DNA from: Albidovulum sediminicola | GTDB taxonomy: Bacteria > Pseudomonadota > Alphaproteobacteria > Rhodobacterales > Rhodobacteraceae | Assembly (NCBI RefSeq): GCF_025751575.1 | Contig: NZ_JAOWLA010000006.1 | Span: 62,001 to 126,000 of the forward strand | Direction: 5' to 3' | DNA length: 64,000 bases | In this document: positions 1 through 64,000 of the stretch, in pieces | Layout of the letters: each line of letters opens with the position of its first letter | How positions within the stretch are numbered: position 1 is the first letter of the stretch | Position numbers and translations under genes: made by a program | The notes under the pieces: model-generated | Seen by the model: only the letters and a program-made list of their open reading frames with translations | Database searches by the model: none | Told to the model about the DNA's origin: nothing

Positions 1-502
1 TCAGCGTCAACGCCAGCGCGACGACGGGCAGATGCCCTGCCTTGATCGTCAGGATTGCGACGGCGAGGGCCGCCAGCGTGATGGCAAGCCACTGCGCGCC
101 CGACAAGCGTTCCCCCAACAGCACCGCGCCAAGCAAGACCGAAAACAGCGGGTTGATGAAATACCCCAGCGCCGCGTCCAGCGCATGGCCCGATCCAATC
201 GCCCAGACGTAGATCCCCCAGTTGAGGGAGACCAGCGCCGCGGTCAGGGCCGCCATGCCCAGCATCCGGGGTGTGCGAAGCGCGCGCATCAGATCCGCCG
301 TCCGGCCCGTGGCGATCAGGATCGCACCGGCCACCGGAACCGACCAGAGGACGCGATGGGCGATCACTTCCTGCGGGGGGATATGCGCCAGCGCCTTCAT
401 GTAGAGCGGCAGGAATCCCCAAAGCACATAAGCGGCCAAGGCGAACAGAAAGCCGGGCAGGCTGTCGCCGCTTCCGGTTGCCGGTGTCTGCCCCGTGGCC
501 AT
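1..502 (-). CDS. rarD: RarD-type EamA/DMT permease, C-terminus beyond window edge
   Basis: The minus-strand frame opens with ATG at 502 and runs off the left edge without a stop, giving about 167 residues of a protein that is usually near 300. Hydrophobic helices begin at about residue 16 (a segment containing AYVLWGFLPLYMK). The signature HRVLWS lies near residue 50 and GYFINPLFSVLLG near residue 115; these are typical of the RarD subgroup of EamA permeases. RarD proteins are inner-membrane drug/metabolite-type carriers whose substrates are mostly unknown, although the E. coli name came from a chloramphenicol-resistance phenotype. The next gene, the desaturase, lies upstream on the same strand with about 75 bases between them. 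Family assignment is strong; substrate is not inferable. Confidence 0.85.
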   Translation of the reverse strand, partial: MATGQTPATGSGDSLPGFLFALAAYVLWGFLPLYMKALAHIPPQEVIAHRVLWSVPVAGAILIATGRTADLMRALRTPRMLGMAALTAALVSLNWGIYVWAIGSGHALDAALGYFINPLFSVLLGAVLLGERLSGAQWLAITLAALAVAILTIKAGHLPVVALALTL

Positions 503-577
503 CGCGATCCCCCTGGTTCGCGGCCTGACTAGCGGAATGGCCAGGCGCCCGCCATCGCCTCTTTGTCACCGATACAT

Positions 578-1486
578 TCAGCGCAGGCGCCGGGCGAGGT
601 AGGCGCGGGTGAAGGCCGCGTAACCCTTTGCTGTGACCTTCAGTTCCGCGCGGATCAGGTGGTGAAGCTCCGGCAGGTGGTGGAACGGCACGGCCGGAAA
701 GACGTGGTGTTCGACATGATAGGGCATGTTCCAGGCCAGGAACCGTACGACGGCATTGGTGAAGGTGGTGCGGGTGTTTTCAAACATGTTGGCAACGAAG
801 GGGCAGTCGCCATGTTCCGCCAGCAGGTAGAGCCTCAGCATCGGCTGGCCGAGCAGGGCGGGCACCACCCAGACCCAAAGCAGCAGCGGCGACCACAGAA
901 GCGAGAGTGCCGCCAGCGTGTAAAGCCCCAGCATCACGCGCGCCTCGCGTTCCATGCGGGGCAGGGCGCGCTCGGGAAGATAGGGCGCGCGCTCGCGCCC
1001 CGCCGCCAGCCGGAAGGTCAGCGCGATGTTCGCCCGCCAGACCGGCAGGCCGGAGACATGCCAGACCCACTGCCACAAGGTCCCGGGCTTCGTGCCCTCA
1101 AGTTCCGGGTCCTTGCCGGGGATGTTGGTGAAGCGGTGATGGGCGAGGTGGAAGTAGCGGAACCATTCGAAGGGCAGGATCAGCAGCACCCCGCAAACCC
1201 GCCCGACCCAGTCAGAAATCGCGGGCGTCCGAAAGGGCGTCCGGTGCGTGCATTCGTGTTCCAGCGTAAAGAGGAAGGCGATCAGCACCCCCTGCACCGG
1301 CAGCAGCAGGGGCCAAAGCGGGACGCGCGCCGCGATCAGCGCGCCGCATCCAAGGATCAGCCCCCAATGGCCCGCCAGATGCATCAGCCCCGCCCGGTCG
1401 CTCGGCAGCGTCAGCCTTGCCTTGTCCTCCGCGGCGAGTTGGGACAGGAAGTCGCGGTGGTCAGCCATCTGGAATTGCTCTTTCAT
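578..1486 (-). CDS. membrane fatty acid desaturase
   Basis: Integral-membrane di-iron desaturase of about 300 residues. The three histidine clusters of the family are visible: HECTH at about 77-81, HLAHH at 113-117 and HVEHH at 257-261. They are separated by hydrophobic segments as expected for an enzyme that inserts a double bond or hydroxyl into a lipid acyl chain or carotenoid using O2. The exact substrate cannot be read from sequence. The start is uncertain. ATG at 1486 has no clear Shine-Dalgarno, whereas ATG at 1468 (MADHRD) is preceded by AAAGAG at a good distance and would shorten the protein by six residues. The cupin gene ends 8 bases upstream, so the two are probably co-transcribed. 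Confidence 0.88.
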   Translation of the reverse strand: MKEQFQMADHRDFLSQLAAEDKARLTLPSDRAGLMHLAGHWGLILGCGALIAARVPLWPLLLPVQGVLIAFLFTLEHECTHRTPFRTPAISDWVGRVCGVLLILPFEWFRYFHLAHHRFTNIPGKDPELEGTKPGTLWQWVWHVSGLPVWRANIALTFRLAAGRERAPYLPERALPRMEREARVMLGLYTLAALSLLWSPLLLWVWVVPALLGQPMLRLYLLAEHGDCPFVANMFENTRTTFTNAVVRFLAWNMPYHVEHHVFPAVPFHHLPELHHLIRAELKVTAKGYAAFTRAYLARRLR

Positions 1487-1494
1487 GGATGCGC

Positions 1495-1917
1495 TCAGCG
1501 CGACGGAATGTCGAAGCCCGGTGGGGCAAGTTCGAACCCTTCGAAGTGGAAGCCGGGTGAGACCGTGCAGCCCGCCAGCGTCCAGTCGCCTGTCGTGCGA
1601 GCGGATTGCCAGTGCCCGGTCGGAACGATAATCTGCGGTCGCTGTCCGGACAGTAAGTCGATCCCGAGGATATTGTTTCCGAAAGGCCCGTTAGTTGTTT
1701 CCGATATGGAAACAATAAGCGGCGATCCCGCGTAATAGTGCCAGATTTCGTCTGCATCCACGCGGTGCCAGTGGCTCCGCTCGCCCGCGCGAAGCAGGAA
1801 ATAGATGCAGGTGCCCGCCGGGCGGCCTTCGCCCCGCGCAACCCAGGTTTCGCGGTACCAGCCGCCCTCGGGGTGGGGGCGAAGGTCCAGCGATCGGATG
1901 ATCTCGTCCGCCGTCAT
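1495..1917 (-). CDS. cupin-fold protein, DUF985 family
   Basis: A 140-residue protein with the DUF985 pattern: HPEGGWYRETW near residue 15, then SHWHRVDADEIWHYYAG at about 48-64, which carries the cupin metal-type histidines. Later come GHWQSAR and the terminal GFHFEGFELA. Family members are small double-stranded beta-helix proteins. Their biochemical role is poorly defined, and some eukaryotic relatives act on nucleotide sugars or small metabolites. Start at ATG 1917 gives the usual N-terminus (MTADEIIRSLDL). It is transcribed toward the desaturase, with 8 bases between them, and diverges from the SDR gene about 100 bases away. Confidence 0.85.
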   Translation of the reverse strand: MTADEIIRSLDLRPHPEGGWYRETWVARGEGRPAGTCIYFLLRAGERSHWHRVDADEIWHYYAGSPLIVSISETTNGPFGNNILGIDLLSGQRPQIIVPTGHWQSARTTGDWTLAGCTVSPGFHFEGFELAPPGFDIPSR

Positions 1918-2016
1918 GGGGCGACCATGCCGCCAGTCAGATCGATCCGCAAGCCCGTTGCCTGCGGTCGCGATGCCTGATTACTCTGGCGGCGAATGGC
2001 AGGAACGGGGGCGGTC

Positions 2017-2787
2017 ATGGCGGGCGTTGAAGGCAGGGTGGCACTGGTGACTGGCGCGGGCAGCGCAAGCGGGATCGGTTTTGCCTGCGCGAAGGTTCTG
2101 AAGGCACAGGGCGCGAAGGTCGCGATCAGCTCCACCACGTCGCGCATCCACGACCGCCGTGCGGAGCTGGGGGTGGAGGGCACCTCTGCCACGCCGGCCG
2201 ACCTGACACGGCAGGAGGATGTCGACCGCCTCATCGCCGAGACGGAAGCCGCGCTGGGGCCGATCGATATCCTCGTGAACAACGCGGGCATGGTCCAGAC
2301 GGGGCACGACACGGAATCCCGCAGCCTTGCCGACACGCCCGATGCCGACTGGGCTTTCGGGCTCGATATCAACCTGACCTCGGTCTTCCGGATGACCCGA
2401 GCGGTTCTGCCGGGGATGACCGCGCGGGGCTACGGCCGCATCGTCCAGATGTCCTCGGTCACGGGGCCGGTCGTCGGCATCCCGACCTCGGCCATCTATG
2501 CCTCCGCCAAGGCGGGCATTCTAGGCATGACCCGGGCGCTGGCCATCGACGTGGGCGGCAAGGGTGTGACGGTGAACTGCGTTGGCCCCGGCTGGATCCA
2601 GACCGGATCGTCAAGCGCGGCGGAGATCACCGCGGGGCGCTACACGCCGCTCGGCCGGCCCGGCCGGCCCGAGGAGGTCGCCCACGCGGTCCTATTCCTT
2701 GCCGCGGAAGAGGCGAGCTACATGACCGGGCAGCTTGTCGTGGTGGACGGCGGCAACACGATCCAGGAATACAAGGTCGCGCTTTAG
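2017..2787 (+). CDS. short-chain dehydrogenase/reductase (FabG-like)
   Basis: Classical SDR of 256 residues. From the chosen start, the N-terminal dinucleotide site TGAGSASGIG lies at about 12-21, NNAG at about 90, and the catalytic YASAK with Tyr and Lys four apart at about 161-165. The family reduces or oxidises carbonyl/hydroxyl groups with NAD(P)H. FabG-like length and motifs suggest a 3-oxoacyl-type or sugar-alcohol substrate, but specificity cannot be determined. An in-frame ATG at 1996 would add seven residues. I prefer 2017 because MAGVEGRVALVTGAG matches the usual family N-terminus and a G-rich stretch precedes it. It converges on eno. Confidence 0.85.
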   Translation: MAGVEGRVALVTGAGSASGIGFACAKVLKAQGAKVAISSTTSRIHDRRAELGVEGTSATPADLTRQEDVDRLIAETEAALGPIDILVNNAGMVQTGHDTESRSLADTPDADWAFGLDINLTSVFRMTRAVLPGMTARGYGRIVQMSSVTGPVVGIPTSAIYASAKAGILGMTRALAIDVGGKGVTVNCVGPGWIQTGSSSAAEITAGRYTPLGRPGRPEEVAHAVLFLAAEEASYMTGQLVVVDGGNTIQEYKVAL

Positions 2788-2805
2788 GCCCCTGGGGCCG
2801 GGACC

Positions 2806-2835
2806 GCCTTCGGCGGGGGTATTTGGACAATGAAG
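2806..2835 (+). repeat. interspersed 3'-end repeat, copy A
   Basis: GCCTTCGGCGGGGGTATTTGG followed by acaatgaaga, 19 bases after the SDR stop and between convergent genes. The core GGCGGGrGTATTTGG recurs at 25991-26023, 58114-58149 and 62165-62201 in this window. The element forms a small imperfect hairpin followed by a short T-rich stretch, so a role at transcript ends is plausible. Confidence 0.6.
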
Positions 2836-2891
2836 AAGGGGCGGGGAAGAAGGGGCGGGCGGCGCGAACCGCCCCGCCCCTCGCGCAAGCC

Positions 2892-4211
<1,320 letters not shown>

Positions 4212-4243
4212 TTACGCGGTTGGGGGCGCGAGGGAAAGGGAAA

Positions 4244-5125
4244 TCAGGCCGGGCGGCGCGTTAGCGCTACCGAGACCGCCCGTTCCCGCAGGTAGGTGTA
4301 GAACGCGGCGCCGACGATCACCGCCGCGCCCGCCAGCGTCAGCGCGTCCGGATGCTCGGCAAAGACCACCATGCCGATGGCAAGCGACAGGACTAGGCGG
4401 GCATAGCGGAAGGGCATCAGCGCCGAGGCCTCGGCAAGCCGCATGGCGGCGACGATGGCGTAGTATCCGGTCGTCGAGCAGATCACCATCAGCACGATCT
4501 TCCACAGCACCTCCACCCCCGGCATGACCGGGCGATCGCCCAAGAGGATCAAGACCGCGCCCGCGATCGCGACCGCGAGGAACCCGTAGCAGGACACCGC
4601 GATGGAGGGCACATGCGACGGGATGCGGCGCGTGACGAGGTCGCGCAGCGCGATGAAGACCACCGTGACCACAACCAGAAGCGCCTCGACCCGGAAGCCC
4701 TCGGCGCCCGGACGGATGATCATCAGGACGCCGATGAAGCCCGCCAGCACCGCCAGCCAGCGCCGCCAGCCCACACGTTCGCCCATGAACAGTGCCGCAC
4801 CCGCCGTCACGGCAAGAGGCGTCGCCTGAAAGACTGCCGCCACCGTCGATAGCGGCAGCAGCGACAGCGCGGTCACGAAGCTGACCGCACCGATCCCCTC
4901 GCTGAAGGTCCGCAGCAGCACGCTGGGCACCGTGGCGGCGTGGACCATTGCCGCGCGCCCGCCATCGCCCGCGGCAATCATGAAGACGAGCATCCCGGAT
5001 ACGCCGACCATGAGCAGCACCTGCCCGATCGGCAGCGTCTCTGTCAGGGACTTGATCAGCGCGTCCTCGACCGAGAAGACAGTCATGGAGTAAAGGACGA
5101 GCGCGATCCCGCGAAGGTTCGACAT
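4244..5125 (-). CDS. EamA/DMT-family permease
   Basis: A 293-residue integral membrane protein with about ten hydrophobic segments in two EamA repeats. The first is around residues 5-140 (LVLYSMTVFSVEDALIKSL, PLSTVAAVFQATPLAVTAGAALFMGERVG) and the second around 150-285 (TGYYAIVAAMRLAEASALMPFRYARLVLSLAIGMVVFAEHP). This architecture is the drug/metabolite transporter superfamily. Substrate cannot be inferred. The fur-type gene ends just 6 bases upstream, so the two are probably one transcript. That raises the possibility of metal-responsive co-expression, but does not show that this permease carries a metal. Confidence 0.85.
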   Translation of the reverse strand: MSNLRGIALVLYSMTVFSVEDALIKSLTETLPIGQVLLMVGVSGMLVFMIAAGDGGRAAMVHAATVPSVLLRTFSEGIGAVSFVTALSLLPLSTVAAVFQATPLAVTAGAALFMGERVGWRRWLAVLAGFIGVLMIIRPGAEGFRVEALLVVVTVVFIALRDLVTRRIPSHVPSIAVSCYGFLAVAIAGAVLILLGDRPVMPGVEVLWKIVLMVICSTTGYYAIVAAMRLAEASALMPFRYARLVLSLAIGMVVFAEHPDALTLAGAAVIVGAAFYTYLRERAVSVALTRRPA

Positions 5126-5131
5126 TGCGCC

Positions 5132-5554
5132 CTAGTCCCTCTTGCCGCGCTTGGCCGGCACGCCGAAAAGCTCCATCCGGTGGCCCTTGAGCTTGTAGCC
5201 AAGCCGTGCGGCGATCTTTTCCTGAAGCGCCTCGATCTCAGGGTCGCAGAACTCGATCACCTCGCCGGTCTCAAGGTCGATCAGGTGATCGTGGTGCTCG
5301 CGCTCCGCGTCTTCGTAACGGGCGCGGCCGTCGCCGAATTCCAGCTTCTCGACGATCCCCGTCTCCTCGAAGAGCCGGACCGTCCGGTAGACCGTCGCGA
5401 GCGAGATCTTGGGGTCCACCGCACAGGCGCGGGCATAAAGCTCCTCGACATCGGGGTGATCGTCGGAGGATTCGAGCACGCGCGCGATGACCCGACGTTG
5501 TTCCGTCAGTCGGAGGCCCTTGGCCTCGCAGCGCGCGATGATGCTTTCCGCCAT
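5132..5554 (-). CDS. fur: Fur-family metal regulator (Fur/Mur type)
   Basis: A 140-residue winged-helix repressor. The N-terminal DNA-binding part contains GLRLTEQRRVIARVL and the recognition-helix motif ISLATVYRTVRLFEE. The dimerisation half has the metal-binding EREHHDHLIDLETGEVIEF and a conserved LGYKLKGHRMELFG tail. It lacks the CxxC structural zinc motifs found in E. coli Fur. In Rhodobacterales such proteins often act as manganese regulators (Mur) rather than iron regulators; I cannot decide which from sequence. ATG at 5554 (MAESII) is chosen over an ATG nine codons earlier because GGGAAG precedes it at a proper distance. It is followed at once by the DMT permease. Confidence 0.88.
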   Translation of the reverse strand: MAESIIARCEAKGLRLTEQRRVIARVLESSDDHPDVEELYARACAVDPKISLATVYRTVRLFEETGIVEKLEFGDGRARYEDAEREHHDHLIDLETGEVIEFCDPEIEALQEKIAARLGYKLKGHRMELFGVPAKRGKRD

Positions 5555-5759
5555 GTGTCCGCTTCCCGGTCTTCGCCGCACGGTTTAAGGTGATCGTGGC
5601 GTAGGATAAAGCGGGAATTTCCCCTGATGCCATCCTTGACTTCGACCCCGGCGAAGGCTCCGGCACGTTCCCGTGCGGCGCATGGTGCATTGAGGCTCAA
5701 TGCGTCTTGGGGGCGGCAGCCGGTCGCGTCGATGCCGGCAGCGCTGGGGACCGCCCCGA

Positions 5760-6461
5760 TCAACCGTCTGCGGAAAGCGTGACATCCGCCCAGACCGGCA
5801 GATGGTCCGAGGCCACGCGGGCAAGCGCGGAGACGTGGACGCCCGCGTCCTTCAGGTGCCAGCCGTCGGAAAGCGCGATGCGGTCGAGCCGCCCGATCGG
5901 ACGCGCCGCCGGAAAGGACCGGCCCGGCGCGTGAACGCGGAACGCCTCGGCGAATGGCGCCACCCCGTTGCGGGAGGACCACTCGTTGAAATCGCCCAGG
6001 ATTGCCGCCGGCATGGCTTTCCGGGTCGAGATCGCCGCGCGGATCGCGGCCATCTGCATCAGCCGGTAACGCCGCAGAAGCCCCAGGTGAACGCCCACGA
6101 CGCGGAAGGGTAGGCCATCGCGGACAAGGTCCGCCATCAGCGCGCCGCGCGGTTCAAGCCCGGGCAGCAGGATGCGCCGGATCTCCGTCACGTCGATCCC
6201 GTGGCGTAAAAGGATCGCCTGACCGTGCCAGCCGAGGCTCGGGCTGTCGGGGGCGAAGTCGGGGACGTGGTAGTCGGTCTGGTCCTCGACCAGCGACAGG
6301 GGCAGGGCTGCGGGGCGTTTGCCAAGGCGCAGGTCGACCTCTTGCAAGGCGATGATGTCCGCGCCGGTTTCGTTGATCACATCGATGATGCGGCCCGGCT
6401 TGCGGCGCCGGTCGAGCCCCACGCATTTGTGGACGTTGTAAGAGGCAAGTCGGAGTTTCAT
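5760..6461 (-). CDS. endonuclease/exonuclease/phosphatase-fold protein
   Basis: A 233-residue protein of the EEP (DNase I-like) superfamily. Visible catalytic blocks are LRLASYNVHKCVG at the N-terminus, ADIIALQEVDLRLG (metal-binding Glu) near residue 40, ILGDFNEWS near 150, and SDHLPVWADV near the C-terminus with the catalytic Asp-His. The fold hydrolyses phosphodiesters in nucleic acids, lipids or inositides, and the substrate here is unknown. The open frame extends upstream, but MKLRLASYNVHK at 6461 is the family N-terminus and the extension would run into the divergent gene's start. About 205 bases without an evident gene separate it from the fur-type gene. Confidence 0.85.
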   Translation of the reverse strand: MKLRLASYNVHKCVGLDRRRKPGRIIDVINETGADIIALQEVDLRLGKRPAALPLSLVEDQTDYHVPDFAPDSPSLGWHGQAILLRHGIDVTEIRRILLPGLEPRGALMADLVRDGLPFRVVGVHLGLLRRYRLMQMAAIRAAISTRKAMPAAILGDFNEWSSRNGVAPFAEAFRVHAPGRSFPAARPIGRLDRIALSDGWHLKDAGVHVSALARVASDHLPVWADVTLSADG

Positions 6462-6527
6462 GTCCAAGGGTGTAGTCGCCCGCGCCGGGGACTTGAAGCG
6501 GGATGCGCGGGTACCTAGCCTTCTTTC

Positions 6528-7172
6528 ATGTTGCACCGCCGCATCCTGCGCCAGCCGCTTGTGGTCCAGATCATCTGGGCCGTGCTGGTCGTGGCCTTCG
6601 TCGTGGCCCTGATCGAGGGGCGCTGGTCGCTGGCCTTCGTTTCGGCCGCGACTTTTGGCCTTTCACTGTTGCCGGTCCTCGCCTCGCGCCGCTTCGGCAT
6701 TCGCCTGCCGGTGCGCTTCTTCGTCTGGATCGTGCTCTTCGTCTTCGGCACCATCTTCCTGGGGGAGGCGTTCGATTTCTACCATCGCTACTGGTGGTGG
6801 GATGTGATCTTGCATGCAGGCTCGGCGGTGGGCTTCGGCCTTGCCGGGTTCCTTTTCGTCTTCATGCTGTTTGAGGGCGACCGCTATGCCGCGCCCGCCT
6901 GGGCGGTAGCCTTCATCAGCTTCTGCTTCGCCCTTTCGATCGGCACGATGTGGGAGATCTTCGAGTTCGCGATGGACCAGATCTTCGGGCTGAACATGCA
7001 GAAGACCGGGTTGATCGACACGATGTGGGACCTGATCGTGGACACCGCGGGCGCCAGCATCGGGGCCATCGCCGGGCTTGCCTATCTCAAGGGGCAGGAA
7101 CTGGGCGGGCTGACGGCCGCGATAAGGGAGTTCGTCGCCGCCAACCGGCGCTTCTTCCGCAAGCGCCGCTAG
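6528..7172 (+). CDS. DUF2238/YjdF-like membrane protein
   Basis: A 214-residue polytopic membrane protein with about six hydrophobic helices. It carries the family block GTMWEIFEFAMDQ, then NMQKTGLIDTMWDL, near residues 142-170, and a conserved YWWWDVILHAGSA near residue 88. Acidic and histidine residues inside the helices (EAFDFYHRYWWWD) are typical of this family, whose function is not established. The short basic tail (NRRFFRKRR) is probably cytoplasmic. It diverges from the EEP gene and converges on selO, whose stop lies 5 bases away. Confidence 0.82.
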   Translation: MLHRRILRQPLVVQIIWAVLVVAFVVALIEGRWSLAFVSAATFGLSLLPVLASRRFGIRLPVRFFVWIVLFVFGTIFLGEAFDFYHRYWWWDVILHAGSAVGFGLAGFLFVFMLFEGDRYAAPAWAVAFISFCFALSIGTMWEIFEFAMDQIFGLNMQKTGLIDTMWDLIVDTAGASIGAIAGLAYLKGQELGGLTAAIREFVAANRRFFRKRR

Positions 7173-7177
7173 GGCGC

Positions 7178-8602
7178 TCAGGTGCCGCAGAAGGTCCGGC
7201 GCACCTCTTCCTCCGGCAGGGGGGCAAGGGCGAAGGCGGCATCGGCCTCCCGTTCCTCGAAGGGCTGCGCGAGCACCTTGTTCAGCCGGTGGAAGGGGGC
7301 GTAATCGCCTTCGGTGGCGGCCCGGATCGCCTCCTCCACCCGGTGGTTGCGCGGGATATAGGCGGGGTTGACCTTGCGCATGACCGCCTCTGGCGCCGGT
7401 TCCTCCGCGATGCGCGCGCGCCAGCGATCCTCCCACGCGGCAAAGGGGGCGGTGTCGGTGAATTCGGCGGCCGCCATGCCGGTCGCAAGGCCGCGGAAGA
7501 CCCGGGTGAAGTCGGCGTTTTGTTGCGCCATGACCTCCAGGAGGGCCGCGATCAGAGCGTAGTCGTCCTCTTCAGGCCAGCTGATCCCGACCTTCGCCCG
7601 GAACAGCCTCAGCCATTCTTCCTCGTAGATCGCGGGGAAGCGGTTGATGCTTTCGGTCGCGGCCTCCACCGCCGGGCCCTCGGCGCCCATCAGCGGTAAT
7701 AGGCAGGAGGCGAATTGCGCAAGGTTCCAGACCGCCACCCTTGGCTGATTGCCATAGGCGTAACGCCCGAACTGGTCGATCGAGGAAAATACCTTGCGCG
7801 GGTGGTAGCCGTCCATGAAGGCACAAGGGCCGTAGTCGATGGTTTCCCCCGACACCGCCATGTTGTCGGTGTTCATCACGCCGTGGATGAAGCCGAGGCT
7901 CATCCACCGCGCGATCAGGCGCGCCTGGCGTTCGGTGACGGCGTCGAGCAGCGCAAGCGGATCTTCTGCGCCGGGGTAGTGGCGTGCGATCACATGGCGC
8001 GTCAGAAGGTCGAGCGCCTCCGCATCCTCGCGCGCGGCGAAATACTGGAAGGTGCCGACGCGGATATGGCTGGCCGCCACGCGCGTCAGCACCGCGCCGG
8101 GCAGGCCGGTTTCGCGCCAGACCACCTCACCCGTCGTCACCGCCGCCAAGGCCCGCGTGGTCGGCACAGCCAGTGCCGCCATCGCTTCCGAAACGATGTA
8201 TTCGCGGATCACCGGCCCGATCGCCGCGCGCCCGTCGCCCCGGCGCGAAAACGGCGTTTGGCCCGCGCCCTTCAGCTGGATATCGACCCGCCGCCCGTCC
8301 GGCGCCACGACCTCGCCCAGAAGGATCGCGCGGCCGTCGCCGAGCTGCGGCACCCAGTTGCCGAACTGATGCCCGGCGTAGGCCTGGGCCAGCGGTTCGG
8401 CGCCGTCTGGCGGCGTGTTGCCCGCAAAGGCTGCAACCGCCGCCTCTGTCCGCAACGCCGCAGGGTCGAGGCCAAGATCGCGCGCCAAAGCGTCGTTGAC
8501 CGCGATCAGCGCGGGGTCGGCCACCGGCACGGGGGCTTGCCGCACATGGAAGCGGTCGGGCAGGCGTGCGTAGGAATTGTCGAAGGGCAGGGCGATGCTC
8601 AT
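7178..8602 (-). CDS. selO: protein adenylyltransferase SelO (YdiU family)
   Basis: A 474-residue member of the SelO/YdiU pseudokinase family, which transfers AMP from ATP to Ser, Thr or Tyr of target proteins and influences redox homeostasis. Family motifs seen are YAGHQFG near residue 79, [16 protein letters not shown] near 110, [13 protein letters not shown] near 240 (loop equivalent to a catalytic segment) and DYGPCAFMD (metal-binding DYG). The C-terminus ends TFCGT, with cysteine in the position occupied by selenocysteine in eukaryotic SelO and by a redox cysteine in bacteria. It starts [15 protein letters not shown]. The GNAT gene stop lies 9 bases upstream of its start... that is, GNAT is the next gene on its 3' side in coordinates but upstream in transcription. 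Confidence 0.93.
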
Positions 8603-8611
8603 GGTCTTAAT

Positions 8612-9061
8612 CTAGAGCTTGCGGGTCATCAGGAAATAGCGGTCCCGCGCCTCATAGCCCGCTTGCGCGTAAAATCTCTGTGCGTCGCGGTTGTCCCGCG
8701 CAACCTCCAGATGCAGGGCAACCACTCCCCGCGCCTTCAGGGCGCCTTCCAGATGCGCGAGCGCCGCCTTGCCCAGGCCGCGCTCGCGTGCCTCTGGCAG
8801 CACGAAAAGCTCATCCACGAAGGCATCTGGCCCGCCCAGTTCGATCGACCAGCCAAGCCCGGTGGCGATGTAGCCCAAGGGTGCGGCGCGCGGCCCGATC
8901 AGCCAGACCGCACCCAACTCGGTGCCCGCCAGCAGCGGGCCAAGCGCCGCGCGGCGCTGGGCGTCGTTTGTCTCGATCCCCTCGAACGCGTGATAGGCGG
9001 CGACCAGCGGCAGGAGGCGTTCCAGATCCTCTGGCCCCGCAAGGGTCAGCGCAGTTGTCAT
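8612..9061 (-). CDS. GNAT-family N-acetyltransferase
   Basis: A 149-residue acetyltransferase. The acetyl-CoA binding block FVDELFVLPEARERGLGKAAL (motif A, with a RxxGxG/A-like loop) lies around residues 80-100, followed by LHLEVARDNRDAQRFYAQAGYEAR (motif B). The acceptor is unknown. The start at 9061 overlaps the nucleoside hydrolase stop by four bases (ATGA), so translation is probably coupled. A longer in-frame extension upstream is only an antisense-looking reading of the hydrolase gene. Downstream is selO after 9 bases, suggesting a hydrolase-GNAT-selO transcript. Confidence 0.88.
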   Translation of the reverse strand: MTTALTLAGPEDLERLLPLVAAYHAFEGIETNDAQRRAALGPLLAGTELGAVWLIGPRAAPLGYIATGLGWSIELGGPDAFVDELFVLPEARERGLGKAALAHLEGALKARGVVALHLEVARDNRDAQRFYAQAGYEARDRYFLMTRKL

Positions 9062-9993
9062 AGCCGCGCCAGGCGTTCGGTCAGGATCGCGTAGAAGCCG
9101 TCGCGGTCGATGCCGCCCAGGAACATCGCGTTGGGCTCGCGCCCCGTCACGCGCCACCAGTCGGCGACGGTCATGCCGGTGGTGAACTCGCCCGCCGTCT
9201 CGATCGTCACGTTGATGTGGCGGCCGGTGAATAGCTCGGGCTTCAACAGGTACCCGATGACGCAAGCGTCGTGGAGCGGCGCGCCTTGGCTGCCGTATTT
9301 CGCCATGTCGAAACGCTCGAAGAAGTCCGTCAGCCCCGCGACGGCATTGCCGACGCGTGTGCCCATGGCCCTGAGCTGTTCGATCCAGGCGCGCGATGTC
9401 AGCGCCTTGTGCGTCACGTCAAGCGGCACCACGACCAGCGGCGCGCCGGCGCGGAAGACGATATCGGCGGCCTCGGGGTCCACGTAGATATTGAACTCGG
9501 CGGCCGGGGTGACGTTGCCCACCTCGAAATAGGCCCCGCCCATCAGCACGATCTCCGCCACGCGGTCCACGATGTCGGGGGCGCGGGTGAAGGCGGTGGC
9601 GATGTTGGTCAGCGGACCGAGCGGGCAAAGCGTCACCGTGCCCGGCGCCTCGCGCCGCAGCGTCTCGATTAGGAAGTCGACGGCGTGGGCGGATTGCAGC
9701 GGCATCGTGGGCTCGAACAGCGCGATTCCGTCCAGGCCGGACTTGCCATGGACATATTCGGCGGTGACGAGCTTGCGCGTCAGCGGGCGGTCGCATCCGG
9801 CAAAGACGCGCACCCCGGGGCGGTCCGCGATCTCGCAGACGATGCGGGCGTTGCGCGTGGTCAGGTCCAGCGGCACGTTGCCCGCGACCGTGGTGATCCC
9901 CAGGACATCCAGTTCCCGCGAGGCCAGGGCCAAGAGGATCGCGACCGCGTCGTCCTGCCCCGGATCGGTGTCGATGATGATCTTGCGCGCCAT
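9058..9993 (-). CDS. nucleoside hydrolase (inosine-uridine preferring type)
   Basis: Ribonucleoside hydrolase of 311 residues that cleaves the N-glycosidic bond of nucleosides for salvage. The N-terminal Ca-binding aspartate cluster DTDPGQDDA lies at about residues 7-15. VMGGAYFEVGNVTPAAEFNIYVDPEAA, near 150-180, carries the second family signature. HDACVIGYLL near 240 supplies the catalytic histidine region. ATG at 9993 (MARKIIIDTDPG) is preferred because GAGG lies six bases upstream; a GTG at 10005 would add four residues. It is first in a probable operon with GNAT and selO. Confidence 0.9.
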   Translation of the reverse strand: MARKIIIDTDPGQDDAVAILLALASRELDVLGITTVAGNVPLDLTTRNARIVCEIADRPGVRVFAGCDRPLTRKLVTAEYVHGKSGLDGIALFEPTMPLQSAHAVDFLIETLRREAPGTVTLCPLGPLTNIATAFTRAPDIVDRVAEIVLMGGAYFEVGNVTPAAEFNIYVDPEAADIVFRAGAPLVVVPLDVTHKALTSRAWIEQLRAMGTRVGNAVAGLTDFFERFDMAKYGSQGAPLHDACVIGYLLKPELFTGRHINVTIETAGEFTTGMTVADWWRVTGREPNAMFLGGIDRDGFYAILTERLARL

Positions 9994-10052
9994 GTCCTGC
10001 CTCACTCGAAGCGCCGAATTTGGCGTGGGCCGGGGGGCTTGTCCAGCGGCAA

Positions 10053-10085
10053 AGAAAAGACCCCGGCCGGAAGGGCCGGGGTCTT
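10053..10085 (-). terminator. intrinsic terminator of the iron-binding protein gene
   Basis: A perfect 12-bp inverted repeat, AAGACCCCGGCC at 10057-10068 and GGCCGGGGTCTT at 10074-10085, with a five-base loop. Read on the minus strand it is followed by TTTTCTTT. It sits 26 bases past the 10111 stop, as expected for a rho-independent terminator. Confidence 0.9.
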
Positions 10086-10110
10086 CGCGTCGATGGCCGG
10101 GAAGGGAGGC

Positions 10111-11115
10111 TCAGCCGTCGAAGTTCACTTCTTCCATGATCCGGAGCGCGTCGGGGCGCAGCCGCGCAAGGTCCATCAGGTTCACGCTGTCGGGCGTGAA
10201 CGGCCCCCAGCTTTCGACAAGATCGGAGCTTGGGACGCCGGGCTTGACCGGGAACTCGTGGTTGATCTCGGCATAGATCTTCTGCGCCGCGTCCGAGGAC
10301 AGGTACTCCATAAGCTTCAGCGCGTCGTCATGGTGCGGCGCGGCCTTGGTCATGGCGACGCCCGAGACGTTCACATGCGTGCCGCCGTCCTTGAAGACCG
10401 GGTAGACGATGCGGACGCTGTCGGCCCATTCCTTCTGCTCGGGATCGGCCAGCATTTCGCCCATGTAGTAGGTGTTGCCGAGAGAGATGTCGCATTCGCC
10501 CGCCCAGATCGACTTGACCTGGCCGCGGTCGTTGCCCTCGGGCTTGCGGGCGAGGTTGGCGCGCAGGGCGGTGGCCCATTCCTTCGCGGCCTCTTCGCCG
10601 TCGTGCGCGATCACACCCGCCATCAGGCCAAGGTTGTAGTCATGCGTGCCGGGGCGGGTGCAGATGCGGCCCTGCCACTTCGGATCGGCCAGATCCTCAT
10701 AGGTGGTAACCTCGCCATCGGCCACGCGCTCCTTCGAGGCGTAGACGATCCGGGCGCGAGAGGTCAGGCCGAACCACTGGTTGCCGGGGTCGCGGAATTC
10801 CGCCGGGATATTCGCCGCAAGAACCTCGGATTCGACCGGCTGGGTCACGCCCGCGTCGACGATCTGCGCAAGCCGCGCAATGTCCACCGTCATCACCAGG
10901 TCGGCGGGGCTGCGGCTGCCTTCGGACACCAGGCGCTCCACCATCCCCTTGTCGACATAGGCCACATTGACCTCGATCCCGGTTTCCTGGGTGAAGGCGT
11001 CGAACAGCGGCTGCACAAGCTCCGGCTGGCGGTGCGAATAGACATTCACCTCTTGCGCGGCGGCGGGCAGGGCGATCGCCAGAAGCGGCAGCGACAGCAT
11101 CATAAGGGTCTTCAT
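10111..11115 (-). CDS. Fe(3+) ABC transporter periplasmic binding protein (FbpA/FutA-like)
   Basis: A 334-residue exported solute-binding protein. The N-terminus (MKTLMMLSLPLLAIALPAAAQ) is a Sec signal peptide with AAA-Q cleavage. The mature protein begins EVNVYSHRQPELVQPLFDAF, typical of ferric-binding proteins. It retains the paired tyrosines in GNTYYMGEML (near residue 220) that coordinate iron in this family. No permease or ATPase genes are adjacent on this strand, so the partner ABC components must be elsewhere or absent. A strong terminator follows. I looked for Fur, Irr or RirA-like boxes in the roughly 170 bases upstream and saw no convincing one. Confidence 0.9.
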   Translation of the reverse strand: MKTLMMLSLPLLAIALPAAAQEVNVYSHRQPELVQPLFDAFTQETGIEVNVAYVDKGMVERLVSEGSRSPADLVMTVDIARLAQIVDAGVTQPVESEVLAANIPAEFRDPGNQWFGLTSRARIVYASKERVADGEVTTYEDLADPKWQGRICTRPGTHDYNLGLMAGVIAHDGEEAAKEWATALRANLARKPEGNDRGQVKSIWAGECDISLGNTYYMGEMLADPEQKEWADSVRIVYPVFKDGGTHVNVSGVAMTKAAPHHDDALKLMEYLSSDAAQKIYAEINHEFPVKPGVPSSDLVESWGPFTPDSVNLMDLARLRPDALRIMEEVNFDG

Positions 11116-11288
11116 TTCCTGAGTCCTTTTGTCGGATAGTCTGCGCCCCTGTTGCGCGATCCTGTGCGCCCCGTCAATACCCGAGTGAAAAAATCAGATA
11201 ATTTTCGAAGCCCGCGACCCTCACGTCGCCGCGACATGCGCGCGCAGGCCATTGGCGCTGCCGCGGCAAGGCACTATGATCCGCCCTC

Positions 11289-13250
11289 ATGATAGCAGAG
11301 CTTGGCCATTTCACCCTCATCCTTGCCCTGGGCGTTGCCCTTGTGCAGGCCATCGTTCCCCTGATCGGCGCCTGGCGGGGCTGGCCCGGCTGGATTGCCG
11401 TCGCGGTTCCGGCCGCGAAGATCCAGGTGATCCTGATCGCCGCCGCCTTCGCGGCGCTGACGCATGCCTTCGTCACCTCGGACTTTTCGCTCCGGGTGGT
11501 GGTGGAGAACTCCCACACGCTCAAGCCCATGCTCTACAAGGTCGCGGGCGTCTGGGGGAACCACGAGGGCTCAATGCTCCTTTGGGTGCTGATCCTGGCA
11601 TTGTTCGGCGCGGCCGCCGCGGTCTTTGGCGGCGGGCTGCCTCCCCGGCTTCTGGCGCGGGTGCTCTCGGTGCAGGCGATGATCGGCGTGGCGTTTCTCG
11701 CCTTCGTCATCCTCACCTCCAACCCCTTCGACCGCGTGGGCTTGCCGCCCTTCGACGGGCATGACCTGAACCCGCTTCTGCAGGACCCCGGCCTCGCCTT
11801 CCATCCGCCGTTCCTCTACCTCGGCTATGTGGGGCTTTCGATGGCATTTTCCTTCGCCGTCGCCGCGCTGATCGAGGGGCGGGTCGATGCTGCCTGGGCG
11901 CGCTGGGTCCGTCCCTGGACGCTGGCGGCCTGGATGTTCCTGACCATCGGCATCGCGCTGGGGTCGTGGTGGGCCTATTACGAACTGGGCTGGGGCGGGT
12001 TTTGGTTCTGGGATCCGGTGGAAAACGCAAGCTTCATGCCCTGGCTTCTGGCGGCCGCGCTCCTGCATTCCGCGATCGTGGTGGAAAAGCGCGAGGCGCT
12101 GAAAAGCTGGACCATCCTCCTGGCGATCCTGGCCTTCGGCTTCTCGCTCATCGGGACCTTCATCGTCCGCTCCGGCGTGATCACCAGCGTCCACGCCTTT
12201 GCCAACGATCCGGAGCGGGGGGTATTCATACTTGCCATCCTCGCCATCTTCATCGGCGGGGCGCTTACGCTTTATGCCGCGCGGGCAAGCGCGCTTGAGG
12301 CGCGGGGCGTCTTCGGGGTGGTCAGCCGCGAATCCGCGCTGGTAATGAACAACGTGCTTCTGGCGGTCGCGGCCTTCGTCGTCTTCATCGGCACCGTCTG
12401 GCCGCTTTTCGCCGAGATGTTCTTTGACCGCAAACTGTCGGTCGGCGCGCCCTTCTTCGAAAAAGCCTTCACCCCCTTCATGGTGATCTTGGCTATCCTG
12501 TTGCCGGTCGGCGCGATCCTGCCCTGGAAGCGCGGCTCCGTCGCGAAGGTGCTGCGCCCGCTGGGCGGCGCGCTGGCCTTGGCGCTCGCCCTTGGCGCGC
12601 TTGCCTTCGCGATGCAGACCGGCAAGACCGCGCTGGCCCCGGTGGGCATCGCGCTGGGCGCATGGCTGGTCGCAGGCTCCGCGACCGAGCTTTGGCTGCG
12701 CGCGGGCCGCAACCCGAACCGCCTGCGGCGCCTGCCGCGCGCGGACTGGGGCAAGGCCGCCGCGCATTCCGGCCTTGGCATCGTCTTCATCGGCATTTCC
12801 ACTTTGATGGCCTGGAGCATCGAGGATATCCGGGTGGCCAAGGTCGGGGAGACGTTCGATCTTGGCGATTACTCCGTGACGCTCGCCGATGTCGAAAAGA
12901 CGCGGGGGCCGAACTACATGACGACCATGGCGACGATGGAGGTGGCGCTGCACGGCAAGCATGTCGCGACGCTCTACCCCGAGAAACGCTTCTATCCGGT
13001 CGCGAACATGCCCACGACCGAAGCCGCCATCGACAACGGCGTGTTCCGGGACCTCTACCTCGTGATCGGGGACGAACAGAAGAACGGCGGCTGGGCGGTC
13101 AGGACCTATGTCAAACCCTTTGCCAACTGGATCTGGGCGGGGTCCATCCTGATGGCGCTGGGCGGGCTTCTGAGCCTTTCGGACCGCCGCTACCGCGTGG
13201 CGGCGGGCGCGCGGCGCGGCGCCGTCGCGGCCGCCCAACCGGCGGAGTAG
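11289..13250 (+). CDS. ccmF: cytochrome c maturation protein CcmF
   Basis: A 653-residue polytopic haem lyase subunit of the System I cytochrome c maturation pathway. It works with CcmH (and CcmI) to attach haem from holo-CcmE to apocytochrome c at the periplasmic face. The tryptophan-rich haem-handling motif WGGFWFWDPVENASFMPW lies near residues 237-254. Further helices contain conserved histidines, and a soluble loop around 520-620 precedes the last helix. Start ATG 11289 (MIAELGHFTLILALG) is typical. ccmH follows after 5 bases; this pair corresponds to ccl1-ccl2 of Rhodobacter capsulatus. The other ccm genes are not in the window. Confidence 0.97.
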   Translation: MIAELGHFTLILALGVALVQAIVPLIGAWRGWPGWIAVAVPAAKIQVILIAAAFAALTHAFVTSDFSLRVVVENSHTLKPMLYKVAGVWGNHEGSMLLWVLILALFGAAAAVFGGGLPPRLLARVLSVQAMIGVAFLAFVILTSNPFDRVGLPPFDGHDLNPLLQDPGLAFHPPFLYLGYVGLSMAFSFAVAALIEGRVDAAWARWVRPWTLAAWMFLTIGIALGSWWAYYELGWGGFWFWDPVENASFMPWLLAAALLHSAIVVEKREALKSWTILLAILAFGFSLIGTFIVRSGVITSVHAFANDPERGVFILAILAIFIGGALTLYAARASALEARGVFGVVSRESALVMNNVLLAVAAFVVFIGTVWPLFAEMFFDRKLSVGAPFFEKAFTPFMVILAILLPVGAILPWKRGSVAKVLRPLGGALALALALGALAFAMQTGKTALAPVGIALGAWLVAGSATELWLRAGRNPNRLRRLPRADWGKAAAHSGLGIVFIGISTLMAWSIEDIRVAKVGETFDLGDYSVTLADVEKTRGPNYMTTMATMEVALHGKHVATLYPEKRFYPVANMPTTEAAIDNGVFRDLYLVIGDEQKNGGWAVRTYVKPFANWIWAGSILMALGGLLSLSDRRYRVAAGARRGAVAAAQPAE

Positions 13251-13255
13251 CGCGA

Positions 13256-13708
13256 ATGAAACGGATACTGCTGGCGTTCTTCCTTCTGGCCACGCCGGTT
13301 TTGGCGGTCCAGCCGGACGAAATCCTGTCCGATCCCGCGCTTGAGGCGCGGGCACGCGAGATTTCTGCGGTTTTGCGCTGCCCCGTCTGCCAGGGCGAGA
13401 CCATCGACGATTCCAATGCCCCGGTCGCGCGCGACCTGCGCCTTGTCGTGCGCGAAAGAGTGGTCGCGGGGGACACCGACGCGCAGGTGATCGACTATGT
13501 CGTCCAGCGCTTCGGAGAGTTCGTGCTTTTCGAACCCCAGGCGCGGGGGGCCAATATCATCCTCTGGGTCGCCGGGCCGGTGATGTTGCTGATCGCGCTG
13601 ATGGGTGCCGCGCTTTACCTGCGCCGCCGCGGGGCCGCGACCGAGGCCGCGCCCACGCCGCTCGATGAGGACGAGTCCCGGCGCCTTAAGGAAATCCTGA
13701 AGGAGTGA
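13256..13708 (+). CDS. ccmH: cytochrome c maturation protein CcmH (thioredoxin-like subunit)
   Basis: A 150-residue protein with an N-terminal signal peptide (MKRILLAFFLLATPVLA), the redox motif LRCPVCQ near residue 40 and the following GETIDDSNAPVARDLR, which is diagnostic for CcmH/Ccl2. A single C-terminal transmembrane helix (ILWVAGPVMLLIALMGAALYL) anchors the domain in the inner membrane. The two cysteines reduce the apocytochrome haem-binding thiols. The ATG at 13256 lies 5 bases after the ccmF stop, so the two are probably translated from one message. Length fits the short CcmH without a fused CcmI part. Confidence 0.96.
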   Translation: MKRILLAFFLLATPVLAVQPDEILSDPALEARAREISAVLRCPVCQGETIDDSNAPVARDLRLVVRERVVAGDTDAQVIDYVVQRFGEFVLFEPQARGANIILWVAGPVMLLIALMGAALYLRRRGAATEAAPTPLDEDESRRLKEILKE

Positions 13709-13775
13709 CGCACCGTTCCCCTTCCCCTTGCCGCCCCGCCCGCTAATCTGGCGCCGCCAGCAAGGGGAGGCGCAC

Positions 13776-14552
13776 ATGGCCTATCAGACGATCACAACCG
13801 AAACGGCCGAGGGGCTGAGCATCATTACCCTCACCCGGCCCGAGGTGATGAATGCGCTCAACACCCAGATGCGGGCGGAACTGACCGACGCGCTGCGCCG
13901 CGCCGCCGGTTCGTCGCGCTGCGTGGTGCTGACCGGCGCGGGGCGCGCCTTTTGCGCGGGCCAGGATCTGGGCGACCGGGCGCAGATCGCCGATATCGAC
14001 CTCGAACGCACGCTCAGGGACGAATACGAACCCATGCTGCGGGCGATCATCGACTGCCCGGTGCCGGTCATCGCGGCGGTGAACGGGGCCGCCGCCGGGG
14101 CGGGGGCGAACCTTGCGCTGGCGGCCGATGTGGTGATCGCTGCTGAAAGCGCCTTCTTCAGCCAGGCTTTCGCGCGGATCGGCCTGCTGCCGGATGCGGG
14201 CGGCACCTGGTGGCTGCCGCGTCAGATGGGATTCGCGAAGGCGATGGGGGCGGCGCTTTTCGCCGACCGCATCCCGGCACGGCAGGCCTCCGACTGGGGG
14301 ATGATCTGGGAATGCGTCCCTGATGCCGAGTTCGACGCCCATTGGCGCGCCCGCGCCGGGCATCTGGCCAACGGGCCGACCGTCGCCTATCGCAACATGA
14401 AGATCGCGCTGCGATCCGCGTGGGACCGCGACCTTGACGGCCAGCTGTCGCTGGAGGCGAAACTCCAGGGCGAATGCGGCATGACCAACGACTTCAAGGA
14501 GGGGGTGATCGCCTTCCTCGAAAAACGCCCCGCGAGTTTCGAGGGGCGCTGA
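13776..14552 (+). CDS. enoyl-CoA hydratase/isomerase family protein (PaaG-like)
   Basis: A 258-residue crotonase-fold protein. The first oxyanion-hole segment is AGAGRAFCAGQDL near residue 60. The second is NGAAAGAGANLALAADVVIA near 105-125, and GLLPDAGGTWWLPRQMG near 136 carries an aspartate in the position used by 1,2-epoxyphenylacetyl-CoA isomerase PaaG. The glutamate pair of true hydratases is not obvious, so isomerase or related chemistry is more likely than hydration. ATG at 13776 is preceded by AGGGGAGG. No other phenylacetate genes are in the window, so a role in that pathway is inferred only from similarity. Confidence 0.85.
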   Translation: MAYQTITTETAEGLSIITLTRPEVMNALNTQMRAELTDALRRAAGSSRCVVLTGAGRAFCAGQDLGDRAQIADIDLERTLRDEYEPMLRAIIDCPVPVIAAVNGAAAGAGANLALAADVVIAAESAFFSQAFARIGLLPDAGGTWWLPRQMGFAKAMGAALFADRIPARQASDWGMIWECVPDAEFDAHWRARAGHLANGPTVAYRNMKIALRSAWDRDLDGQLSLEAKLQGECGMTNDFKEGVIAFLEKRPASFEGR

Positions 14553-14705
14553 TAAGCCGCGGCGCTTTTCCGCACCACGCCCATGTCCCGGCTTGACCGG
14601 AACCCTTTCCCGCCCGAAGGTTGAACCAGAGGGCGCATGGCCCCTTGGCACGAGGGGCCGGCGATCCGCCGCACCCTCTTCAATGTGCCGAACGGGGAGG
14701 TATTC

Positions 14706-16631
14706 ATGCGTTGCATCACAGTCCTGGGCCCATCGCATTCGGGCAAGAGCGAGCTGGTCAAACAGCTCGCCAATCTCGACGGCAAGCCCGCGCGAAGTGA
14801 AAGCGCGGGCCATCTGTCGCTGACCCGTTTCGGCTTCATGGGCGAGGAGTGGTGTGCGATCGACATGGCTGGCGGGCCCGAGTTCGCGCGCATGGCGGGC
14901 GCGCCGCTTCTGGCCTCCGACGCGGCGGTGCTTTGCGTTTCTGCCGACCCGGAGGAGGCGGTCCTGGCCGCCCCCTGGCTCCGCGCGATCGAGGAATCGG
15001 GCGTGCCCTGCATGATCTTCATCAACCGGATGGACGCCCCGAAGGGCCGGGTACGCGACATCGTGGGGGCGCTTCAGGCCTATACCAATCACGCGATCGT
15101 CCTGCGCCAGATCCCGATCCGTGAGGGCGGGCAGATCGTGGGGGCGATCGACCTGATCTCCGAACGCGCCTGGCGCTACCGGGAGGGCCAGCCCTCCACC
15201 CTCGTTTCGATGCCCAAGGCGGAGGCGGAGCGCGAGCATGAGGCGCGCGCCGAGCTTTTGGAACACATGTCGGATTTCGACGACGCGCTTCTGGAGGAAC
15301 TGATCGAGGATCATGAGCCCGCGACCGGCGCGCTTTTCGCCATCGCCAAGCGCGAAACCCAGGACAGCGTCCTGATCCCCACCTTCCTCGGCGCGGCAAG
15401 CCACATGAACGGCGTCATGCGGCTGATGAAGGCGCTGCGCCACGAGGCGCCGCAGGTCGCGGCGCTCAAGGCCCGGCTGGGGGAGGGCACTGCGCTGGCC
15501 GTGGGTTTTCACGCCCAGAACCGCAAGCACCTTGGCAAATGTGTCTTCCTGCGCGCGCTCGACGATGGGGTCGCGGCGGGGGGCCAACTGGGCGGCGACA
15601 ACCTCGGCGGCCTTGTCGAGCTTGGCGGCAAGGGGCAGGCCGACCGGCTTGCCGCCGGAGAGGTCGCGGTGACGGTCAAGTCGGACCAGCTTGACGCGGG
15701 CAAGCTCTTTTCCGCCGCCGCCGCGCATGCGGCGCCCGCCTGGGCGGCGGGGTGCCCGCCCGCGCTGACGCGGATCGTGATGCCCGCGAACGAACGCGAC
15801 GAGGTGCGCCTGTCGGCGGCGCTGGCGCGGCTGGCAGAGGCCGACCCGATGCTGTCGGTCGGTCAGGACGCCGCGACCGGCCACGCCGCGATCCGCCTGC
15901 AAGGCCCGATGCATCAGCGCCAGACGCTGGCCGCGCTTTCGGACGACTTCGGGATCGAGGTCACGATCGACGCCCCCGCACCGCGCTACTGCGAGACGAT
16001 CTCGGCCCAGATCGACGAACACTATCGGCACCGCAAGCAGTCGGGCGGCGCCGGGCAATTCGCCGATGTCGCGCTGACGGTCGGACCGGTGACGCGCGGT
16101 GAGGGCTTCCGCTTCGGCGAGGTGGTGAAAGGGGGGGCGGTGCCGCGCAACTACATCCCCTCGGTCGAGGAAGGCGCGCGCGAGGCGCTCGACAAGGGAC
16201 CCTTGGGCTTCCCGGTCATCGATGTCGCGGTGACGCTGACCGACGGCAAGTCGCACGCGGTGGACAGTTCCGACTTCGCCTTCCGCACCGCAGGACGGAT
16301 GGGGGTGCGCGAGGCGCTGCAAAAGGCCGGCCCAGTGCTGCTGCAACCGATCGAGCGCGTCGATATCCACGTCCCCTCGGTCTATTCGGGCGCCATGGTT
16401 TCGCTCGTCTCGTCGATGAAGGGGCAGGTCCTGGGCTTCGACGCCGATCCGGGTTTCCGGGGCTGGGACATCTTCCGCGCGCTCATCCCCGCCTCCGCGA
16501 CCGAGGACCTGGTGATGGCGCTCGGCTCTTCGACGCAAGGCACGGCCTGGCATGAGGCGACCTTCGATCACTACGAGGAGATCTACGGCAAGGAGGCCGA
16601 GAAGATCAGCAAGGAACATGCGGCCGCGTGA
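14706..16631 (+). CDS. elongation factor G-like protein with degenerate G domain
   Basis: A 641-residue EF-G paralogue. Domains II-V look complete: YRHRKQSGGAGQFADV near residue 437 matches the domain IV signature, and the C-terminal part matches domain V. The G domain is unusual. The P-loop reads GPSHSGKS (8-15) and the NKxD equivalent is NRMD (107-110). However, only about 38 residues separate the P-loop from DMAGG (53-57), so the switch I/RGITI region is missing and the DTPGH catalytic histidine is replaced. Canonical translocase activity is therefore doubtful. ATG at 14706 follows GGGGAGG; an upstream ATG at 14637 is less likely. The gene follows the crotonase gene by about 150 bases on the same strand. 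Confidence 0.85.
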   Translation: MRCITVLGPSHSGKSELVKQLANLDGKPARSESAGHLSLTRFGFMGEEWCAIDMAGGPEFARMAGAPLLASDAAVLCVSADPEEAVLAAPWLRAIEESGVPCMIFINRMDAPKGRVRDIVGALQAYTNHAIVLRQIPIREGGQIVGAIDLISERAWRYREGQPSTLVSMPKAEAEREHEARAELLEHMSDFDDALLEELIEDHEPATGALFAIAKRETQDSVLIPTFLGAASHMNGVMRLMKALRHEAPQVAALKARLGEGTALAVGFHAQNRKHLGKCVFLRALDDGVAAGGQLGGDNLGGLVELGGKGQADRLAAGEVAVTVKSDQLDAGKLFSAAAAHAAPAWAAGCPPALTRIVMPANERDEVRLSAALARLAEADPMLSVGQDAATGHAAIRLQGPMHQRQTLAALSDDFGIEVTIDAPAPRYCETISAQIDEHYRHRKQSGGAGQFADVALTVGPVTRGEGFRFGEVVKGGAVPRNYIPSVEEGAREALDKGPLGFPVIDVAVTLTDGKSHAVDSSDFAFRTAGRMGVREALQKAGPVLLQPIERVDIHVPSVYSGAMVSLVSSMKGQVLGFDADPGFRGWDIFRALIPASATEDLVMALGSSTQGTAWHEATFDHYEEIYGKEAEKISKEHAAA

Positions 16632-16799
16632 ATGGGGCTGCCCGAAACGTCAGGACCTCCTGATCGAACGGACTGTCGCGCGGCAGGAATGGCCCGAGAG
16701 TGGATCGGACCAGGGGTCCCGACCTGATCTGCGGGGGTATGGCCTCTGCTCCCCCAAGGCGTGTGCAGGCCCGTCGCCGCAGCACCGGAGGGATTGGAG

Positions 16800-17669
16800 A
16801 TGACAGGTGTTTCAGTTCTGGGTCTCGGGCTCATGGGTTCAGCGCTCGCCAGTGCATGGGAAAGGTCGGGCTTCGATCTTTCGGTCTGGAATCGGTCGCA
16901 GGGCCGCTACGCGGAGCTTCCCGCCCGGGGCATGACCGCGACCGGAAGTGTCGCCGAGGCCGTCGCGGCGAGCCCCTTTGTCGTTCTGTGCGTCGATAAG
17001 CCGGATTCGGTCCAAGCGCTTCTCAATACTCCCGAGGTGGCGCCGCATCTTGATGGGAAAACCGTGATCCAATTGAGTACCTGCCTGCCAAGTCAGGCAG
17101 ACGAAGCGGAATGCTGGCTCCGGTCTCTTGGGGCGTCCTACCTCGACGGCGCGATACTTTGCGGACCGGCGGCCATTGGCACGAGCGACGGACAACTCCT
17201 CATTTGCGGAAAAGAGGAGGCCTACGCGCGCGCAAGGGATCTGATCGGCTGCCTCGGTGACGGGGTACAGTATCTGGGCGAGAATGTGAGAGCCGCCTCG
17301 ACCCTGGACCTTGCCTGGCTCTCCACGCGGTTTGGCAAGTTCATGGGCATGATCCATGCGGCCAATCTATGCCGGTCCCAGGACGTGGATCTATCGCAGT
17401 TCATGGCGCTGTTCCCGGACGACGCCCAGATCCAGCACCATGTCGGGACAATTCGAGACGGCAATTATGATGCGCCGAGCGCGACGCTGAAGGTCTGGTC
17501 CGCTTCCCTGGATCTGCTTGTCCGTCAGGCCGAGGACGCCGGGATCAATGCCGAGTTCCCGGAACATGTCGCCCTGTTCTTCGAGCGCGCAGCAAAGGCC
17601 GGGTATCAGGACGCGCATGTCATGTCGCTTTACAAGGTCATGCGCGACGCCGCGCGCCGTGATGTCTGA
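16800..17669 (+). CDS. NAD(P)-binding dehydrogenase, imine reductase/hydroxyacid dehydrogenase family
   Basis: A 289-residue protein with an N-terminal Rossmann motif GLGLMGSAL (residues 7-15), NRS at the ribose/phosphate loop near 32, and a helical C-terminal dimerisation domain. The segment DGAILCGPAAIGTSDGQLLICG near 115-135 and RAASTLDLAWL near 165 resemble imine reductase and 6-phosphogluconate dehydrogenase-like proteins, in which an Asp or Lys at the latter place takes part in catalysis. The substrate is unknown. ATG 16800 follows GGAGGGATTGGAG. Third-position base use looks less GC-biased than in the genes on either side, and it has about 170 bases of spacing on its left, which hints at a separately acquired gene. 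Confidence 0.78.
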   Translation: MTGVSVLGLGLMGSALASAWERSGFDLSVWNRSQGRYAELPARGMTATGSVAEAVAASPFVVLCVDKPDSVQALLNTPEVAPHLDGKTVIQLSTCLPSQADEAECWLRSLGASYLDGAILCGPAAIGTSDGQLLICGKEEAYARARDLIGCLGDGVQYLGENVRAASTLDLAWLSTRFGKFMGMIHAANLCRSQDVDLSQFMALFPDDAQIQHHVGTIRDGNYDAPSATLKVWSASLDLLVRQAEDAGINAEFPEHVALFFERAAKAGYQDAHVMSLYKVMRDAARRDV

Positions 17670-17710
17670 CGGATAGGCGGTTCAACTGCGATCCCTCTGC
17701 AAGGGACCTG

Positions 17711-17739
17711 AAAAAGAAAGGCCGCCCCGAAGGGCGGCC
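17711..17739 (-). terminator. intrinsic terminator of gltA
   Basis: Eight-bp GC stem GGCCGCCC/GGGCGGCC with a four-base CGAA loop (17720-17739), followed on the minus strand by TTTCTTTTT. It lies about 20 bases beyond the gltA stop and could also help stop the converging dehydrogenase transcript. Confidence 0.88.
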
Positions 17740-17761
17740 CGCTGTCGTATTGCTGGGGCGC

Positions 17762-19057
17762 TCAGCGCGCCTCGACCTCCGGGTAGTCGCGGCGGGTCGG
17801 CCCGACATAAAGCTGGCGCGGGCGGCCGATTTTCTGCTGCGGATCGGCGATCATCTCTTTCCACTGCGAGATCCAGCCGACGGTGCGCGACAGCGCGAAG
17901 ATCGGCGTGAACATCGAGGTGGGGAAGCCCATCGCCTCCAGGATGATGCCCGAATAGAAGTCAACGTTCGGATAGAGCTTCTTCTCGACGAAGTAGGGAT
18001 CCTCGAGCGCGATGCGCTCCAGTTCCTTGGCAACCTGGAGCAGCGGGTTGTTATGGACGCCCAGAAGGTCCAGCACCTCATCCGCCGATTCCTTCATGAC
18101 CTTCGCACGCGGGTCGAAGTTCTTGTAGACGCGGTGCCCGAAGCCCATCAGCCGGAACGGGTCCGACTTGTCCTTGGCGCGGCGGATGGCCTCGGGGATG
18201 TTCTCGACCGAGCCGATCTCGCGCAGCATCTCCAGGCAGGCCTGGTTGGCGCCGCCGTGGGCGGGGCCCCAAAGGCAGGCGATACCGGCAGCGATGCAGG
18301 CAAAGGGGTTCGCCCCCGAAGAGCCCGCAAGACGCACGGTGGAGGTGGAGGCGTTCTGTTCGTGATCCGCATGCAGCATCATGATGCGGTCCATCGCGCG
18401 CTCAAGCTCGGGACGGACAACATAGTCCTCACAGGGGACGTTGAAGCACATGTGGAGGAAATTACCCGCGTAGGAGAGCGAGTTCTTCGGGTAAACGAAG
18501 GGCTGGCCGATCGAATACTTGTAGGCCCAGGCCGCGATGGTCGGCAGCTTGGCGATCATCCGGATCGCGGCAACCTCGCGTTGCCAGGGGTCGGCGATGT
18601 CAAGGCTGTCGTGATAGAAGGACGACAGCGCTCCGACCACGCCGACCATGGTCGCCATCGGGTGGGCGTCGCGGCGGAACCCGCGGAAGAAGTACTGGAT
18701 CTGCTCGTGCAGCATCGTGTGCCGGGTCACGCGCCCCTCGAAGTCGACCATCTGGGCGGCGTTCGGCAGCTCTCCGTAAAGCAGCAGGTAGCAAACTTCG
18801 AGGAAGTGCGATTTTTCGGCCAGCTGTTCGATCGGGTAGCCGCGGTAGAGCAGCTCCCCCAGATCGCCGTCGATATAGGTGATCGAGCTGTCGCAGGCCG
18901 CGGTCGAGGTGAAGCCGGGGTCGTAGGTGAACACGCCGGCCTGGCCGTAGAGTTTTCGGATGTCGATCACGTCCGGGCCGGCGGTCGGCGTCAGCACGGG
19001 CAAGTCAAAGCTGTTGCCTTCGATGCTGATGGTTGCGGTCTTCTTCGTCTCGGCCAT
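17762..19057 (-). CDS. gltA: citrate synthase
   Basis: Type II citrate synthase of 431 residues, condensing acetyl-CoA and oxaloacetate at the entry to the TCA cycle. Catalytic features are in place: HADHEQNAS near residue 268-276, [10 protein letters not shown] near 305, [15 protein letters not shown] near 343 (catalytic His), and DVDFYSG-like NVDFYSGI near 402 (catalytic Asp). ATG at 19057 ([14 protein letters not shown]) is preferred over the in-frame ATG six codons earlier because GGAGAGGGA precedes it. It lies 78 bases downstream of gltX on the same strand; the gap holds a small CCGGT/ACCGG hairpin but no obvious terminator. Confidence 0.98.
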
Positions 19058-19135
19058 TTGCGTCCCTCTCCTCATGGTTCACCGGTTCAGGACCGGCGAA
19101 CGTGACCCTGTTGGCCGTTCCTCCCGATGCGGGGA

Positions 19136-20536
19136 TCAGGCCGTCGCGTCCTTCAGGCGGGCAATAACTTCTTCCCGCCCGAGAACGAGCATCATGTCGA
19201 AGACGCTGGGCGTGACCGTCCGCCCGGCCAGAGCGGCGCGCAGCGGGCCTGCGATCTTTCCAAGACCCAGGCCATGCGCGGCTGCAACGGCGGCAACAAC
19301 GGCCTCCAGCTCATCTCTCGACCAGCTAGCATTTTGCAGCTGCGGCGTCAATTCATGCAGTATACCATGGGATACCGTATCAAGCGCCGCCGCTGCCTTC
19401 TCCTCCATCTCAAGGGGGCGGGAGGTCAGGGCAAAATGCGCTTTATCAATGAGTTCCGGGAATGTCTTCGATCGTTCCCGCAAGCAGTAAAGCGCGCGCG
19501 AAAGGCCATTTTTCTGCACCTGCGAAAGCGCGGGCTGGCCCGAGGCCTCCAGAAATGCCTCAATTTCAGGCAAAAGCTTCTCATCGGGCGTGGCCGCAAT
19601 GTGCTGGCCGCACAGGTTTTCGAGTTTCTTGAAGTCGAGCCGCGCCGGCGCCCGCCCGATTCCCGACAGGTCGAACCACTCCTGCGCCTGTTCGTCGGTG
19701 AAGAATTCCGCGTCGCCATGGGCCCAGCCCAGCCGCGCGAGGTAGTTGCGCATCCCGGCCGCCGGGTAGCCCATGGCCTGGTATTCCTCCAGTCCCACCG
19801 CCCCGTGGCGCTTCGACAGCTTCTTGCCGTCGGGGCCGTGGATCAGCGGAATATGGGCCCAGACCGGCACGGTCCAACCCATTGCGTCGTAGACCATTTG
19901 CTGGCGCGCGGCGTTGTTCAGGTGGTCGTCCCCCCGGATCACATGGGTGATCCCCATGTCGTGGTCGTCCACCACCACGGCCAGCATGTAAGTCGGCGTG
20001 CCGTCGGAGCGCAGGACGATCATGTCGTCCAGATTCTCGTTCCTGACCGTTACGATTCCCTGAACCTCGTCGCGGATCACGGTTTCCCCGTCGCGCGGCG
20101 CCTTCATACGGATTGCAAAGGGTGCGTCGGGGTGCGTGGCGGGGTCCGCGTCACGCCAGGGGCTCTGGAACACCGCGTAGGAGGCGCCCTTCGCCTCCTG
20201 CTCGGCGCGGAACGCCGCAATCTCGTCCGCCGTGGCGAAGCACTTGTAAGCGGTCCCGCGCGCAAGCATCTCATGGGCGACCTCGGCATGGCGGGCGCGC
20301 CGTTCGAACTGGCTGACCACGTCGCCGTCCCAGTCGAGACCCAGCCATTTCAGGCCCCGCAGGATCGCCTCGGTGGCTTGCGGGGTGGAGCGCTCGCGGT
20401 CGGTATCCTCAATGCGAAGCAGGAAGCGGCCGCCGCGCCCGCGGGCGAAAAGCCAGTTGAACAGCGCGGTGCGCGCGCCGCCGATGTGCAGATAGCCCGT
20501 AGGCGAGGGGGCGAAACGGGTCACGATCTGGGTCAT
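19136..20536 (-). CDS. gltX: glutamyl-tRNA synthetase
   Basis: Class I aminoacyl-tRNA synthetase of 466 residues that charges tRNA-Glu, and in many alphaproteobacteria tRNA-Gln before amidation. The HIGH-equivalent is [20 protein letters not shown] at the N-terminus, then [12 protein letters not shown]. The KMSKS-equivalent is [11 protein letters not shown] near residue 240. The C-terminal anticodon-binding region is full length. Start [12 protein letters not shown] at 20536 is conserved. It diverges from comEC with 78 bases between the two start codons, which must hold both promoters. Confidence 0.97.
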
Positions 20537-20614
20537 GGGCGCGTTAACCTTTCGGAAACCAAACGAGTTCAGGCTGACCCGCGTTCATTAGGCAAACCCC
20601 GGCGGGGAAACAAG

Positions 20615-22696
20615 GTGCGATGGTGGCAGGGGGGCGGGGCAGCAGCCCTGCTGGAGGAACTCGCGGCGGCGCGTGGCAGGTTTCTGCTCTGGGCGCCGGT
20701 GCTGTTCTCCTTGGGTATCGGCGCCTACTTCGCGCTGCCGGTCGAGCCCGGCGGCGCTGCGGCGATGGCCATCGGGGCGGTTCTGTCGGGGGCGTTCCTC
20801 TTGCGGCTGCGCGGGCCGGAACGCTGGCACGTCCCCGCGCTGGTGCTTCTGCTGGTGCTGGCGGGGCTGCTGGCGGCCATGGCGCACGCGCATCTTGTCG
20901 CCGCCCCGGTCCTGGCGGAGCGCTATTACGGCCCCGTCACGGGACGGATCGTCGGCATCGACCGGTCCTTTTCGGACCAGCTGCGCCTGACCCTCGATGC
21001 GGTAACATTGCAGGTCGTCGCGCCGTCCCGGACGCCGGAGCGGGTGCGCATTGCGCTTCACGGCGCGGAAAACATCCTGCCTGAGCCCGGTCAGCGCGTG
21101 CGCCTTACCGCGCATCTGTCGCCGCCCGACGGCCCGGTGGAGCCGGGCGGATTCGACTTCCAGCGCGTTGCCTGGTTCTCGGGGCTGGGGGCCGTCGGCT
21201 ACACGCGTGATCCGGTCGAGGTCTTGACCGAGGCCGCGCCGGGCCCCGACATCTGGGCCTTCCGCGCCCGCATGACGCTCTCGCGCGCGATGCAGGGACG
21301 GATGGAGGGGCAGGCGGGCGCCTTCGCCGCGGCGCTGATGACCGGCGACCGCTCAGGCGTCACGCGGGAGACGACCGAGGCCCTGCGCGCCTCGAACCTG
21401 TCGCACCTGATCTCGATCTCCGGGCTTCACATGGGGTTGCTGACGGGCTTTGTCTTTGCGCTTTGCCGCTACGGCCTGGCGCTTGTGCCGCCGCTCGCGC
21501 TCCGGCTGAACACGAAGAAGGTCGCTGCGGTGGTGGCGCTGCTGGCGGCGGCCTTCTACCTTTTCCTGGCCGGTCCCAACGTGGCCACGCGCCGCGCCTT
21601 CGTGATGGCGGCCGTGATGCTGTGCGCGGTGCTGGTGGACCGCCGGGCGATCTCTTTGCGGTCGGTGGCGATCGCGGCGCTGCTCGTCCTGACGCTGGCC
21701 CCCGAAAGCCTGGTGGAGCCCGGGTTTCAGATGTCCTTCGGGGCCACTGTCGCGCTGATCGTCGCCTTCGAGCACTGGGGGGGCGTCGCGGCCCGCTTAC
21801 CGGCGGTGCTTCGGCCGGTCGCGGGGCTCTGCCTGTCCTCGCTTTCCGCCGGGCTCGCGACCGCGCCGATTGCGGGGGCGCATTTTAACCGGATCGCGGA
21901 ATATGGCTTCGCGGCCAACCTCGCCGCCGTACCGCTGATGGGGCTTGCGGTCATGCCCGCGGGCGTGCTGGCCGCGCTCCTCGCGCCGCTGGGGCTTGCG
22001 GCCCCGGCGCTCTGGGTGATGGAGGCGGGTTGTCGCGCGATTCTGGCGGTGGCGGGATGGATCACGGCGCTCGACGGTGCGGTCATCCCGGTGCCGGCGC
22101 CCGCGAGCGCGGTTCTACCGTTGATGAGCCTCGGCGCGCTGATCCTTGCCCTGACTCGGCGGCGAGGGCTTCAACTCGCGGGGGCGGCGGCCGTCGTGGC
22201 GGGCATCGCGCTCTGGTCCTCTGCCGACCGGCCGGCTCTGTTGGTTGCCGCTGAGGGCAAGCTGGTCGGGGTGATGACCGAAGGCGGCCGGGCGCTCTCC
22301 AAGCCCTTGGGCGCGGGCTTTGTCGCGTCGAGTTGGCTTGAAGATGATGGCGACGGCGCGGATCAGGAAACCGCCTTCGGGCGCGGCGCGTTCACTGGTC
22401 CGCGCGGCCAGGTCGCCGCGGGCTTTGGGCCGCGAAGACTTTGGCACCTGACCGGAAAGACCGGCATGCGCCGGGCGGGGGAGCTTTGCCGCTCGGACAC
22501 GATCGTGGTGCTGGACGGGTATTGGCACGGCGGACGACCGGACTGCCTGCTCTTCGACGCGCAGTCGTTGGCGCGCAGCGGTGCTCTGGCGATTTCAATG
22601 GAAGGCGGGGACCTCAGAATTACCGCCGCGCGCGACATTTCGGGTAGACGCCTCTGGAACGACAGGGTCCTGCGCGCCTGGCGCTTGGGTAACTGA
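20615..22696 (+). CDS. comEC: ComEC/Rec2-family inner-membrane DNA-uptake protein
   Basis: A 693-residue membrane protein. It has an N-terminal helix pair (DUF4131-like, residues about 20-90), a soluble OB-like segment, and the Competence channel domain with the signature LSHLISISGLHMGLL near residue 270 and about eight further helices to residue 530. ComEC forms the channel for single-stranded DNA across the inner membrane during transformation. The C-terminal region, which in Bacillus-type proteins is a metallo-beta-lactamase nuclease domain, is present but shows no HxHxDH motif. GTG at 20615 is chosen: it follows GCGGGGAAACAA and gives the expected N-terminus. The frame continues upstream through gltX only as a non-coding reading. 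Confidence 0.88.
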   Translation: MRWWQGGGAAALLEELAAARGRFLLWAPVLFSLGIGAYFALPVEPGGAAAMAIGAVLSGAFLLRLRGPERWHVPALVLLLVLAGLLAAMAHAHLVAAPVLAERYYGPVTGRIVGIDRSFSDQLRLTLDAVTLQVVAPSRTPERVRIALHGAENILPEPGQRVRLTAHLSPPDGPVEPGGFDFQRVAWFSGLGAVGYTRDPVEVLTEAAPGPDIWAFRARMTLSRAMQGRMEGQAGAFAAALMTGDRSGVTRETTEALRASNLSHLISISGLHMGLLTGFVFALCRYGLALVPPLALRLNTKKVAAVVALLAAAFYLFLAGPNVATRRAFVMAAVMLCAVLVDRRAISLRSVAIAALLVLTLAPESLVEPGFQMSFGATVALIVAFEHWGGVAARLPAVLRPVAGLCLSSLSAGLATAPIAGAHFNRIAEYGFAANLAAVPLMGLAVMPAGVLAALLAPLGLAAPALWVMEAGCRAILAVAGWITALDGAVIPVPAPASAVLPLMSLGALILALTRRRGLQLAGAAAVVAGIALWSSADRPALLVAAEGKLVGVMTEGGRALSKPLGAGFVASSWLEDDGDGADQETAFGRGAFTGPRGQVAAGFGPRRLWHLTGKTGMRRAGELCRSDTIVVLDGYWHGGRPDCLLFDAQSLARSGALAISMEGGDLRITAARDISGRRLWNDRVLRAWRLGN

Positions 22697-22716
22697 GCCT
22701 TCCCGAGGGGCGACCG

Positions 22717-23403
22717 TCAGTAGCAGCGGATCAGCCCGACCAGCCGGCCCTGCACCTTCACCATTGCGGCAGGCAGCACGCGGGTTTCATAGGCGGCATT
22801 CGCGGCCTCAAGCAGGATCATCGCGCCCTGTCTGCGAAACCGTTTCAGCGTGGCCTCATGCCCATCGACCAGCGCGACCACGATGTCGCCGTTGTCCGCC
22901 GTCGTCTGTTCGCGGATCACGACGATGTCGCCGTCGTTGATCCCCGCGTCGATCATCGAATCGCCGCGCACCTCAAGCGCGTAATGCGCCCCCTTTCCGG
23001 ACAACATCGATCCGGGCACGGCGACATGGTGCGACACTTCCGAGATCGCCTCGATCGGGACGCCGGCGGCAATCCGGCCCATCACCGGAAGTTCTAGGGC
23101 GTGAACGGCCTCGACCGGCATGGCGCCGGGCGGCGGATCTCGCCGGTCGCCCTCGATCACGCGGGGCTGGAAGGTCTGCTTCTCCATCGCTTCGGGCAGT
23201 TTCACGATCTCGAGGGCGCGGGCGCGATGGGCGAGGCGGCGGATGAAACCCCGTTCCTCCAGCGCCGTGATCAGGCGGTGGATGCCGGACTTGGAGCGCA
23301 GGTCCAGCGCGTCCTTCATTTCGTCGAAAGAGGGCGGAACGCCGTCGCGCGCCATGCGCTTCTGGATGAAATTCAAAAGTTCCAGTTGCTTGCGTGTCAG
23401 CAT
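22717..23403 (-). CDS. lexA: SOS repressor LexA
   Basis: A 228-residue self-cleaving repressor. An N-terminal winged helix ([16 protein letters not shown], then [21 protein letters not shown], residues 1-65) binds SOS boxes. The C-terminal peptidase domain shows the Ala113-Gly114 cleavage site ([10 protein letters not shown]), catalytic Ser149 in [10 protein letters not shown] and Lys187 in GHEATLKRF. RecA filaments induce autocleavage after DNA damage. A GTTC-N7-GTTC box lies 44 bases upstream, consistent with autoregulation. moeA precedes it on the same strand with 88 bases between, so lexA probably has its own promoter. Confidence 0.98.
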
Positions 23404-23446
23404 AGCGGCAGCTTCCCTTCTTTTGTCGGGTCATCTGTTCGCAAAT

Positions 23447-23461
23447 GTTCTACGCGCGTTC
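23447..23461. promoter_or_regulatory. SOS box upstream of lexA
   Basis: GTTCTACGCGCGTTC fits the alphaproteobacterial LexA consensus GTTC-N7-GTTC exactly. A further GTTC at 23437-23440 sits six bases from the first half-site but has the wrong spacing for a second box. Position 44-58 bases upstream of the lexA start suits repression of its promoter. Confidence 0.88.
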
Positions 23462-23491
23462 CCGGTTTGTGTCAACCGGCGCGGGACTGCG

Positions 23492-24676
23492 TCAGATGGG
23501 AAGGTAGCTGACCAGTTCACCCGCCTCGCGCGCCTTGTCCCCGACGGGGCGGATCAGCAACGCATTCGACATGCCCAGAACCGACAGCAAGGCACTGTCT
23601 TGCCGCGGCAGCGCGTGGATCACCGGCACCCCGTCCTGCGTCTTGACGGTGGCGCGCATGTAGTGGGCGCGCGGCCCGTTCTCCTCGACCGGGGCCGACA
23701 GCGTCGCCTGAATCGGTGTTGCAGCCGGATCGGGCAGGTCCAGCATCGCGCGGATTGCGGGAAGCATGAAGATGTGGCCGCAAACAATTGAAGAAACAGG
23801 ATTTCCAGGAAGGCCAAGAACGGCGGAACGGCCGAGCGTCCCGGCCATCAGCGGCTTTCCCGGCCGCATCGCAACCTTCCAGAACGCCTGCGCCATGCCG
23901 AGGTCGGCCAATACCTTGCCCACGAGGTCATGATCGCCGACCGAGGCGCCACCGATGGTCACGATCAGATCCGCATCCTCGGCCAGCGCCAGCGTGAAAC
24001 GGAGCGAGGCCTCCGTGTCACGCGCGATCGGTAGCACCCGGGCCTCGGCGCCCTCGGCCTCCGCCATCGCCGCCAGGGCCAGGCCGTTCGACGCCACGAT
24101 CTGGTCGGGGCCGGGCGCTTCGCCCGGCATCACGAGCTCGTCTCCGGTTGACAGGAAGGCGACGACGGGGCGGCGGCGGACGGAAACCTCCGGCACGTTC
24201 ATCGCGGCGAACAGGGCGATCTCCTTCGCTCCGATCCGCCGTGGTGCCGAAATCAGGTCGCCCTCGGCGAAGTCCTGGCCGGCCGCGCGGATGTTCCGCC
24301 CCTCTTCCAGGCGGGTGCCCAAGGTGATGTCTTCGCCTGCGCGGGTCACGTCCTCCTGCAGAATGACGCGTTCAGCCCCCGCCGGCACCGGCGCGCCGGT
24401 GAAGATCCGAACCGCCTGGCCTTCTGAGACGGTGCCGCCAAAGCCGCGCCCGGCGGCGGCCTCTCCGATCACCGTTAGCACCCGGCCAGCGACATGATCG
24501 GCCTCGCGGATTGCATAGCCGTCCATGGCGGAGGCGGCGAAGGGCGGCTGCGTCAGGCGCGCCGCCACCGGCTCGGCCAAGACGCGGCCCGCGGCTTGTC
24601 GCAACGGCACGCTTTCAACCCCGGTCGGCGCCACAAGCGCCAGGACCCGCGCCAGCGCCTCCTCGACCGGGATCAC
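23492..24676 (-). CDS. moeA: molybdopterin molybdotransferase MoeA
   Basis: A 394-residue enzyme that inserts molybdate into adenylated molybdopterin in the last step of Mo-cofactor synthesis. Visible blocks are [15 protein letters not shown] near residue 48-62, [16 protein letters not shown] near 170, [13 protein letters not shown] near 240 and [11 protein letters not shown] near 290. Its start at 24676 overlaps the moaC stop by four bases (ATGA). Cofactor genes in a trp-moa-moe-lexA order are a familiar arrangement in Rhodobacterales. Confidence 0.96.
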
Positions 24677-25149
24677 GCCCCGGCCTCATATCGGCCGGAC
24701 TTCCCGCCGTCCTTAAGAACGACCCGCAAGCCTTCTATACGCATGGATTTTTCTGCTGCCTTGAGCATGTCGTAGACGGTCAGCGCTGCGACCGAGGCCG
24801 CAGTCAGCGCCTCCATCTCAACCCCCGTCTGGCCGGTCGTCTTGACCGTCGCCTCGATCCGCACCCCAGGCAAAGCCGGGTCGGGCCGCAGGTCCACCGA
24901 GACTTTCGTGATCGGCAACGGATGGCAGAGCGGGATCAGGTCGGCGGTCCGCTTCGCGGCCATGATGCCCGCCAGCCGCGCCACGCCCAGAACATCGCCC
25001 TTCTTCGCGGTACCGGTGGTCACCAGCGCCAGGGTTTCGGGCAGCATCTCGACCCGTGCCTCGGCCACCGCGATCCGGTCCGTCACGTCCTTGTCCGAGA
25101 CATCGACCATATGGGCGTTGCCCTCGGTGTCGAAATGCGTCAGCGCCAT
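24673..25149 (-). CDS. moaC: cyclic pyranopterin monophosphate synthase MoaC
   Basis: A 158-residue protein acting with MoaA in the first step of molybdopterin synthesis, converting 3',8-cyclo-7,8-dihydro-GTP to cyclic pyranopterin monophosphate. Motifs: [12 protein letters not shown] near residue 13, [31 protein letters not shown] near 48-78, and [28 protein letters not shown] near 110-138 with the catalytic-region lysines. ATG at 25149 gives the conserved MALTHFD start; it is one base after the trpC stop. Upstream in-frame codons to 25200 lie inside trpC and are ignored. Confidence 0.96.
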
Positions 25150-25150
25150 C

Positions 25151-25948
25151 TCAGACCCCCAGCGGATCGGCCAGGATCGCCCGCGTCGCGGCCGTAACAT
25201 CTGCCTGCCGCATCAGGCTTTCCCCGATCAGGAAACTGCGCGCGCCCACCTCGGCCATCGCGGCGAGGTCTGCGGGCGTGAACAGACCGCTTTCGCAGAC
25301 CAGCATCCGTCCCTCGGGCAGCATCGGTGCCAGCCGCCGCGTGGTGTCGAGCGTCACCTCAAAGGTCTTGAGATTGCGGTTGTTGACGCCGATCATCGGC
25401 GATTTCAGCGCCAGCGCGCGCTCCATCTCGGCCTCGTCATGCACCTCGATCAGGGCGTCCATTCCCCAGTGGCGGGCGGCGTCCTCAAGCTCGGCGGCCA
25501 GCGTGTCGCTGACCGAGGCCATGATGATCAGGATACAGTCCGCGCCCCAGGCACGCGCTTCGGCCACCTGGTAGGTGTCATAGAGGAAATCCTTGCGCAG
25601 TGCGGGCAGGGCGCAGGCTGCCCGCGCGGCTGTCAGGAACTCCGGTGCGCCCTGGAACGAGGGCGCGTCTGTCAGCACCGAAAGGCAGGTCGCCCCCCCA
25701 GCCTCGTAGGCGCGCGCCAGCATCGGCGGATCGAAGTCGGCCCGGATCAACCCCTTGGAGGGCGAGGCTTTCTTGATCTCGGCGATCAGCCCGTAACCGG
25801 CCCGCTCCGCCCGCTCCAGCGCCGCGTGAAAGCCGCGCAACGCTCCGGCTGCGCGCGCTGCTGCCTCGACCTCCGCCAGGGGGCGCGCGGCCTTCGCCGC
25901 GGCGATTTCCTCAAGCTTGTAGGCCTTGATCTTGTCGAGAATATCCAT
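25151..25948 (-). CDS. trpC: indole-3-glycerol-phosphate synthase
   Basis: A 265-residue TIM-barrel enzyme of tryptophan biosynthesis, monofunctional (no fused TrpF). Motifs are [13 protein letters not shown] near residue 55-67 with the catalytic Lys, [12 protein letters not shown] near 118 with a second catalytic Lys, [11 protein letters not shown] near 188 and [11 protein letters not shown] near 220. The start [15 protein letters not shown] is conserved. moaC follows after one base. About 106 bases, containing a copy of the interspersed repeat, separate it from ung upstream, so it may be transcribed from the trpG promoter or its own. Confidence 0.97.
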
Positions 25949-25990
25949 GCCTTCTCTTACCCCTCCGCTTGCGGGGCGAAAAGCCCCTTG

Positions 25991-26023
25991 CGTTCTTCAT
26001 TGCCGAAATACCCCACGGGGGTG
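25991..26023 (-). repeat. interspersed 3'-end repeat, copy B
   Basis: On the minus strand the sequence reads CACCCCCGTGGGGTATTTCG followed by GCAATGAAGAACG. The right half (GGGGTATTTnGgcAATGAAGAA) matches copy A closely. It follows the ung stop and precedes trpC. Confidence 0.55.
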
Positions 26024-26054
26024 CGGGGGTGTGAAACCCCCGCGGCCGGCCGCT

Positions 26055-26696
26055 TCAGCCCGCCCAGACGATCGGCGCCTCGCCCCGAGCCTCCAGCCAG
26101 GCGTTGACCCGGCTGAACGGGCGCGATCCGAAAAAGCCGCGATAAGCCGACAGGGGCGAAGGGTGGGCGGTTTCGATCCTCAGGTGGTCCGGGTTGCTCA
26201 GGTACCGTGCCGCGAGCTTTTGCGCCGGCCCACCCCAGAGCAGAAAGGCGCGCGGCGTGGCGTCCAGTGCGCCCAGAACCTCCCCCACGAGACGGTCCCA
26301 GCCGAGCCTGTCGTGACCCTTGGGCCGTGCTTCCGGCACGCTCAGCGCGGTGTTGAGCAAAAGCACCCCCTGCGCGGCCCAGTCGTTAAGTTGCGTGCGC
26401 GCTCTCGCAACGCCAAGATCGGCCTGCAACTCCTTGAAAATATTTCCAAGGCTATCCAGGCGGCCGGGAAACCCATCCGGGATGGAAAAGGCCAGCCCGT
26501 CGGCCTTTCCGGGGGTGTGATAGGGGTCCTGGCCCAGGATCACCACGCGCACGGCATCGGGCGCCGCAGCCTCAAGCGCGGCGAAGAGGCGCTCTCGCGG
26601 GGGATAGACGGGCGCCGTCTCTGCCGCCAGCGCGGTCGCGATCCGCGGCCAGTCCCGGCTGAAGAAGGGCAGATGCACCCAGGCCTCGGGGATCAT
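26055..26696 (-). CDS. ung: uracil-DNA glycosylase
   Basis: Family 1 uracil-DNA glycosylase, 213 residues, which removes uracil from DNA to start base-excision repair. The water-activating motif GQDPYH lies at 55-60 (Asp57 catalytic), [12 protein letters not shown] near 108-120, and the DNA-intercalation loop [13 protein letters not shown] at 178-190. The start overlaps the trpD stop by four bases, so it is translationally coupled inside the trp cluster. There is no functional link to tryptophan synthesis that I know of. The protein is slightly shorter than E. coli Ung at both ends but keeps all motifs. Confidence 0.96.
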
Positions 26697-27706
26697 GCGG
26701 CCGCGGTGACGCGCGCCAGCGCTTCGATCTTGCCCTTGGCGGCACCGGAATCGATGGCCTCAGCCGCCTTTGCGGCGCCGTCCTTCAGGTCCGAAGCCGC
26801 CCCAGCGACGACCAGCGCCGCGCTCGCGTTCAGAAGCACTGCGTCGCGATAGGCGCCACCGGCACCGTCCAGCAACGCGCGGAAGGCGGCTGCGTTGTCC
26901 TCGGGCGTGCCGCCCATGATCGCCTCGAAGGGATGGACGGGCAGGCCCGCATCCTCCGGGTGCAGTTCGAACTCCCGCACGGCGCCATCCTCCAGCGCCG
27001 CGACCCAACTGACACCGGCGATCGACAGTTCGTCCGTGCCATCGCCGCCGTGGACAAGCCAGGCCCGGTCGGAGCCGAGGGCGGCCAGCGTCTCGGCCAT
27101 GGGCCGGATCCACTGGCGCGAAAACGCGCCGGTCAGCTGCCGCTTGACCCCGGCGGGGTTTGTCAGCGGCCCCAGAAGGTTGAAGACCGTGCGTGTGCCA
27201 AGCTCCGCCCGGGTCGGCATGACGTGACGGATCGCCGGGTGGTGCATGGGCGCCATCATGAAGGCGATGCCGACCTCTTCCAAAGCCTTTTCAACGACCT
27301 CCGGACCGACCATCACGTTGATGCCCATCTGCGTGAGCGCATCCGCCGCGCCGGATTTCGACGACAGGTTGCGGTTGCCATGCTTGGCCACCGGCACGCC
27401 CGCACCCGCGACCACGAAGGCCGTGGCGGTGGAGATGTTGAGTGTCCCCTTGCCGTCGCCCCCGGTGCCCACGATGTCGATCGCGCCCTCGGGTGCGCGG
27501 ACCTTGTTGCACTTGGCCCGCATGACACGGGCGGCGGCGGCGATCTCCTCGACCGTTTCGCCGCGCGTCCTGAGCGCCATCAGCAGACCGCCCATCTGGC
27601 TGGGGGTCGCCGCGCCTTCGAAAAGCGCCTCGAACGCGGCCTCGGCCTCGTCACGGGTCAGGGGCCGGTCGGCGGCCAGACCGATCAGGGGACGGATATC
27701 GCTCAT
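26693..27706 (-). CDS. trpD: anthranilate phosphoribosyltransferase
   Basis: A 337-residue transferase that joins anthranilate to PRPP, the second step from chorismate to tryptophan. The PRPP-binding loop [15 protein letters not shown] is near residue 78-92, [17 protein letters not shown] near 105-121, and [31 protein letters not shown] near 152-182. Start at 27706 overlaps the trpG stop by four bases (ATGA) and its own stop overlaps ung by four, so trpG-trpD-ung forms a coupled run. Confidence 0.97.
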
Positions 27707-28296
27707 GCCGGCACCTTCAGATCCACGCCCGCGCCTTCGAGGAAGGTCTGCAGCATCCGGTGCCCGTGTTCGGAGGCGATGGATTCGGGGTGGAACTGCA
27801 CCCCCTCGATCGGCAATTCGCGGTGGCGCAGGCCCATGATCGTCCCGTCTGCGAGCCAGGCCGTAATCTCCAGGCAGTCGGGCAGGGTCTCGCGTTCGAC
27901 CACCAGCGAGTGGTAGCGGGTCGCGAGGAAGGGGGAGGGCAGGCCCGCGAACACACCCTTGCCCGCATGGTGCATGGTGCCCATCTTGCCGTGCACGATC
28001 TCATGGCAGCGCACCACACGTCCGCCGAATGCTTGGCCGATCGTCTGATGGCCCAGGCACACCCCCAGAAGCGGCGTGCGCGTTTCGGCCGCCGCATGGG
28101 TCAGCGCAAGGCAGATCCCGGCTTGATCGGGGTCGCAGGGGCCGGGCGAAAGCACGATCGCCTGCGGGCGCAGCGCCATGGCCTCTTGCACGTTCAGCGC
28201 ATCGTTGCGTCGAACCACGACATCGGCGCCCAGTTCGCCAAAATAATGGACGAGGTTGTATGTAAAACTGTCGTAATTGTCGATCAGCAGCAACAT
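27703..28296 (-). CDS. trpG: anthranilate synthase component II (glutamine amidotransferase)
   Basis: A 197-residue class I glutaminase that supplies ammonia to TrpE. The nucleophile is in [15 protein letters not shown] near residue 77-91, and the His-Glu of the triad is in [14 protein letters not shown] near 168-181. ATG at 28296 ([14 protein letters not shown]) is the conserved N-terminus; a longer in-frame start at 28344 is unlikely. It heads trpG-trpD-ung-trpC-moaC-moeA. TrpE lies about 1.8 kb away on the same strand beyond an oppositely transcribed deacetylase gene. Confidence 0.97.
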
Positions 28297-28426
28297 GGTG
28301 TGGGCCTCGGTGGGATCGGCGGCAATCGGGGGGTGAACCCCCATTCAGGTCGGGCTATACATGGTCAGAGCCGCGCGCCGGGGTCAAGGGCGAAGCGGAT
28401 TGGGCGGAATTCAGCCGGAGGCAAAA

Positions 28427-30016
28427 TTGGGCAAAAGTATACTGTCGGGTCTTTTGATGGGGACCATTCTGGGCGGCGCAACTGCGGCGATCCTGTCGCT
28501 GCAGGCGGCCCCTCCAGGTCAGCAGCTTGAAGCGGTGCGCGCGGCGGGAGAGGCCGCCCGCGGTGCGGCACCCGCCCCGGCCCCCGCGGCGATGCCGGAG
28601 CCCGAGGCCAAGGCCGAGGTCCAGCCCGAGGTCGAGCCCGCCCCCTCGGAGGCCGCGGGCGAGGAGCCCCAGTCGATCCCGGACACCCCCATCGTCGAGG
28701 TGCCCGCCGGTTCCGAGTTCGAGAAGGCCAAGCCCGAGGAAGCCGCGGAGGTCCCCACACCGGACGAGGCCGCGCCTGTGCAGGAGGCACCGGCCGTTTC
28801 GCAGCCCGCCGGCGAAGGCGCGCCGCAGCTGGCCGAGGTCAACACCGCCGGCCAGCCCGAAAGCCAGACGGAGGCGCCTGCCGCCCCCGAGGCGCCGGAA
28901 CTGACCGAAGAAGCGACCGCCTCGGCTGCGCCCGAACAGGCGGAGAGCGCCCCGGTTGAGGCCGGGTCGATCGAGCCCGCCGAGCAGCCTGTCGCGGCGG
29001 ATGCAGGCAATGCGATGCCCCAGATCCCGCAAAGCGTCGATGCCGCCGTCGATGCAGCCACCGATCCGGCGGTCGATCCCGCCCCGGCCGAGCCCGCGCC
29101 GACAGAGGAGGCCGCGGCCGAGCCAGCGTCGGCGGAGGAAGCTCCCGCCAGTGAGCCCGAACCTAGCACGGAGCCCGAGGCCAGCGCCGAAGCGGCGGTC
29201 ACCGCCATGCCAGGCCAGCGCGCCGGGACCTTGCCGACGATCAGCGACGTCGCGCCTGAGCTTGCGGCCCCCCCTGCGGACACGGAGCCCGCTTCGGACG
29301 ATGCGGCTCTGGAGGACGAGGGCCTGCCTGCGCTTATGCGCTATGCGGCCCCCTTCGACCTGACCGGCGTTGGCCCGACCGTGTCAATCGTGCTTCTCGA
29401 CCCGGGCGAGGGCCGCGACGGCGTGGACGCGGCCGAGATCGAGGCGCTGCCTTTCCCCGCGACCATCGGCTTCGATCCCAACAGTTCCGAGTCGCGTGAC
29501 CGGGCGCGCAAGTTCCGTGCCGCGGGCTTCGAACTTGTCGCGGTCGTCGGCAACGGCCTGCAGCGCGGCATGACCGCCAAGGATGTCGAGGTGGCGGTCG
29601 AGGCGCTGTTGACCCCGCTTCCGGAGACCGTCGCCGTGGTTCCGGCGCCCGACGCCCTGTTCCAGATCGACCGGGAGGTGGTCAAACACCTGGCCTTCGC
29701 GCTCAAGGACGACGGGCGCGGGCTGATCACCTATGCGCGGGGCCTCAATGTCGCAGGTCAGGCCGCCGGGCAGGCGGGCGTCCCGCACGCGAGCGTCGAC
29801 CGCGTCGTCGATGAATACAAGGAGGACGCCGATTCCGTGCGCAGACTTCTGGATCGGGCCGCCTTCGACGCAGGGCAGAAGGGGCAGGCGGTAATCGTGG
29901 CACACGCCTATCCCGAAACGATGCAGGCGCTTCGCGAATGGTTCGCCTCGGGCCCCAAGGGGGTCACGCTGGCCCCGGTTTCCGCCCGCATGATCGCGGA
30001 GATGTCCGGGCAGTAG
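28427..30016 (+). CDS. membrane-anchored divergent polysaccharide deacetylase (YibQ/DUF610 type)
   Basis: A 529-residue protein with three parts. An N-terminal transmembrane anchor (ILSGLLMGTILGGATAAIL) is followed by a low-complexity Ala/Pro/Glu-rich stretch from about residue 35 to 290. A C-terminal TIM-barrel-like domain begins near PTVSIVLLDPGEG and includes ATIGFDPNS, a segment with GLQRGMTAKDVE and VIVAHAYPETMQALREW. The C-terminal part fits the divergent polysaccharide deacetylase family, probably periplasmic, with an unknown cell-wall-related role. TTG at 28427 is chosen because GGAGG lies exactly five bases before it; an ATG at 28361 has no ribosome-binding site. It diverges from trpG and converges on trpE. 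Confidence 0.78.
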   Translation: MGKSILSGLLMGTILGGATAAILSLQAAPPGQQLEAVRAAGEAARGAAPAPAPAAMPEPEAKAEVQPEVEPAPSEAAGEEPQSIPDTPIVEVPAGSEFEKAKPEEAAEVPTPDEAAPVQEAPAVSQPAGEGAPQLAEVNTAGQPESQTEAPAAPEAPELTEEATASAAPEQAESAPVEAGSIEPAEQPVAADAGNAMPQIPQSVDAAVDAATDPAVDPAPAEPAPTEEAAAEPASAEEAPASEPEPSTEPEASAEAAVTAMPGQRAGTLPTISDVAPELAAPPADTEPASDDAALEDEGLPALMRYAAPFDLTGVGPTVSIVLLDPGEGRDGVDAAEIEALPFPATIGFDPNSSESRDRARKFRAAGFELVAVVGNGLQRGMTAKDVEVAVEALLTPLPETVAVVPAPDALFQIDREVVKHLAFALKDDGRGLITYARGLNVAGQAAGQAGVPHASVDRVVDEYKEDADSVRRLLDRAAFDAGQKGQAVIVAHAYPETMQALREWFASGPKGVTLAPVSARMIAEMSGQ

Positions 30017-30084
30017 CGGAAAAGGTTAGGGCGCGGGGCGCAAGCGCCGCGCGGGCCTAGCGGCGATCGGCCGCGAACGGGTGG

Positions 30085-30115
30085 CGGCACCGCACAGCCC
30101 GTTCGGGCGGTGCCG
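30085..30115. terminator. hairpin between convergent deacetylase and trpE genes
   Basis: CGGCACCGC (30085-30093) and GCGGTGCCG (30107-30115) form a 9-bp stem around an inner CCCG/CGGG pairing, ending directly at the trpE stop. A second GC-rich hairpin with a CAAG loop lies at 30031-30052. Neither has a run of T, so any termination role is inferred from position. Confidence 0.5.
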
Positions 30116-31627
30116 TCAGCCGTTGGTCCGCCGAATGAACAGACCCGCATCCTCGGCCGCCTTCTTCAGGGCCTTGGACTTGTTGACGGTTTCCTGGAAC
30201 TCCGCCTCGGGGTCGCTGTCGTAGACGACCCCGCCGCCGGCCTGAATGTAGAGCTTTTCGTCCTTCACCACGGCCGTCCGCAGTGCGATGCACATGTCCA
30301 TTTCGCCGTTCGCGGCGAAATACCCCACGCCGCCGCCGTAGACGCCGCGCTTTTCGGGTTCCAGTTCGTCGATGATTTCCATCGCGCGAACCTTCGGCGC
30401 GCCGGAGACCGTCCCCGCTGGAAGGCCCGCGAGAAGCGCCGAAAGCGCGTCCTCGTCCTCCCGGATCTCGCCCACCACGTTCGAGACGATGTGCATGACG
30501 TGGCTGTAGCGCTCGATGATGAACTTCTCGGTCGGATGCACGGTGCCGATCCTGGCCACGCGGCCCACGTCATTGCGGCCCAGGTCCAGCAGCATCAGAT
30601 GCTCGGCCAGTTCCTTCTTGTCGGCCAGAAGGTCGGCCTCCAGCGCCTTGTCCTCCTCGACCGTGGCGCCGCGCGGACGGGTGCCGGCGATCGGACGGAC
30701 GGTCACCTCGCCGTCGCGCAGCCGCACGAGGATCTCGGGGCTGGCGCCGACGATCTGGAAGGTGCCGAAGTTGAAGAAGGTCAGGAACGGCGAGGGGTTG
30801 GTGCGGCGCAGGGAGCGGTATAGCGCGAAGGGTGGCAGCTTGAAATCCGCCGTCCAGCGCTGCGAGGGCACGACCTGGAAGATGTCGCCCGCGCGGATGT
30901 ATTCCTTGGCCTTCTCGACGGCGGCGCGGTACCCCTCGGGGGTAAAGTTCGACTTCATCTCGCCCAGATGCGCGGCGTCACCCAGGCTGCGCGTCTCGCC
31001 CGAGGGCGCGCGTTCGAGGTCGCGGACCGCGTCCATCACGCGCTCGGCCGCCTGCGCATAAGCCGCCCGCGCCGAAAGGCCGGAGGAGACCCAGGCGGGC
31101 GAACAGACCGTCACCTCGCCCTTCACCCCGTCCAGCACCGCGACGATGGTGGGGCGCATCAGCGTGGCGTCGGGCACCCCGATGGGGTCGGGCTTGACGT
31201 TCGGCAGATGCTCCACCAGCCGGATCATGTCATAGCCTAGGTAGCCGAAGAGCCCGGCGGCGATGGCAGGCAGGCCCTCCGGCATCTCGATCCGGCTTTC
31301 CGCGATCAGCGCGCGCAGCGTGTCGAGCGGATGACCCTCCAGCGGTTCGAAGGCTTCGGCGTCGAAGCGCGCCTGGCGGTTGATGCGGCTTTGCGTGCCA
31401 CGGCAATCCCAGATCACGTCCGGCTTCAGGCCCACGACCGAATAGCGGCCCCGGACCTCTCCGCCCGTCACGCTTTCCAGCATGAAGCTCATCCGGCCCG
31501 CGTCGGCGAGCTTCAGCATCAGCGACACCGGCGTGTCGAGGTCGGCGGCGAGCCGGGTGAACACCAACTGGTTCCGGCCCGCGTTCCAGCCGGCCTCGAA
31601 CTCCGCGAAAGAGGGGATAAGCGCCAC
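30116..31627 (-). CDS. trpE: anthranilate synthase component I
   Basis: A 503-residue chorismate-using enzyme forming anthranilate with ammonia from TrpG. The feedback-site region LLESVTGGEVRGRYS-like segment (MLESVTGGEVRGRYSVVG) is near residue 47. The catalytic domain shows FQVVPSQRW, RTNPSPFLTFFNF, GASPEILVRL, RPIAGTRPRG, LDLGRNDVGRV, FPAGTVSGAPK-like LPAGTVSGAPKVRAME, and the terminal QAGGGVVYDSDPEAEF. GTG at 31627 gives the usual length; the first codons are VALIPSF. It begins 10 bases after the ppiD stop, so it is probably read from the ppiD transcript. No Trp-rich leader peptide is present just upstream. Confidence 0.95.
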   Translation of the reverse strand: MALIPSFAEFEAGWNAGRNQLVFTRLAADLDTPVSLMLKLADAGRMSFMLESVTGGEVRGRYSVVGLKPDVIWDCRGTQSRINRQARFDAEAFEPLEGHPLDTLRALIAESRIEMPEGLPAIAAGLFGYLGYDMIRLVEHLPNVKPDPIGVPDATLMRPTIVAVLDGVKGEVTVCSPAWVSSGLSARAAYAQAAERVMDAVRDLERAPSGETRSLGDAAHLGEMKSNFTPEGYRAAVEKAKEYIRAGDIFQVVPSQRWTADFKLPPFALYRSLRRTNPSPFLTFFNFGTFQIVGASPEILVRLRDGEVTVRPIAGTRPRGATVEEDKALEADLLADKKELAEHLMLLDLGRNDVGRVARIGTVHPTEKFIIERYSHVMHIVSNVVGEIREDEDALSALLAGLPAGTVSGAPKVRAMEIIDELEPEKRGVYGGGVGYFAANGEMDMCIALRTAVVKDEKLYIQAGGGVVYDSDPEAEFQETVNKSKALKKAAEDAGLFIRRTNG

Positions 31628-31637
31628 GGGTCCGGTC

Positions 31638-33485
31638 CTACTGCATCTGCGCGTGCACGGCGTTGATCGCGGCCTGATCAACGGTGACGCCTTTTTCGTT
31701 CTCAAGCGCGGTGGTGAACATGTCCAGCATGTCCCCCGCGATGGATTGCGCGATCCGGGGCTTCAGGCTGTCGGCGAGGGCCGCAGCCTCGGCCGGGTCG
31801 GCGGCGTGCACCGCGTCGACCTGGACCACGAAGACGCGGGCGGCGGCGTCGATCACGCCGGACTTGCCGTCCTCCAGCGCGAAGGCGCGCTCGGCGATGC
31901 TGGCGGGCAGGTCGGCCAGGTGGCCGGAACGCGCGAAGCCGTCATAGCGCGTCGTCACCAGCCCCAGCGTCGCAAGCGTGCCGCCATTGTCGAGCGCCGC
32001 CTGAACCTCCGCCGCCTTGGCCAGAAGGCGGCTGTGCGTCTCGGCCCGCGTCCAGTCCGCGACAGCGGCCGCGCGCACTTCATCGAGCGGACGCACGGCG
32101 GGCGGGTCGATCCCGTCGAGGCGCAGCGCGAAAAGGCCGCCATCCTCCAGTTCGACAAGCTGAGGGAAATCATCGGCGGTGGCCTGTTTGGCCGCGTCGC
32201 GGAAGGCGGCATAGGCGGCGATGCCCTCGCTCGTCTCAGCGCTGAAGTCGATCTGGCCAAGCTGCATCTTCTGCTCTTCGGCCACCTGTTCCAGCGTGGA
32301 TCCGCCGGCGAGCACATCGGCGATCCCTTCGCTGCGGTCGAGGATGAGGCGCCGCGCACGGTCGATGGTCAGATCGGGCAGGAGCGTGTCGCGCGCCTCC
32401 TCGAAGGTGGTTTCCTGCGCGGCCAGAACGCCGTTCATCGCGTAAAGCGCGGGCCCGAGGGTCGAGGGGAGGGGGCCGACGACGCCCGGCTCCGCCATGG
32501 CGAAGATCGCCTCGCCCGCATCGCCAAGCTCTTCCTTCGACATTTCGCCCAGGTCGATGTCGGCGAGCGCCAGGCCGCGTTCGCTGGTGATCTGCTCAAA
32601 GCTCGCCTCGCCCGCGTCGTAGCGCGCCTTGGCGGCCCTGGCCTCGTCCTCGTTGGCGAAAACCAGCCGTTCGACCAGCCGCTTTTCGGGGATGACGAAC
32701 TCATCGATCCGCGCGTCATAGGCGGCTCTCAGCGTGGCATCGTCGATCTCGATCTCGGACTGGACCATCTCTGGCGAGAGCCAGACATAGGTGATGTGGC
32801 GCGTCTCGGGGCGGGTGTAATCCTCGGGGTGGGCCTCGTAATAGGCGCTCAGCGCCTCTTCCGTGGGCGCCTCGACCGGGGCGTCGAGGTCTGCGGCGAT
32901 CAGCTCCGCCAGCGTGAAGTCGCGGGTTTCGTTGGCCCAGCCCGCGACCGAGGTCACGAAGGTTTCGGGCGCCGCAGCGGCGCCGACGACGGCGCGCTGC
33001 AAGAGCCCGCGGGCCGCGTCCGCGCGCAGCCGCACTTCGAACTCAGCCTCGGTCAATCCTTCCTGGCGCAGCGTCAGTTTGTACGCGTCCCGGTCGAAGC
33101 TGCCGTCGAGCCCCTTGAAGGCCTGGATGTCGGTCACCTGGCGGCGCACTTCCTCGTCGCCGACCGAAAGGCCGCGGTCCGCGGCCTCGCCATCGAGCGC
33201 CGTTGCGGCAAAGATCTGCGCCTGCACGCGTCCGGAGATGCCGAACTGCTGCGCCTGGGCGAAGGTCAGGGGGGTGCCGAGCTGGGCCGACATCGCACGA
33301 ACTTCCTGGTTTAGCGCGCGGGCATAGTCGCGCAGGTCCACCTCGCGCCCGCCGACCGAACCGATGGCGCCGATCGAGGCGCCGAAGTTGGTGACCCCGT
33401 AACCGCCAAGGCCCGCCACCATCAGCGCCATCAGCACCCAGATGACGGTATTCTTGCCCTTCTTGTTGCGCAGCTTCTGGGACAT
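31638..33485 (-). CDS. ppiD: PpiD/SurA-type peptidylprolyl isomerase
   Basis: A 615-residue membrane-anchored periplasmic chaperone. One N-terminal helix (NTVIWVLMALMVAGLGGYG, residues about 11-29) precedes a SurA_N-like domain and two parvulin-type regions of low similarity. Charged, alanine-rich linkers follow, and the C-terminus ends NAVHAQMQ. PpiD helps fold outer-membrane and periplasmic proteins as they leave the Sec channel. ATG at 33485 (MSQKLRNKKGKN) places a basic stretch directly before the helix, as expected for an inner-membrane anchor with the bulk in the periplasm. trpE follows after 10 bases. Confidence 0.9.
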   Translation of the reverse strand: MSQKLRNKKGKNTVIWVLMALMVAGLGGYGVTNFGASIGAIGSVGGREVDLRDYARALNQEVRAMSAQLGTPLTFAQAQQFGISGRVQAQIFAATALDGEAADRGLSVGDEEVRRQVTDIQAFKGLDGSFDRDAYKLTLRQEGLTEAEFEVRLRADAARGLLQRAVVGAAAAPETFVTSVAGWANETRDFTLAELIAADLDAPVEAPTEEALSAYYEAHPEDYTRPETRHITYVWLSPEMVQSEIEIDDATLRAAYDARIDEFVIPEKRLVERLVFANEDEARAAKARYDAGEASFEQITSERGLALADIDLGEMSKEELGDAGEAIFAMAEPGVVGPLPSTLGPALYAMNGVLAAQETTFEEARDTLLPDLTIDRARRLILDRSEGIADVLAGGSTLEQVAEEQKMQLGQIDFSAETSEGIAAYAAFRDAAKQATADDFPQLVELEDGGLFALRLDGIDPPAVRPLDEVRAAAVADWTRAETHSRLLAKAAEVQAALDNGGTLATLGLVTTRYDGFARSGHLADLPASIAERAFALEDGKSGVIDAAARVFVVQVDAVHAADPAEAAALADSLKPRIAQSIAGDMLDMFTTALENEKGVTVDQAAINAVHAQMQ

Positions 33486-33557
33486 CTCGCAGGCTCCGGT
33501 CAGAGGATTTGCACGGTGTTTAGGGCAGCGGCCCGCAAGGGGCAAGGGACCGCCGGT

Positions 33558-34736
33558 TCAGGAACGCCAGGAGGTCAGCCTTCGCGCAAGGTTCGCGATG
33601 CCGTCGCGATCGACATTGGCGAAGGCAATGCGCATCTGGCGCGCCGCGCGGGGGTCGTCCTCGGGCATGAACATGGTGCCGGGAAGCATCAGTACGCCGG
33701 CCTCCCGCACCAGCCGCTTCGCAAGCTCGGGCGAGGGGATGCCGCTCGTCTGTTCGACATAGGCGAAATAGGCCCCACAGCCGAGGATGCGCCAGCCCGG
33801 CAAGTCGGCAAAGGCCCCGTTCATCGCCGCGCGCCGCGCCAGGATCTCATCCCGCTCGCCCGCGACCCATTGGGAAAGGTTGCGCATACCCCAAAGCGCG
33901 CCGATCTGACCCAACTGGCTGGGGCAGATGGCGACGCAGTCCTGGAACTTCTCCACCTCAGCAAGCTGCGCGCGGTCGGCGACAATGGCGCCGACCCGGT
34001 GCCCCGTCAGCCGGTAGGCCTTGGAGAAGGAGTAGAGCTGAACCAGAGTGCCGCGCCAGTCGGGATCGGCGAACAGGTCGTGGGGCGCGCCGCTGCGGGC
34101 GTCGAAGTCCCGGTAGGTCTCATCGACGATCAGCGCGATCCCATGGGTGCGCGCAAGCTCGAAGAAGGCGCGCAGCGTCTCGGCCGGGTATTCCACACCA
34201 CCGGGGTTGTTCGGTGAAACCAGGACGATCGCGCGGGTGCGCGGCGTGATCAGGCGCAGGGCAGCCTCGGCCTGCGGGATCAGATCCTCGCCCGTCGGCA
34301 GGGGAACGGCCTTCATCCCTTGCATGTCCAGCCACATCTTGTGATTGAAATACCAAGGGGTTGGAAGGATGACCTCATCCCCCGCGCCGGCCAGGGTGGC
34401 AAGGATCGCGCAGAAAGCCTGGTTGCAGCCCTGGGTGATCGCGACTTCCTCGGGTGCGATGGTGCCGCCATAGGCCGCCGACCACTGGGACGCGACCTCT
34501 GTCCGCAGGTCGGGCAGGCCCAGGACCGGGCCGTAAAGATGGGCGGCGGGGTCATTCAAGGCGGCCTCGGCCAATGCCCGGCGGAGCCCTTCGGGCGGGG
34601 GTTCGACCGGGGCGGCCTGGCTCACGTTCAGGAGCGGGCGACCGGGTGGGAAGCTGACCCCTTCGAGCCAGCGGCGCGCTTCCATGACCGGGGGGGCAAA
34701 GGTCGCGGCCATCGCGGGGTTCAGGGGCAGGGTCAC
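33558..34736 (-). CDS. class I/II pyridoxal-phosphate aminotransferase
   Basis: A 392-residue fold-type I aminotransferase. The substrate-side segment AHLYGPVLGLPDLR is near residue 65. LVSPNNPGGVEYPAE near 172 carries the Asn contacting PLP, IVDETYRDF near 204 has the Asp-x-x-Tyr pair, and YSFSKAYRLTGHRVGA near 238 holds the Schiff-base Lys. A conserved Arg near the C-terminus (RQMRIAFANV) binds the substrate carboxylate. The amino donor cannot be deduced. The gene lies upstream of ppiD on the same strand with about 72 bases between, and its neighbours give no pathway clue. Confidence 0.9.
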   Translation of the reverse strand: MTLPLNPAMAATFAPPVMEARRWLEGVSFPPGRPLLNVSQAAPVEPPPEGLRRALAEAALNDPAAHLYGPVLGLPDLRTEVASQWSAAYGGTIAPEEVAITQGCNQAFCAILATLAGAGDEVILPTPWYFNHKMWLDMQGMKAVPLPTGEDLIPQAEAALRLITPRTRAIVLVSPNNPGGVEYPAETLRAFFELARTHGIALIVDETYRDFDARSGAPHDLFADPDWRGTLVQLYSFSKAYRLTGHRVGAIVADRAQLAEVEKFQDCVAICPSQLGQIGALWGMRNLSQWVAGERDEILARRAAMNGAFADLPGWRILGCGAYFAYVEQTSGIPSPELAKRLVREAGVLMLPGTMFMPEDDPRAARQMRIAFANVDRDGIANLARRLTSWRS

Positions 34737-34806
34737 CGGTGCGGCTCCTTTTCGGTTTGCCCTGTTGTTGCCGATGTGGCGGCGCCAGGCAACGGGGCGG
34801 GTGCGC

Positions 34807-35301
34807 TTATCCGGGCACGCTGTGCCTCAGCGCGCGCCATTCGCGCCAGATGAGGGCGATCATGACGGCATCGAACGCCGAGAGCGCCAGAAGCGGCAGC
34901 GACCCGGAGGCCGTCCATTGCTGCAACTGGTAGAGGATGAAACCCGCCAGAACCGCCATCGATGCGGGATAGGCCCAGCTGACCCGCGCGGCCAGCAGCA
35001 AGACCATCAACAGTTTTAAAAGCCCGTGGCTGAGCAGGTAGAGCGCGTAGAAATGCTGAAGCCCGATCGAGAAGCTGTGCGCCAGCCTTTCTACCCACTG
35101 CGCCATCGCGTCGCCGGGGTCCTCGGCCAGTTCGTTGCGGGTCATCCAGGCAACGAAGCCCTGAATCACCGTGTTGGGGGTCAGAAGCAGGCCGAGGCCC
35201 GAGGCGGCCTCGGCCGTGGCCAGAAGGCCCTTGACGACAAGCGAGGCCTCGAAAAGCCGATGAAGCCAGCGCGCGACCCGGTCAGCGTGTTGGCGGATCA
35301 T
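34807..35301 (-). CDS. DUF2127-family membrane protein
   Basis: A 164-residue integral membrane protein with four predicted helices. They lie around residues 17-45 (FEASLVVKGLLATAEAASGLGLLL), 80-100, 108-128 (SWAYPASMAVLAGFILYQL) and 135-155. The pattern, with a conserved LLSHGLLKLLMVLLLA segment, fits the DUF2127 family of unknown function. It is co-directional with gpt and fabI (15 bases after the gpt stop), so the three may be co-transcribed. Confidence 0.8.
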   Translation of the reverse strand: MIRQHADRVARWLHRLFEASLVVKGLLATAEAASGLGLLLTPNTVIQGFVAWMTRNELAEDPGDAMAQWVERLAHSFSIGLQHFYALYLLSHGLLKLLMVLLLAARVSWAYPASMAVLAGFILYQLQQWTASGSLPLLALSAFDAVMIALIWREWRALRHSVPG

Positions 35302-35316
35302 CGCGGGCCCAATCCG

Positions 35317-35823
35317 TCAGTCGCGCCCGCGATAGGGCTCGACATATTGCAGCGCCATGTCCCAGGGGAAGAAGATCCAGGTGTCCTGGCTGACCTCGGT
35401 GATATAGGTATCGACCATGCCGCGCCCCTCCGGCTTGGCGTAGACGGTGGCGAAATGCGCCTTGGGGTAAAGGTTGCGCACCAGTTCCAGCGTCTTGCCG
35501 GTATCGACAAGGTCATCGACGACCAGCACGCCCTCGCCCTGGTCGCCCATGATGTCGGCCTGCGGGGCCTTGATCACGCGGGGCTGGGTCTGGGCTTGAT
35601 GGTTGTAGGACTTGACCGAGATCGTATCGACGACGCGGATGTCCAACTCCCGGCTGACGATCATCGCGGGGGCCATGCCGCCCCGGGTGATCGCCACGAC
35701 CGCGCGCCAGGCGCCGTCGTCCGGCCCCTTGCCGTCCAGCCGCCAGGCCAGCGCGCGCGCGTCCCGGTGGATCTGGTCCCAGGAGACATGAAAGCCCTTC
35801 TCGTGCGGCAGACGGTCGGTCAT
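35317..35823 (-). CDS. gpt: xanthine phosphoribosyltransferase
   Basis: A 168-residue type I phosphoribosyltransferase salvaging xanthine (and guanine) with PRPP. The PRPP-binding signature [13 protein letters not shown] is near residue 98-110. The N-terminal pattern [16 protein letters not shown] and the hydrophobic insert [18 protein letters not shown] match bacterial Gpt rather than Hpt. It lies 4 bases after the fabI stop on the same strand. Confidence 0.94.
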
Positions 35824-35827
35824 CTGA

Positions 35828-36649
35828 TCACTCCTTGCGGCCGGTCACGACATCGATGTCGGGGGCGTCGACCGCCTTCATCCCGACAAGGTGGTAGCCC
35901 GCGTCAACATGGTGAACCTCGCCCGTCACGCCCGAGCCGAGGTCCGACAGCAGGTAAAGCGCGGATTTGCCGACCTCGTCCTGGCTGACGTTGCGGCGCA
36001 GGGGCGAGTTCAGCTCGTTCCACTTCAGGATGTAGCGGAAATCACCGATGCCGCTGGCGGCGAGCGTCTTGATCGGGCCGGCCGAAATCGCGTTGCAGCG
36101 GATGCCGACCTTGCCCAGGTCTTCTGCAATATATCGCACAGAAGCCTCAAGCGCGGCCTTGGCCACGCCCATGACGTTGTAATGCGGCATCACGCGCTCC
36201 GCCCCGTAATAGGTGAGCGTCAGCAGGCTGCCGCCATCGGGCATCAGCGCCGCCGCGCGTTGGCACACCGCGGTGAAGGAGTAGACCGAGATGTCCATGG
36301 TCATGCGGAAGTTCGCGGGGCTGGTGTCCACATAGCGCCCGCGCAGTTCGTTCTTGTCCGAAAAGCCGATCGCGTGAACGACGAAATCGAGCTTGCCCCA
36401 GGTCTTCTCGATCCAGCCAAAAAGCGCGTCGAGCGAGGCTTCGTCCGACACGTCGCACTCCATGACCGCGTTGGAGCCCAACTCCGCCGCGAGCGGCTCC
36501 ACGCGCTTCTTCAGCGCCTCGCCCTGATAGGAAAAGGCAAGCTCCGCCCCCTGATCCGCAACGGCCTTGGCGATGCCCCATGCAATGGATTTGTCATTCG
36601 CCAGGCCCATGATCAGGCCGCGTTTGCCAGCCATCAGCTTCGTCGTCAT
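35828..36649 (-). CDS. fabI: enoyl-[acyl-carrier-protein] reductase (NADH) FabI
   Basis: A 273-residue atypical SDR that reduces trans-2-enoyl-ACP in the last step of type II fatty acid elongation. Features: [22 protein letters not shown] at the N-terminus (NADH site), [19 protein letters not shown] near 92, and the catalytic Tyr/Lys pair in [25 protein letters not shown] near 144-168 (YxxxxxxK spacing). [15 protein letters not shown] near 190 completes the substrate-binding part. ATG 36649 ([11 protein letters not shown]) is preferred; codons upstream to 36724 are not conserved-looking. It diverges from pdxH by about 158 bases. Confidence 0.96.
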
Positions 36650-36807
36650 GTCCGTCCCCCGAGGCCCTGTTCCGAGAGGTATTCCATTAGGACATGTCAG
36701 GGAATCCCGCAAGGGTAACGGCAAGGGTTGAATGCGCCGCCGCGAACGGTAAATTCGCCGGGCTCAAGTAATGAACGGCGCCCGTGCGCCCCGAAGAGGA
36801 CTGGCCG

Positions 36808-37413
36808 ATGAGCGACAGAGGCGGAATTTTCGCGGGCGACGACCCGTTCGCGATCGCGCGATCCTGGCTTGCGCAGGCCGAGGGGACAGAGGTGAACGAC
36901 CCCAATGCGATCGCGCTTGCGACCGTCGATGCAGAGGGGCTGCCCAATGTGCGGATGGTCCTTCTGAAGGATATCGAAGCCGACGCCTTCGTCTTCTACA
37001 CGAACTACGAATCCGCCAAGGCGCAGGAGATCGAGGGCGCCGGCAAGGCGGCTTTCGTGCTACACTGGAAATCGCTGCGCCGGCAGATTCGCGTCCGCGG
37101 CGTCGTCAGCCGGGAAGAGGGCCCCCAAGCCGACGAATACTATGCCTCGCGGTCGCTCAAGAGCCGGCTCGGCGCCTGGGCCTCGCAGCAGTCGCGGCCG
37201 CTGTCGTCACGCCTCGCGCTGATGGCCGAGGTGGCCAAGGTCACGGCTGAGCACGGGCCCAACCCCAAGCGGCCGCCGTTCTGGGGGGGCTACCGGATCC
37301 GTCCGCTTGAGATCGAGTTCTGGGCCGATGGCGCCTTCCGCCTGCACGACCGGTTCAGATGGCAAAGGAGCAATTTGTTGCACGACTGGCACATTCAGCG
37401 ACTAAACCCTTAG
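36808..37413 (+). CDS. pdxH: pyridoxamine/pyridoxine 5'-phosphate oxidase
   Basis: A 201-residue FMN enzyme that oxidises PNP and PMP to PLP. FMN/substrate residues lie in [31 protein letters not shown] near residue 48-78 and [17 protein letters not shown] near 85-101. The family C-terminus [27 protein letters not shown] ends in [13 protein letters not shown] at 36808 follows GAAGAGGA; an ATG eight codons earlier is not needed. It faces fabI head-to-head and is followed by an AT-richer region with the cold-shock gene's promoter. Confidence 0.96.
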
Positions 37414-37481
37414 TTGTCGCAATTTGACGGTTTAATGTCCGACAATTTCGTTAACAAGCATGTAGGTTACTTGAAACGTCA

Positions 37482-37510
37482 TTGTCGTCCGTGCGAGTTT
37501 TGGTTATCTA
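37482..37510 (+). promoter_or_regulatory. candidate sigma-70-type promoter of the cold-shock gene
   Basis: TTGTCG at 37482-37487 and TATCTA at 37505-37510 are separated by exactly 17 bases, in a locally AT-rich stretch. The start of transcription would be near 37517, giving a 5' leader of about 30 bases, too short for a CspA-type thermosensing leader. Confidence 0.5.
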
Positions 37511-37547
37511 GACAGATACCCCCACAAACGAAAGACGGGGCACTCAA

Positions 37548-38081
37548 ATGACACAACAAGAACCCGCATCAAAACGGGTCACAGGCCGGGTCAAGTGGTT
37601 CGACCCCGCTAAGGGTTTTGGGTTTATCATCGGGAATGATGACGCAGGCGACATTCTGTTGCACGCGAATGTCTTGAGGAATTTCGGCCAAGGTTCCGTT
37701 GCCGATAACGCCCGCATCACGGTGATGGTTCAGGTGACGGGCCGTGGCGCCCAGGCCGTCGAGGTGATCGAGATCCTGCCGCCCGAGGGCGACACAGCCC
37801 CCCCGATCGAGGATCTGGGCGACAGCGACATGACCGTGATTCTCGCGTTGCCGCTGGAGCCGGGCCGCGTGAAGTGGTTCGACAAGGGCAAGGGGTTCGG
37901 CTTTGCGAATATCTTCGCGCGGCCGGAGGATGTCTTCATCCACATCGAGGTGTTGCGCCGGTCCGGTTTCGCGGACCTCGCGCCGGGCGAGGCGATCGGT
38001 CTTCGCGTGATCGAGGGCAAGCGGGGCCGGATGGCCGCGCAGGTGACCTCTTGGGAAGCGGCGCTAAGGACCGGGAAGTGA
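37548..38081 (+). CDS. two-domain cold-shock protein
   Basis: A 177-residue cytoplasmic nucleic-acid-binding protein with two cold-shock domains. The first (residues 10-75) has RVKWFDPAKGFGFIIGND and ILLHANVLRNFG (RNP1 and RNP2-like). The second (105-172) has GRVKWFDKGKGFGFANI and VFIHIEVLRRSG. An acidic linker joins them. Double-CSD proteins of this kind are common in alphaproteobacteria and may act as RNA chaperones, but the specific role is unknown. Its stop overlaps the GTG start of the DUF192 gene by four bases. Confidence 0.93.
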   Translation: MTQQEPASKRVTGRVKWFDPAKGFGFIIGNDDAGDILLHANVLRNFGQGSVADNARITVMVQVTGRGAQAVEVIEILPPEGDTAPPIEDLGDSDMTVILALPLEPGRVKWFDKGKGFGFANIFARPEDVFIHIEVLRRSGFADLAPGEAIGLRVIEGKRGRMAAQVTSWEAALRTGK

Positions 38082-38551
38082 TCCGCGCCGCCCTGCTGAT
38101 TCTGACAGTAGCGTTCTCTGCATCCGCTGCCTTCGCGGGGTGCTCCGACGACGTTGCTGAGCTGCGCTGGGACGGAGGCAGCGCGCGCTTCCGCGTGGAG
38201 ATCGCGGACAGCCCGGAGGAACGCGCGCGTGGGCTCATGTATCGCGAAAGCATGTCCTCGGGCGCCGGGATGCTTTTCGTGTTCGACCGCCCGCGCGAGG
38301 TGGGCTTCTGGATGAAGAACACGCTGATCCCCCTCGACATGCTCTTCGTCGAGCCGGACGGCCGCGTGGCCAAGGTGCACGAAAACGCTATCCCCCATGA
38401 CGAGACGCTGATCCCCGGCGGCGCGAACATCGCCTATGTATTGGAGATCAACGGCGGCCTCGCGCGGCGGCTGGGCATTTCGGAAGGGGCCGAACTGCGC
38501 CACCCCGCGATGGACCAGGGGCGCGCCCTTTGGCCCTGCGCCGGGCAATAA
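38078..38551 (+). CDS. exported DUF192-family protein
   Basis: A 157-residue protein with a signal peptide (ALLILTVAFSASAAFAG) followed by the DUF192 fold. Family segments are VEIADSPEERARGLMYRESM near 48-67, GMLFVFDRPREVGFWMKNTLIPLDMLFV near 72-99 and TLIPGGANIAYVLEINGGLA near 118-137. Function is unknown. GTG at 38078 is inferred from the overlap GTGA with the upstream stop and the AAGGACCGGGA before it. Both the coupling and the export are notable, because the upstream partner is cytoplasmic. The tRNA gene follows after 43 bases. Confidence 0.85.
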   Translation: MIRAALLILTVAFSASAAFAGCSDDVAELRWDGGSARFRVEIADSPEERARGLMYRESMSSGAGMLFVFDRPREVGFWMKNTLIPLDMLFVEPDGRVAKVHENAIPHDETLIPGGANIAYVLEINGGLARRLGISEGAELRHPAMDQGRALWPCAGQ

Positions 38552-38594
38552 CGGGCCTTTCCAACCCGGCCTCAAGCCGCTAGAGACAAGTCGT

Positions 38595-38671
38595 CGGGGC
38601 GTAGCGCAGCCTGGTAGCGCGACGGTTTTGGGTACCGTAGGTCGGAAGTTCGAATCTTCTCGCCCCGACCA
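38595..38671 (+). tRNA. tRNA-Pro (UGG anticodon)
   Basis: A 77-base gene with encoded CCA. The acceptor stem is CGGGGCG/CGCCCCG and the D stem GCGC/GCGC. The anticodon stem ACGGT/ACCGT has loop TTTGGGT, with anticodon TGG at 38629-38631. The T arm is GGAAG-TTCGAAT-CTTCT, and A is the discriminator base at 38668. UGG reads CCN proline codons. Confidence 0.97.
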
Positions 38672-38697
38672 TCCAGAGACGCAGCATTCGTGAGGGG

Positions 38698-38731
38698 GCC
38701 GAGGCCAGAAGCCGTCGGCTGTCGTCTTTTT
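38698..38731 (+). terminator. probable terminator of tRNA-Pro
   Basis: GCCGAGGC and GCCGTCGGC pair into an 8-bp stem with one bulged G and a CAGAA loop (38698-38719). TGTCGTC and five T (38727-38731) follow. Distance from the tRNA 3' end is 26 bases. Confidence 0.6.
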
Positions 38732-38970
38732 GCCATAGCTGCTTTCGCTGACCGCGCGCGCCCTTCGCCTCGGCTTCTGTGGATAAACTCACGCGCTTGA
38801 TGAGCTATCGGTGCCAAAGGTCACCATTTCTTTGCCTTTTCGCGCATGCCGGTTTTCCAGGCCCCCTGTGCATGAATCGCCCCGCCTAACGGGCGGTGCG
38901 CCACTTGGGCCGGGTCAATGGAAAATAACATCGCCCCGCGCGAAAAATGATGTTGACCCGGAGGGCTTTT

Positions 38971-39017
38971 ACACGCCAATTTGTGCGGGCTGTCGGGGCG
39001 CCCACTAGATCTAGTGG
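38971..39017. promoter_or_regulatory. candidate tandem NrdR boxes of nrdJ
   Basis: The right element, CCACTAGATCTAGTGG at 39002-39017, is a perfect 16-bp palindrome resembling the NrdR consensus acaCwAtATaTwGtgt. The left element at 38971-38986, acacgccaatttgtgc, keeps the CAC/GTG ends. Their centres are exactly 31 bp apart, the three-helical-turn spacing typical of NrdR box pairs. A TTGACC -35-like hexamer lies just upstream, so bound repressor would cover the promoter. Confidence 0.72.
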
Positions 39018-39192
39018 CTCCAGCGGGAAAAGCGAAAACGCAGACTGCACAAAGCTGTGGCATCGGCCTGGGGATCAGTCCTTGGGGGCTGGTCGTGTTT
39101 TCCCAAACGGCAGCGCAGGCAAGAGCGCTTCGAAGCGTCGCCTGCGGGGGAAGATATCAGGCGGCACACGACCGCAAGCAAACGGGGCAGAG

Positions 39193-42100
39193 ATGAAGAT
39201 CGAAAGAAAATTCACCACGGCCGGGGCCGGCGCCTATGGCGAGATCGAGTTCACGACGACCGTGTCGGAGATTCGCAACCCGGACGGCAAGGTCGTCTTC
39301 CGCAACGACTCCGTCGAGGTGCCGCGCGGCTTCAGCCAGGTGGCCTCGGACGTGCTGGCGCAGAAGTATTTCCGCAAGGCGGGCGTGGCCGCCTGCCTGA
39401 AGAAGGTCAAGGAAAAGGGCGTGCCGGAATTCCTGTGGCGCTCTGTCCCGGATGAGGCGGCGCTGGAACGCCTGCCGAAAGAGGCCCGCTTTGGCGGAGA
39501 GACCTCGGCCAAGCAGGTCTTCGACCGCCTGGCGGGGGCCTGGGCCTATTGGGGCTGGAAGGGCGGCTACTTCACCACCGAGGCCGACGCCGAAGCCTAT
39601 TACGACGAGATGCGCTTCATGCTGGCGCGCCAGATGGCGGCGCCGAACTCGCCCCAATGGTTCAACACCGGGCTGCACTGGGCCTATGGGATCGATGGTC
39701 CGGGGCAGGGGCATTTCTACGTCGACTACAAGACCGGCAAGCTGGTGAAGTCCGACTCGGCCTACGAGCATCCGCAGCCCCACGCCTGCTTTATCCAGTC
39801 CGTCGCCGACGATCTGGTGAACGAGGGCGGCATCATGGACCTCTGGGTCCGGGAGGCGCGGCTGTTCAAATATGGCTCCGGCACCGGCACCAACTTCTCG
39901 TCCCTGCGCGGCGAGGGCGAGAAGCTTTCGGGCGGTGGCAAGTCCTCGGGGCTGATGGGCTTCCTCAAGATCGGCGACCGCGCGGCGGGCGCGATCAAGT
40001 CGGGCGGCACCACGCGCCGCGCGGCCAAGATGGTGATCTGCGACATGGATCACCCCGATATCGAGCAGTTCGTGAACTGGAAGGTGATCGAGGAACAGAA
40101 GGTCGCCTCGCTCGTCGCCGGGTCCAAGTCGCATGAACGCCAGTTGAACGAGATCTTCGCGGCGATCCGCGGCTGGGATGGCTCGACCGAGGACGCGGTC
40201 GATCCGGCGAAGAACGCCAGCCTCAAGACCGCCATCCGTGGTGCCAAGAAGGCGATGATCCCGGAAACCTATGTCAAGCGCGTGCTCGACTACGCCAAGC
40301 AGGGCTATGACAGCATCGAGTTCCCGACCTACGACACCGACTGGGATTCCGAGGCCTACGCCAGCGTTTCGGGCCAGAACTCCAACAACTCGGTCCGCGT
40401 CACCGATGCCTTCCTGAAGGCAGTGCGCGACGATGCCGACTGGGAACTGATCCGCCGCACCGACGGCAAGGTCGCCAAGACCGTCAAGGCGCGCGAGCTT
40501 TGGGCGCAGGTGGGCCACGCTGCCTGGGCCTGCGCCGATCCCGGCATCCAGTTCCACGACACCGTGAACGCCTGGCACACCTGCCCGGCGGACGGGGATA
40601 TCCGCGGCTCGAACCCCTGTTCGGAATACATGTTCCTGGACGACACGGCCTGCAACCTGGCCTCGATGAACTTGCTGACCTTCTACAAGGGCGGCAAGTT
40701 CGACGCCGACGCCTATGTCCACGCCACCCGGCTCTGGACCGTGACGCTGGAAATCTCGGTGCTGATGGCGCAGTTCCCCAGCCGCGAGATCGCGCAGCGG
40801 TCCTATGACTACCGCACGTTGGGCCTCGGCTACGCCAACATCGGCGGGCTCCTCATGAACATGGGGCTTGGCTATGACAGCGACGCGGGCCGCGCGCTTT
40901 GCGGCGCGCTGAGCGCGATCATGACCGGCGTCTGCTATGCCACCTCGGCGGAGATGGCGGGGGAACTCGGGGCCTTCCCGGCCTATCCGCAGAACCGCGA
41001 CGCGATGCTGCGCGTCATCCGCAACCACCGCAACGCCGCCCACGGCCGGACCGAGGGCTACGAGGCGCTGGCGGTCAAGCCGGTCGCGCTCGACCTCGCC
41101 AACGTGCCCGATCAGGATCTGGTCGGCCTGGCCAGGTCCGCCTGGGACGAGGCGCTGGAGCTGGGTGAAAAGCACGGCTACCGCAACGCCCAGACCAGCG
41201 TCGTCGCCCCCACCGGCACCATCGGCCTGGTCATGGACTGCGACACCACCGGGATCGAGCCGGACTTCGCGCTGGTGAAGTTCAAGAAGCTTGCTGGTGG
41301 CGGTTACTTCAAGATCATCAACCGCTCGGTTCCCGCCGCGCTCGAAACGCTCGGTTACGGCTCCGCACAGATCGAGGAGATCGTGGCCTATGCCGTCGGT
41401 CACGCAAGCCTCGGCAACTGCCCGGCGATCAACCACACCGCGCTGATCGGCCACGGCTTCGGCCAGGCCGAGCTTGCAAAGATCGAAGCCGCGCTGCCGA
41501 CCGCGTTCGACATCCGCTTCGTCTTCAACCAGTGGACGCTGGGGGCAGAATTCTGCACCGGCACGCTCGGCATCCCGGCCGAAAAGCTGAACGATCCGAC
41601 CTTCGACCTGCTGCGTCACCTGGGATACACCCGCGCGCAGATCGAGGCCGCGAACGATCACGTCTGCGGGACGATGACCCTGGAAGGCGCGCCGCATCTG
41701 AAGACCGACCACTACCACGTCTTCGACTGCGCCAACGCCTGCGGCAAGAAGGGCAAGCGGTTCCTCTCCGTCAACAGCCACATCACCATGATGGCGGCGG
41801 CGCAGTCGTTCATCTCCGGCGCGATCTCCAAGACGATCAACATGCCGAACTCGGCCACGATCGAGGACGTGCTGGCGGCCTATGAGCTGAGCTGGAGCCT
41901 GGGCCTGAAGGCCAACGCGATCTACCGCGACGGGTCCAAGCTGTCGCAGCCGCTTGCCTCGGCTCTGGTCGAGGATGACGAGGAGGCCGAGGAAATCCTG
42001 GCCACCGGCTCGGCGCAGGAAAAGGCCGCCGTTCTGGCCGAGAAGATCGTCGAGAAGATCGTGGTGAAGGAGGTTATCCGCCGCCACCGTGAAAAGCTGC

Positions 42101-42873
42101 CCGAGCGCCGCAAGGGCTACACCCAGAAAGCGATCGTCGGCGGGCACAAGGTCTACCTGCGCACCGGCGAATACAAGGACGGCGCACTGGGCGAGATCTT
42201 CATCGACATGCACAAGGAAGGCGCGGGCTTCCGGGCGATGATGAACAACTTCGCCATCGCGGTCTCCGTCGGCCTGCAATACGGCGTGCCGCTGGAGGAG
42301 TTCGTGGACGCCTTCACCTTCACCAAGTTCGAACCGGCGGGGATGGTGCAGGGCAACGACTCGATCAAGAACGCGACCTCGATCCTGGACTATATCTTCC
42401 GGGAACTGGCGGTCAGCTACCTTGATCGCACGGATCTGGCCCATGTGAAGCCGCAGGGCGCGGCCTTCGACGACCTTGGCGGCGGTGCCGACGAGGGCAA
42501 GGCGAACGTGTCCGAGGTGAGCGAGACGGCGGCCTCGAAGTCGCTCGAAATGCTCAAGCAGGTTGCCTCGCCCGGCTATCTGCGCAAGCGCCTGCCGCAG
42601 GAGCTGGTCGTGTTCCAGGGCGGCGTCGGCGCGACGGCGCTGGCGGGCGACCCGGTCGCGGCGCTGAACACGCTGGTGCCCGCGACCGCGCAGGCCGCGG
42701 TAAGCGGGGCCACGGCGCTCGCCACCGGCACCGTCACGATGGACGCCCGTACCAAGGCCAAGATGCAAGGCTACGAGGGCGATCCCTGCGGCGAATGCGG
42801 CAACTACACGCTGGTCCGCAACGGCACCTGCATGAAGTGCAACACCTGCGGCGGAACGAGCGGGTGTAGCTGA
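39193..42873 (+). CDS. nrdJ: vitamin B12-dependent (class II) ribonucleotide reductase
   Basis: A 1226-residue adenosylcobalamin-dependent reductase that makes deoxyribonucleotides with or without oxygen. Seen are [16 protein letters not shown] near residue 152, the [20 protein letters not shown] segment, and [13 protein letters not shown] near 395. [21 protein letters not shown] near 475 carries the active-site Cys and Glu, and a redox-active C-terminal region follows. The last 30 residues form a zinc-ribbon-like cluster ([21 protein letters not shown]). Length matches the long alphaproteobacterial NrdJ. ATG 39193 is set by homology ([20 protein letters not shown]) and GGGGCAGAG upstream. 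It is probably controlled by NrdR at the palindromes upstream. Confidence 0.96.
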
Positions 42874-43226
42874 GACCTCCAGACCCGGCCCGTCCATGGG
42901 GCGGCCGGGTATGGTTCCGGGGCGGGTGCGCTCGCCCCCGACGACGTTCAGGCCGCAGGCGAGAACACCGAGCGGTACAAAGGATGAGCCTGAACGGCGA
43001 GACTGGCCCCCGAGATTTCGGGGGCCTTTCTTTTTCGCGGCCGGCGGCGGCCGGGTCTGACACGCGCCGGTGTCGGGCGATCCGGGTCAGATTGGCGCGA
43101 TTTCGCCCTTGTTATCCACCTGCGCCGCAGCTGTTATTGCCTAACAGCCGCGTCCGGCCCATGTTCTCGATCGAACGGGCACAGTGTCCAGGTGATGCGC
43201 GCGCCCGGCCATCATAGGAGATGACG
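42874..43226. other. 353-base intergenic region after nrdJ
   Basis: It contains the strong nrdJ terminator at 43005-43035. The bases between that terminator and the first EF-hand gene must hold its promoter, but I cannot pick out clear -35 and -10 hexamers. No additional gene is evident. Confidence 0.6.
43005..43035 (+). terminator. intrinsic terminator of nrdJ
   Basis: A perfect 9-bp stem, GGCCCCCGA (43005-43013) and TCGGGGGCC (43018-43026), with loop GATT, followed by TTTCTTTTT. It lies about 130 bases past the nrdJ stop. Confidence 0.92.
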
Positions 43227-43454
43227 ATGAAGCTTTCGCGACTTGCCCTGTCCGGCGTCTTTGCGCTGGCCGCCGTGGCCGCTCATGCCCAGGTAAGCGA
43301 TACCGACGGCAATGGCACCTTCTCGTTCGAGGAACTGACGGCGGCCTATCCCGACATCGACGATGCGCTCTTTTCCCAGATCGATGTCGATGGCTCGGGC
43401 GAGGTCGATGCCGACGAGCTTCAGGCCGCGATCGAGAACGGGCTGATCGCGTAA
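43227..43454 (+). CDS. small exported EF-hand protein (copy 1)
   Basis: A 75-residue protein with a signal peptide (LALSGVFALAAVAAHAQ) and one EF-hand pair. The loops are DTDGNGTFSFEE and DVDGSGEVDADE, and both have the canonical Asp-x-Asp-x-Asn/Ser-Gly and position-12 Glu calcium ligands. It is presumably a periplasmic calcium-binding protein of unknown role. ATG at 43227 is chosen: AGGAG lies six bases before it, while the ATG at 43221 abuts AGGAG. A close paralogue follows 196 bases downstream. Confidence 0.85.
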   Translation: MKLSRLALSGVFALAAVAAHAQVSDTDGNGTFSFEELTAAYPDIDDALFSQIDVDGSGEVDADELQAAIENGLIA

Positions 43455-43498
43455 GCCGAACAGGCCGGAACCCGCGCAAGGCGGGCCGCTGGACGGGC

Positions 43499-43524
43499 CC
43501 CATCGGCAAGGGATTGCCGATGGG
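43499..43524. repeat. perfect 11-bp inverted repeat between the EF-hand genes
   Basis: CCCATCGGCAA (43499-43509) and TTGCCGATGGG (43514-43524) with a four-base GGGA loop. No T-run follows, so it is not a classical terminator. It could slow or stabilise a shared transcript. Confidence 0.65.
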
Positions 43525-43650
43525 CGCGCGCGCCGGGCAGGGGGGCCCATCAAGGCCTCTTGCCGAAACCTCCGGGGCGGCGCAGATAGCGCGTGGTGGC
43601 GCTTAAGCCACTGATTCCAGGGCAAATGCCCTTACCCGGAGACAAAGAAG

Positions 43651-43884
43651 ATGAAGAAGTTCGTTCTGGCACTCGGCGCCATGGCTGCGATCGCCTCTGC
43701 TGCCCACGCCCAGACGGCCGTCACCGACACCGACGGCAACGGCACCTACTCGATCGAGGAGCTGACCGCTGCTTACCCGGACATGACGCCGGAGCTGTTC
43801 GCCGAGATCGACGCGAACGCTGACGGTGCGGTGGACGCCGACGAACTGGCCGCTGCGCAAGAAGCTGGCAAGATCGCGGCCTGA
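43651..43884 (+). CDS. small exported EF-hand protein (copy 2)
   Basis: A 77-residue paralogue of the gene at 43227. It has a signal peptide (MKKFVLALGAMAAIASAAHAQ) and an EF-hand pair with loops DTDGNGTYSIEE and DANADGAVDADE. The linker ELTAAYPDMTPELF parallels ELTAAYPDIDDALF of copy 1, so a tandem duplication is clear. The start at 43651 follows CCGGAGACAAAGAAG. A strong hairpin with a T-run ends the transcript after it. Confidence 0.85.
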   Translation: MKKFVLALGAMAAIASAAHAQTAVTDTDGNGTYSIEELTAAYPDMTPELFAEIDANADGAVDADELAAAQEAGKIAA

Positions 43885-43913
43885 TCGGCCCCAGCGATCC
43901 GATACGTACGAAA

Positions 43914-43950
43914 GGGCCCCGGAGCGCAAGCGCCGGGGCCCGATGTTTTT
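43914..43950 (+). terminator. intrinsic terminator after the EF-hand genes
   Basis: GGGCCCCGG (43914-43922) and CCGGGGCCC (43933-43941) form a 9-bp stem with a ten-base loop. GATG and five T follow. It sits between this plus-strand pair and the converging ilvH. Confidence 0.9.
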
Positions 43951-44004
43951 GAGCGGTGTGGCTTTGCGCGGGCGGCCCTGACCGCCCGCAGCACGGGCAG
44001 GGGT

Positions 44005-44565
44005 TCAGGCGCCGCGTGCCAGGGCCGCGACCCCGGTGCGCGCGACGTCGGCCAGGCCCAGCGGGCGCATCAGGTCGGCAAAGGCGTCGATCTTTTCCGG
44101 GGTTCCGGTGATCTCGAAGACGAAGCTTTCCAGCGTGCTGTCGACGACGTTGGCGCGGAAGATCTCGGCCAGGCGCAGCGCCTCGATCCGCTTTTCGCCG
44201 GTGCCCACCACCTTGAAAAGCGACAGTTCCCGCTCGACCGAGGGCCCCTCGACCGTGAGGTCATGAACCTCATGCACGGGGACCAGGCGGCCAAGCTGCG
44301 CCTTGATCTGTTCGATCACGCCCGGCGTCCCGCGGGTGACGACGGTGATCCGCGACCGATGGCCCTTGTGATCGACCTCGGCCACGGTCAGGCTTTCGAT
44401 GTTGTAGCCCCGGCCCGAGAATAAGCCGATGACCCGCGCCAGCACCCCGGCCTCGTTATCGACCAGGACGGCCAGGGTATGGGTCTCGATCACCTCGGCG
44501 TTGGGGTCGCGCAGCTCATAGGCGGAGTGGCTCGTAGAGCCTTTCTTGATCTTCAGCGCCGACAT
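44005..44565 (-). CDS. ilvH: acetolactate synthase small (regulatory) subunit
   Basis: A 186-residue ACT-domain protein that activates the catalytic subunit and confers valine feedback. The ACT core is HTLAVLVDNEAGVLARVIGLFSGRGYNIESLTVA near residue 29-62. A second ACT-like C-terminal domain begins near LSLFKVVGTGEKRIEALRLAEIF. It follows ilvB on the same strand with 60 bases between, so the two are under the same attenuator. The start MSALKIKKGSTSHSAYELRD is usual for Rhodobacterales. Confidence 0.96.
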   Translation of the reverse strand: MSALKIKKGSTSHSAYELRDPNAEVIETHTLAVLVDNEAGVLARVIGLFSGRGYNIESLTVAEVDHKGHRSRITVVTRGTPGVIEQIKAQLGRLVPVHEVHDLTVEGPSVERELSLFKVVGTGEKRIEALRLAEIFRANVVDSTLESFVFEITGTPEKIDAFADLMRPLGLADVARTGVAALARGA

Positions 44566-44625
44566 CAGCCCTCATCCTCTCGCAGTGCAGTCTTCGTTGT
44601 GTCAGTTGCGCGGGGTCGCGCCGTC

Positions 44626-46380
44626 TCAGACGAGAACGGCGCCACCGGCCTGGATCGCGCCCTCGGTCGAGGCGTCGCCCAGAAGCATCTCGTTGTGCGG
44701 TTTGCCCGACGGGATCATGGGGAAGCAGTTTTCGTGCTTCTCCACCAGAACGTCGAGGATGAACGGCCCGTCGTATTCGATCATCGCCATGATCGCGTCG
44801 TCGAGATCCTTGGGGCTGTCCACCTTGGCACCGGAGCAGCCGAAGGCCTCGGCCAGCTTCACGAAGTCGGGCAGGCTTTCGGACCAGCTGTGCGAATAGC
44901 GCTCTCCGTGCAGCAGCTGCTGCCACTGGCGCACCATGCCCAGGCGTTCGTTGTTCAGGATGAACTGCTTGACCGGTGCGCGGAACTGCACGGCAGTGCC
45001 CATCTCCTGCATGTTCATCAACCAGGACGCCTCGCCCGCGACGTTGATGACCAGCGCGTCGGGATGGGCGACCTGCACGCCGATCGAGGCCGGCAGGCCG
45101 TAACCCATAGTCCCGAGCCCGCCGGAGGTCATCCAGCGGTTGGGCGCGTCGAAGCCCAGGAATTGCGCGGCCCACATCTGGTGCTGGCCGACCTCGGTCG
45201 TGACGTAGCGGTCACGGCCCTTGGTCAGGGCTTCAAGCCGCTCCAGCGCGTACTGCGGCTTGATGACCGTGTCGGAGCCCCGGTAGGTCAGGCATTTCTT
45301 GGCCTTCCATTGATCGATCCGCGACCACCACTTCGCGAGACCTTCCTTGTTGGTCTTGCGGCCGCGCGACTTCCAGACCTTCAGGAGGTCCTCAAGCACA
45401 TGGCCGACGTCGCCGACGATGCCCAGATCGACATGGATGACCTTGTTGATCGAGGACGGGTCGATGTCGACATGCGCCTTTTTCGAGCGGGGGGAGAAGT
45501 CTGCGATGCGGCCCGTGATCCGGTCGTCGAAGCGCGCGCCGAGGTTGATCATCAGGTCGCAGTCATGCATGGCAAGGTTGGCCTCGTAGAGGCCATGCAT
45601 GCCGAGCATGCCGATCCAGTGCTTGCCGCTGGCGGGATAGGCGCCGAGCCCCATCAGGGTCGAGGTCACCGGGAACCCGGTTGCATCCGCCAGTTCGCGC
45701 AGCAGCTGGCTGGCGCCGGGGCCGGAGTTGATGATGCCGCCGCCGGTATAAAGGATCGGGCGCTCGGCCTTTTCCATCATCTCGACCAGCTCGGTGATCA
45801 GTTCGATGTCGCCCTTGACCCGCGGCTGGTAGTGGCTGACGCGCGCGGCCTTCGGCGCGACATAGGCGCCGGTCGCGAACTGCACATCCTTCGGAATGTC
45901 GACCAGCACCGGGCCGGGGCGACCCTGGGTCGCGACGTGGAAGGCCTGGTGGATTGTCTCGGCCAGCTTGTCGGTGTCCTTGACCAGCCAGTTGTGCTTG
46001 GTGCAGGGGCGGGTGATGCCGACGGTGTCGGCCTCCTGGAAGCCGTCGGTGCCGATCATGAAGGTCGGAACCTGGCCCGTCAGGACGACGATCGGGATCG
46101 AGTCCATGAGCGCGTCGGTCAGGCCCGTGACGGCGTTCGTCGCGCCGGGCCCGGAGGTGACCAGGACCACCCCCGGCTTGCCTGTCGAACGCGCGTAGCC
46201 CTCGGCCATGTGGACCGCGCCCTGTTCGTGCCGCACGAGGATGTGGCGAATGTCGTTCTGCTGGAAGATCTCGTCATAGATCGGTAGCACCGCGCCCCCG
46301 GGATACCCGAAGACCGTGTCCACCCCCTGATCCCTCAGCGCCTGAACTACCATTCTCGCGCCGGTCATCTGCCCTGACAT
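44626..46380 (-). CDS. ilvB: acetolactate synthase large (catalytic) subunit
   Basis: A 584-residue ThDP enzyme forming acetolactate or acetohydroxybutyrate in valine, leucine and isoleucine synthesis. The ThDP glutamate is in ILVRHEQGAVHMAEGYAR near residue 46. GDIELITELVEMME starts the FAD domain, and the ThDP/Mg motif is GGLGTMGYGLPASIGVQVAHPDALVINVAGEASWLMN near 420-456. ATG 46380 (MSGQMTGARMVVQAL) has GGAG six bases upstream; an in-frame ATG at 46392 is also possible. An attenuator with its own leader peptide and promoter lies immediately upstream. Confidence 0.96.
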   Translation of the reverse strand: MSGQMTGARMVVQALRDQGVDTVFGYPGGAVLPIYDEIFQQNDIRHILVRHEQGAVHMAEGYARSTGKPGVVLVTSGPGATNAVTGLTDALMDSIPIVVLTGQVPTFMIGTDGFQEADTVGITRPCTKHNWLVKDTDKLAETIHQAFHVATQGRPGPVLVDIPKDVQFATGAYVAPKAARVSHYQPRVKGDIELITELVEMMEKAERPILYTGGGIINSGPGASQLLRELADATGFPVTSTLMGLGAYPASGKHWIGMLGMHGLYEANLAMHDCDLMINLGARFDDRITGRIADFSPRSKKAHVDIDPSSINKVIHVDLGIVGDVGHVLEDLLKVWKSRGRKTNKEGLAKWWSRIDQWKAKKCLTYRGSDTVIKPQYALERLEALTKGRDRYVTTEVGQHQMWAAQFLGFDAPNRWMTSGGLGTMGYGLPASIGVQVAHPDALVINVAGEASWLMNMQEMGTAVQFRAPVKQFILNNERLGMVRQWQQLLHGERYSHSWSESLPDFVKLAEAFGCSGAKVDSPKDLDDAIMAMIEYDGPFILDVLVEKHENCFPMIPSGKPHNEMLLGDASTEGAIQAGGAVLV

Positions 46381-46413
46381 CTCTCGCTCCATCCGTGCAT
46401 CGTCTTTGGCAAC

Positions 46414-46482
46414 AAAAAGCCCCGGATCATCTTGACCGGGGCGCATGGGAACCATTCTGGCAACCGTCACCGGCCCATGCGC
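46414..46482 (-). promoter_or_regulatory. transcription attenuator of ilvBH
   Basis: On the minus strand, GCCCCGG (46442-46436) and CCGGGGC (46425-46419) form a terminator stem, lengthened by TCA/TGA across a one-base bulge. Five T follow (46418-46414), 34 bases before the ilvB start. A second 9-bp inverted repeat, GCGCATGGG (46482-46474, inside the leader peptide codons) and CCCATGCGC (46449-46441), overlaps the terminator stem by two bases. It is placed to compete with the terminator, like an antiterminator. Confidence 0.82.
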
Positions 46483-46514
46483 GTTCTTTCCACAAGTACG
46501 AGGATTGCGTGCAT
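46467..46514 (-). CDS. ilvBH leader peptide
   Basis: A 15-codon frame reads MHAILVLVERTRMGR then TGA. Codons 4-8 (46505-46491) specify Ile-Leu-Val-Leu-Val, exactly the end products of the downstream pathway. GAGGGGCG precedes the ATG. Ribosome stalling there for lack of charged branched-chain tRNAs would leave the 46482-46474 arm free to pair and so favour read-through into ilvB. The peptide itself presumably has no other role. Confidence 0.85.
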   Translation of the reverse strand: MHAILVLVERTRMGR

Positions 46515-46547
46515 CGCCCCTCGGGTCCTTTCGCTGCTGTGCGGCGG

Positions 46548-46576
46548 AATTTATTCAGGGTTGATTGCAGCGTCAA
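46548..46576 (-). promoter_or_regulatory. sigma-70-type promoter of ilvBH
   Basis: On the minus strand, TTGACG (46576-46571) and TAAATT (46553-46548) are separated by exactly 17 bases. Transcription would begin near 46541, about 27 bases before the leader peptide ATG. Confidence 0.8.
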
Positions 46577-46675
46577 CCGCCAAAATCGGGAATAAAGTGT
46601 CGCAGGGGCTCAAATGGCCGTACTTTTATTGCGTAATGCCAGCGATACGGCGCAAGAATGCGAATCCGTAGCGTC

Positions 46676-47590
46676 TTAGCTGAACCCAAGCAGGACGAGA
46701 TAGCCGCCGTAAGTCCCAAGAAGGCCCACGCCCGCGACCCTCCCGATACGTCCGGGAAACGCCGCGAAGGCCAGAAGCGCGAATGCGGCGGCGGCGGCAA
46801 GGCCGATGTCGAGGGCCGAAAAGTCGCTGTCGACCGGAATGGGGGTGATCGCCGCGGTGATGCCGAGGATCCCGAGAATGTTGAAGATGTTGGAGCCCAG
46901 AACATTGCCGATGGCGATCTCGGGGTGTTTGCGGATCGCGGCGAGGACGCCGGTCGCCATTTCCGGAAGCGAGGTTCCGATCGCGACGATCGTGAGGCCG
47001 ATCACCGCCTCGGACACGCCGAAGGCGCGGGCCATCTGGGTGGCGCTGGCAACCAGCGCATTGGCGCCGAGCAGAAGGCCGACAAATCCGACGGCGAGAA
47101 GCGCCACTGATTGCCAGACGGGTCGCACGCGAATGGCGGTTTCCGGGATCTCGCGCGCGCTGGTCAGGCAGATCCAGAGATAGACGATAAGCGAGACGAC
47201 AAGGAGCCCGCCCTCGATCCGCGAGACGACGCCGTCAAGCAGGACCACGCAAAGCGCCAACGTCGCCCCAAGCATGAAGACGAAGTCGCGCTTGAGTTTC
47301 ACAAGGTTCAGGACGACCGGCACGATCATGGCCGACAGCCCCAGGATTAGAAGGACATTGGCGATGTTCGAGCCGACCACATTGCCCAATGCGAGCGCGG
47401 GAACACCCCCCAGGGCCGCCTGGACCGACACGAGGAGTTCCGGCGTCGAGGTGCCAAATCCGACGATGGTCAGGCCGATGACGAGCGGGGGGACATGAAA
47501 GCGTTGGGCGATCCCGACCGCACCTCGCACGAGGAATTCGCCGCCGAGGATAAGCCCCGCGAGGCCCGCAAGAAACATCAAGAAGATCAA
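46676..47590 (-). CDS. calcium/sodium antiporter family protein (YrbG type)
   Basis: A 304-residue Ca2+/cation antiporter with about ten helices in two inverted repeats. The two alpha-repeat signatures are GLTIVGFGTSTPELLVSVQAAL near residue 38-59 and GLTIVAIGTSLPEMATGVLAAI near 205-226, each with a metal-binding Glu. Both are followed by GNVVGSNIANVLLILG / GNVLGSNIFNILGILG. TTG at 47590 is chosen because GGAG lies six bases before it; ATG at 47578 is the alternative. It may exchange Ca2+ for Na+ or H+. It lies upstream of the ilv promoter on the same strand. Confidence 0.88.
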   Translation of the reverse strand: MIFLMFLAGLAGLILGGEFLVRGAVGIAQRFHVPPLVIGLTIVGFGTSTPELLVSVQAALGGVPALALGNVVGSNIANVLLILGLSAMIVPVVLNLVKLKRDFVFMLGATLALCVVLLDGVVSRIEGGLLVVSLIVYLWICLTSAREIPETAIRVRPVWQSVALLAVGFVGLLLGANALVASATQMARAFGVSEAVIGLTIVAIGTSLPEMATGVLAAIRKHPEIAIGNVLGSNIFNILGILGITAAITPIPVDSDFSALDIGLAAAAAFALLAFAAFPGRIGRVAGVGLLGTYGGYLVLLGFS

Positions 47591-47785
47591 AATACGCTCC
47601 GCTCCGCCTGCGCTAAAAGATCGCGCCGCAACCGCGCATTGCAAGGGGGTGCGGGTAAATTTAGCGGCCGTTGTTGCAACGGGTAGGGCGGCTGGCCGCC
47701 GGTTGACCCTGCGTTAGCCAAGGGTGCGGCAAACCCGCGCTTGAACCGGGGGGCGATCCGACTATTCTTTCGCCGTCCCGGCTGA

Positions 47786-48928
<1,143 letters not shown>

Positions 48929-48950
48929 TCACCGGGCGTCATGCAAAAGG

Positions 48951-48978
48951 AAGGCCCCGGATTTCCGGGGCCTTCTTT
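48951..48978. terminator. bidirectional terminator between takP and dctM
   Basis: AAGGCCCCGG and CCGGGGCCTT form a 10-bp stem with an ATTT loop (48951-48974). CTTT follows on plus and TTCCTTTT on minus, which suits the two convergent transcripts that end here. Confidence 0.85.
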
Positions 48979-48995
48979 GTTCAGTGCGCTTCGGC

Positions 48996-50735
48996 TCAGG
49001 GCTTGACGACGGGTTCGCCAAGCTGGGGCGCGCCCAGTTGCGGGGCGCCGAGCTGGGGAACGCCCAGCTTGGGGGCGCCCAGGGTTGGCAGCCCGCCGCC
49101 CGTGCCCGAAGGCGCGCCGAGGGTCGGCAGGCTGGGCACGGTTATTTCGATCGTGCTGGGGTCGATGACCTTGCCCTTGTAGTGCATGACCATCCCGGGG
49201 AAGGCGATCACCACCGCGATCATCACGACCTGGATGACCACGAAGGGCACCGCGCCCCAGTAGATCTGCCCGGTGGACACCCCGGTGAGCGTCTGGCCTG
49301 TGACCTTGTCCACGTATGAGCCGCGCGGCGCTACCGAGCGCAGGTAGAAAAGCGCGAAGCCGAAGGGCGGGTGCATGAACGAGGTCTGCATGTTGACCCC
49401 CAGGATTACCCCGAACCAGATCAGGTCGATGCCCAGCCGCTCGGCCGCCGGGGCCAGAAGGGGCACGATGATGAAGGCAAGCTCGAAGAAATCGAGGAAG
49501 AAGGCCAGCAGGAAGACCAGGACCGACACGATGATCAGGAAGCCCATCTGTCCGCCCGGCAGGCCGGTCAGCAGGTGCTCCACCCAGACATGCCCGTTCA
49601 CCCCGTAGAAGGTCAGCGAGAAGACCCGTGCGCCGACCAGGATGAACATCACGAAAGATGCAAGCCGCGTGGTCGCGATCAACGCGCCGCGCACCACCTC
49701 AAGGTTGAGGCGGCGCTTGCCGGCGGCCAGCGCCAAGGCGCCGACGGCCCCCATGGCGCCACCCTCGGTCGGGGTCGCGACGCCCATGAAGATCGTGCCC
49801 AGCACCAGGAAGATCAGCGCCAGGGGCGGGATCAGCACCATGATCACCTGACCGGCAAGGCGGCTGAGGATCTTGAGCCCCAGCGCCCGGTCGATCACGG
49901 CAAAGCCGTAGACGACCGCCACCGCCAGCGAGGCGCCGAGGATATCGGCATTTGCGCCTTGCGTCGGCACCAGCCAGACATGGGCGCCGTAGCCGATGGC
50001 GACCGCCGCAGCCAGTGCCACGAGAAGCGAGGGTACCCCCTGGCCAAGCGTGCGTGCCTCTTTCGGCAGGGCCGGGACCCAGGCGGGCCGGACGAGCGAG
50101 ACAACGAAGACATAGCCAAGGTAGAGCCCGGTCAGCACGAGGCCGGGCACCAGCGCCCCCTTGTACATGTCGCCGACCGACCGGCCGAGTTGGTCGGCCA
50201 GCACGATCAGCACCAGCGAGGGCGGGATGATCTGCGCCAGCGTGCCGGAGGCCGCGATCACCCCCGTCGCCACGCGCCGGTCGTAGCCGTAGCGCAGCAT
50301 GATCGGAAGCGAGATCAGCCCCATCGCGATGACCGAGGCCGCCACGACCCCCGTTGTCGCCGCCAGCAGCGCCCCCACCACGATGACCGCATAGGCAAGG
50401 CCGCCCCGGACCGGGCCGAAAAGCTGGCCGATCGTGTCCAGAAGGTCCTCTGCCATGCCGGATTTCTCCAGCACGATCCCCATGAAGGTGAAGAAGGGAA
50501 TGGCCAGCAGCGTCTCGTTCGAGAGCACTCCCCACAATCGCTGGGGCATGGTGAAGAGAAGCGGCCAGTCGAGCGTGATCGTGTGCTCGGACCAGGGCGC
50601 GAGCCAGACGCCGATGGCGAAGAACATAAGCCCGTTCGCCGCAAGCGAGAAGGCGACCGGGTAGCCCAGCAGGAGGAAGACCACCAGCGAGGCGAACATG
50701 ATGGGTGCCATGTTGATGGCGATGAATTCGATCAT
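48996..50735 (-). CDS. dctM: TRAP transporter large permease (DctM type)
   Basis: A 579-residue inner-membrane protein, longer than the usual 430 or so residues, with extra helices in the middle region. Family features include FFTFMGIVLEKSGMAEDLLDTI near residue 80-100 and GVVAASVIAMGLISLPIMLRYGYDRRVATGVIAASGTLAQIIPPSLV near 131-178. The last 47 residues after the final helix are a Pro/Gly-rich tail that repeats LGAPQ/LGVPQ-type units (15 bases each in the DNA). DctM carries the solute with Na+. It starts by a 4-base overlap with the small permease. Confidence 0.93.
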   Translation of the reverse strand: MIEFIAINMAPIMFASLVVFLLLGYPVAFSLAANGLMFFAIGVWLAPWSEHTITLDWPLLFTMPQRLWGVLSNETLLAIPFFTFMGIVLEKSGMAEDLLDTIGQLFGPVRGGLAYAVIVVGALLAATTGVVAASVIAMGLISLPIMLRYGYDRRVATGVIAASGTLAQIIPPSLVLIVLADQLGRSVGDMYKGALVPGLVLTGLYLGYVFVVSLVRPAWVPALPKEARTLGQGVPSLLVALAAAVAIGYGAHVWLVPTQGANADILGASLAVAVVYGFAVIDRALGLKILSRLAGQVIMVLIPPLALIFLVLGTIFMGVATPTEGGAMGAVGALALAAGKRRLNLEVVRGALIATTRLASFVMFILVGARVFSLTFYGVNGHVWVEHLLTGLPGGQMGFLIIVSVLVFLLAFFLDFFELAFIIVPLLAPAAERLGIDLIWFGVILGVNMQTSFMHPPFGFALFYLRSVAPRGSYVDKVTGQTLTGVSTGQIYWGAVPFVVIQVVMIAVVIAFPGMVMHYKGKVIDPSTIEITVPSLPTLGAPSGTGGGLPTLGAPKLGVPQLGAPQLGAPQLGEPVVKP

Positions 50736-51337
50736 TCGGGCTTGTCTCCGGTCCGGCGGGTGGCATCTTCGGCCATGGCGACGGCTTCAATCTCTGCCGC
50801 CTGGTGATGCGAGACGAAGGGATGCGGGTCCTCGATCAACCCGCGCATCACCGCGATCTTCTTGATGATTTCGGAGATCGCCTGAAGCGTCAGCAGCGCG
50901 AAGCCCACGGCCAGAACCGCCCGCGCGGGCCAGATCACCAGCCCCCCGGCGTTGGTGGAGATCTGCCCGATCTTCCAGGCCTGATAGGCGTAGGGCGCCG
51001 TCATCCAGGTCATCAGGACCACGAAGGGCGTCAGGAACAGGACGTGGCCGATCAGGTCGATCCAATGCTGCGCCCGCCGCGACCGGGTGCCATAGAAAAT
51101 GTCGATCCGGATATGTTCGTTTTCCTTCAGCGTGTAGGCGGCAGCCAGCATGAAGGCCGCGCCGTAAAGGTACCACTGAAGCTCCAGCCAGGCGTTGGAC
51201 GAGACCGAGAACGCCTTGCGGATGATCGCGTTGACCGCACTGACGAGGATCGCCAGAAGGATCAGCCAGATCACGGATTTGCCGACCCATTCGTTGAGCC
51301 GGTCAATGCCCCTCGCGAGGGACAGAAGTGCTTGCAT
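50732..51337 (-). CDS. dctQ: TRAP transporter small permease (DctQ type)
   Basis: A 201-residue membrane protein with four helices: residues about 21-42 (IWLILLAILVSAVNAIIR), 53-73, 95-118 (LIGHVLFLTPFVVLMTWM) and 140-163. DctQ assists the large permease. The start MQALLSLARGIDRLNEWVGK at 51337 is preferred over an upstream in-frame ATG at 51394. Its stop overlaps the dctM start (ATGA). The C-terminal ~35 residues are acidic and cytoplasmic. Confidence 0.92.
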   Translation of the reverse strand: MQALLSLARGIDRLNEWVGKSVIWLILLAILVSAVNAIIRKAFSVSSNAWLELQWYLYGAAFMLAAAYTLKENEHIRIDIFYGTRSRRAQHWIDLIGHVLFLTPFVVLMTWMTAPYAYQAWKIGQISTNAGGLVIWPARAVLAVGFALLTLQAISEIIKKIAVMRGLIEDPHPFVSHHQAAEIEAVAMAEDATRRTGDKPE

Positions 51338-51559
51338 TGCCTTTATCCTCCCCTGGCGCTGGTTGCGCCTTGCCCGAAACGGGAAACTGGTCACTCAACC
51401 TGTTTTACACGGCACCCCCGGGAACCCGGCCAACGGTCCGGCTGGGCCGGGCGAATGCGATGGCCGCATAGTGCACAGGCTTGGGGGCGCACGCCAGCGG
51501 CGCGTGGGATTGACCTTGGGTCAAGCGGGGCGCTTTGCCCGCGACGGTGTGCCGCGCCT

Positions 51560-52396
51560 TCATCCCGCCTTCGGATGGGCTTCCGGCAAGGCGATGCGGG
51601 CAACCTGCTCGGCGATCGGATCGACCGAGAGCGGATGCGTCTCGCCGCTGTGGCCTTCCGGATCGCCGATGTCCTGCCAGCTGCCGTTCTTGTAGATTTC
51701 CAGCGCCCCGAAATTGGCCTTGTAACCCATCTTGCGGCTGCCCGGCACCCAGTAGCCCAGATAGACATATGGCAGCCCCATGGAGCGGGCGATCGCCACA
51801 TGGTCCAGGATGATATAGGTGCCAAGGCTCGCGCCGATGCGGTCTGGCTCGTAGAAGCTGTAGACCATGGATAGCCCGTCATCGAGCACGTCGGTCAGGC
51901 AGACCGCGACAAGATCCCGTGTGCCGGCCGTGCCGGGCGCGCGGTCGGAATATTCGACGACACGGCTCTTGACCGGCGTCTCCTCGATCATCGCGGCGAA
52001 TTCAAAGATGTCCATGTCGGCCATGCCGCCCTTGGCGTGGCGGCTGTCGAGGTAGCGGCGGAAGAGCGCGAACTGATCCTCGGTCGCCCAGGGGCTGGTC
52101 GCATCGCGCCGAAGCGTCGCGTTCTTGCGAAGCGTGCGCCGCTGGCTCTTGTTCGGTTCGAAATCGGCCACGCGGATGCGCGCCGACAGGCAGGCGGTGC
52201 ATTCCGCGCAGGAGGGCCGGTAAAGCACGTTCTGCGACCGCCGGAACCCCTGCTTGGACAGCGCGTCGTTCAGGCGCTTGGCGTTCTCGCCCTGAAGCGC
52301 GGTAAATAGCTTCCTCTCCGACCGCCCGTCGAGATAGGGGCAGGGCTGGGGCGCCGTCACATAGAACTGGGGCGCGATGGGAAGCGTATGGCGCAT
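51560..52396 (-). CDS. bpt: arginyltransferase-family aminoacyl-tRNA-protein transferase (Bpt)
   Basis: A 278-residue enzyme of the ATE family. Bacterial Bpt moves leucine from Leu-tRNA to N-terminal Asp/Glu of proteins, marking them for ClpS-ClpAP degradation. The N-terminal cysteine-rich ATE_N part is [16 protein letters not shown] and [13 protein letters not shown] (near 64-78). ATE_C is [42 protein letters not shown] near 200-240. ATG at 52396 is chosen because [19 protein letters not shown] is the family start; a long GC-rich upstream extension is not used. It is followed on its 3' side by about 220 bases before dctQ. Confidence 0.92.
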
Positions 52397-52532
52397 GGGG
52401 CCCTTGGGATTGCCGATCGCAGGGACGTTAGCAAGGGACTTCCTATCCGCCAAGTGTTTCCTGCGCCTCCGGCTTTTGCGCAGCATAGGAGCAATGCCGG
52501 GTGGCGGGAAGCCGCCGCCCGGCAAAGGCGTT

Positions 52533-52985
52533 TCAGTAAGCGCCGCTACCGGCAGGGGTATCGCCCGGTCGCGCGTCCCGATCGGTCTCCTCGCCGCCCT
52601 GACGCGCGGCGCGGGCCCGCTCGTCCAGGTACTGATCGAATTCGGACTTGTCCTTGCTTTCGCGCAGCCGCTTGAGGAAGGCCTCGAACTCTTCCTGCTC
52701 GCGTTCGAGCCGGTCGAGCGTATTGGCCTTGTAGGCGTCGAAGGCGCTGTTGCCCGACGACCGGAACCCGTGCCGGCGGGCGTGGTTCCAGGGGGTGTCG
52801 TGATGGCGGCTCCGGCCGCAACGGTTTGCGAACATGCGTTTGCTCCAGATCATATAGGCCAGAAGGGCAAGGCCCAGCGGCCAGAAGATGATGAATCCCA
52901 GGATCATCGCAATGATCCATGCGCCTTTCCCGCGCTCGTCGAGCCAGCTTTCGGCCCGTGAAGGCCAGGTGGCGATCGTGCTCAT
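52533..52985 (-). CDS. DUF2852-family membrane-associated protein
   Basis: A 150-residue protein with one N-terminal transmembrane helix ([25 protein letters not shown], residues about 23-47). A basic His/Arg-rich stretch ([19 protein letters not shown]) follows, then an amphipathic segment rich in Glu/Arg ([28 protein letters not shown]), probably a coiled coil. This layout fits DUF2852, a conserved alphaproteobacterial family without known function. ATG 52985 is preceded by GGAGGACGCGG. An odd palindrome sits 20-38 bases upstream. Confidence 0.85.
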
Positions 52986-53004
52986 TCCGCGTCCTCCGCA
53001 CAAG

Positions 53005-53023
53005 ATGTGAACCCTTTTCACAT
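53005..53023. promoter_or_regulatory. 19-bp operator-like palindrome upstream of the DUF2852 gene
   Basis: ATGTGAA (53005-53011), five bases, then TTCACAT (53017-53023): a perfect 7-bp inverted repeat. It lies 20-38 bases before the start codon, where it could overlap the promoter or early transcript. Spacing is one base longer than a CRP/FNR-type site. Confidence 0.45.
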
Positions 53024-53089
53024 TACCGGAGATCGGTATGCGCCCCGGCGCATTCAAGGCGTGAAGTGAATTATTTTAACATTCGGGCT

Positions 53090-53569
53090 TCAGCCCCGCG
53101 CGGCGGTGAACGCGGCTTGCCGCGCCCCGGTGATCCGGAGGAGGTCCTGCGGCGCGATGGCGAAGATGTGGCGCGGGGTTCCGGCGGCGGCCCAGACCAC
53201 GTCGAAGTCCAGAAGCCGAGGGTCGAAATAGGTCTCGACCGGGGCGATCAGGCCCAGGGGCGCGACCCCGCCGATGGCAAAGCCCGTCTCGGCCCTGACC
53301 AGGTCGGCATCGGCCCGGCCCAGCGGCTGACCGGCCAGCGCGCTCGCCTGTTCCGGATCGACGCGGTTACCGCCTGCGGTGACGAAAAGGACGACATGGC
53401 CCGAGCTTTCGCCGCGAAAGATGATCGACTTCGCGATCTGGTCCAGCGCGCAACCCGCTGCCGCCGCAGCTTCCTCGGCCGTGCGAGTCGATCCCGGCAT
53501 CTCGGTGATGCGCACACTGACCCCGGCCGCGGCCAGTGCCGCCTCCACGCGTTTCAGGCTCTTGCTCAT
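53090..53569 (-). CDS. YbaK/EbsC-family aminoacyl-tRNA deacylase
   Basis: A 159-residue protein with the YbaK fold that hydrolyses mis-charged tRNAs (Cys-tRNA-Pro or Ala-tRNA-Pro in characterised members). Features: RTAEEAAAAAGCALDQIAKSIIFRGESS near residue 29-56, with the conserved catalytic-region Lys, HVVLFVTAGGNRVD near 58, and GFAIGGVAPLGL near 95-106, the GxxPxG loop. ATG 53569 follows GGGAGGACAGG. It diverges from glnE with 116 bases between starts. Confidence 0.9.
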   Translation of the reverse strand: MSKSLKRVEAALAAAGVSVRITEMPGSTRTAEEAAAAAGCALDQIAKSIIFRGESSGHVVLFVTAGGNRVDPEQASALAGQPLGRADADLVRAETGFAIGGVAPLGLIAPVETYFDPRLLDFDVVWAAAGTPRHIFAIAPQDLLRITGARQAAFTAARG

Positions 53570-53685
53570 CCTGTCCTCCCTGCGTCCGGCCCCGGCATCC
53601 CATGCCCGCGCGCGAAGTTCAATGGCCGCCGTCGCGCGGGGCGCGGCCCCGTTGACCGCGCCGCGCGCGCCGCTACTGTGCGGCC

Positions 53686-56469
53686 ATGAGCTTCGCTTCG
53701 CGCCTGACCCGCTGCCCCATCCCCCACGATCCCGCCCGGACCGAGGAACCGCGTGTCCGCTTCGCCGCGCTCGCGCCGGAATTGCGGGCGCTTCTGGAGG
53801 GGACTGCCGGGTGCAGCCCCTACCTCGCCGGCCTGATGGCGCGCGAGGCCGACTGGATCGAGGCGGCACTGGCCGGCAGCCCCGAGGACGCGCTTGAGGA
53901 CGCGCTGTCGCTGGGCGAAGGGGTGGCGAGCGCGGCCTTGGGGTCCGCCTTGCGTCAGGCCAAGGCAAGGATTGCGCTTCTGTCGGCGCTGGCCGACCTT
54001 GGCGGTGTCTGGACGTTGGAGGAGGTGACGGGCGCGTTGACACGGCTCTCCGACGTGGCGGTCTCGCGCGCGCTTTCGGCGCTGGTCGCCGACGACATCC
54101 GCCGCGGCAAGATCCCCGGCGCGGTGCCCGAGGATGCGGCGACCGCTGCGGGGATGGTTTCCATCGCCATGGGCAAGACCGGGGCGGGGGAACTTAACTA
54201 TTCCTCCGACATCGACCTGATCTGCCTGTTCGACGAATCCCGCTACGCCCCCGACGACGTGCAGGAGGCGCGCGCCGCCTTCATCCGCATCGTGCGCCGC
54301 ATGACCGCGATGCTCTCGGACATGACGCCGGAGGGCTATGTCTTCCGCACCGACCTGCGGCTCAGGCCCGATGCCTCGGTCACGCCGGTCTGCATCTCCA
54401 TGGGCGCGGCGGAACAGTATTACGAGGCGCAGGGCCGCACCTGGGAACGCGCGGCCTATATCAAGGCCCGGGCGGCCTCTGGCGACATCGCGGCGGGGGA
54501 GAGGTTCCTGGCCACGCTGACGCCCTTCGTCTGGCGCCGTCACCTCGACTTCGCGGCCATTCAGGACGCGCACGACATGCGGCTGCGAATCCGTGACCAC
54601 AAGGGCCTGCACGGCCGCTCCATGCTGGAGGGGCGCGACCTGAAGCTCGGTCCCGGTGGCATCCGGGAGATTGAGTTCTTCACCCAGACGCGGCAGCTGA
54701 TCGCGGGCGGGCGAGACGCCGACCTGCGTCAGCGCGATACCGTGGGCGGTCTTGCCGCGCTGGCCTGGAAGGGCTGGATCACGCAAGGGGTGGCGGACGA
54801 GCTTACCCGCCACTACCGCGATCACCGCGAGGTCGAGCATCGGTTGCAGATGGTCGGCGACGCCCAGACCCATGCGCTGCCCGTCATGCCCGAGGGGTTC
54901 GACGTGATCGCGCGGATGATGGGGATCGGCGACACCGACGCGCTGCGCAAGACCCTGCGCGAGCGTCTGGACCGGGTGGCGGAACTGACCGAAAGCTTCT
55001 TCGCCCCCGGCGAGATACGCGCCGCCCCGAGCATGCGCCCCGAGATGCGCGCGCTCGTGGACGGATGGCGGGCCTATCCGGCGCTGCGTTCGGAACGCGC
55101 GACGCGCATATTCAAGCGGGTGGAGCCGGAAATCCTGTCGCGCCTTCAGCGCGCGGCGAACCCGGAAGAGGCGCTGAGCCAGTTCGACGGTTTTCTTCGG
55201 GGACTGCCGGCCGGCGTGCAGTTGTTTTCGCTTTTTGAGGCCAATCCGCAGCTTATTGACCTTATTGTTGATATTTGTGCAACCTCACCGGCGCTCGCGG
55301 CCTATCTCTCGCGCAATGCGGCGGTGCTGGACGCGGTGATCGGCGGCGATTTTTTCGCCCCCTGGCCGGGGCTTCCGGCGCTTCGGGGCGAACTGGCGGA
55401 ACGGCTGGCGGAAATCCCGGATTACGAACGCAAGCTGGATGCGGCCCGGCGCTGGGCCAAGGAATGGCACTTCCGCGTCGGTGTCCATCACCTGCGCGGG
55501 CTGATCGATGCGCAGACCGCGGGGCGCGAATATGCCGAGCTTGCGCAGGCCTGCCTCTCCGCGCTGTGGGAGCCCTGCCTCGCGGAGTTCGCGCGCAAGC
55601 ACGGCGCGCCGCCGGGCCGGGGGGCGGTGGTCATGGGCATGGGTTCGCTCGGGGCGGAACGGCTGAACGCGGCCTCCGACCTCGACCTGATCGTGATCTA
55701 CGATGCCGCAGGGGTCGATGCCTCGGACGGGAAGCGCCCGCTTGCCGCGCGCCAATACTACGCGCGCCTGACGCAGGCCCTGGTCACCGCGTTGACCGCG
55801 CAGATGTCGGAGGGCCAGCTTTACGAGGTCGACATGCGGCTGCGCCCCTCGGGGCGGCAGGGGCCGGTGGCGACGGCGCTTACAGGCTTCCGCGACTACC
55901 AGATGACCGAGGCCTGGACCTGGGAACATCTCGCGCTGACGCGCGCGCGCCCGGTCGCGGGTTCGCCCGAGCTTGCCGCCGACGTGGAGGCGATCCGGCG
56001 TGAGGTTCTGGCGGCCAAGGCGGGCGGGGCGACGGTGCGCGCCGATGTGGCCGACATGCGGGCGCGCATCTTCGCCGCCAAGGCCGCTGACGGAGACTGG
56101 GAAGCCAAGATCGGCCCCGGTCGGCTTCAGGATCTGGAGCTTCTGGCGCAGATGGTCACGCTTCAGGCCGCCGACCCCGCCCGCCGGGTCGAGGCGCAGT
56201 TGCGCGCAGGCCTGCGCGCGGGCCTGCTGACGAAGGAGGAGGAAGGCACCCTGCAGGGCGCCTACCGCTTCCTCTGGCGGCTCCAGGCGGGCGGTCGCCT
56301 GCTGAGCGACCGGGCGCTGGATCTGGAGGCGATCGGCGAGGGCGGCCGGGCCTTTCTCATGCGCGAGGCGGGATGCGAAGATCTCGATGGACTTCGCCAC
56401 CGGCTGAACGATACTGTAGCTGCCGTTGCAGCGATTGCGGACCGTCATCTCGGCGCGCCGGGCGACTGA
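53686..56469 (+). CDS. glnE: glutamine synthetase adenylyltransferase/deadenylase GlnE
   Basis: A 927-residue bifunctional enzyme that attaches and removes AMP from glutamine synthetase in response to PII and glutamine. Two nucleotidyltransferase domains are visible. The N-terminal deadenylase has MGKTGAGELNYSSDIDLI near residue 163-180 and the C-terminal adenylase GMGSLGAERLNAASDLDLIVIYD near 650-672. Each has the GS-x-DxD metal site. Regulatory helical domains follow each. The start MSFASRLTRCPIPHDPART at 53686 is plausible, and length is slightly shorter than the enteric enzyme. Confidence 0.96.
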   Translation: MSFASRLTRCPIPHDPARTEEPRVRFAALAPELRALLEGTAGCSPYLAGLMAREADWIEAALAGSPEDALEDALSLGEGVASAALGSALRQAKARIALLSALADLGGVWTLEEVTGALTRLSDVAVSRALSALVADDIRRGKIPGAVPEDAATAAGMVSIAMGKTGAGELNYSSDIDLICLFDESRYAPDDVQEARAAFIRIVRRMTAMLSDMTPEGYVFRTDLRLRPDASVTPVCISMGAAEQYYEAQGRTWERAAYIKARAASGDIAAGERFLATLTPFVWRRHLDFAAIQDAHDMRLRIRDHKGLHGRSMLEGRDLKLGPGGIREIEFFTQTRQLIAGGRDADLRQRDTVGGLAALAWKGWITQGVADELTRHYRDHREVEHRLQMVGDAQTHALPVMPEGFDVIARMMGIGDTDALRKTLRERLDRVAELTESFFAPGEIRAAPSMRPEMRALVDGWRAYPALRSERATRIFKRVEPEILSRLQRAANPEEALSQFDGFLRGLPAGVQLFSLFEANPQLIDLIVDICATSPALAAYLSRNAAVLDAVIGGDFFAPWPGLPALRGELAERLAEIPDYERKLDAARRWAKEWHFRVGVHHLRGLIDAQTAGREYAELAQACLSALWEPCLAEFARKHGAPPGRGAVVMGMGSLGAERLNAASDLDLIVIYDAAGVDASDGKRPLAARQYYARLTQALVTALTAQMSEGQLYEVDMRLRPSGRQGPVATALTGFRDYQMTEAWTWEHLALTRARPVAGSPELAADVEAIRREVLAAKAGGATVRADVADMRARIFAAKAADGDWEAKIGPGRLQDLELLAQMVTLQAADPARRVEAQLRAGLRAGLLTKEEEGTLQGAYRFLWRLQAGGRLLSDRALDLEAIGEGGRAFLMREAGCEDLDGLRHRLNDTVAAVAAIADRHLGAPGD

Positions 56470-56482
56470 CGGCGGGGTGAAT

Positions 56483-56773
56483 ATGGCGAGGAAACTGATG
56501 GACCTTTCGAAGGCCGATCCCAAGGGGCTGGTGCGCGAAAGCTACGCGATCGAGGGAATCACGCCGGGCGAATGCCGGTCGATCTTCCTCGACTGGGCGC
56601 TTAGCATCGCTGCCGGCACCGATGCGCGCGAAGCCATGCGGGTCTTGATCGCCACCTATGCCTTTACCAACGAGGGCCATCCGATGAATGCCGTGCTTGA
56701 AGCCGGGCTGACCGAGGCTCCCAAGGCCGCGCGCCGAGGTGGCCGCATGGGACGACTGGGCGCGCGCGGATAG
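56483..56773 (+). CDS. conserved hypothetical protein downstream of glnE
   Basis: A 96-residue cytoplasmic protein beginning MARKLMDLSKADPKGLVRESYAIEGITPGECRSIF, with a predicted mixed alpha/beta or helical core and a basic, glycine-rich tail. I recognise its general pattern as a small rhodobacterial conserved protein but can give no function. ATG 56483 is 13 bases after the glnE stop with GGCGGGG before it, so it is probably translated from the glnE message. An alternative ATG at M6 would remove five residues. Confidence 0.72.
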   Translation: MARKLMDLSKADPKGLVRESYAIEGITPGECRSIFLDWALSIAAGTDAREAMRVLIATYAFTNEGHPMNAVLEAGLTEAPKAARRGGRMGRLGARG

Positions 56774-56880
56774 GGTCACGAGCCTGCCACAGGCGGTGCT
56801 TTGCGGGTTTCTCGCCGCGCCACCGCCGTTTGATCTTCAAACCATGGGCTTGTCAAAGCCATGTGCCGCGCGCCTCCGCC

Positions 56881-56890
56881 GGGGGGGGGG
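56881..56890 (+). repeat. homopolymer G10 tract
   Basis: Ten consecutive G between C residues, inside a gene-free stretch 58 bases before the next start codon. Such tracts can slip during replication; here it could also be a sequencing-length ambiguity. Confidence 0.8.
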
Positions 56891-56947
56891 CGGTTCTTTC
56901 GCGCGCCATCCGGGGGCCACATTTACGTGGTTCGCTGGGGGAAGTGG

Positions 56948-57559
56948 ATGGTTTTGACGAGTGATCTGATGAAGCGCATTTCAGCGAAACCGCGCCCGGC
57001 CGTCTGTGTCCCGGCGCTTTTGCTTGGCCCCGCCGCGATCGGGGCTGCCAGCCTGACGACCAGGTTCTCCCCGGAGGGGCCCGCGGATTCCGCCTTGGCG
57101 TGGGGCCTTTACGTGGCACTTTTTGGTCTGGCCATGCAGGTGGCCTGTTCACTCCTTGCGGGGGCGGAACCCGTCCGGCCCGGCGATGACCGAGCGGTAC
57201 AGGTGCTTCTGACGCTCCGACGCAACCGGCTTTGCTGCGCGCTGGCCGCCGCGCTTGCCGGGTTGGGGCTGGGCGTGGCGGCGCTGGCCGTGGTCGCGGG
57301 CGCATTCCCCAGGCCCGGGACGCTCGCCGCCGGGTATGGGGCCATGCTGGCGCTGGGCTGGTTGATCCTGGGACACGCGGCCTCGGACCGGGCGGTGCAC
57401 CGGGCACTGGCCCGGCTTGAGGGTCGCGTGGATCAGCGGGGCAGGGCGGCGGCCTCGCGCGCGAGCGCCTCGATCGCGGGCCAGTCGCCCGCCGCCACGC
57501 GATCTTTCGGCACGACCCAGCTGCCCCCAACGCAGAGGACGTTGGGAAGCCTCAGGTAG
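56948..57559 (+). CDS. hypothetical four-helix membrane protein, 3' end antisense to eda
   Basis: A possible 203-residue membrane protein. Four hydrophobic segments are visible: VPALLLGPAAIGAASL (about 20-35), ALAWGLYVALFGLAMQVACSLL (about 50-71), RLCCALAAALAGLGLGVAALAVVAGAF (about 95-121) and AAGYGAMLALGWLILGHAA (about 127-145). The remainder, from about residue 160, is antisense to eda and is Arg/Ala/Pro-rich, more like shadow translation. ATG 56948 follows GGGGAAGTGG; another ATG is at 56969. Codon choice in the hydrophobic part looks coding. I do not recognise the family. An overrun past a lost stop is possible. Confidence 0.55.
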   Translation: MVLTSDLMKRISAKPRPAVCVPALLLGPAAIGAASLTTRFSPEGPADSALAWGLYVALFGLAMQVACSLLAGAEPVRPGDDRAVQVLLTLRRNRLCCALAAALAGLGLGVAALAVVAGAFPRPGTLAAGYGAMLALGWLILGHAASDRAVHRALARLEGRVDQRGRAAASRASASIAGQSPAATRSFGTTQLPPTQRTLGSLR

Positions 57560-58074
57560 TCCGGCGCGGTCTTCAGGCCGATGCCGCCGGTCGGGCAAAA
57601 ACGCACCTGCGGCAGCGGCGAGGCAAGCGAGCCAAGCGCCTTGGCGCCGCCGATCGCCTCGGCCGGGAAGAATTTCTGCACCGTGTAGCCGCGCTCCAGA
57701 AGCGCCATCACCTCGGACGCGGTGGCCGCGCCGGGCAGGAGCGGCAGGTCGTGTTCCGCGCAGGCGTCCAGAAGCCGGTCGGTCGCGCCGGGCGAGACGC
57801 CGAAGCGCGCGCCCGCCGCCTTGGCGGCCTTCACGTCATCGGGCGTCAGCAGCGTCCCGGCCCCCACGACCCCGCCCGGCACTTCGGCCATGGCGCGGAT
57901 TGCGTCGAGCGCGGCGGGGGTTCTGAGCGTGACCTCAAGCGCGGGAAGGCCGCCTGCGACCAGGGCGCGGGCCAGCCCGTCCGCCAGGCCCGCGTCCTCG
58001 ATGACCAGGACCGGGACCACCGGGGCCAGCGCGCAGATTTCGAGGGCGTGACGGCTTTGTTCGGCTGGGGTCAT
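57433..58074 (-). CDS. eda: 2-dehydro-3-deoxy-6-phosphogluconate aldolase (KDPG aldolase)
   Basis: A 213-residue class I aldolase splitting KDPG to pyruvate and glyceraldehyde-3-phosphate in the Entner-Doudoroff path. Motifs: PVLVIEDAGLADGLARALVAGGLPALEVTLRTPAALDAI near residue 20-58 (catalytic Glu and Arg region), VGAGTLL near 71, FGVSPGATDRLLDA near 93, and the Schiff-base Lys in VQKFFPAEAIGGAKALGSLASPLPQVRFCPTGGI near 132-166. edd lies upstream on the same strand, with 102 bases and one repeat copy between, so the pair probably responds to the same operator. Confidence 0.96.
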   Translation of the reverse strand: MTPAEQSRHALEICALAPVVPVLVIEDAGLADGLARALVAGGLPALEVTLRTPAALDAIRAMAEVPGGVVGAGTLLTPDDVKAAKAAGARFGVSPGATDRLLDACAEHDLPLLPGAATASEVMALLERGYTVQKFFPAEAIGGAKALGSLASPLPQVRFCPTGGIGLKTAPDYLRLPNVLCVGGSWVVPKDRVAAGDWPAIEALAREAAALPR

Positions 58075-58113
58075 GTCAGGGTCCTTTCGGCATTGCGCCC
58101 GGGATGGCCCGTG

Positions 58114-58149
58114 GAAGCCTCCGGCGGGAGTATTTGGAACAGAGTGAAA
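58114..58149 (+). repeat. interspersed 3'-end repeat, copy C
   Basis: GCCTCCGGCGGGAGTATTTG followed by gaacagagtgaaa. CTCC and GGAG pair around GGCG and are followed by TATTTG. It sits between edd and eda, directly after edd. It is the clearest copy in the window. Confidence 0.7.
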
Positions 58150-58176
58150 CCTTGGTGCAAGACCGTTTCGCGCCCC

Positions 58177-59982
58177 TCAGGTCACCAGCGCGCCGCCGGT
58201 TTCAGCGGGGCCCGCATGGGTGCGGAAGGCCTCGAAAAGCTCGCGTCCGATACCGTGGCGGTTTGCCGAAAGGTCGGCCATGACGGGCGCCCGGTCGTCG
58301 AAATCCGGTACCAGCGCCTGAAGCGTGCCCGCCACCGCATCGACGCGGACGAGGTCGCCTTCGCGCAGGCGCGCCAGTGGGCCGCCCACCGCGGCCTCCG
58401 GGCTGATGTGGATCGCGGCGGGAACCTTGCCCGAAGCGCCCGACATCCGCCCGTCCGTGACCAGCGCCACCTTCAGCCCCCGATCCTGGAGGACCGAAAG
58501 CGTGGGGGTCAGCGAATGCAGTTCCGGCATGCCATTGGCGCGCGGCCCCTGGAAGCGGACGACCACCACGCAATCGGAGGTGAACTCTCCCCGCTTGAAG
58601 GCCGCCTTGACCTCGTCCTGGCTGTGGAAGATGCGCGCCGCGGCCTCGATCACGTGGCGCTCCGGCGCGACGGCCGAGACCTTCATCACCCCGCGTCCAA
58701 GGTTGCCCGCGAGTTGCTTGAGCCCGCCGCTGGGTTGGAACGGATCGGTCGCGGGGCGCAGGATCTTGTCGTTGAGGCTTTCGCGCGGGCCCTCGGTCCA
58801 GGTCAGTGCGCCGTCGAGGATCTTCGGCTCCGCTGCGTAGCGCGCAAGTCCGGTGCCCGCGACGGTGCGGACATCCTCGTGCAAGAGGCCGGCGTCCAGA
58901 AGCTCCGCGATCATGAAGGCGATGCCGCCCGCCGCATGGAAATGGTTCACGTCGGCCATGCCGTTGGGGTAGACGCGGGCCATCAGCGGCACGGCCTCCG
59001 ACAGGGCGGCGAAGTCCTCGAGGTCGAGCAGGATGCCCGCGGCACGCGCCATGGCGGGCAGATGCAGGACCAGGTTCGTCGATCCGCCCGTCGCCATCAG
59101 GCCGACCATGCCGTTGACGAAGGCGCGCTCGTCCAGAACCTCGCCCGCCGGGGTGTAGTCGTTGCCAAGGGCGGTGATCGCGGCGGCACGCGCCACGGCG
59201 GCCTCGGTCAGGGCCTCGCGCAGGGGGGTGCCGGGATTGACAAAGGCGGCGCCCGGCAGGTGCAGGCCCATGAACTCCATCAGCATCTGGTTGGTGTTCG
59301 CGGTGCCGTAGAAGGTGCAGGTGCCCGGTCCGTGGTAGGAGGCCATCTCGGCCTCCATCAGCTTGTCGCGCCCGACCTCGCCGGTCGCGAACTGCTGCCG
59401 CACCTTCGACTTCTGGTCATTGGGCAGGCCCGAGGTCATGGGCCCCGAGGGCACGAAGATTGCCGGAACATGGCCGAAGGTCGCCGCGGCCATGATCAGC
59501 CCCGGCACGATCTTGTCGCAGATGCCAAGGTAAAGCGAGGCGTCGAAGCAGTTGTGGCTCATCGCGACACCGGCCGAAAGCGCGATCACGTCGCGTGAGA
59601 AGAGCGACAGCTCCATCCCCGGCTGGCCTTGCGTGACACCGTCGCACATCGCCGGCACGCCGCCCGCGACCTGGGCCGTGGCGCCCGCCCGGCGGGCGGC
59701 GGCGCGGATCTTCTCCGGATAATGCTCATAGGGCTGATGCGCCGAGAGCATGTCGTTGTAGGCCGTGACGATCCCGATGTTGGGCTGGCGCGCACCCGCC
59801 AACGCCCCCTTGTCCGCGCCCATGGCCGCATAGGCATGGGCCTGGTTCCCGCAGCTCAGATGGGCGCGGGCCGGTCCGTCCTCCGCCGCGCGGCGGATCC
59901 GCTCTAGATAAGCGCGGCGCGTCTCGGCAGAGCGGTCGCGGATACGGCCGGTGACATCGGCAATGGTCTGATGAAGCGGCAT
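58177..59982 (-). CDS. edd: 6-phosphogluconate dehydratase
   Basis: A 601-residue iron-sulfur dehydratase of the IlvD/Edd family that makes KDPG from 6-phosphogluconate. Cysteine-bearing motifs are [19 protein letters not shown] near residue 143-161 (Fe-S ligand cysteine) and [18 protein letters not shown] near 110-127. Also seen are [12 protein letters not shown] near 305 and [17 protein letters not shown] near 510-526. ATG at 59982 ([14 protein letters not shown]) is preceded by AAAGGGGGCGCC and is preferred over an in-frame upstream ATG. A 12-bp LacI-type palindrome lies 43 bases upstream. Confidence 0.97.
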
Positions 59983-60024
59983 GGGCGCCCCCTTTGGCAA
60001 GTCGCCGCGTCTGTAGCACATTAA

Positions 60025-60036
60025 GTTAGCGCTAAC
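60025..60036. promoter_or_regulatory. LacI-family-type operator upstream of edd
   Basis: GTTAGCGCTAAC is a perfect 12-bp palindrome with the central CG typical of LacI/GalR-family operators. It lies 43-54 bases upstream of the edd start, where it would overlap the promoter. A matching regulator gene is not in the window. Confidence 0.75.
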
Positions 60037-60155
60037 AACGCCAGAAGTGACGCTTGTTGCAGACGCATGGCGGGCATTCGGGTTTGGCGGTGGCGAAGCC
60101 CCAGAACGCGGCCTAAGTCACGCCGCAGCCACAATACCCGATACCGGAGCTTACC

Positions 60156-60326
60156 ATGTCCGACCCGATCCTTCGCAAAGAAATCTCCTCCCATGCCGCG
60201 ATCATCGCTCGCGCGCATCAGCTTCGTGCCGAAGCGGTGGGCGATATGACCGCCCGCGCCGTGCGTGCGGCTGCGCGCGCGTTTTCGCGCCTTCTCCTGC
60301 GCCGCGGCGCGCTCGTCGCCCGCTAA
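60156..60326 (+). CDS. 56-residue helical protein of unknown function
   Basis: A short protein starting MSDPILRKEISSHAAIIARAHQ and ending RRGALVAR. The pattern (AAIIARAHQLRAEAV, then AVRAAARAFSRLLLRR) suggests two amphipathic helices rich in Ala and Arg, one hydrophobic face each. GGAG lies seven bases before the ATG. Small Ala/Arg helical proteins like this are recurrent in Rhodobacteraceae (they resemble the RSP_7527-type families); I cannot assign a function. It lies between divergent edd and rlmI. Confidence 0.68.
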   Translation: MSDPILRKEISSHAAIIARAHQLRAEAVGDMTARAVRAAARAFSRLLLRRGALVAR

Positions 60327-60410
60327 AACCGGGGCAGGGCGCGGCAACGCACCCTTTCGCCCGGCTTGCGAAGCCTTTAAGGGAAGACAAACCACACCCG
60401 GATCCTTCCC

Positions 60411-61610
60411 ATGACCGACAGCCCGCTACCCATCGTCCGCCTGCGCCCCAAGGCCGAGGCCCGCGCAATTCGCCACGGCTTCCCTTGGGTCTATGCCGAT
60501 GAGCTTGTGACGGACCGGCGGACCTCCAAGCTGGCGCCGGGTGCCCTCGCGGTGCTTGAGGATGCGGAGCGGCGGCCGCTTGGCCTTGTCACCGTCAACG
60601 TCCAGTCCAAGATCATCGCGCGGATGATGGACCGCGACCCGGGGGCGGTGATCGACCGCCCCTGGCTGGCGGCCCGCATCGCGCGTGCGGCCGCGCTGCG
60701 CGACCGGCTTTATGACGCGCCCTTCTACCGCCTCATCCATGCCGAATCCGATGGGCTTCCCGGCGTGGTGATCGACCGCTTCGGCGATGCCGCGGTGATC
60801 CAGCCCAACGCCGCCTGGGCCGAAACGCTGATCGAGGAGATTGCCGCCGCGCTGGCCGAGGTCACGGGCGTCACCCGGATCATCAAGAACGGCACCGGCA
60901 GGTCGCGCGGTCTGGAGGGGCTGGCCGAGGAAACCACGATCTTGTCCGGCGTGATCGAGGCCCCGATCCCCGTGCCGATGAACGGCGCGACCTATATGGC
61001 CGACCTGCTGGGCGGGCAAAAGACCGGCCTGTTCTATGATCAGCGCCCGAACCACGCCTTCGCGCAGCGCCTGGCGAAGGCCGCCCGCGTGCTCGACGTA
61101 TTTGCCCATGTCGGGGGCTTCTCGCTCGCGGCGCTGGCGGGCGGGGCCGAGTGCGCGCTCGCCGTGGATTCCTCGGCGACCGCACTCGCACTGGCCGAAC
61201 GTGGGGCCGAGGCCGCGGGGGCGGGCGCACGCTTCGCAACCCGCCAGGGCGACGCCTTCGCGGTGATGGAGGCGCTGGCCGCCGAGGGCGAGACCTTCGA
61301 CCTCGTGGTCTGCGATCCGCCGGCCTTCGCGCCCTCCAAACCCGCGCTGGAGGCGGGCCTGCGTGCCTATGAGCGCGTCGCGCGCCTGGCGGCGCCCCTG
61401 GTCGCGCCGGGGGGCTTCCTGGGCCTTTGCTCCTGCTCGCATGCCGCCGACCTCACGCAGTTCCGCAATGCCTCGGCGCGCGGGATCGGGCGTGGCGGGC
61501 GGCGCGGTCAGCTCCTCCACACCGGCTATGCCGGCCCCGATCACCCGATGCTGCCGCAACTGGCGGAATCGGGCTATCTCAAGGCGCTGTTCTTCCGGCT
61601 GGACGGATGA
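60411..61610 (+). CDS. rlmI: RlmI-like 23S rRNA (cytosine) methyltransferase
   Basis: A 399-residue SAM-dependent methyltransferase with an N-terminal PUA domain (about residues 5-85: VRLRPKAEARAIRHGFPWVYADELV) and a Rossmann methyltransferase domain. The latter has GQKTGLFYDQRPNHAFAQRL near residue 201, DVFAHVGGFSLAALAGGAE near 224 (SAM motif I) and LVVCDPPAFAPSKPALEAG near 301, which contains the DPPxF signature. RlmI modifies C1962 of 23S rRNA in E. coli. Start MTDSPLPIVRLRPKAEARAIRHG at 60411 is typical. Its stop overlaps the PIN gene start by four bases. Confidence 0.92.
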   Translation: MTDSPLPIVRLRPKAEARAIRHGFPWVYADELVTDRRTSKLAPGALAVLEDAERRPLGLVTVNVQSKIIARMMDRDPGAVIDRPWLAARIARAAALRDRLYDAPFYRLIHAESDGLPGVVIDRFGDAAVIQPNAAWAETLIEEIAAALAEVTGVTRIIKNGTGRSRGLEGLAEETTILSGVIEAPIPVPMNGATYMADLLGGQKTGLFYDQRPNHAFAQRLAKAARVLDVFAHVGGFSLAALAGGAECALAVDSSATALALAERGAEAAGAGARFATRQGDAFAVMEALAAEGETFDLVVCDPPAFAPSKPALEAGLRAYERVARLAAPLVAPGGFLGLCSCSHAADLTQFRNASARGIGRGGRRGQLLHTGYAGPDHPMLPQLAESGYLKALFFRLDG

Positions 61611-62155
61611 AGGCACTGCTCGACGCCTGCGTCCTTTATCCGACGGTCCTCCGCGAAATCCTGACCGGCGTGGCGCAGGCGGGCCTCTACACTCCCCTCT
61701 GGTCCGACCGCATCCTTGAGGAATGGGCCCGCGCCACCCGCAAGCTCGGCCCCGGCGCGGAAGAGATCGCGCGGGGCGAAATCGTGCGGCTGCGCGCAGA
61801 CTTCCCCAAGGCAACGGTGGCCGAACGCCCCGGCCTTGCGGCGCGGCTGCACCTGCCCGATGTCGACGACATCCATGTACTCGCCGCCGCCATCGCCGGG
61901 GGCGCGGATGTGATCGTGACCTTCAACGCCGCCGACTTCCCCCGACAGGCGCTGGCAGAGGAAGGCATCGCGCGCCTCGATCCCGACCGTTTCCTTCTCG
62001 ACCTCTGGCTGGGCGCACCGGACCCGGTCGCCGCTGCCGTCGAACGGGTCCGCGCCCGCGCCGAGGATCTGTCGGGCGAGCCGCAGCCCCTGCGCGCCCT
62101 TCTCAAGCGCGCGAAAATCCCGCGCCTTGGCAAGGCGTTGACGCCCCCCAACTGA
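61607..62155 (+). CDS. PIN-domain protein (RSP_2648 type) without antitoxin
   Basis: A 182-residue PIN domain. Acidic residues that would form the metal site are seen in LLDACVLYPT near 4-13, DRILEEWARAT near 36-46, DVDDIHVLAAAIAGGADVIVTFNAADFP near 86-113. The rest is Arg/Pro-rich. PIN domains are usually ribonucleases, and many are toxins, but no antitoxin gene is adjacent. Instead it is coupled (ATGA) to rlmI, an rRNA methylase, which suggests an RNA-related or ribosome-related activity. The assignment to the RSP_2648 subgroup is by pattern memory. Confidence 0.8.
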   Translation: MKALLDACVLYPTVLREILTGVAQAGLYTPLWSDRILEEWARATRKLGPGAEEIARGEIVRLRADFPKATVAERPGLAARLHLPDVDDIHVLAAAIAGGADVIVTFNAADFPRQALAEEGIARLDPDRFLLDLWLGAPDPVAAAVERVRARAEDLSGEPQPLRALLKRAKIPRLGKALTPPN

Positions 62156-62164
62156 CCCTCGCTT

Positions 62165-62201
62165 TCATTCTGGCGCCAAATACTCCCGCCGGAGGCTCCC
62201 G
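62165..62201 (-). repeat. interspersed 3'-end repeat, copy D
   Basis: On minus it reads GCCTCCGGCGGGAGTATTTG then gcgccagaatga, identical to copy C over its core 20 bases. It is between the convergent PIN and M48 genes, a place where transcripts end on both strands. Confidence 0.7.
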
Positions 62202-62210
62202 CAGCCTGCC

Positions 62211-62915
62211 TCAGGCGCGCGAAATGGGGGCTGCCAAGCCCCAGCGACGCTCGTTCGCCTCGATCGCGCCGATGCGCGCATCGGTGTCGGGGTGGCTCGC
62301 CAGCCAGACCGGCGGGCGCCGCCCCTCGGTCCCCGTCAGTCGCCCGAGCTTGGCGAAAAGCGATTTCTGCGGCCCGGTCCCGATCCCCGCCTTGATGAGC
62401 AGCGCGGAGGCCCATTCGTCGGCCTCGAACTCGTCCTGACGGCTCAGACGCGCGGCGAGCAGCCCGGTGAGGAAGTTCGCGACATAGAAGCCGACGCCCG
62501 GCAGGATCCGGCCAAGGACCGCGACCAGAACCACCCGGATCGCGTTCTGACCCGAAAAGTCGATCATCCGGCGGCGTGCGTGGCCAAGCGCCACATGTCC
62601 CAGCTCATGCGCGATCACGCTGGCCATCTCTTCGCCCGTCACCTCCCCGGCGTTGAATTTCTTCACGAACCCGCGGGTGAGGAAGATCCGCCCGTCGGGG
62701 GCAGCAAGGCCGTTGACCGGCTCGATCTCATAGACGCGGACGGGCACTTGGGCCACGCCCAGCGGCTCGGCAAGCCGGTCGACCACCCGCAAGAGCGCCG
62801 GGTCGTCCAGCGGGCGCGACCGCGCGTCCAACTCCCTGCGCGTGCGCCAGGCGGAGAAGTGATAGAGCACCAGCCCGTAAAGGACCGCCAGCAGGATGGG
62901 GACAAGCTTCAGCAT
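62211..62915 (-). CDS. M48-family zinc metalloprotease
   Basis: A 234-residue protease with an N-terminal hydrophobic segment (LVPILLAVLYGLVLYHFSAW, residues 3-22). The zinc motif is ASVIAHELGHVALGHARRR (HExxH near residue 107-111). A third zinc ligand is probably the Glu in DEFEADEWASALLIKAG near 180. A hydrophobic segment VVLVAVLGRILPGVGFYVANFLTGLLAARL lies between. It is a membrane-associated, HtpX-like but shorter enzyme, perhaps for membrane-protein quality control. The target is unknown. Confidence 0.9.
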   Translation of the reverse strand: MLKLVPILLAVLYGLVLYHFSAWRTRRELDARSRPLDDPALLRVVDRLAEPLGVAQVPVRVYEIEPVNGLAAPDGRIFLTRGFVKKFNAGEVTGEEMASVIAHELGHVALGHARRRMIDFSGQNAIRVVLVAVLGRILPGVGFYVANFLTGLLAARLSRQDEFEADEWASALLIKAGIGTGPQKSLFAKLGRLTGTEGRRPPVWLASHPDTDARIGAIEANERRWGLAAPISRA

Positions 62916-62951
62916 GGCTGCAATATGGGGGCGGGCGCGCAGAAACGGAAG

Positions 62952-63545
62952 TCAGCCGCGATGCCGCAGGGCCGCGCGCAGCCAAAGCCCCGCCAGTACC
63001 ATCGCCGCGACCCCGCCCACGAGGCCGAGGGCGGAGCCGATCAGATCCTCTGCCGCAGTCAGATTGCCGACGAAGACATGGCCCATGCCGGTGTAAAGGC
63101 CGACCCAGACCAGCTCGCCCGCAATGCCGGCCGTGGTGAAGCGGGCCCAGCCATGCCCCATCGCCCCGGCGGCCAGGTTGACCCAAGGCCCCGCAGGGCT
63201 GACCAGCCAGCGCGAAAAGAACACCGCTGGCAGGCCGCCCCGGGTCAGCAGTTCGCGGCCCCGTGCCACCATCGCCGCACGACGGCGCCCGCGTTCCAGC
63301 CGCGCCACAAAGCGGGCGCCGCCGAAGCGGCCAAGCGCAAAGCCGGTCTGATCGCCCGCCACCGCGCCCAGAAGCGCCGCCGCCATCGCCTGCCAGAGCG
63401 TGAAGTCACCAGTGGCGGCAAATCCGCCGCCCGCCAGCATCAGGAGCGAGGCCGGGGCCGGAACCGCCAGGCAGGACAGAAAGGTGCCGACCGCCAGCAG
63501 CCACAGCCCGTAGTCGGGCAGGAGCGAAAGAAGCCAGTCGCTCAT
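62952..63545 (-). CDS. DedA-family membrane protein
   Basis: A 197-residue DedA/SNARE-associated family protein with about five helices. Family segments are LLLLAVGTFLSCLAVPAPASLLMLAGG-like region near residue 14-40, AALLGAVAGDQTGFALGRFGGARFVARL near 57-84 and the Arg-containing FFSRWLVSPAGPWVNLAAGA near 108-127. DedA proteins flip or maintain lipids (undecaprenyl-phosphate or phospholipids) or support proton-dependent drug resistance; which applies here cannot be said. Its start overlaps the next gene's stop by four bases. Confidence 0.88.
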   Translation of the reverse strand: MSDWLLSLLPDYGLWLLAVGTFLSCLAVPAPASLLMLAGGGFAATGDFTLWQAMAAALLGAVAGDQTGFALGRFGGARFVARLERGRRRAAMVARGRELLTRGGLPAVFFSRWLVSPAGPWVNLAAGAMGHGWARFTTAGIAGELVWVGLYTGMGHVFVGNLTAAEDLIGSALGLVGGVAAMVLAGLWLRAALRHRG

Positions 63546-63883
63546 TCACCGGTCCGCGTGGCGAGATAGGCCGCGAGATCGGCCAGAAGCGTCTCAAGCG
63601 GGATGCCGCGCGCCCGGGCGATGTCATCGAGCGTCATCCGCGCGTCGCCGCCGGGCGCGAGATCGAGGTGCCGCGCCAGGTCCTCCTGCGGGACATGCCA
63701 GCTGCGAGCGATGTAGCGCGGTGTCATCCAGCCGTCGGGTTCCTGCTGGCGATGCGCGGGGTCCGCCCAGTAAAGCGAGAAGACCGCCAGCCGGACCGCG
63801 AAAAGAACCGCCACCACCGCGCCACCGACAAAGACCAGAAGCGCCAGGCGGTGTTCGCGCCAGAGATGGGCAAGCGCCCTCAT
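63542..63883 (-). CDS. hypothetical protein with one helix and a soluble C-terminal domain
   Basis: A 113-residue protein: one transmembrane helix near residues 14-35 (LALLVFVGGAVVAVLFAVRLAVF), a W-rich linker WADPAHRQQEPDGWMTPRYIARSW, and a C-terminal domain beginning WHVPQEDLARHLDLAPGG with a LETLLADLAAYLATRTGE end that looks like a small helical (SAM-like or degenerate helix-turn-helix) fold. I do not recognise the family. It is coupled by ATGA overlaps both to the DedA gene downstream and to the truncated gene upstream, so the three are probably one operon. Confidence 0.72.
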   Translation of the reverse strand: MRALAHLWREHRLALLVFVGGAVVAVLFAVRLAVFSLYWADPAHRQQEPDGWMTPRYIARSWHVPQEDLARHLDLAPGGDARMTLDDIARARGIPLETLLADLAAYLATRTGE

Positions 63884-64000
63884 GTCAGCGCCTTCATCGC
63901 CCGCCCGATCCCGTCGAGCGTGAGCGGGAACATCGCGCCCTCGAAAATGCGGGTGATCATGCCAACCGATTGCGTGTGCGGCCAGTAACGCTCCGGCAGC
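63880..64000 (-). CDS. C-terminal fragment of a protein cut by the window edge
   Basis: The frame ending in TGA at 63882-63880 gives the last 39 residues, beginning LPERYWPHTQSVGMI and ending GIGRAMKALT. The stop overlaps the next ATG by four bases, which supports it being a real gene. The fragment is too short for me to assign a family. Confidence 0.65.
   Translation of the reverse strand, partial: LPERYWPHTQSVGMITRIFEGAMFPLTLDGIGRAMKALT

Follow-up and report, generated by a model that had tools for sequence, protein, structure and literature searches.

How is transcription of the branched-chain genes ilvBH of Albidovulum sediminicola controlled, and what part does the short region between them and their upstream neighbor, a calcium/sodium antiporter gene, play in it? 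We scrutinized this region in the window, i.e., the whole 64,000-nucleotide stretch of DNA analyzed, and in related genomes. A sequence-only reading had proposed branched-chain leader-peptide attenuation from a promoter, a 15-codon leader peptide, a 9-bp inverted repeat with one arm within the leader codons, and a GC-rich stem followed by five T. All of these are present (Table 1), and most relatives retain the leader frame, its Ile/Leu/Val run, and the stems. The list of parts was right, without P2, which holds the leader stop codon in its loop, the relation to the Rfam family Atu_C8, and a helix, P0, between the 5' end and bases past the terminator. The Shine-Dalgarno, described as good, is less clear-cut: a candidate exists, GAAAGGA, at 11 bases from the leader ATG, and GAGGGG is only 2 bases away. 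With a short ORF bearing an Ile/Leu/Val run, an intrinsic terminator before a branched-chain gene, and a covarying stem in the leader codons all present, we consider it highly likely that the region is a ribosome-mediated branched-chain leader-peptide transcription attenuator of ilvBH, probably turning on the genes for isoleucine, leucine, and valine synthesis when those amino acids run short.

Layout and conservation of the leader region

Transcription probably starts at about 46541. An automated terminator scan with a loop limit of 8 missed the ilvB-leader terminator, whose loop is about 10. Folded as a single sequence, positions 46540-46410 gave a z of -1.95 against shuffles, with 9 of 200 equally stable; single-sequence folding alone would therefore not establish the structure, whereas comparison does. 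This modest value is what can be said for an ordinary terminator beside a short ORF without regulatory function, a chance arrangement that family conservation and covariation speak strongly against and that we regard as barely conceivable. The ilvB frame is also open from GTG 46470 through P1 and the terminator into ilvB (46470-46381, minus strand), probably by chance.

Table 1. Features of the ilvBH leader region, in window coordinates
Feature	Position	Strand	Basis or remark
Sigma70-type promoter TTGACG-N17-TAAATT	46548..46576	minus	single promoter-like site; shuffles mean 0.2
Leader 5' UTR with probable Shine-Dalgarno GAAAGGA	46515..46541	minus	presumed start site
Leader ORF MHAILVLVERTRMGR	46467..46514 (ATG 46514, TGA 46469-46467)	minus	family-wide conservation
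Control codons 4-8 of the leader, ATC CTC GTA CTT GTG	within 46467..46514	minus	
P1 5' arm GCGCATGGG, within leader codons 11-14	46474..46482	minus	covariation
P1 3' arm CCCATGCGC	46441..46449	minus	covariation
P2, CCG-GTGA-CGG, leader stop TGA inside GNRA-type tetraloop	46464..46473	minus	3/3 pairs with two-sided changes
P3, small hairpin CCA-GAA-TGG	46452..46460	minus	conservation weak
Intrinsic terminator hairpin GCCCCGG...CCGGGGC	46419..46442 (arms 46442-46436 / 46425-46419)	minus	
Terminator U tract TTTTT	46414..46418	minus	
P0 5' strand CAGCGAAAGG	46527..46536	minus	covariation in relatives; 0.65-0.98 in readthrough fold
P0 3' strand: U tract flanked by the last terminator-stem base and GTTG	46410..46419	minus	covariation
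ilvB, acetolactate synthase large subunit	44626..46380	minus	NF006581, TIGR00118
ilvH, acetolactate synthase small subunit	44005..44565	minus	TIGR00119

For comparison, a search for ilvB covered 22 genomes at genus level, 80 at family level, 61 at order level (every one from the same family), and 143 at class level, and the chosen cut-offs yielded the gene in 21, 79, 61, and 104 of them, respectively. DNA upstream was read for most matches, a few loci (e.g., those of G041 and G098) being left out. The resulting 140 same-family units are loci, not genomes, as G044 contributed two; a paralog (L002) and L082, from the same genome as L051, had been removed beforehand. The attenuator element passed a loose scan at 124 of the 140 loci and a strict scan at 119, with 16 failing the former and 5 more lost to stricter cut-offs, an N, or the lack of a U tract. 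False places, such as those at L027 and L118, are included among the 124, and the terminator stem was missing from one of the 119. TTGAC occurred within 110 bases upstream at every strict locus (119/119), with a best-scoring spacer of 17 in 102, and the -10 box ended 20-33 bases before the leader start in 108. A model of the element, R1, matched 36 of 41 family genomes and 35 of 40 genera, many of these genomes having supplied R1 sequences; in the genome of the window itself its one match was at ilvB. Within an alignment of P1 and P2 (72 sequences), 6 of 12 pairs were changed on both sides, a count reached in 0 of 500 shuffles, which ignore kinship, and slid controls gave 0 to 3 pairs. The arms of P1 are otherwise nearly invariant, such that swapping them between species costs only 0.15 kcal/mol. 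Frame and stems are thus kept in most relatives, in which neither the leader frameshifts nor the lack of stem covariation that the sequence-only reading had named as speaking against attenuation was found. On these comparisons, the region is under selection.

The consensus leader peptide of the family reads M-x-x, five Ile/Leu/Val residues, G-x-x-R-M-G-R, and stop. Among the 124 loci of the loose scan, codons 4-8, whose retention the earlier reading had proposed to check, encode Ile, Leu, or Val in 113, 119, 118, 110, and 108, respectively, so the run is kept in most relatives. The third base of codon 11 was G in 121 of 124, with a variable residue (W, R, T, K, M, and others), and this G forms the first pair of P1. 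The stop was TAA in 83, TGA in 34, and TAG in 6 of the 124, most commonly placed as GTAA, GTGA, or GTAG inside the P2 loop (CCG...CGG). Rare triplets are over-used across the 119 strict loci: 166 of the 289 Val codons in the leaders are GTA, 52 of the 185 Leu codons are CTA, and 60 of the 130 Ile codons are ATT, against 1.7%, 0.6%, and 5.5%, respectively, in seven genes of the window, a rough comparison since it sets the genes of one genome against 119 loci. Such rare codons at control positions fit a sensor of charged tRNA; the leader in the window itself holds just one of them (GTA).

Outside the strict set, four family loci kept the same layout with a differently spelled P1: GCGCATCG/CGATGCGC at L182, GCGCGGG/CCCGCGC at L027, and another P1 at L034 and L115. 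At L126, a locus of another family (G291), the leader MSLLIVPCAPNEGLA, 212 bases before the ilvB match, has a wholly different spelling, and a 10-pair P1 (UGCGCGCCGA/UCGGCGCGCA) encloses a hairpin whose loop holds the stop codon and is followed by a terminator. As these leaders lack RMG, it is the stem, and not the tripeptide, that is kept. Folding of L117 and L206 did not give distinct P1 and terminator helices, and no leader candidate was seen upstream of ilvB at L040, L189, and L191. No RMG-type leader was present within 320 bases upstream of 97 class-level ilvB loci, of which L126 has the respelled layout just described and L234 an Ile/Leu/Val leader and a terminator without such a P1. At L210, the leader MKTQCQNIVVVM, within the last 125 bases before the ilvB match, ends ahead of the stem, ACACTG/CAGTGT, which by eye seems to be placed after the stop codon.

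The relation of P1 to the terminator

The sequence-only reading regarded P1 as an antiterminator and the two-base overlap of its arm with the terminator as an economical switching geometry. The overlap is real, at 46442-46441 in the window and in 118 of 119 strict family loci. Mutual exclusion is doubtful, as 69 of 70 Rhizobiales loci, among the matches listed, have a gap of 5-9 bases between the two helices, as do L034, L182, L115, L027, and L126 with 2-4 bases, and the helices largely coexist. P1 ends between -2 and +9 bases from the terminator across all sets, Rhizobiales loci being those among the matches listed. With the upstream part masked, the terminator core formed beside P1 with a probability of 0.93 in the family and 0.975 in the Rhizobiales (among the matches listed), whereas the two basal pairs of the terminator fell from a family mean of 0.97 to 0.70, and below 0.5 in 24 of 118 loci. 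Equilibrium folding of all 119 loci lowered the mean for these basal pairs from 0.97, with one ribosome at the stop codon and the next on the Shine-Dalgarno, to 0.43 with a stalled ribosome and the Shine-Dalgarno free. In the window, stalling reduced the basal pairs from 1.00 to 0.76 and the core from 1.00 to 0.92, such that the predicted effect on its terminator is small.

A classical attenuator, in which P1 is the antiterminator and excludes the terminator through common bases, would be consistent with the shared bases and weakened basal pairs of the family, and according to the accessible text of Li et al. (PMC4824070), it is reportedly essential that a terminator hairpin close its last 2-3 pairs. 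We nevertheless judge it unlikely, given the loci without common bases and the persistence of the core beside P1; basal-pair competition may contribute. In 29 sequences from the Rhizobiales and 106 from the family, consensus folding under ribosome masks revealed no conserved alternative partner for either terminator arm; the alignment of the family was poor at the terminator, with only three pairs predicted there. Comparison with species-swapped pairs likewise gave little or no excess for leader codons against the terminator arms (the largest being family leader codons against the 3' arm, -7.79 vs. -7.48, sd 0.10) or for the 5' UTR against the terminator 5' arm, and no excess for the P1 5' arm against bases past the U tract.

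We prefer a reading drawn from geometry, in which P1 would bring the stalled ribosome to the base of the terminator and thereby weaken it. From the last Ile/Leu/Val codon to the CGC downstream, the distance is 4 codons in 91 of the 119 family loci and 3 in 62 of the 70 Rhizobiales loci among the matches listed, and a ribosome stalled at that codon would therefore end about at the base of P1. As far as the accessible part of their paper goes, Li et al. argue that 10-15 free bases are needed between the ribosomal A site and the hairpin, and they measured about 90% termination when 28 bp separated a stop codon from the terminator downstream, vs. <10% when 5 bp did (PMC4824070). Such a tether would account for attenuators whose stem and terminator do not overlap.

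A helix between the 5' end and the bases past the terminator

In the family, a stretch of about 16 bases at the very start of the transcript covaries with the 10 bases directly following the U tract (P0). The duplex energy of each locus was compared with that of pairs swapped between species, kinship being ignored, in a main sample of 59 family loci from 58 genomes, each of its own genus and one with two copies. Bases -24 to -8 before the leader paired with the 10 bases past the U tract at -5.90, vs. -4.32 (sd 0.21) when swapped (z -7.6, 0 of 1,000 permutations); without the second copy (58 loci, 58 genera), z was -6.9 (0/1,000), and 39 additional family loci, some of them from the same genera, gave -3.4 (0/1,000; controls -1.2 to +0.7). 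The stretch from -41 to -25, upstream of the presumed start, gave a z of 0.3, and other control segments ranged from -2.5 to +1.9 in the 59-locus test and from -2.1 to +1.1 in a second control set; the most extreme controls of the 59- and 58-locus tests reached -2.3 to -2.7. Weaker tests counted helices: 45 of 59 native loci against 37.5 (sd 3.2, maximum 44) when swapped, and helices of at least six Watson-Crick pairs in 10 of 59 against 3.5 (maximum 10). Within the genus of the window, outer P0 gave a z of -2.7, no more than controls (-2.2, +2.8), and full-length P0 a z of 0.0. No convincing equivalent was found in the Rhizobiales among the matches listed (z -2.2 to +3.1).

P0 is spelled CGCGCAC/GTGCGCG at L024, CGCAT/ATGCG at L098, CACAT/ATGTG at L180, and CGCCAGC/GTTGGCG at L186, and the helix extends into pairing of the Shine-Dalgarno with the U tract, often reaching the terminator 3' arm too. 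In the window, a fold of the readthrough RNA predicts ten pairs of it at 0.65-0.98, three of them G-U, whereas its inner part, CCC 46525-46523 with GGG 46422-46420, reached only 0.13; the terminator core was mostly intact in this readthrough fold (0.85 for a core pair). Family means for readthrough RNA without ribosomes were 0.59 for the U tract paired with the 5' UTR and 0.50 for the terminator core. P0 covers the ribosome-binding site of the leader, and its full form is possible only in readthrough RNA. Since the covarying bases lie beyond the terminator, this part of P0 cannot decide termination and can act only in readthrough RNA, where it would hide the leader Shine-Dalgarno, loosen the terminator, and pair the 5' end. 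A 5'-to-post-terminator helix of this type was not found described in the literature searched, which left subscription journals mostly outside its coverage.

P0 might instead be the antiterminator itself, with a stalled ribosome blocking re-initiation and leaving the leader Shine-Dalgarno free to capture the 3' arm of the terminator together with the U tract. In RNA ending at the U tract, pairing of the 5' region with the 3' arm did rise to 0.25 with a stalled ribosome and the Shine-Dalgarno free, vs. 0.00 with a ribosome at the stop and the Shine-Dalgarno occupied. The strongest covariation is, however, with bases past the U tract, which are untranscribed when termination is decided, and the 5' UTR against the 3' arm plus T alone was weak (z -2.0), leaving this alternative improbable.

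We return to the tether and, tentatively, combine it with P0 in a two-stage attenuator, a possibility rather than an expectation as a whole, in which P1 tethers the stalled ribosome at the terminator instead of competing for its base and P0, in escaped transcripts only, then silences the leader ribosome-binding site, so that escaped and terminated transcripts would differ in translation and stability. Going by the conserved promoter and reading frame, RNA would start near 46541 and a ribosome would translate the 15-codon leader. With ample charged Ile, Leu, and Val tRNA, it would reach the stop codon in the P2 loop, keep P1 open, and let the terminator form, in agreement with equilibrium folding. 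In a shortage it would stall on codons 4-8, P1 and P2 would fold, and its leading edge would lie at the base of P1, which, by the geometry observed, would hold the front of the ribosome close to the terminator base, no more than a few bases away. The last closing pairs of the terminator would be taken or blocked via P1, and RNA polymerase would read on. Once it is past the terminator, the 5' end would pair with the U tract and the ten or so bases that follow it, where the covariation lies, and in many relatives with the terminator 3' arm as well. Leader initiation would then be off, the terminator base taken apart, and the 5' end of the ilvBH mRNA paired. If P0 is real, the leader does more than decide termination: escaped transcripts bear a helix that terminated ones cannot fully form, and the decision would be tied to leader translation and mRNA life, an arrangement that could be sought in other attenuators.

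Rhizobiales homologs and known attenuators

At gathering scores, Rfam 15 identified nothing at the ilvB leader and only a tRNA in the whole window. Scored with cmscan, the leader reached 27.2 bits against RF02502 (Atu_C8), below its gathering cut-off of 50, and Atu_C8 had no match in the genome of the window at E 0.001 with stricter filters. Atu_C8 and the window element nonetheless share Ile/Leu/Val codons, the GCGCATGGG stem, a stop codon in the P2 loop, and a terminator in the same order, with P1 enclosing P2 and the terminator following in both. Atu_C8, filed as "Rhizobiales sRNA", differs in that P1 and the terminator do not overlap, the mRNA is probably leaderless, and no P0 was found. 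Scanning named genomes for the Rhizobiales-type P1 gave at least 119 stretches, from which 80 loci were taken and 10 without a leader or U tract were dropped, leaving the 70 among the matches listed; all 36 of these that were tested matched Atu_C8, with scores of 75-128 bits. The leaders resemble MKIATALIVVGKRMGRMV. In 58 of the 69 loci scored among the matches listed (L251-L329), 6-9 bases separate the end of the -10 box from the leader start, which is why the leader mRNA is probably leaderless. Matches to Atu_C8 occurred in 3 of 143 class-level genomes, one above the cut-off, and in 7 of 36 in the family of G230; Atu_C8 is therefore not general in the class.

The gene downstream of the 70 loci among the matches listed was an IlvB relative in 59, a relative of the L240 MFS protein in 9, and neither in 2. 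This arrangement suggests that Atu_C8 is a translated ilv leader attenuator and not a stand-alone sRNA. The terminated leader could still act mainly in trans, as an sRNA or functional peptide comparable to rnTrpL/peTrpL, with cis control of ilvB secondary: the homolog is filed in Rfam as an sRNA, and RNA and peptide of the Sinorhizobium meliloti trp attenuator act in trans according to the accessible parts of two papers (PMC7298713, PMC10117765). We hold this to be quite improbable, since 68 of the 70 homologs among the matches listed stand before ilvB or an MFS gene, and in the outliers P1 is respelled along with the end of the peptide, leaving no fixed seed and no fixed C-terminus in them.

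A Val-rich leader precedes the MFS efflux-type gene at L240 (1501-1620), whose protein itself scores above the cut-off for TIGR00710 (Bcr/CflA), and the nine Rhizobiales loci with a leader before a tblastn relative of it are L259, L268, L276, L277, L278, L285, L298, L300, and L321. The four strongest R1 matches outside the family (L372-L375), from four other families, lie upstream of ORFs that look MFS-like by eye, not of ilvB, and have the same kind of leader; the weaker ones (L376-L382), partly inspected, were taken for chance. At L254 (1141-1260), an Atu_C8 element (99.8 bits) with the leader MKTALMVVIGRMGRMV stands before an ORF of 609 residues, which corresponds neither to ilvB nor to the MFS protein of L240. 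The comparison suggests that MFS efflux-type genes, too, come under branched-chain control of this kind, and such transporters may be inducible by a shortage of branched-chain amino acids. The literature searched, with subscription journals mostly outside its coverage, contained no paper on Atu_C8 with Agrobacterium nor, among the matches listed, one on a CflA leader or attenuator.

The kind of switch is already known, and the variation here is a stem that need not overlap the terminator, plus P0, for which no description was found. Attenuation of Caulobacter ilvBN was reportedly described by Tarleton in 1994. According to the accessible text of a later paper (PMC4117421), that attenuator has a leader with tandem Ile and Val codons and a rho-independent terminator; by description, then, it resembles the window in leader codons, terminator, and the genes controlled. 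Leader-peptide control before acetolactate synthase genes, as in the window, was also reported for alphaproteobacterial ilvB/ilvIH by Vitreschak 2004, known here from citing papers: in the parts accessible, Corbino 2005 (PMC1273637) cites it for an alphaproteobacterial ilvB leader peptide, and PMC2573895 lists from it an S. meliloti ilvIH cis-regulatory element. The ilvBN and ilvGMEDA attenuators of Escherichia coli similarly pair a branched-chain leader peptide with a terminator, and their peptides, as given in the accessible part of PMC6123439, are 32 residues long, compared with 15 in the window.
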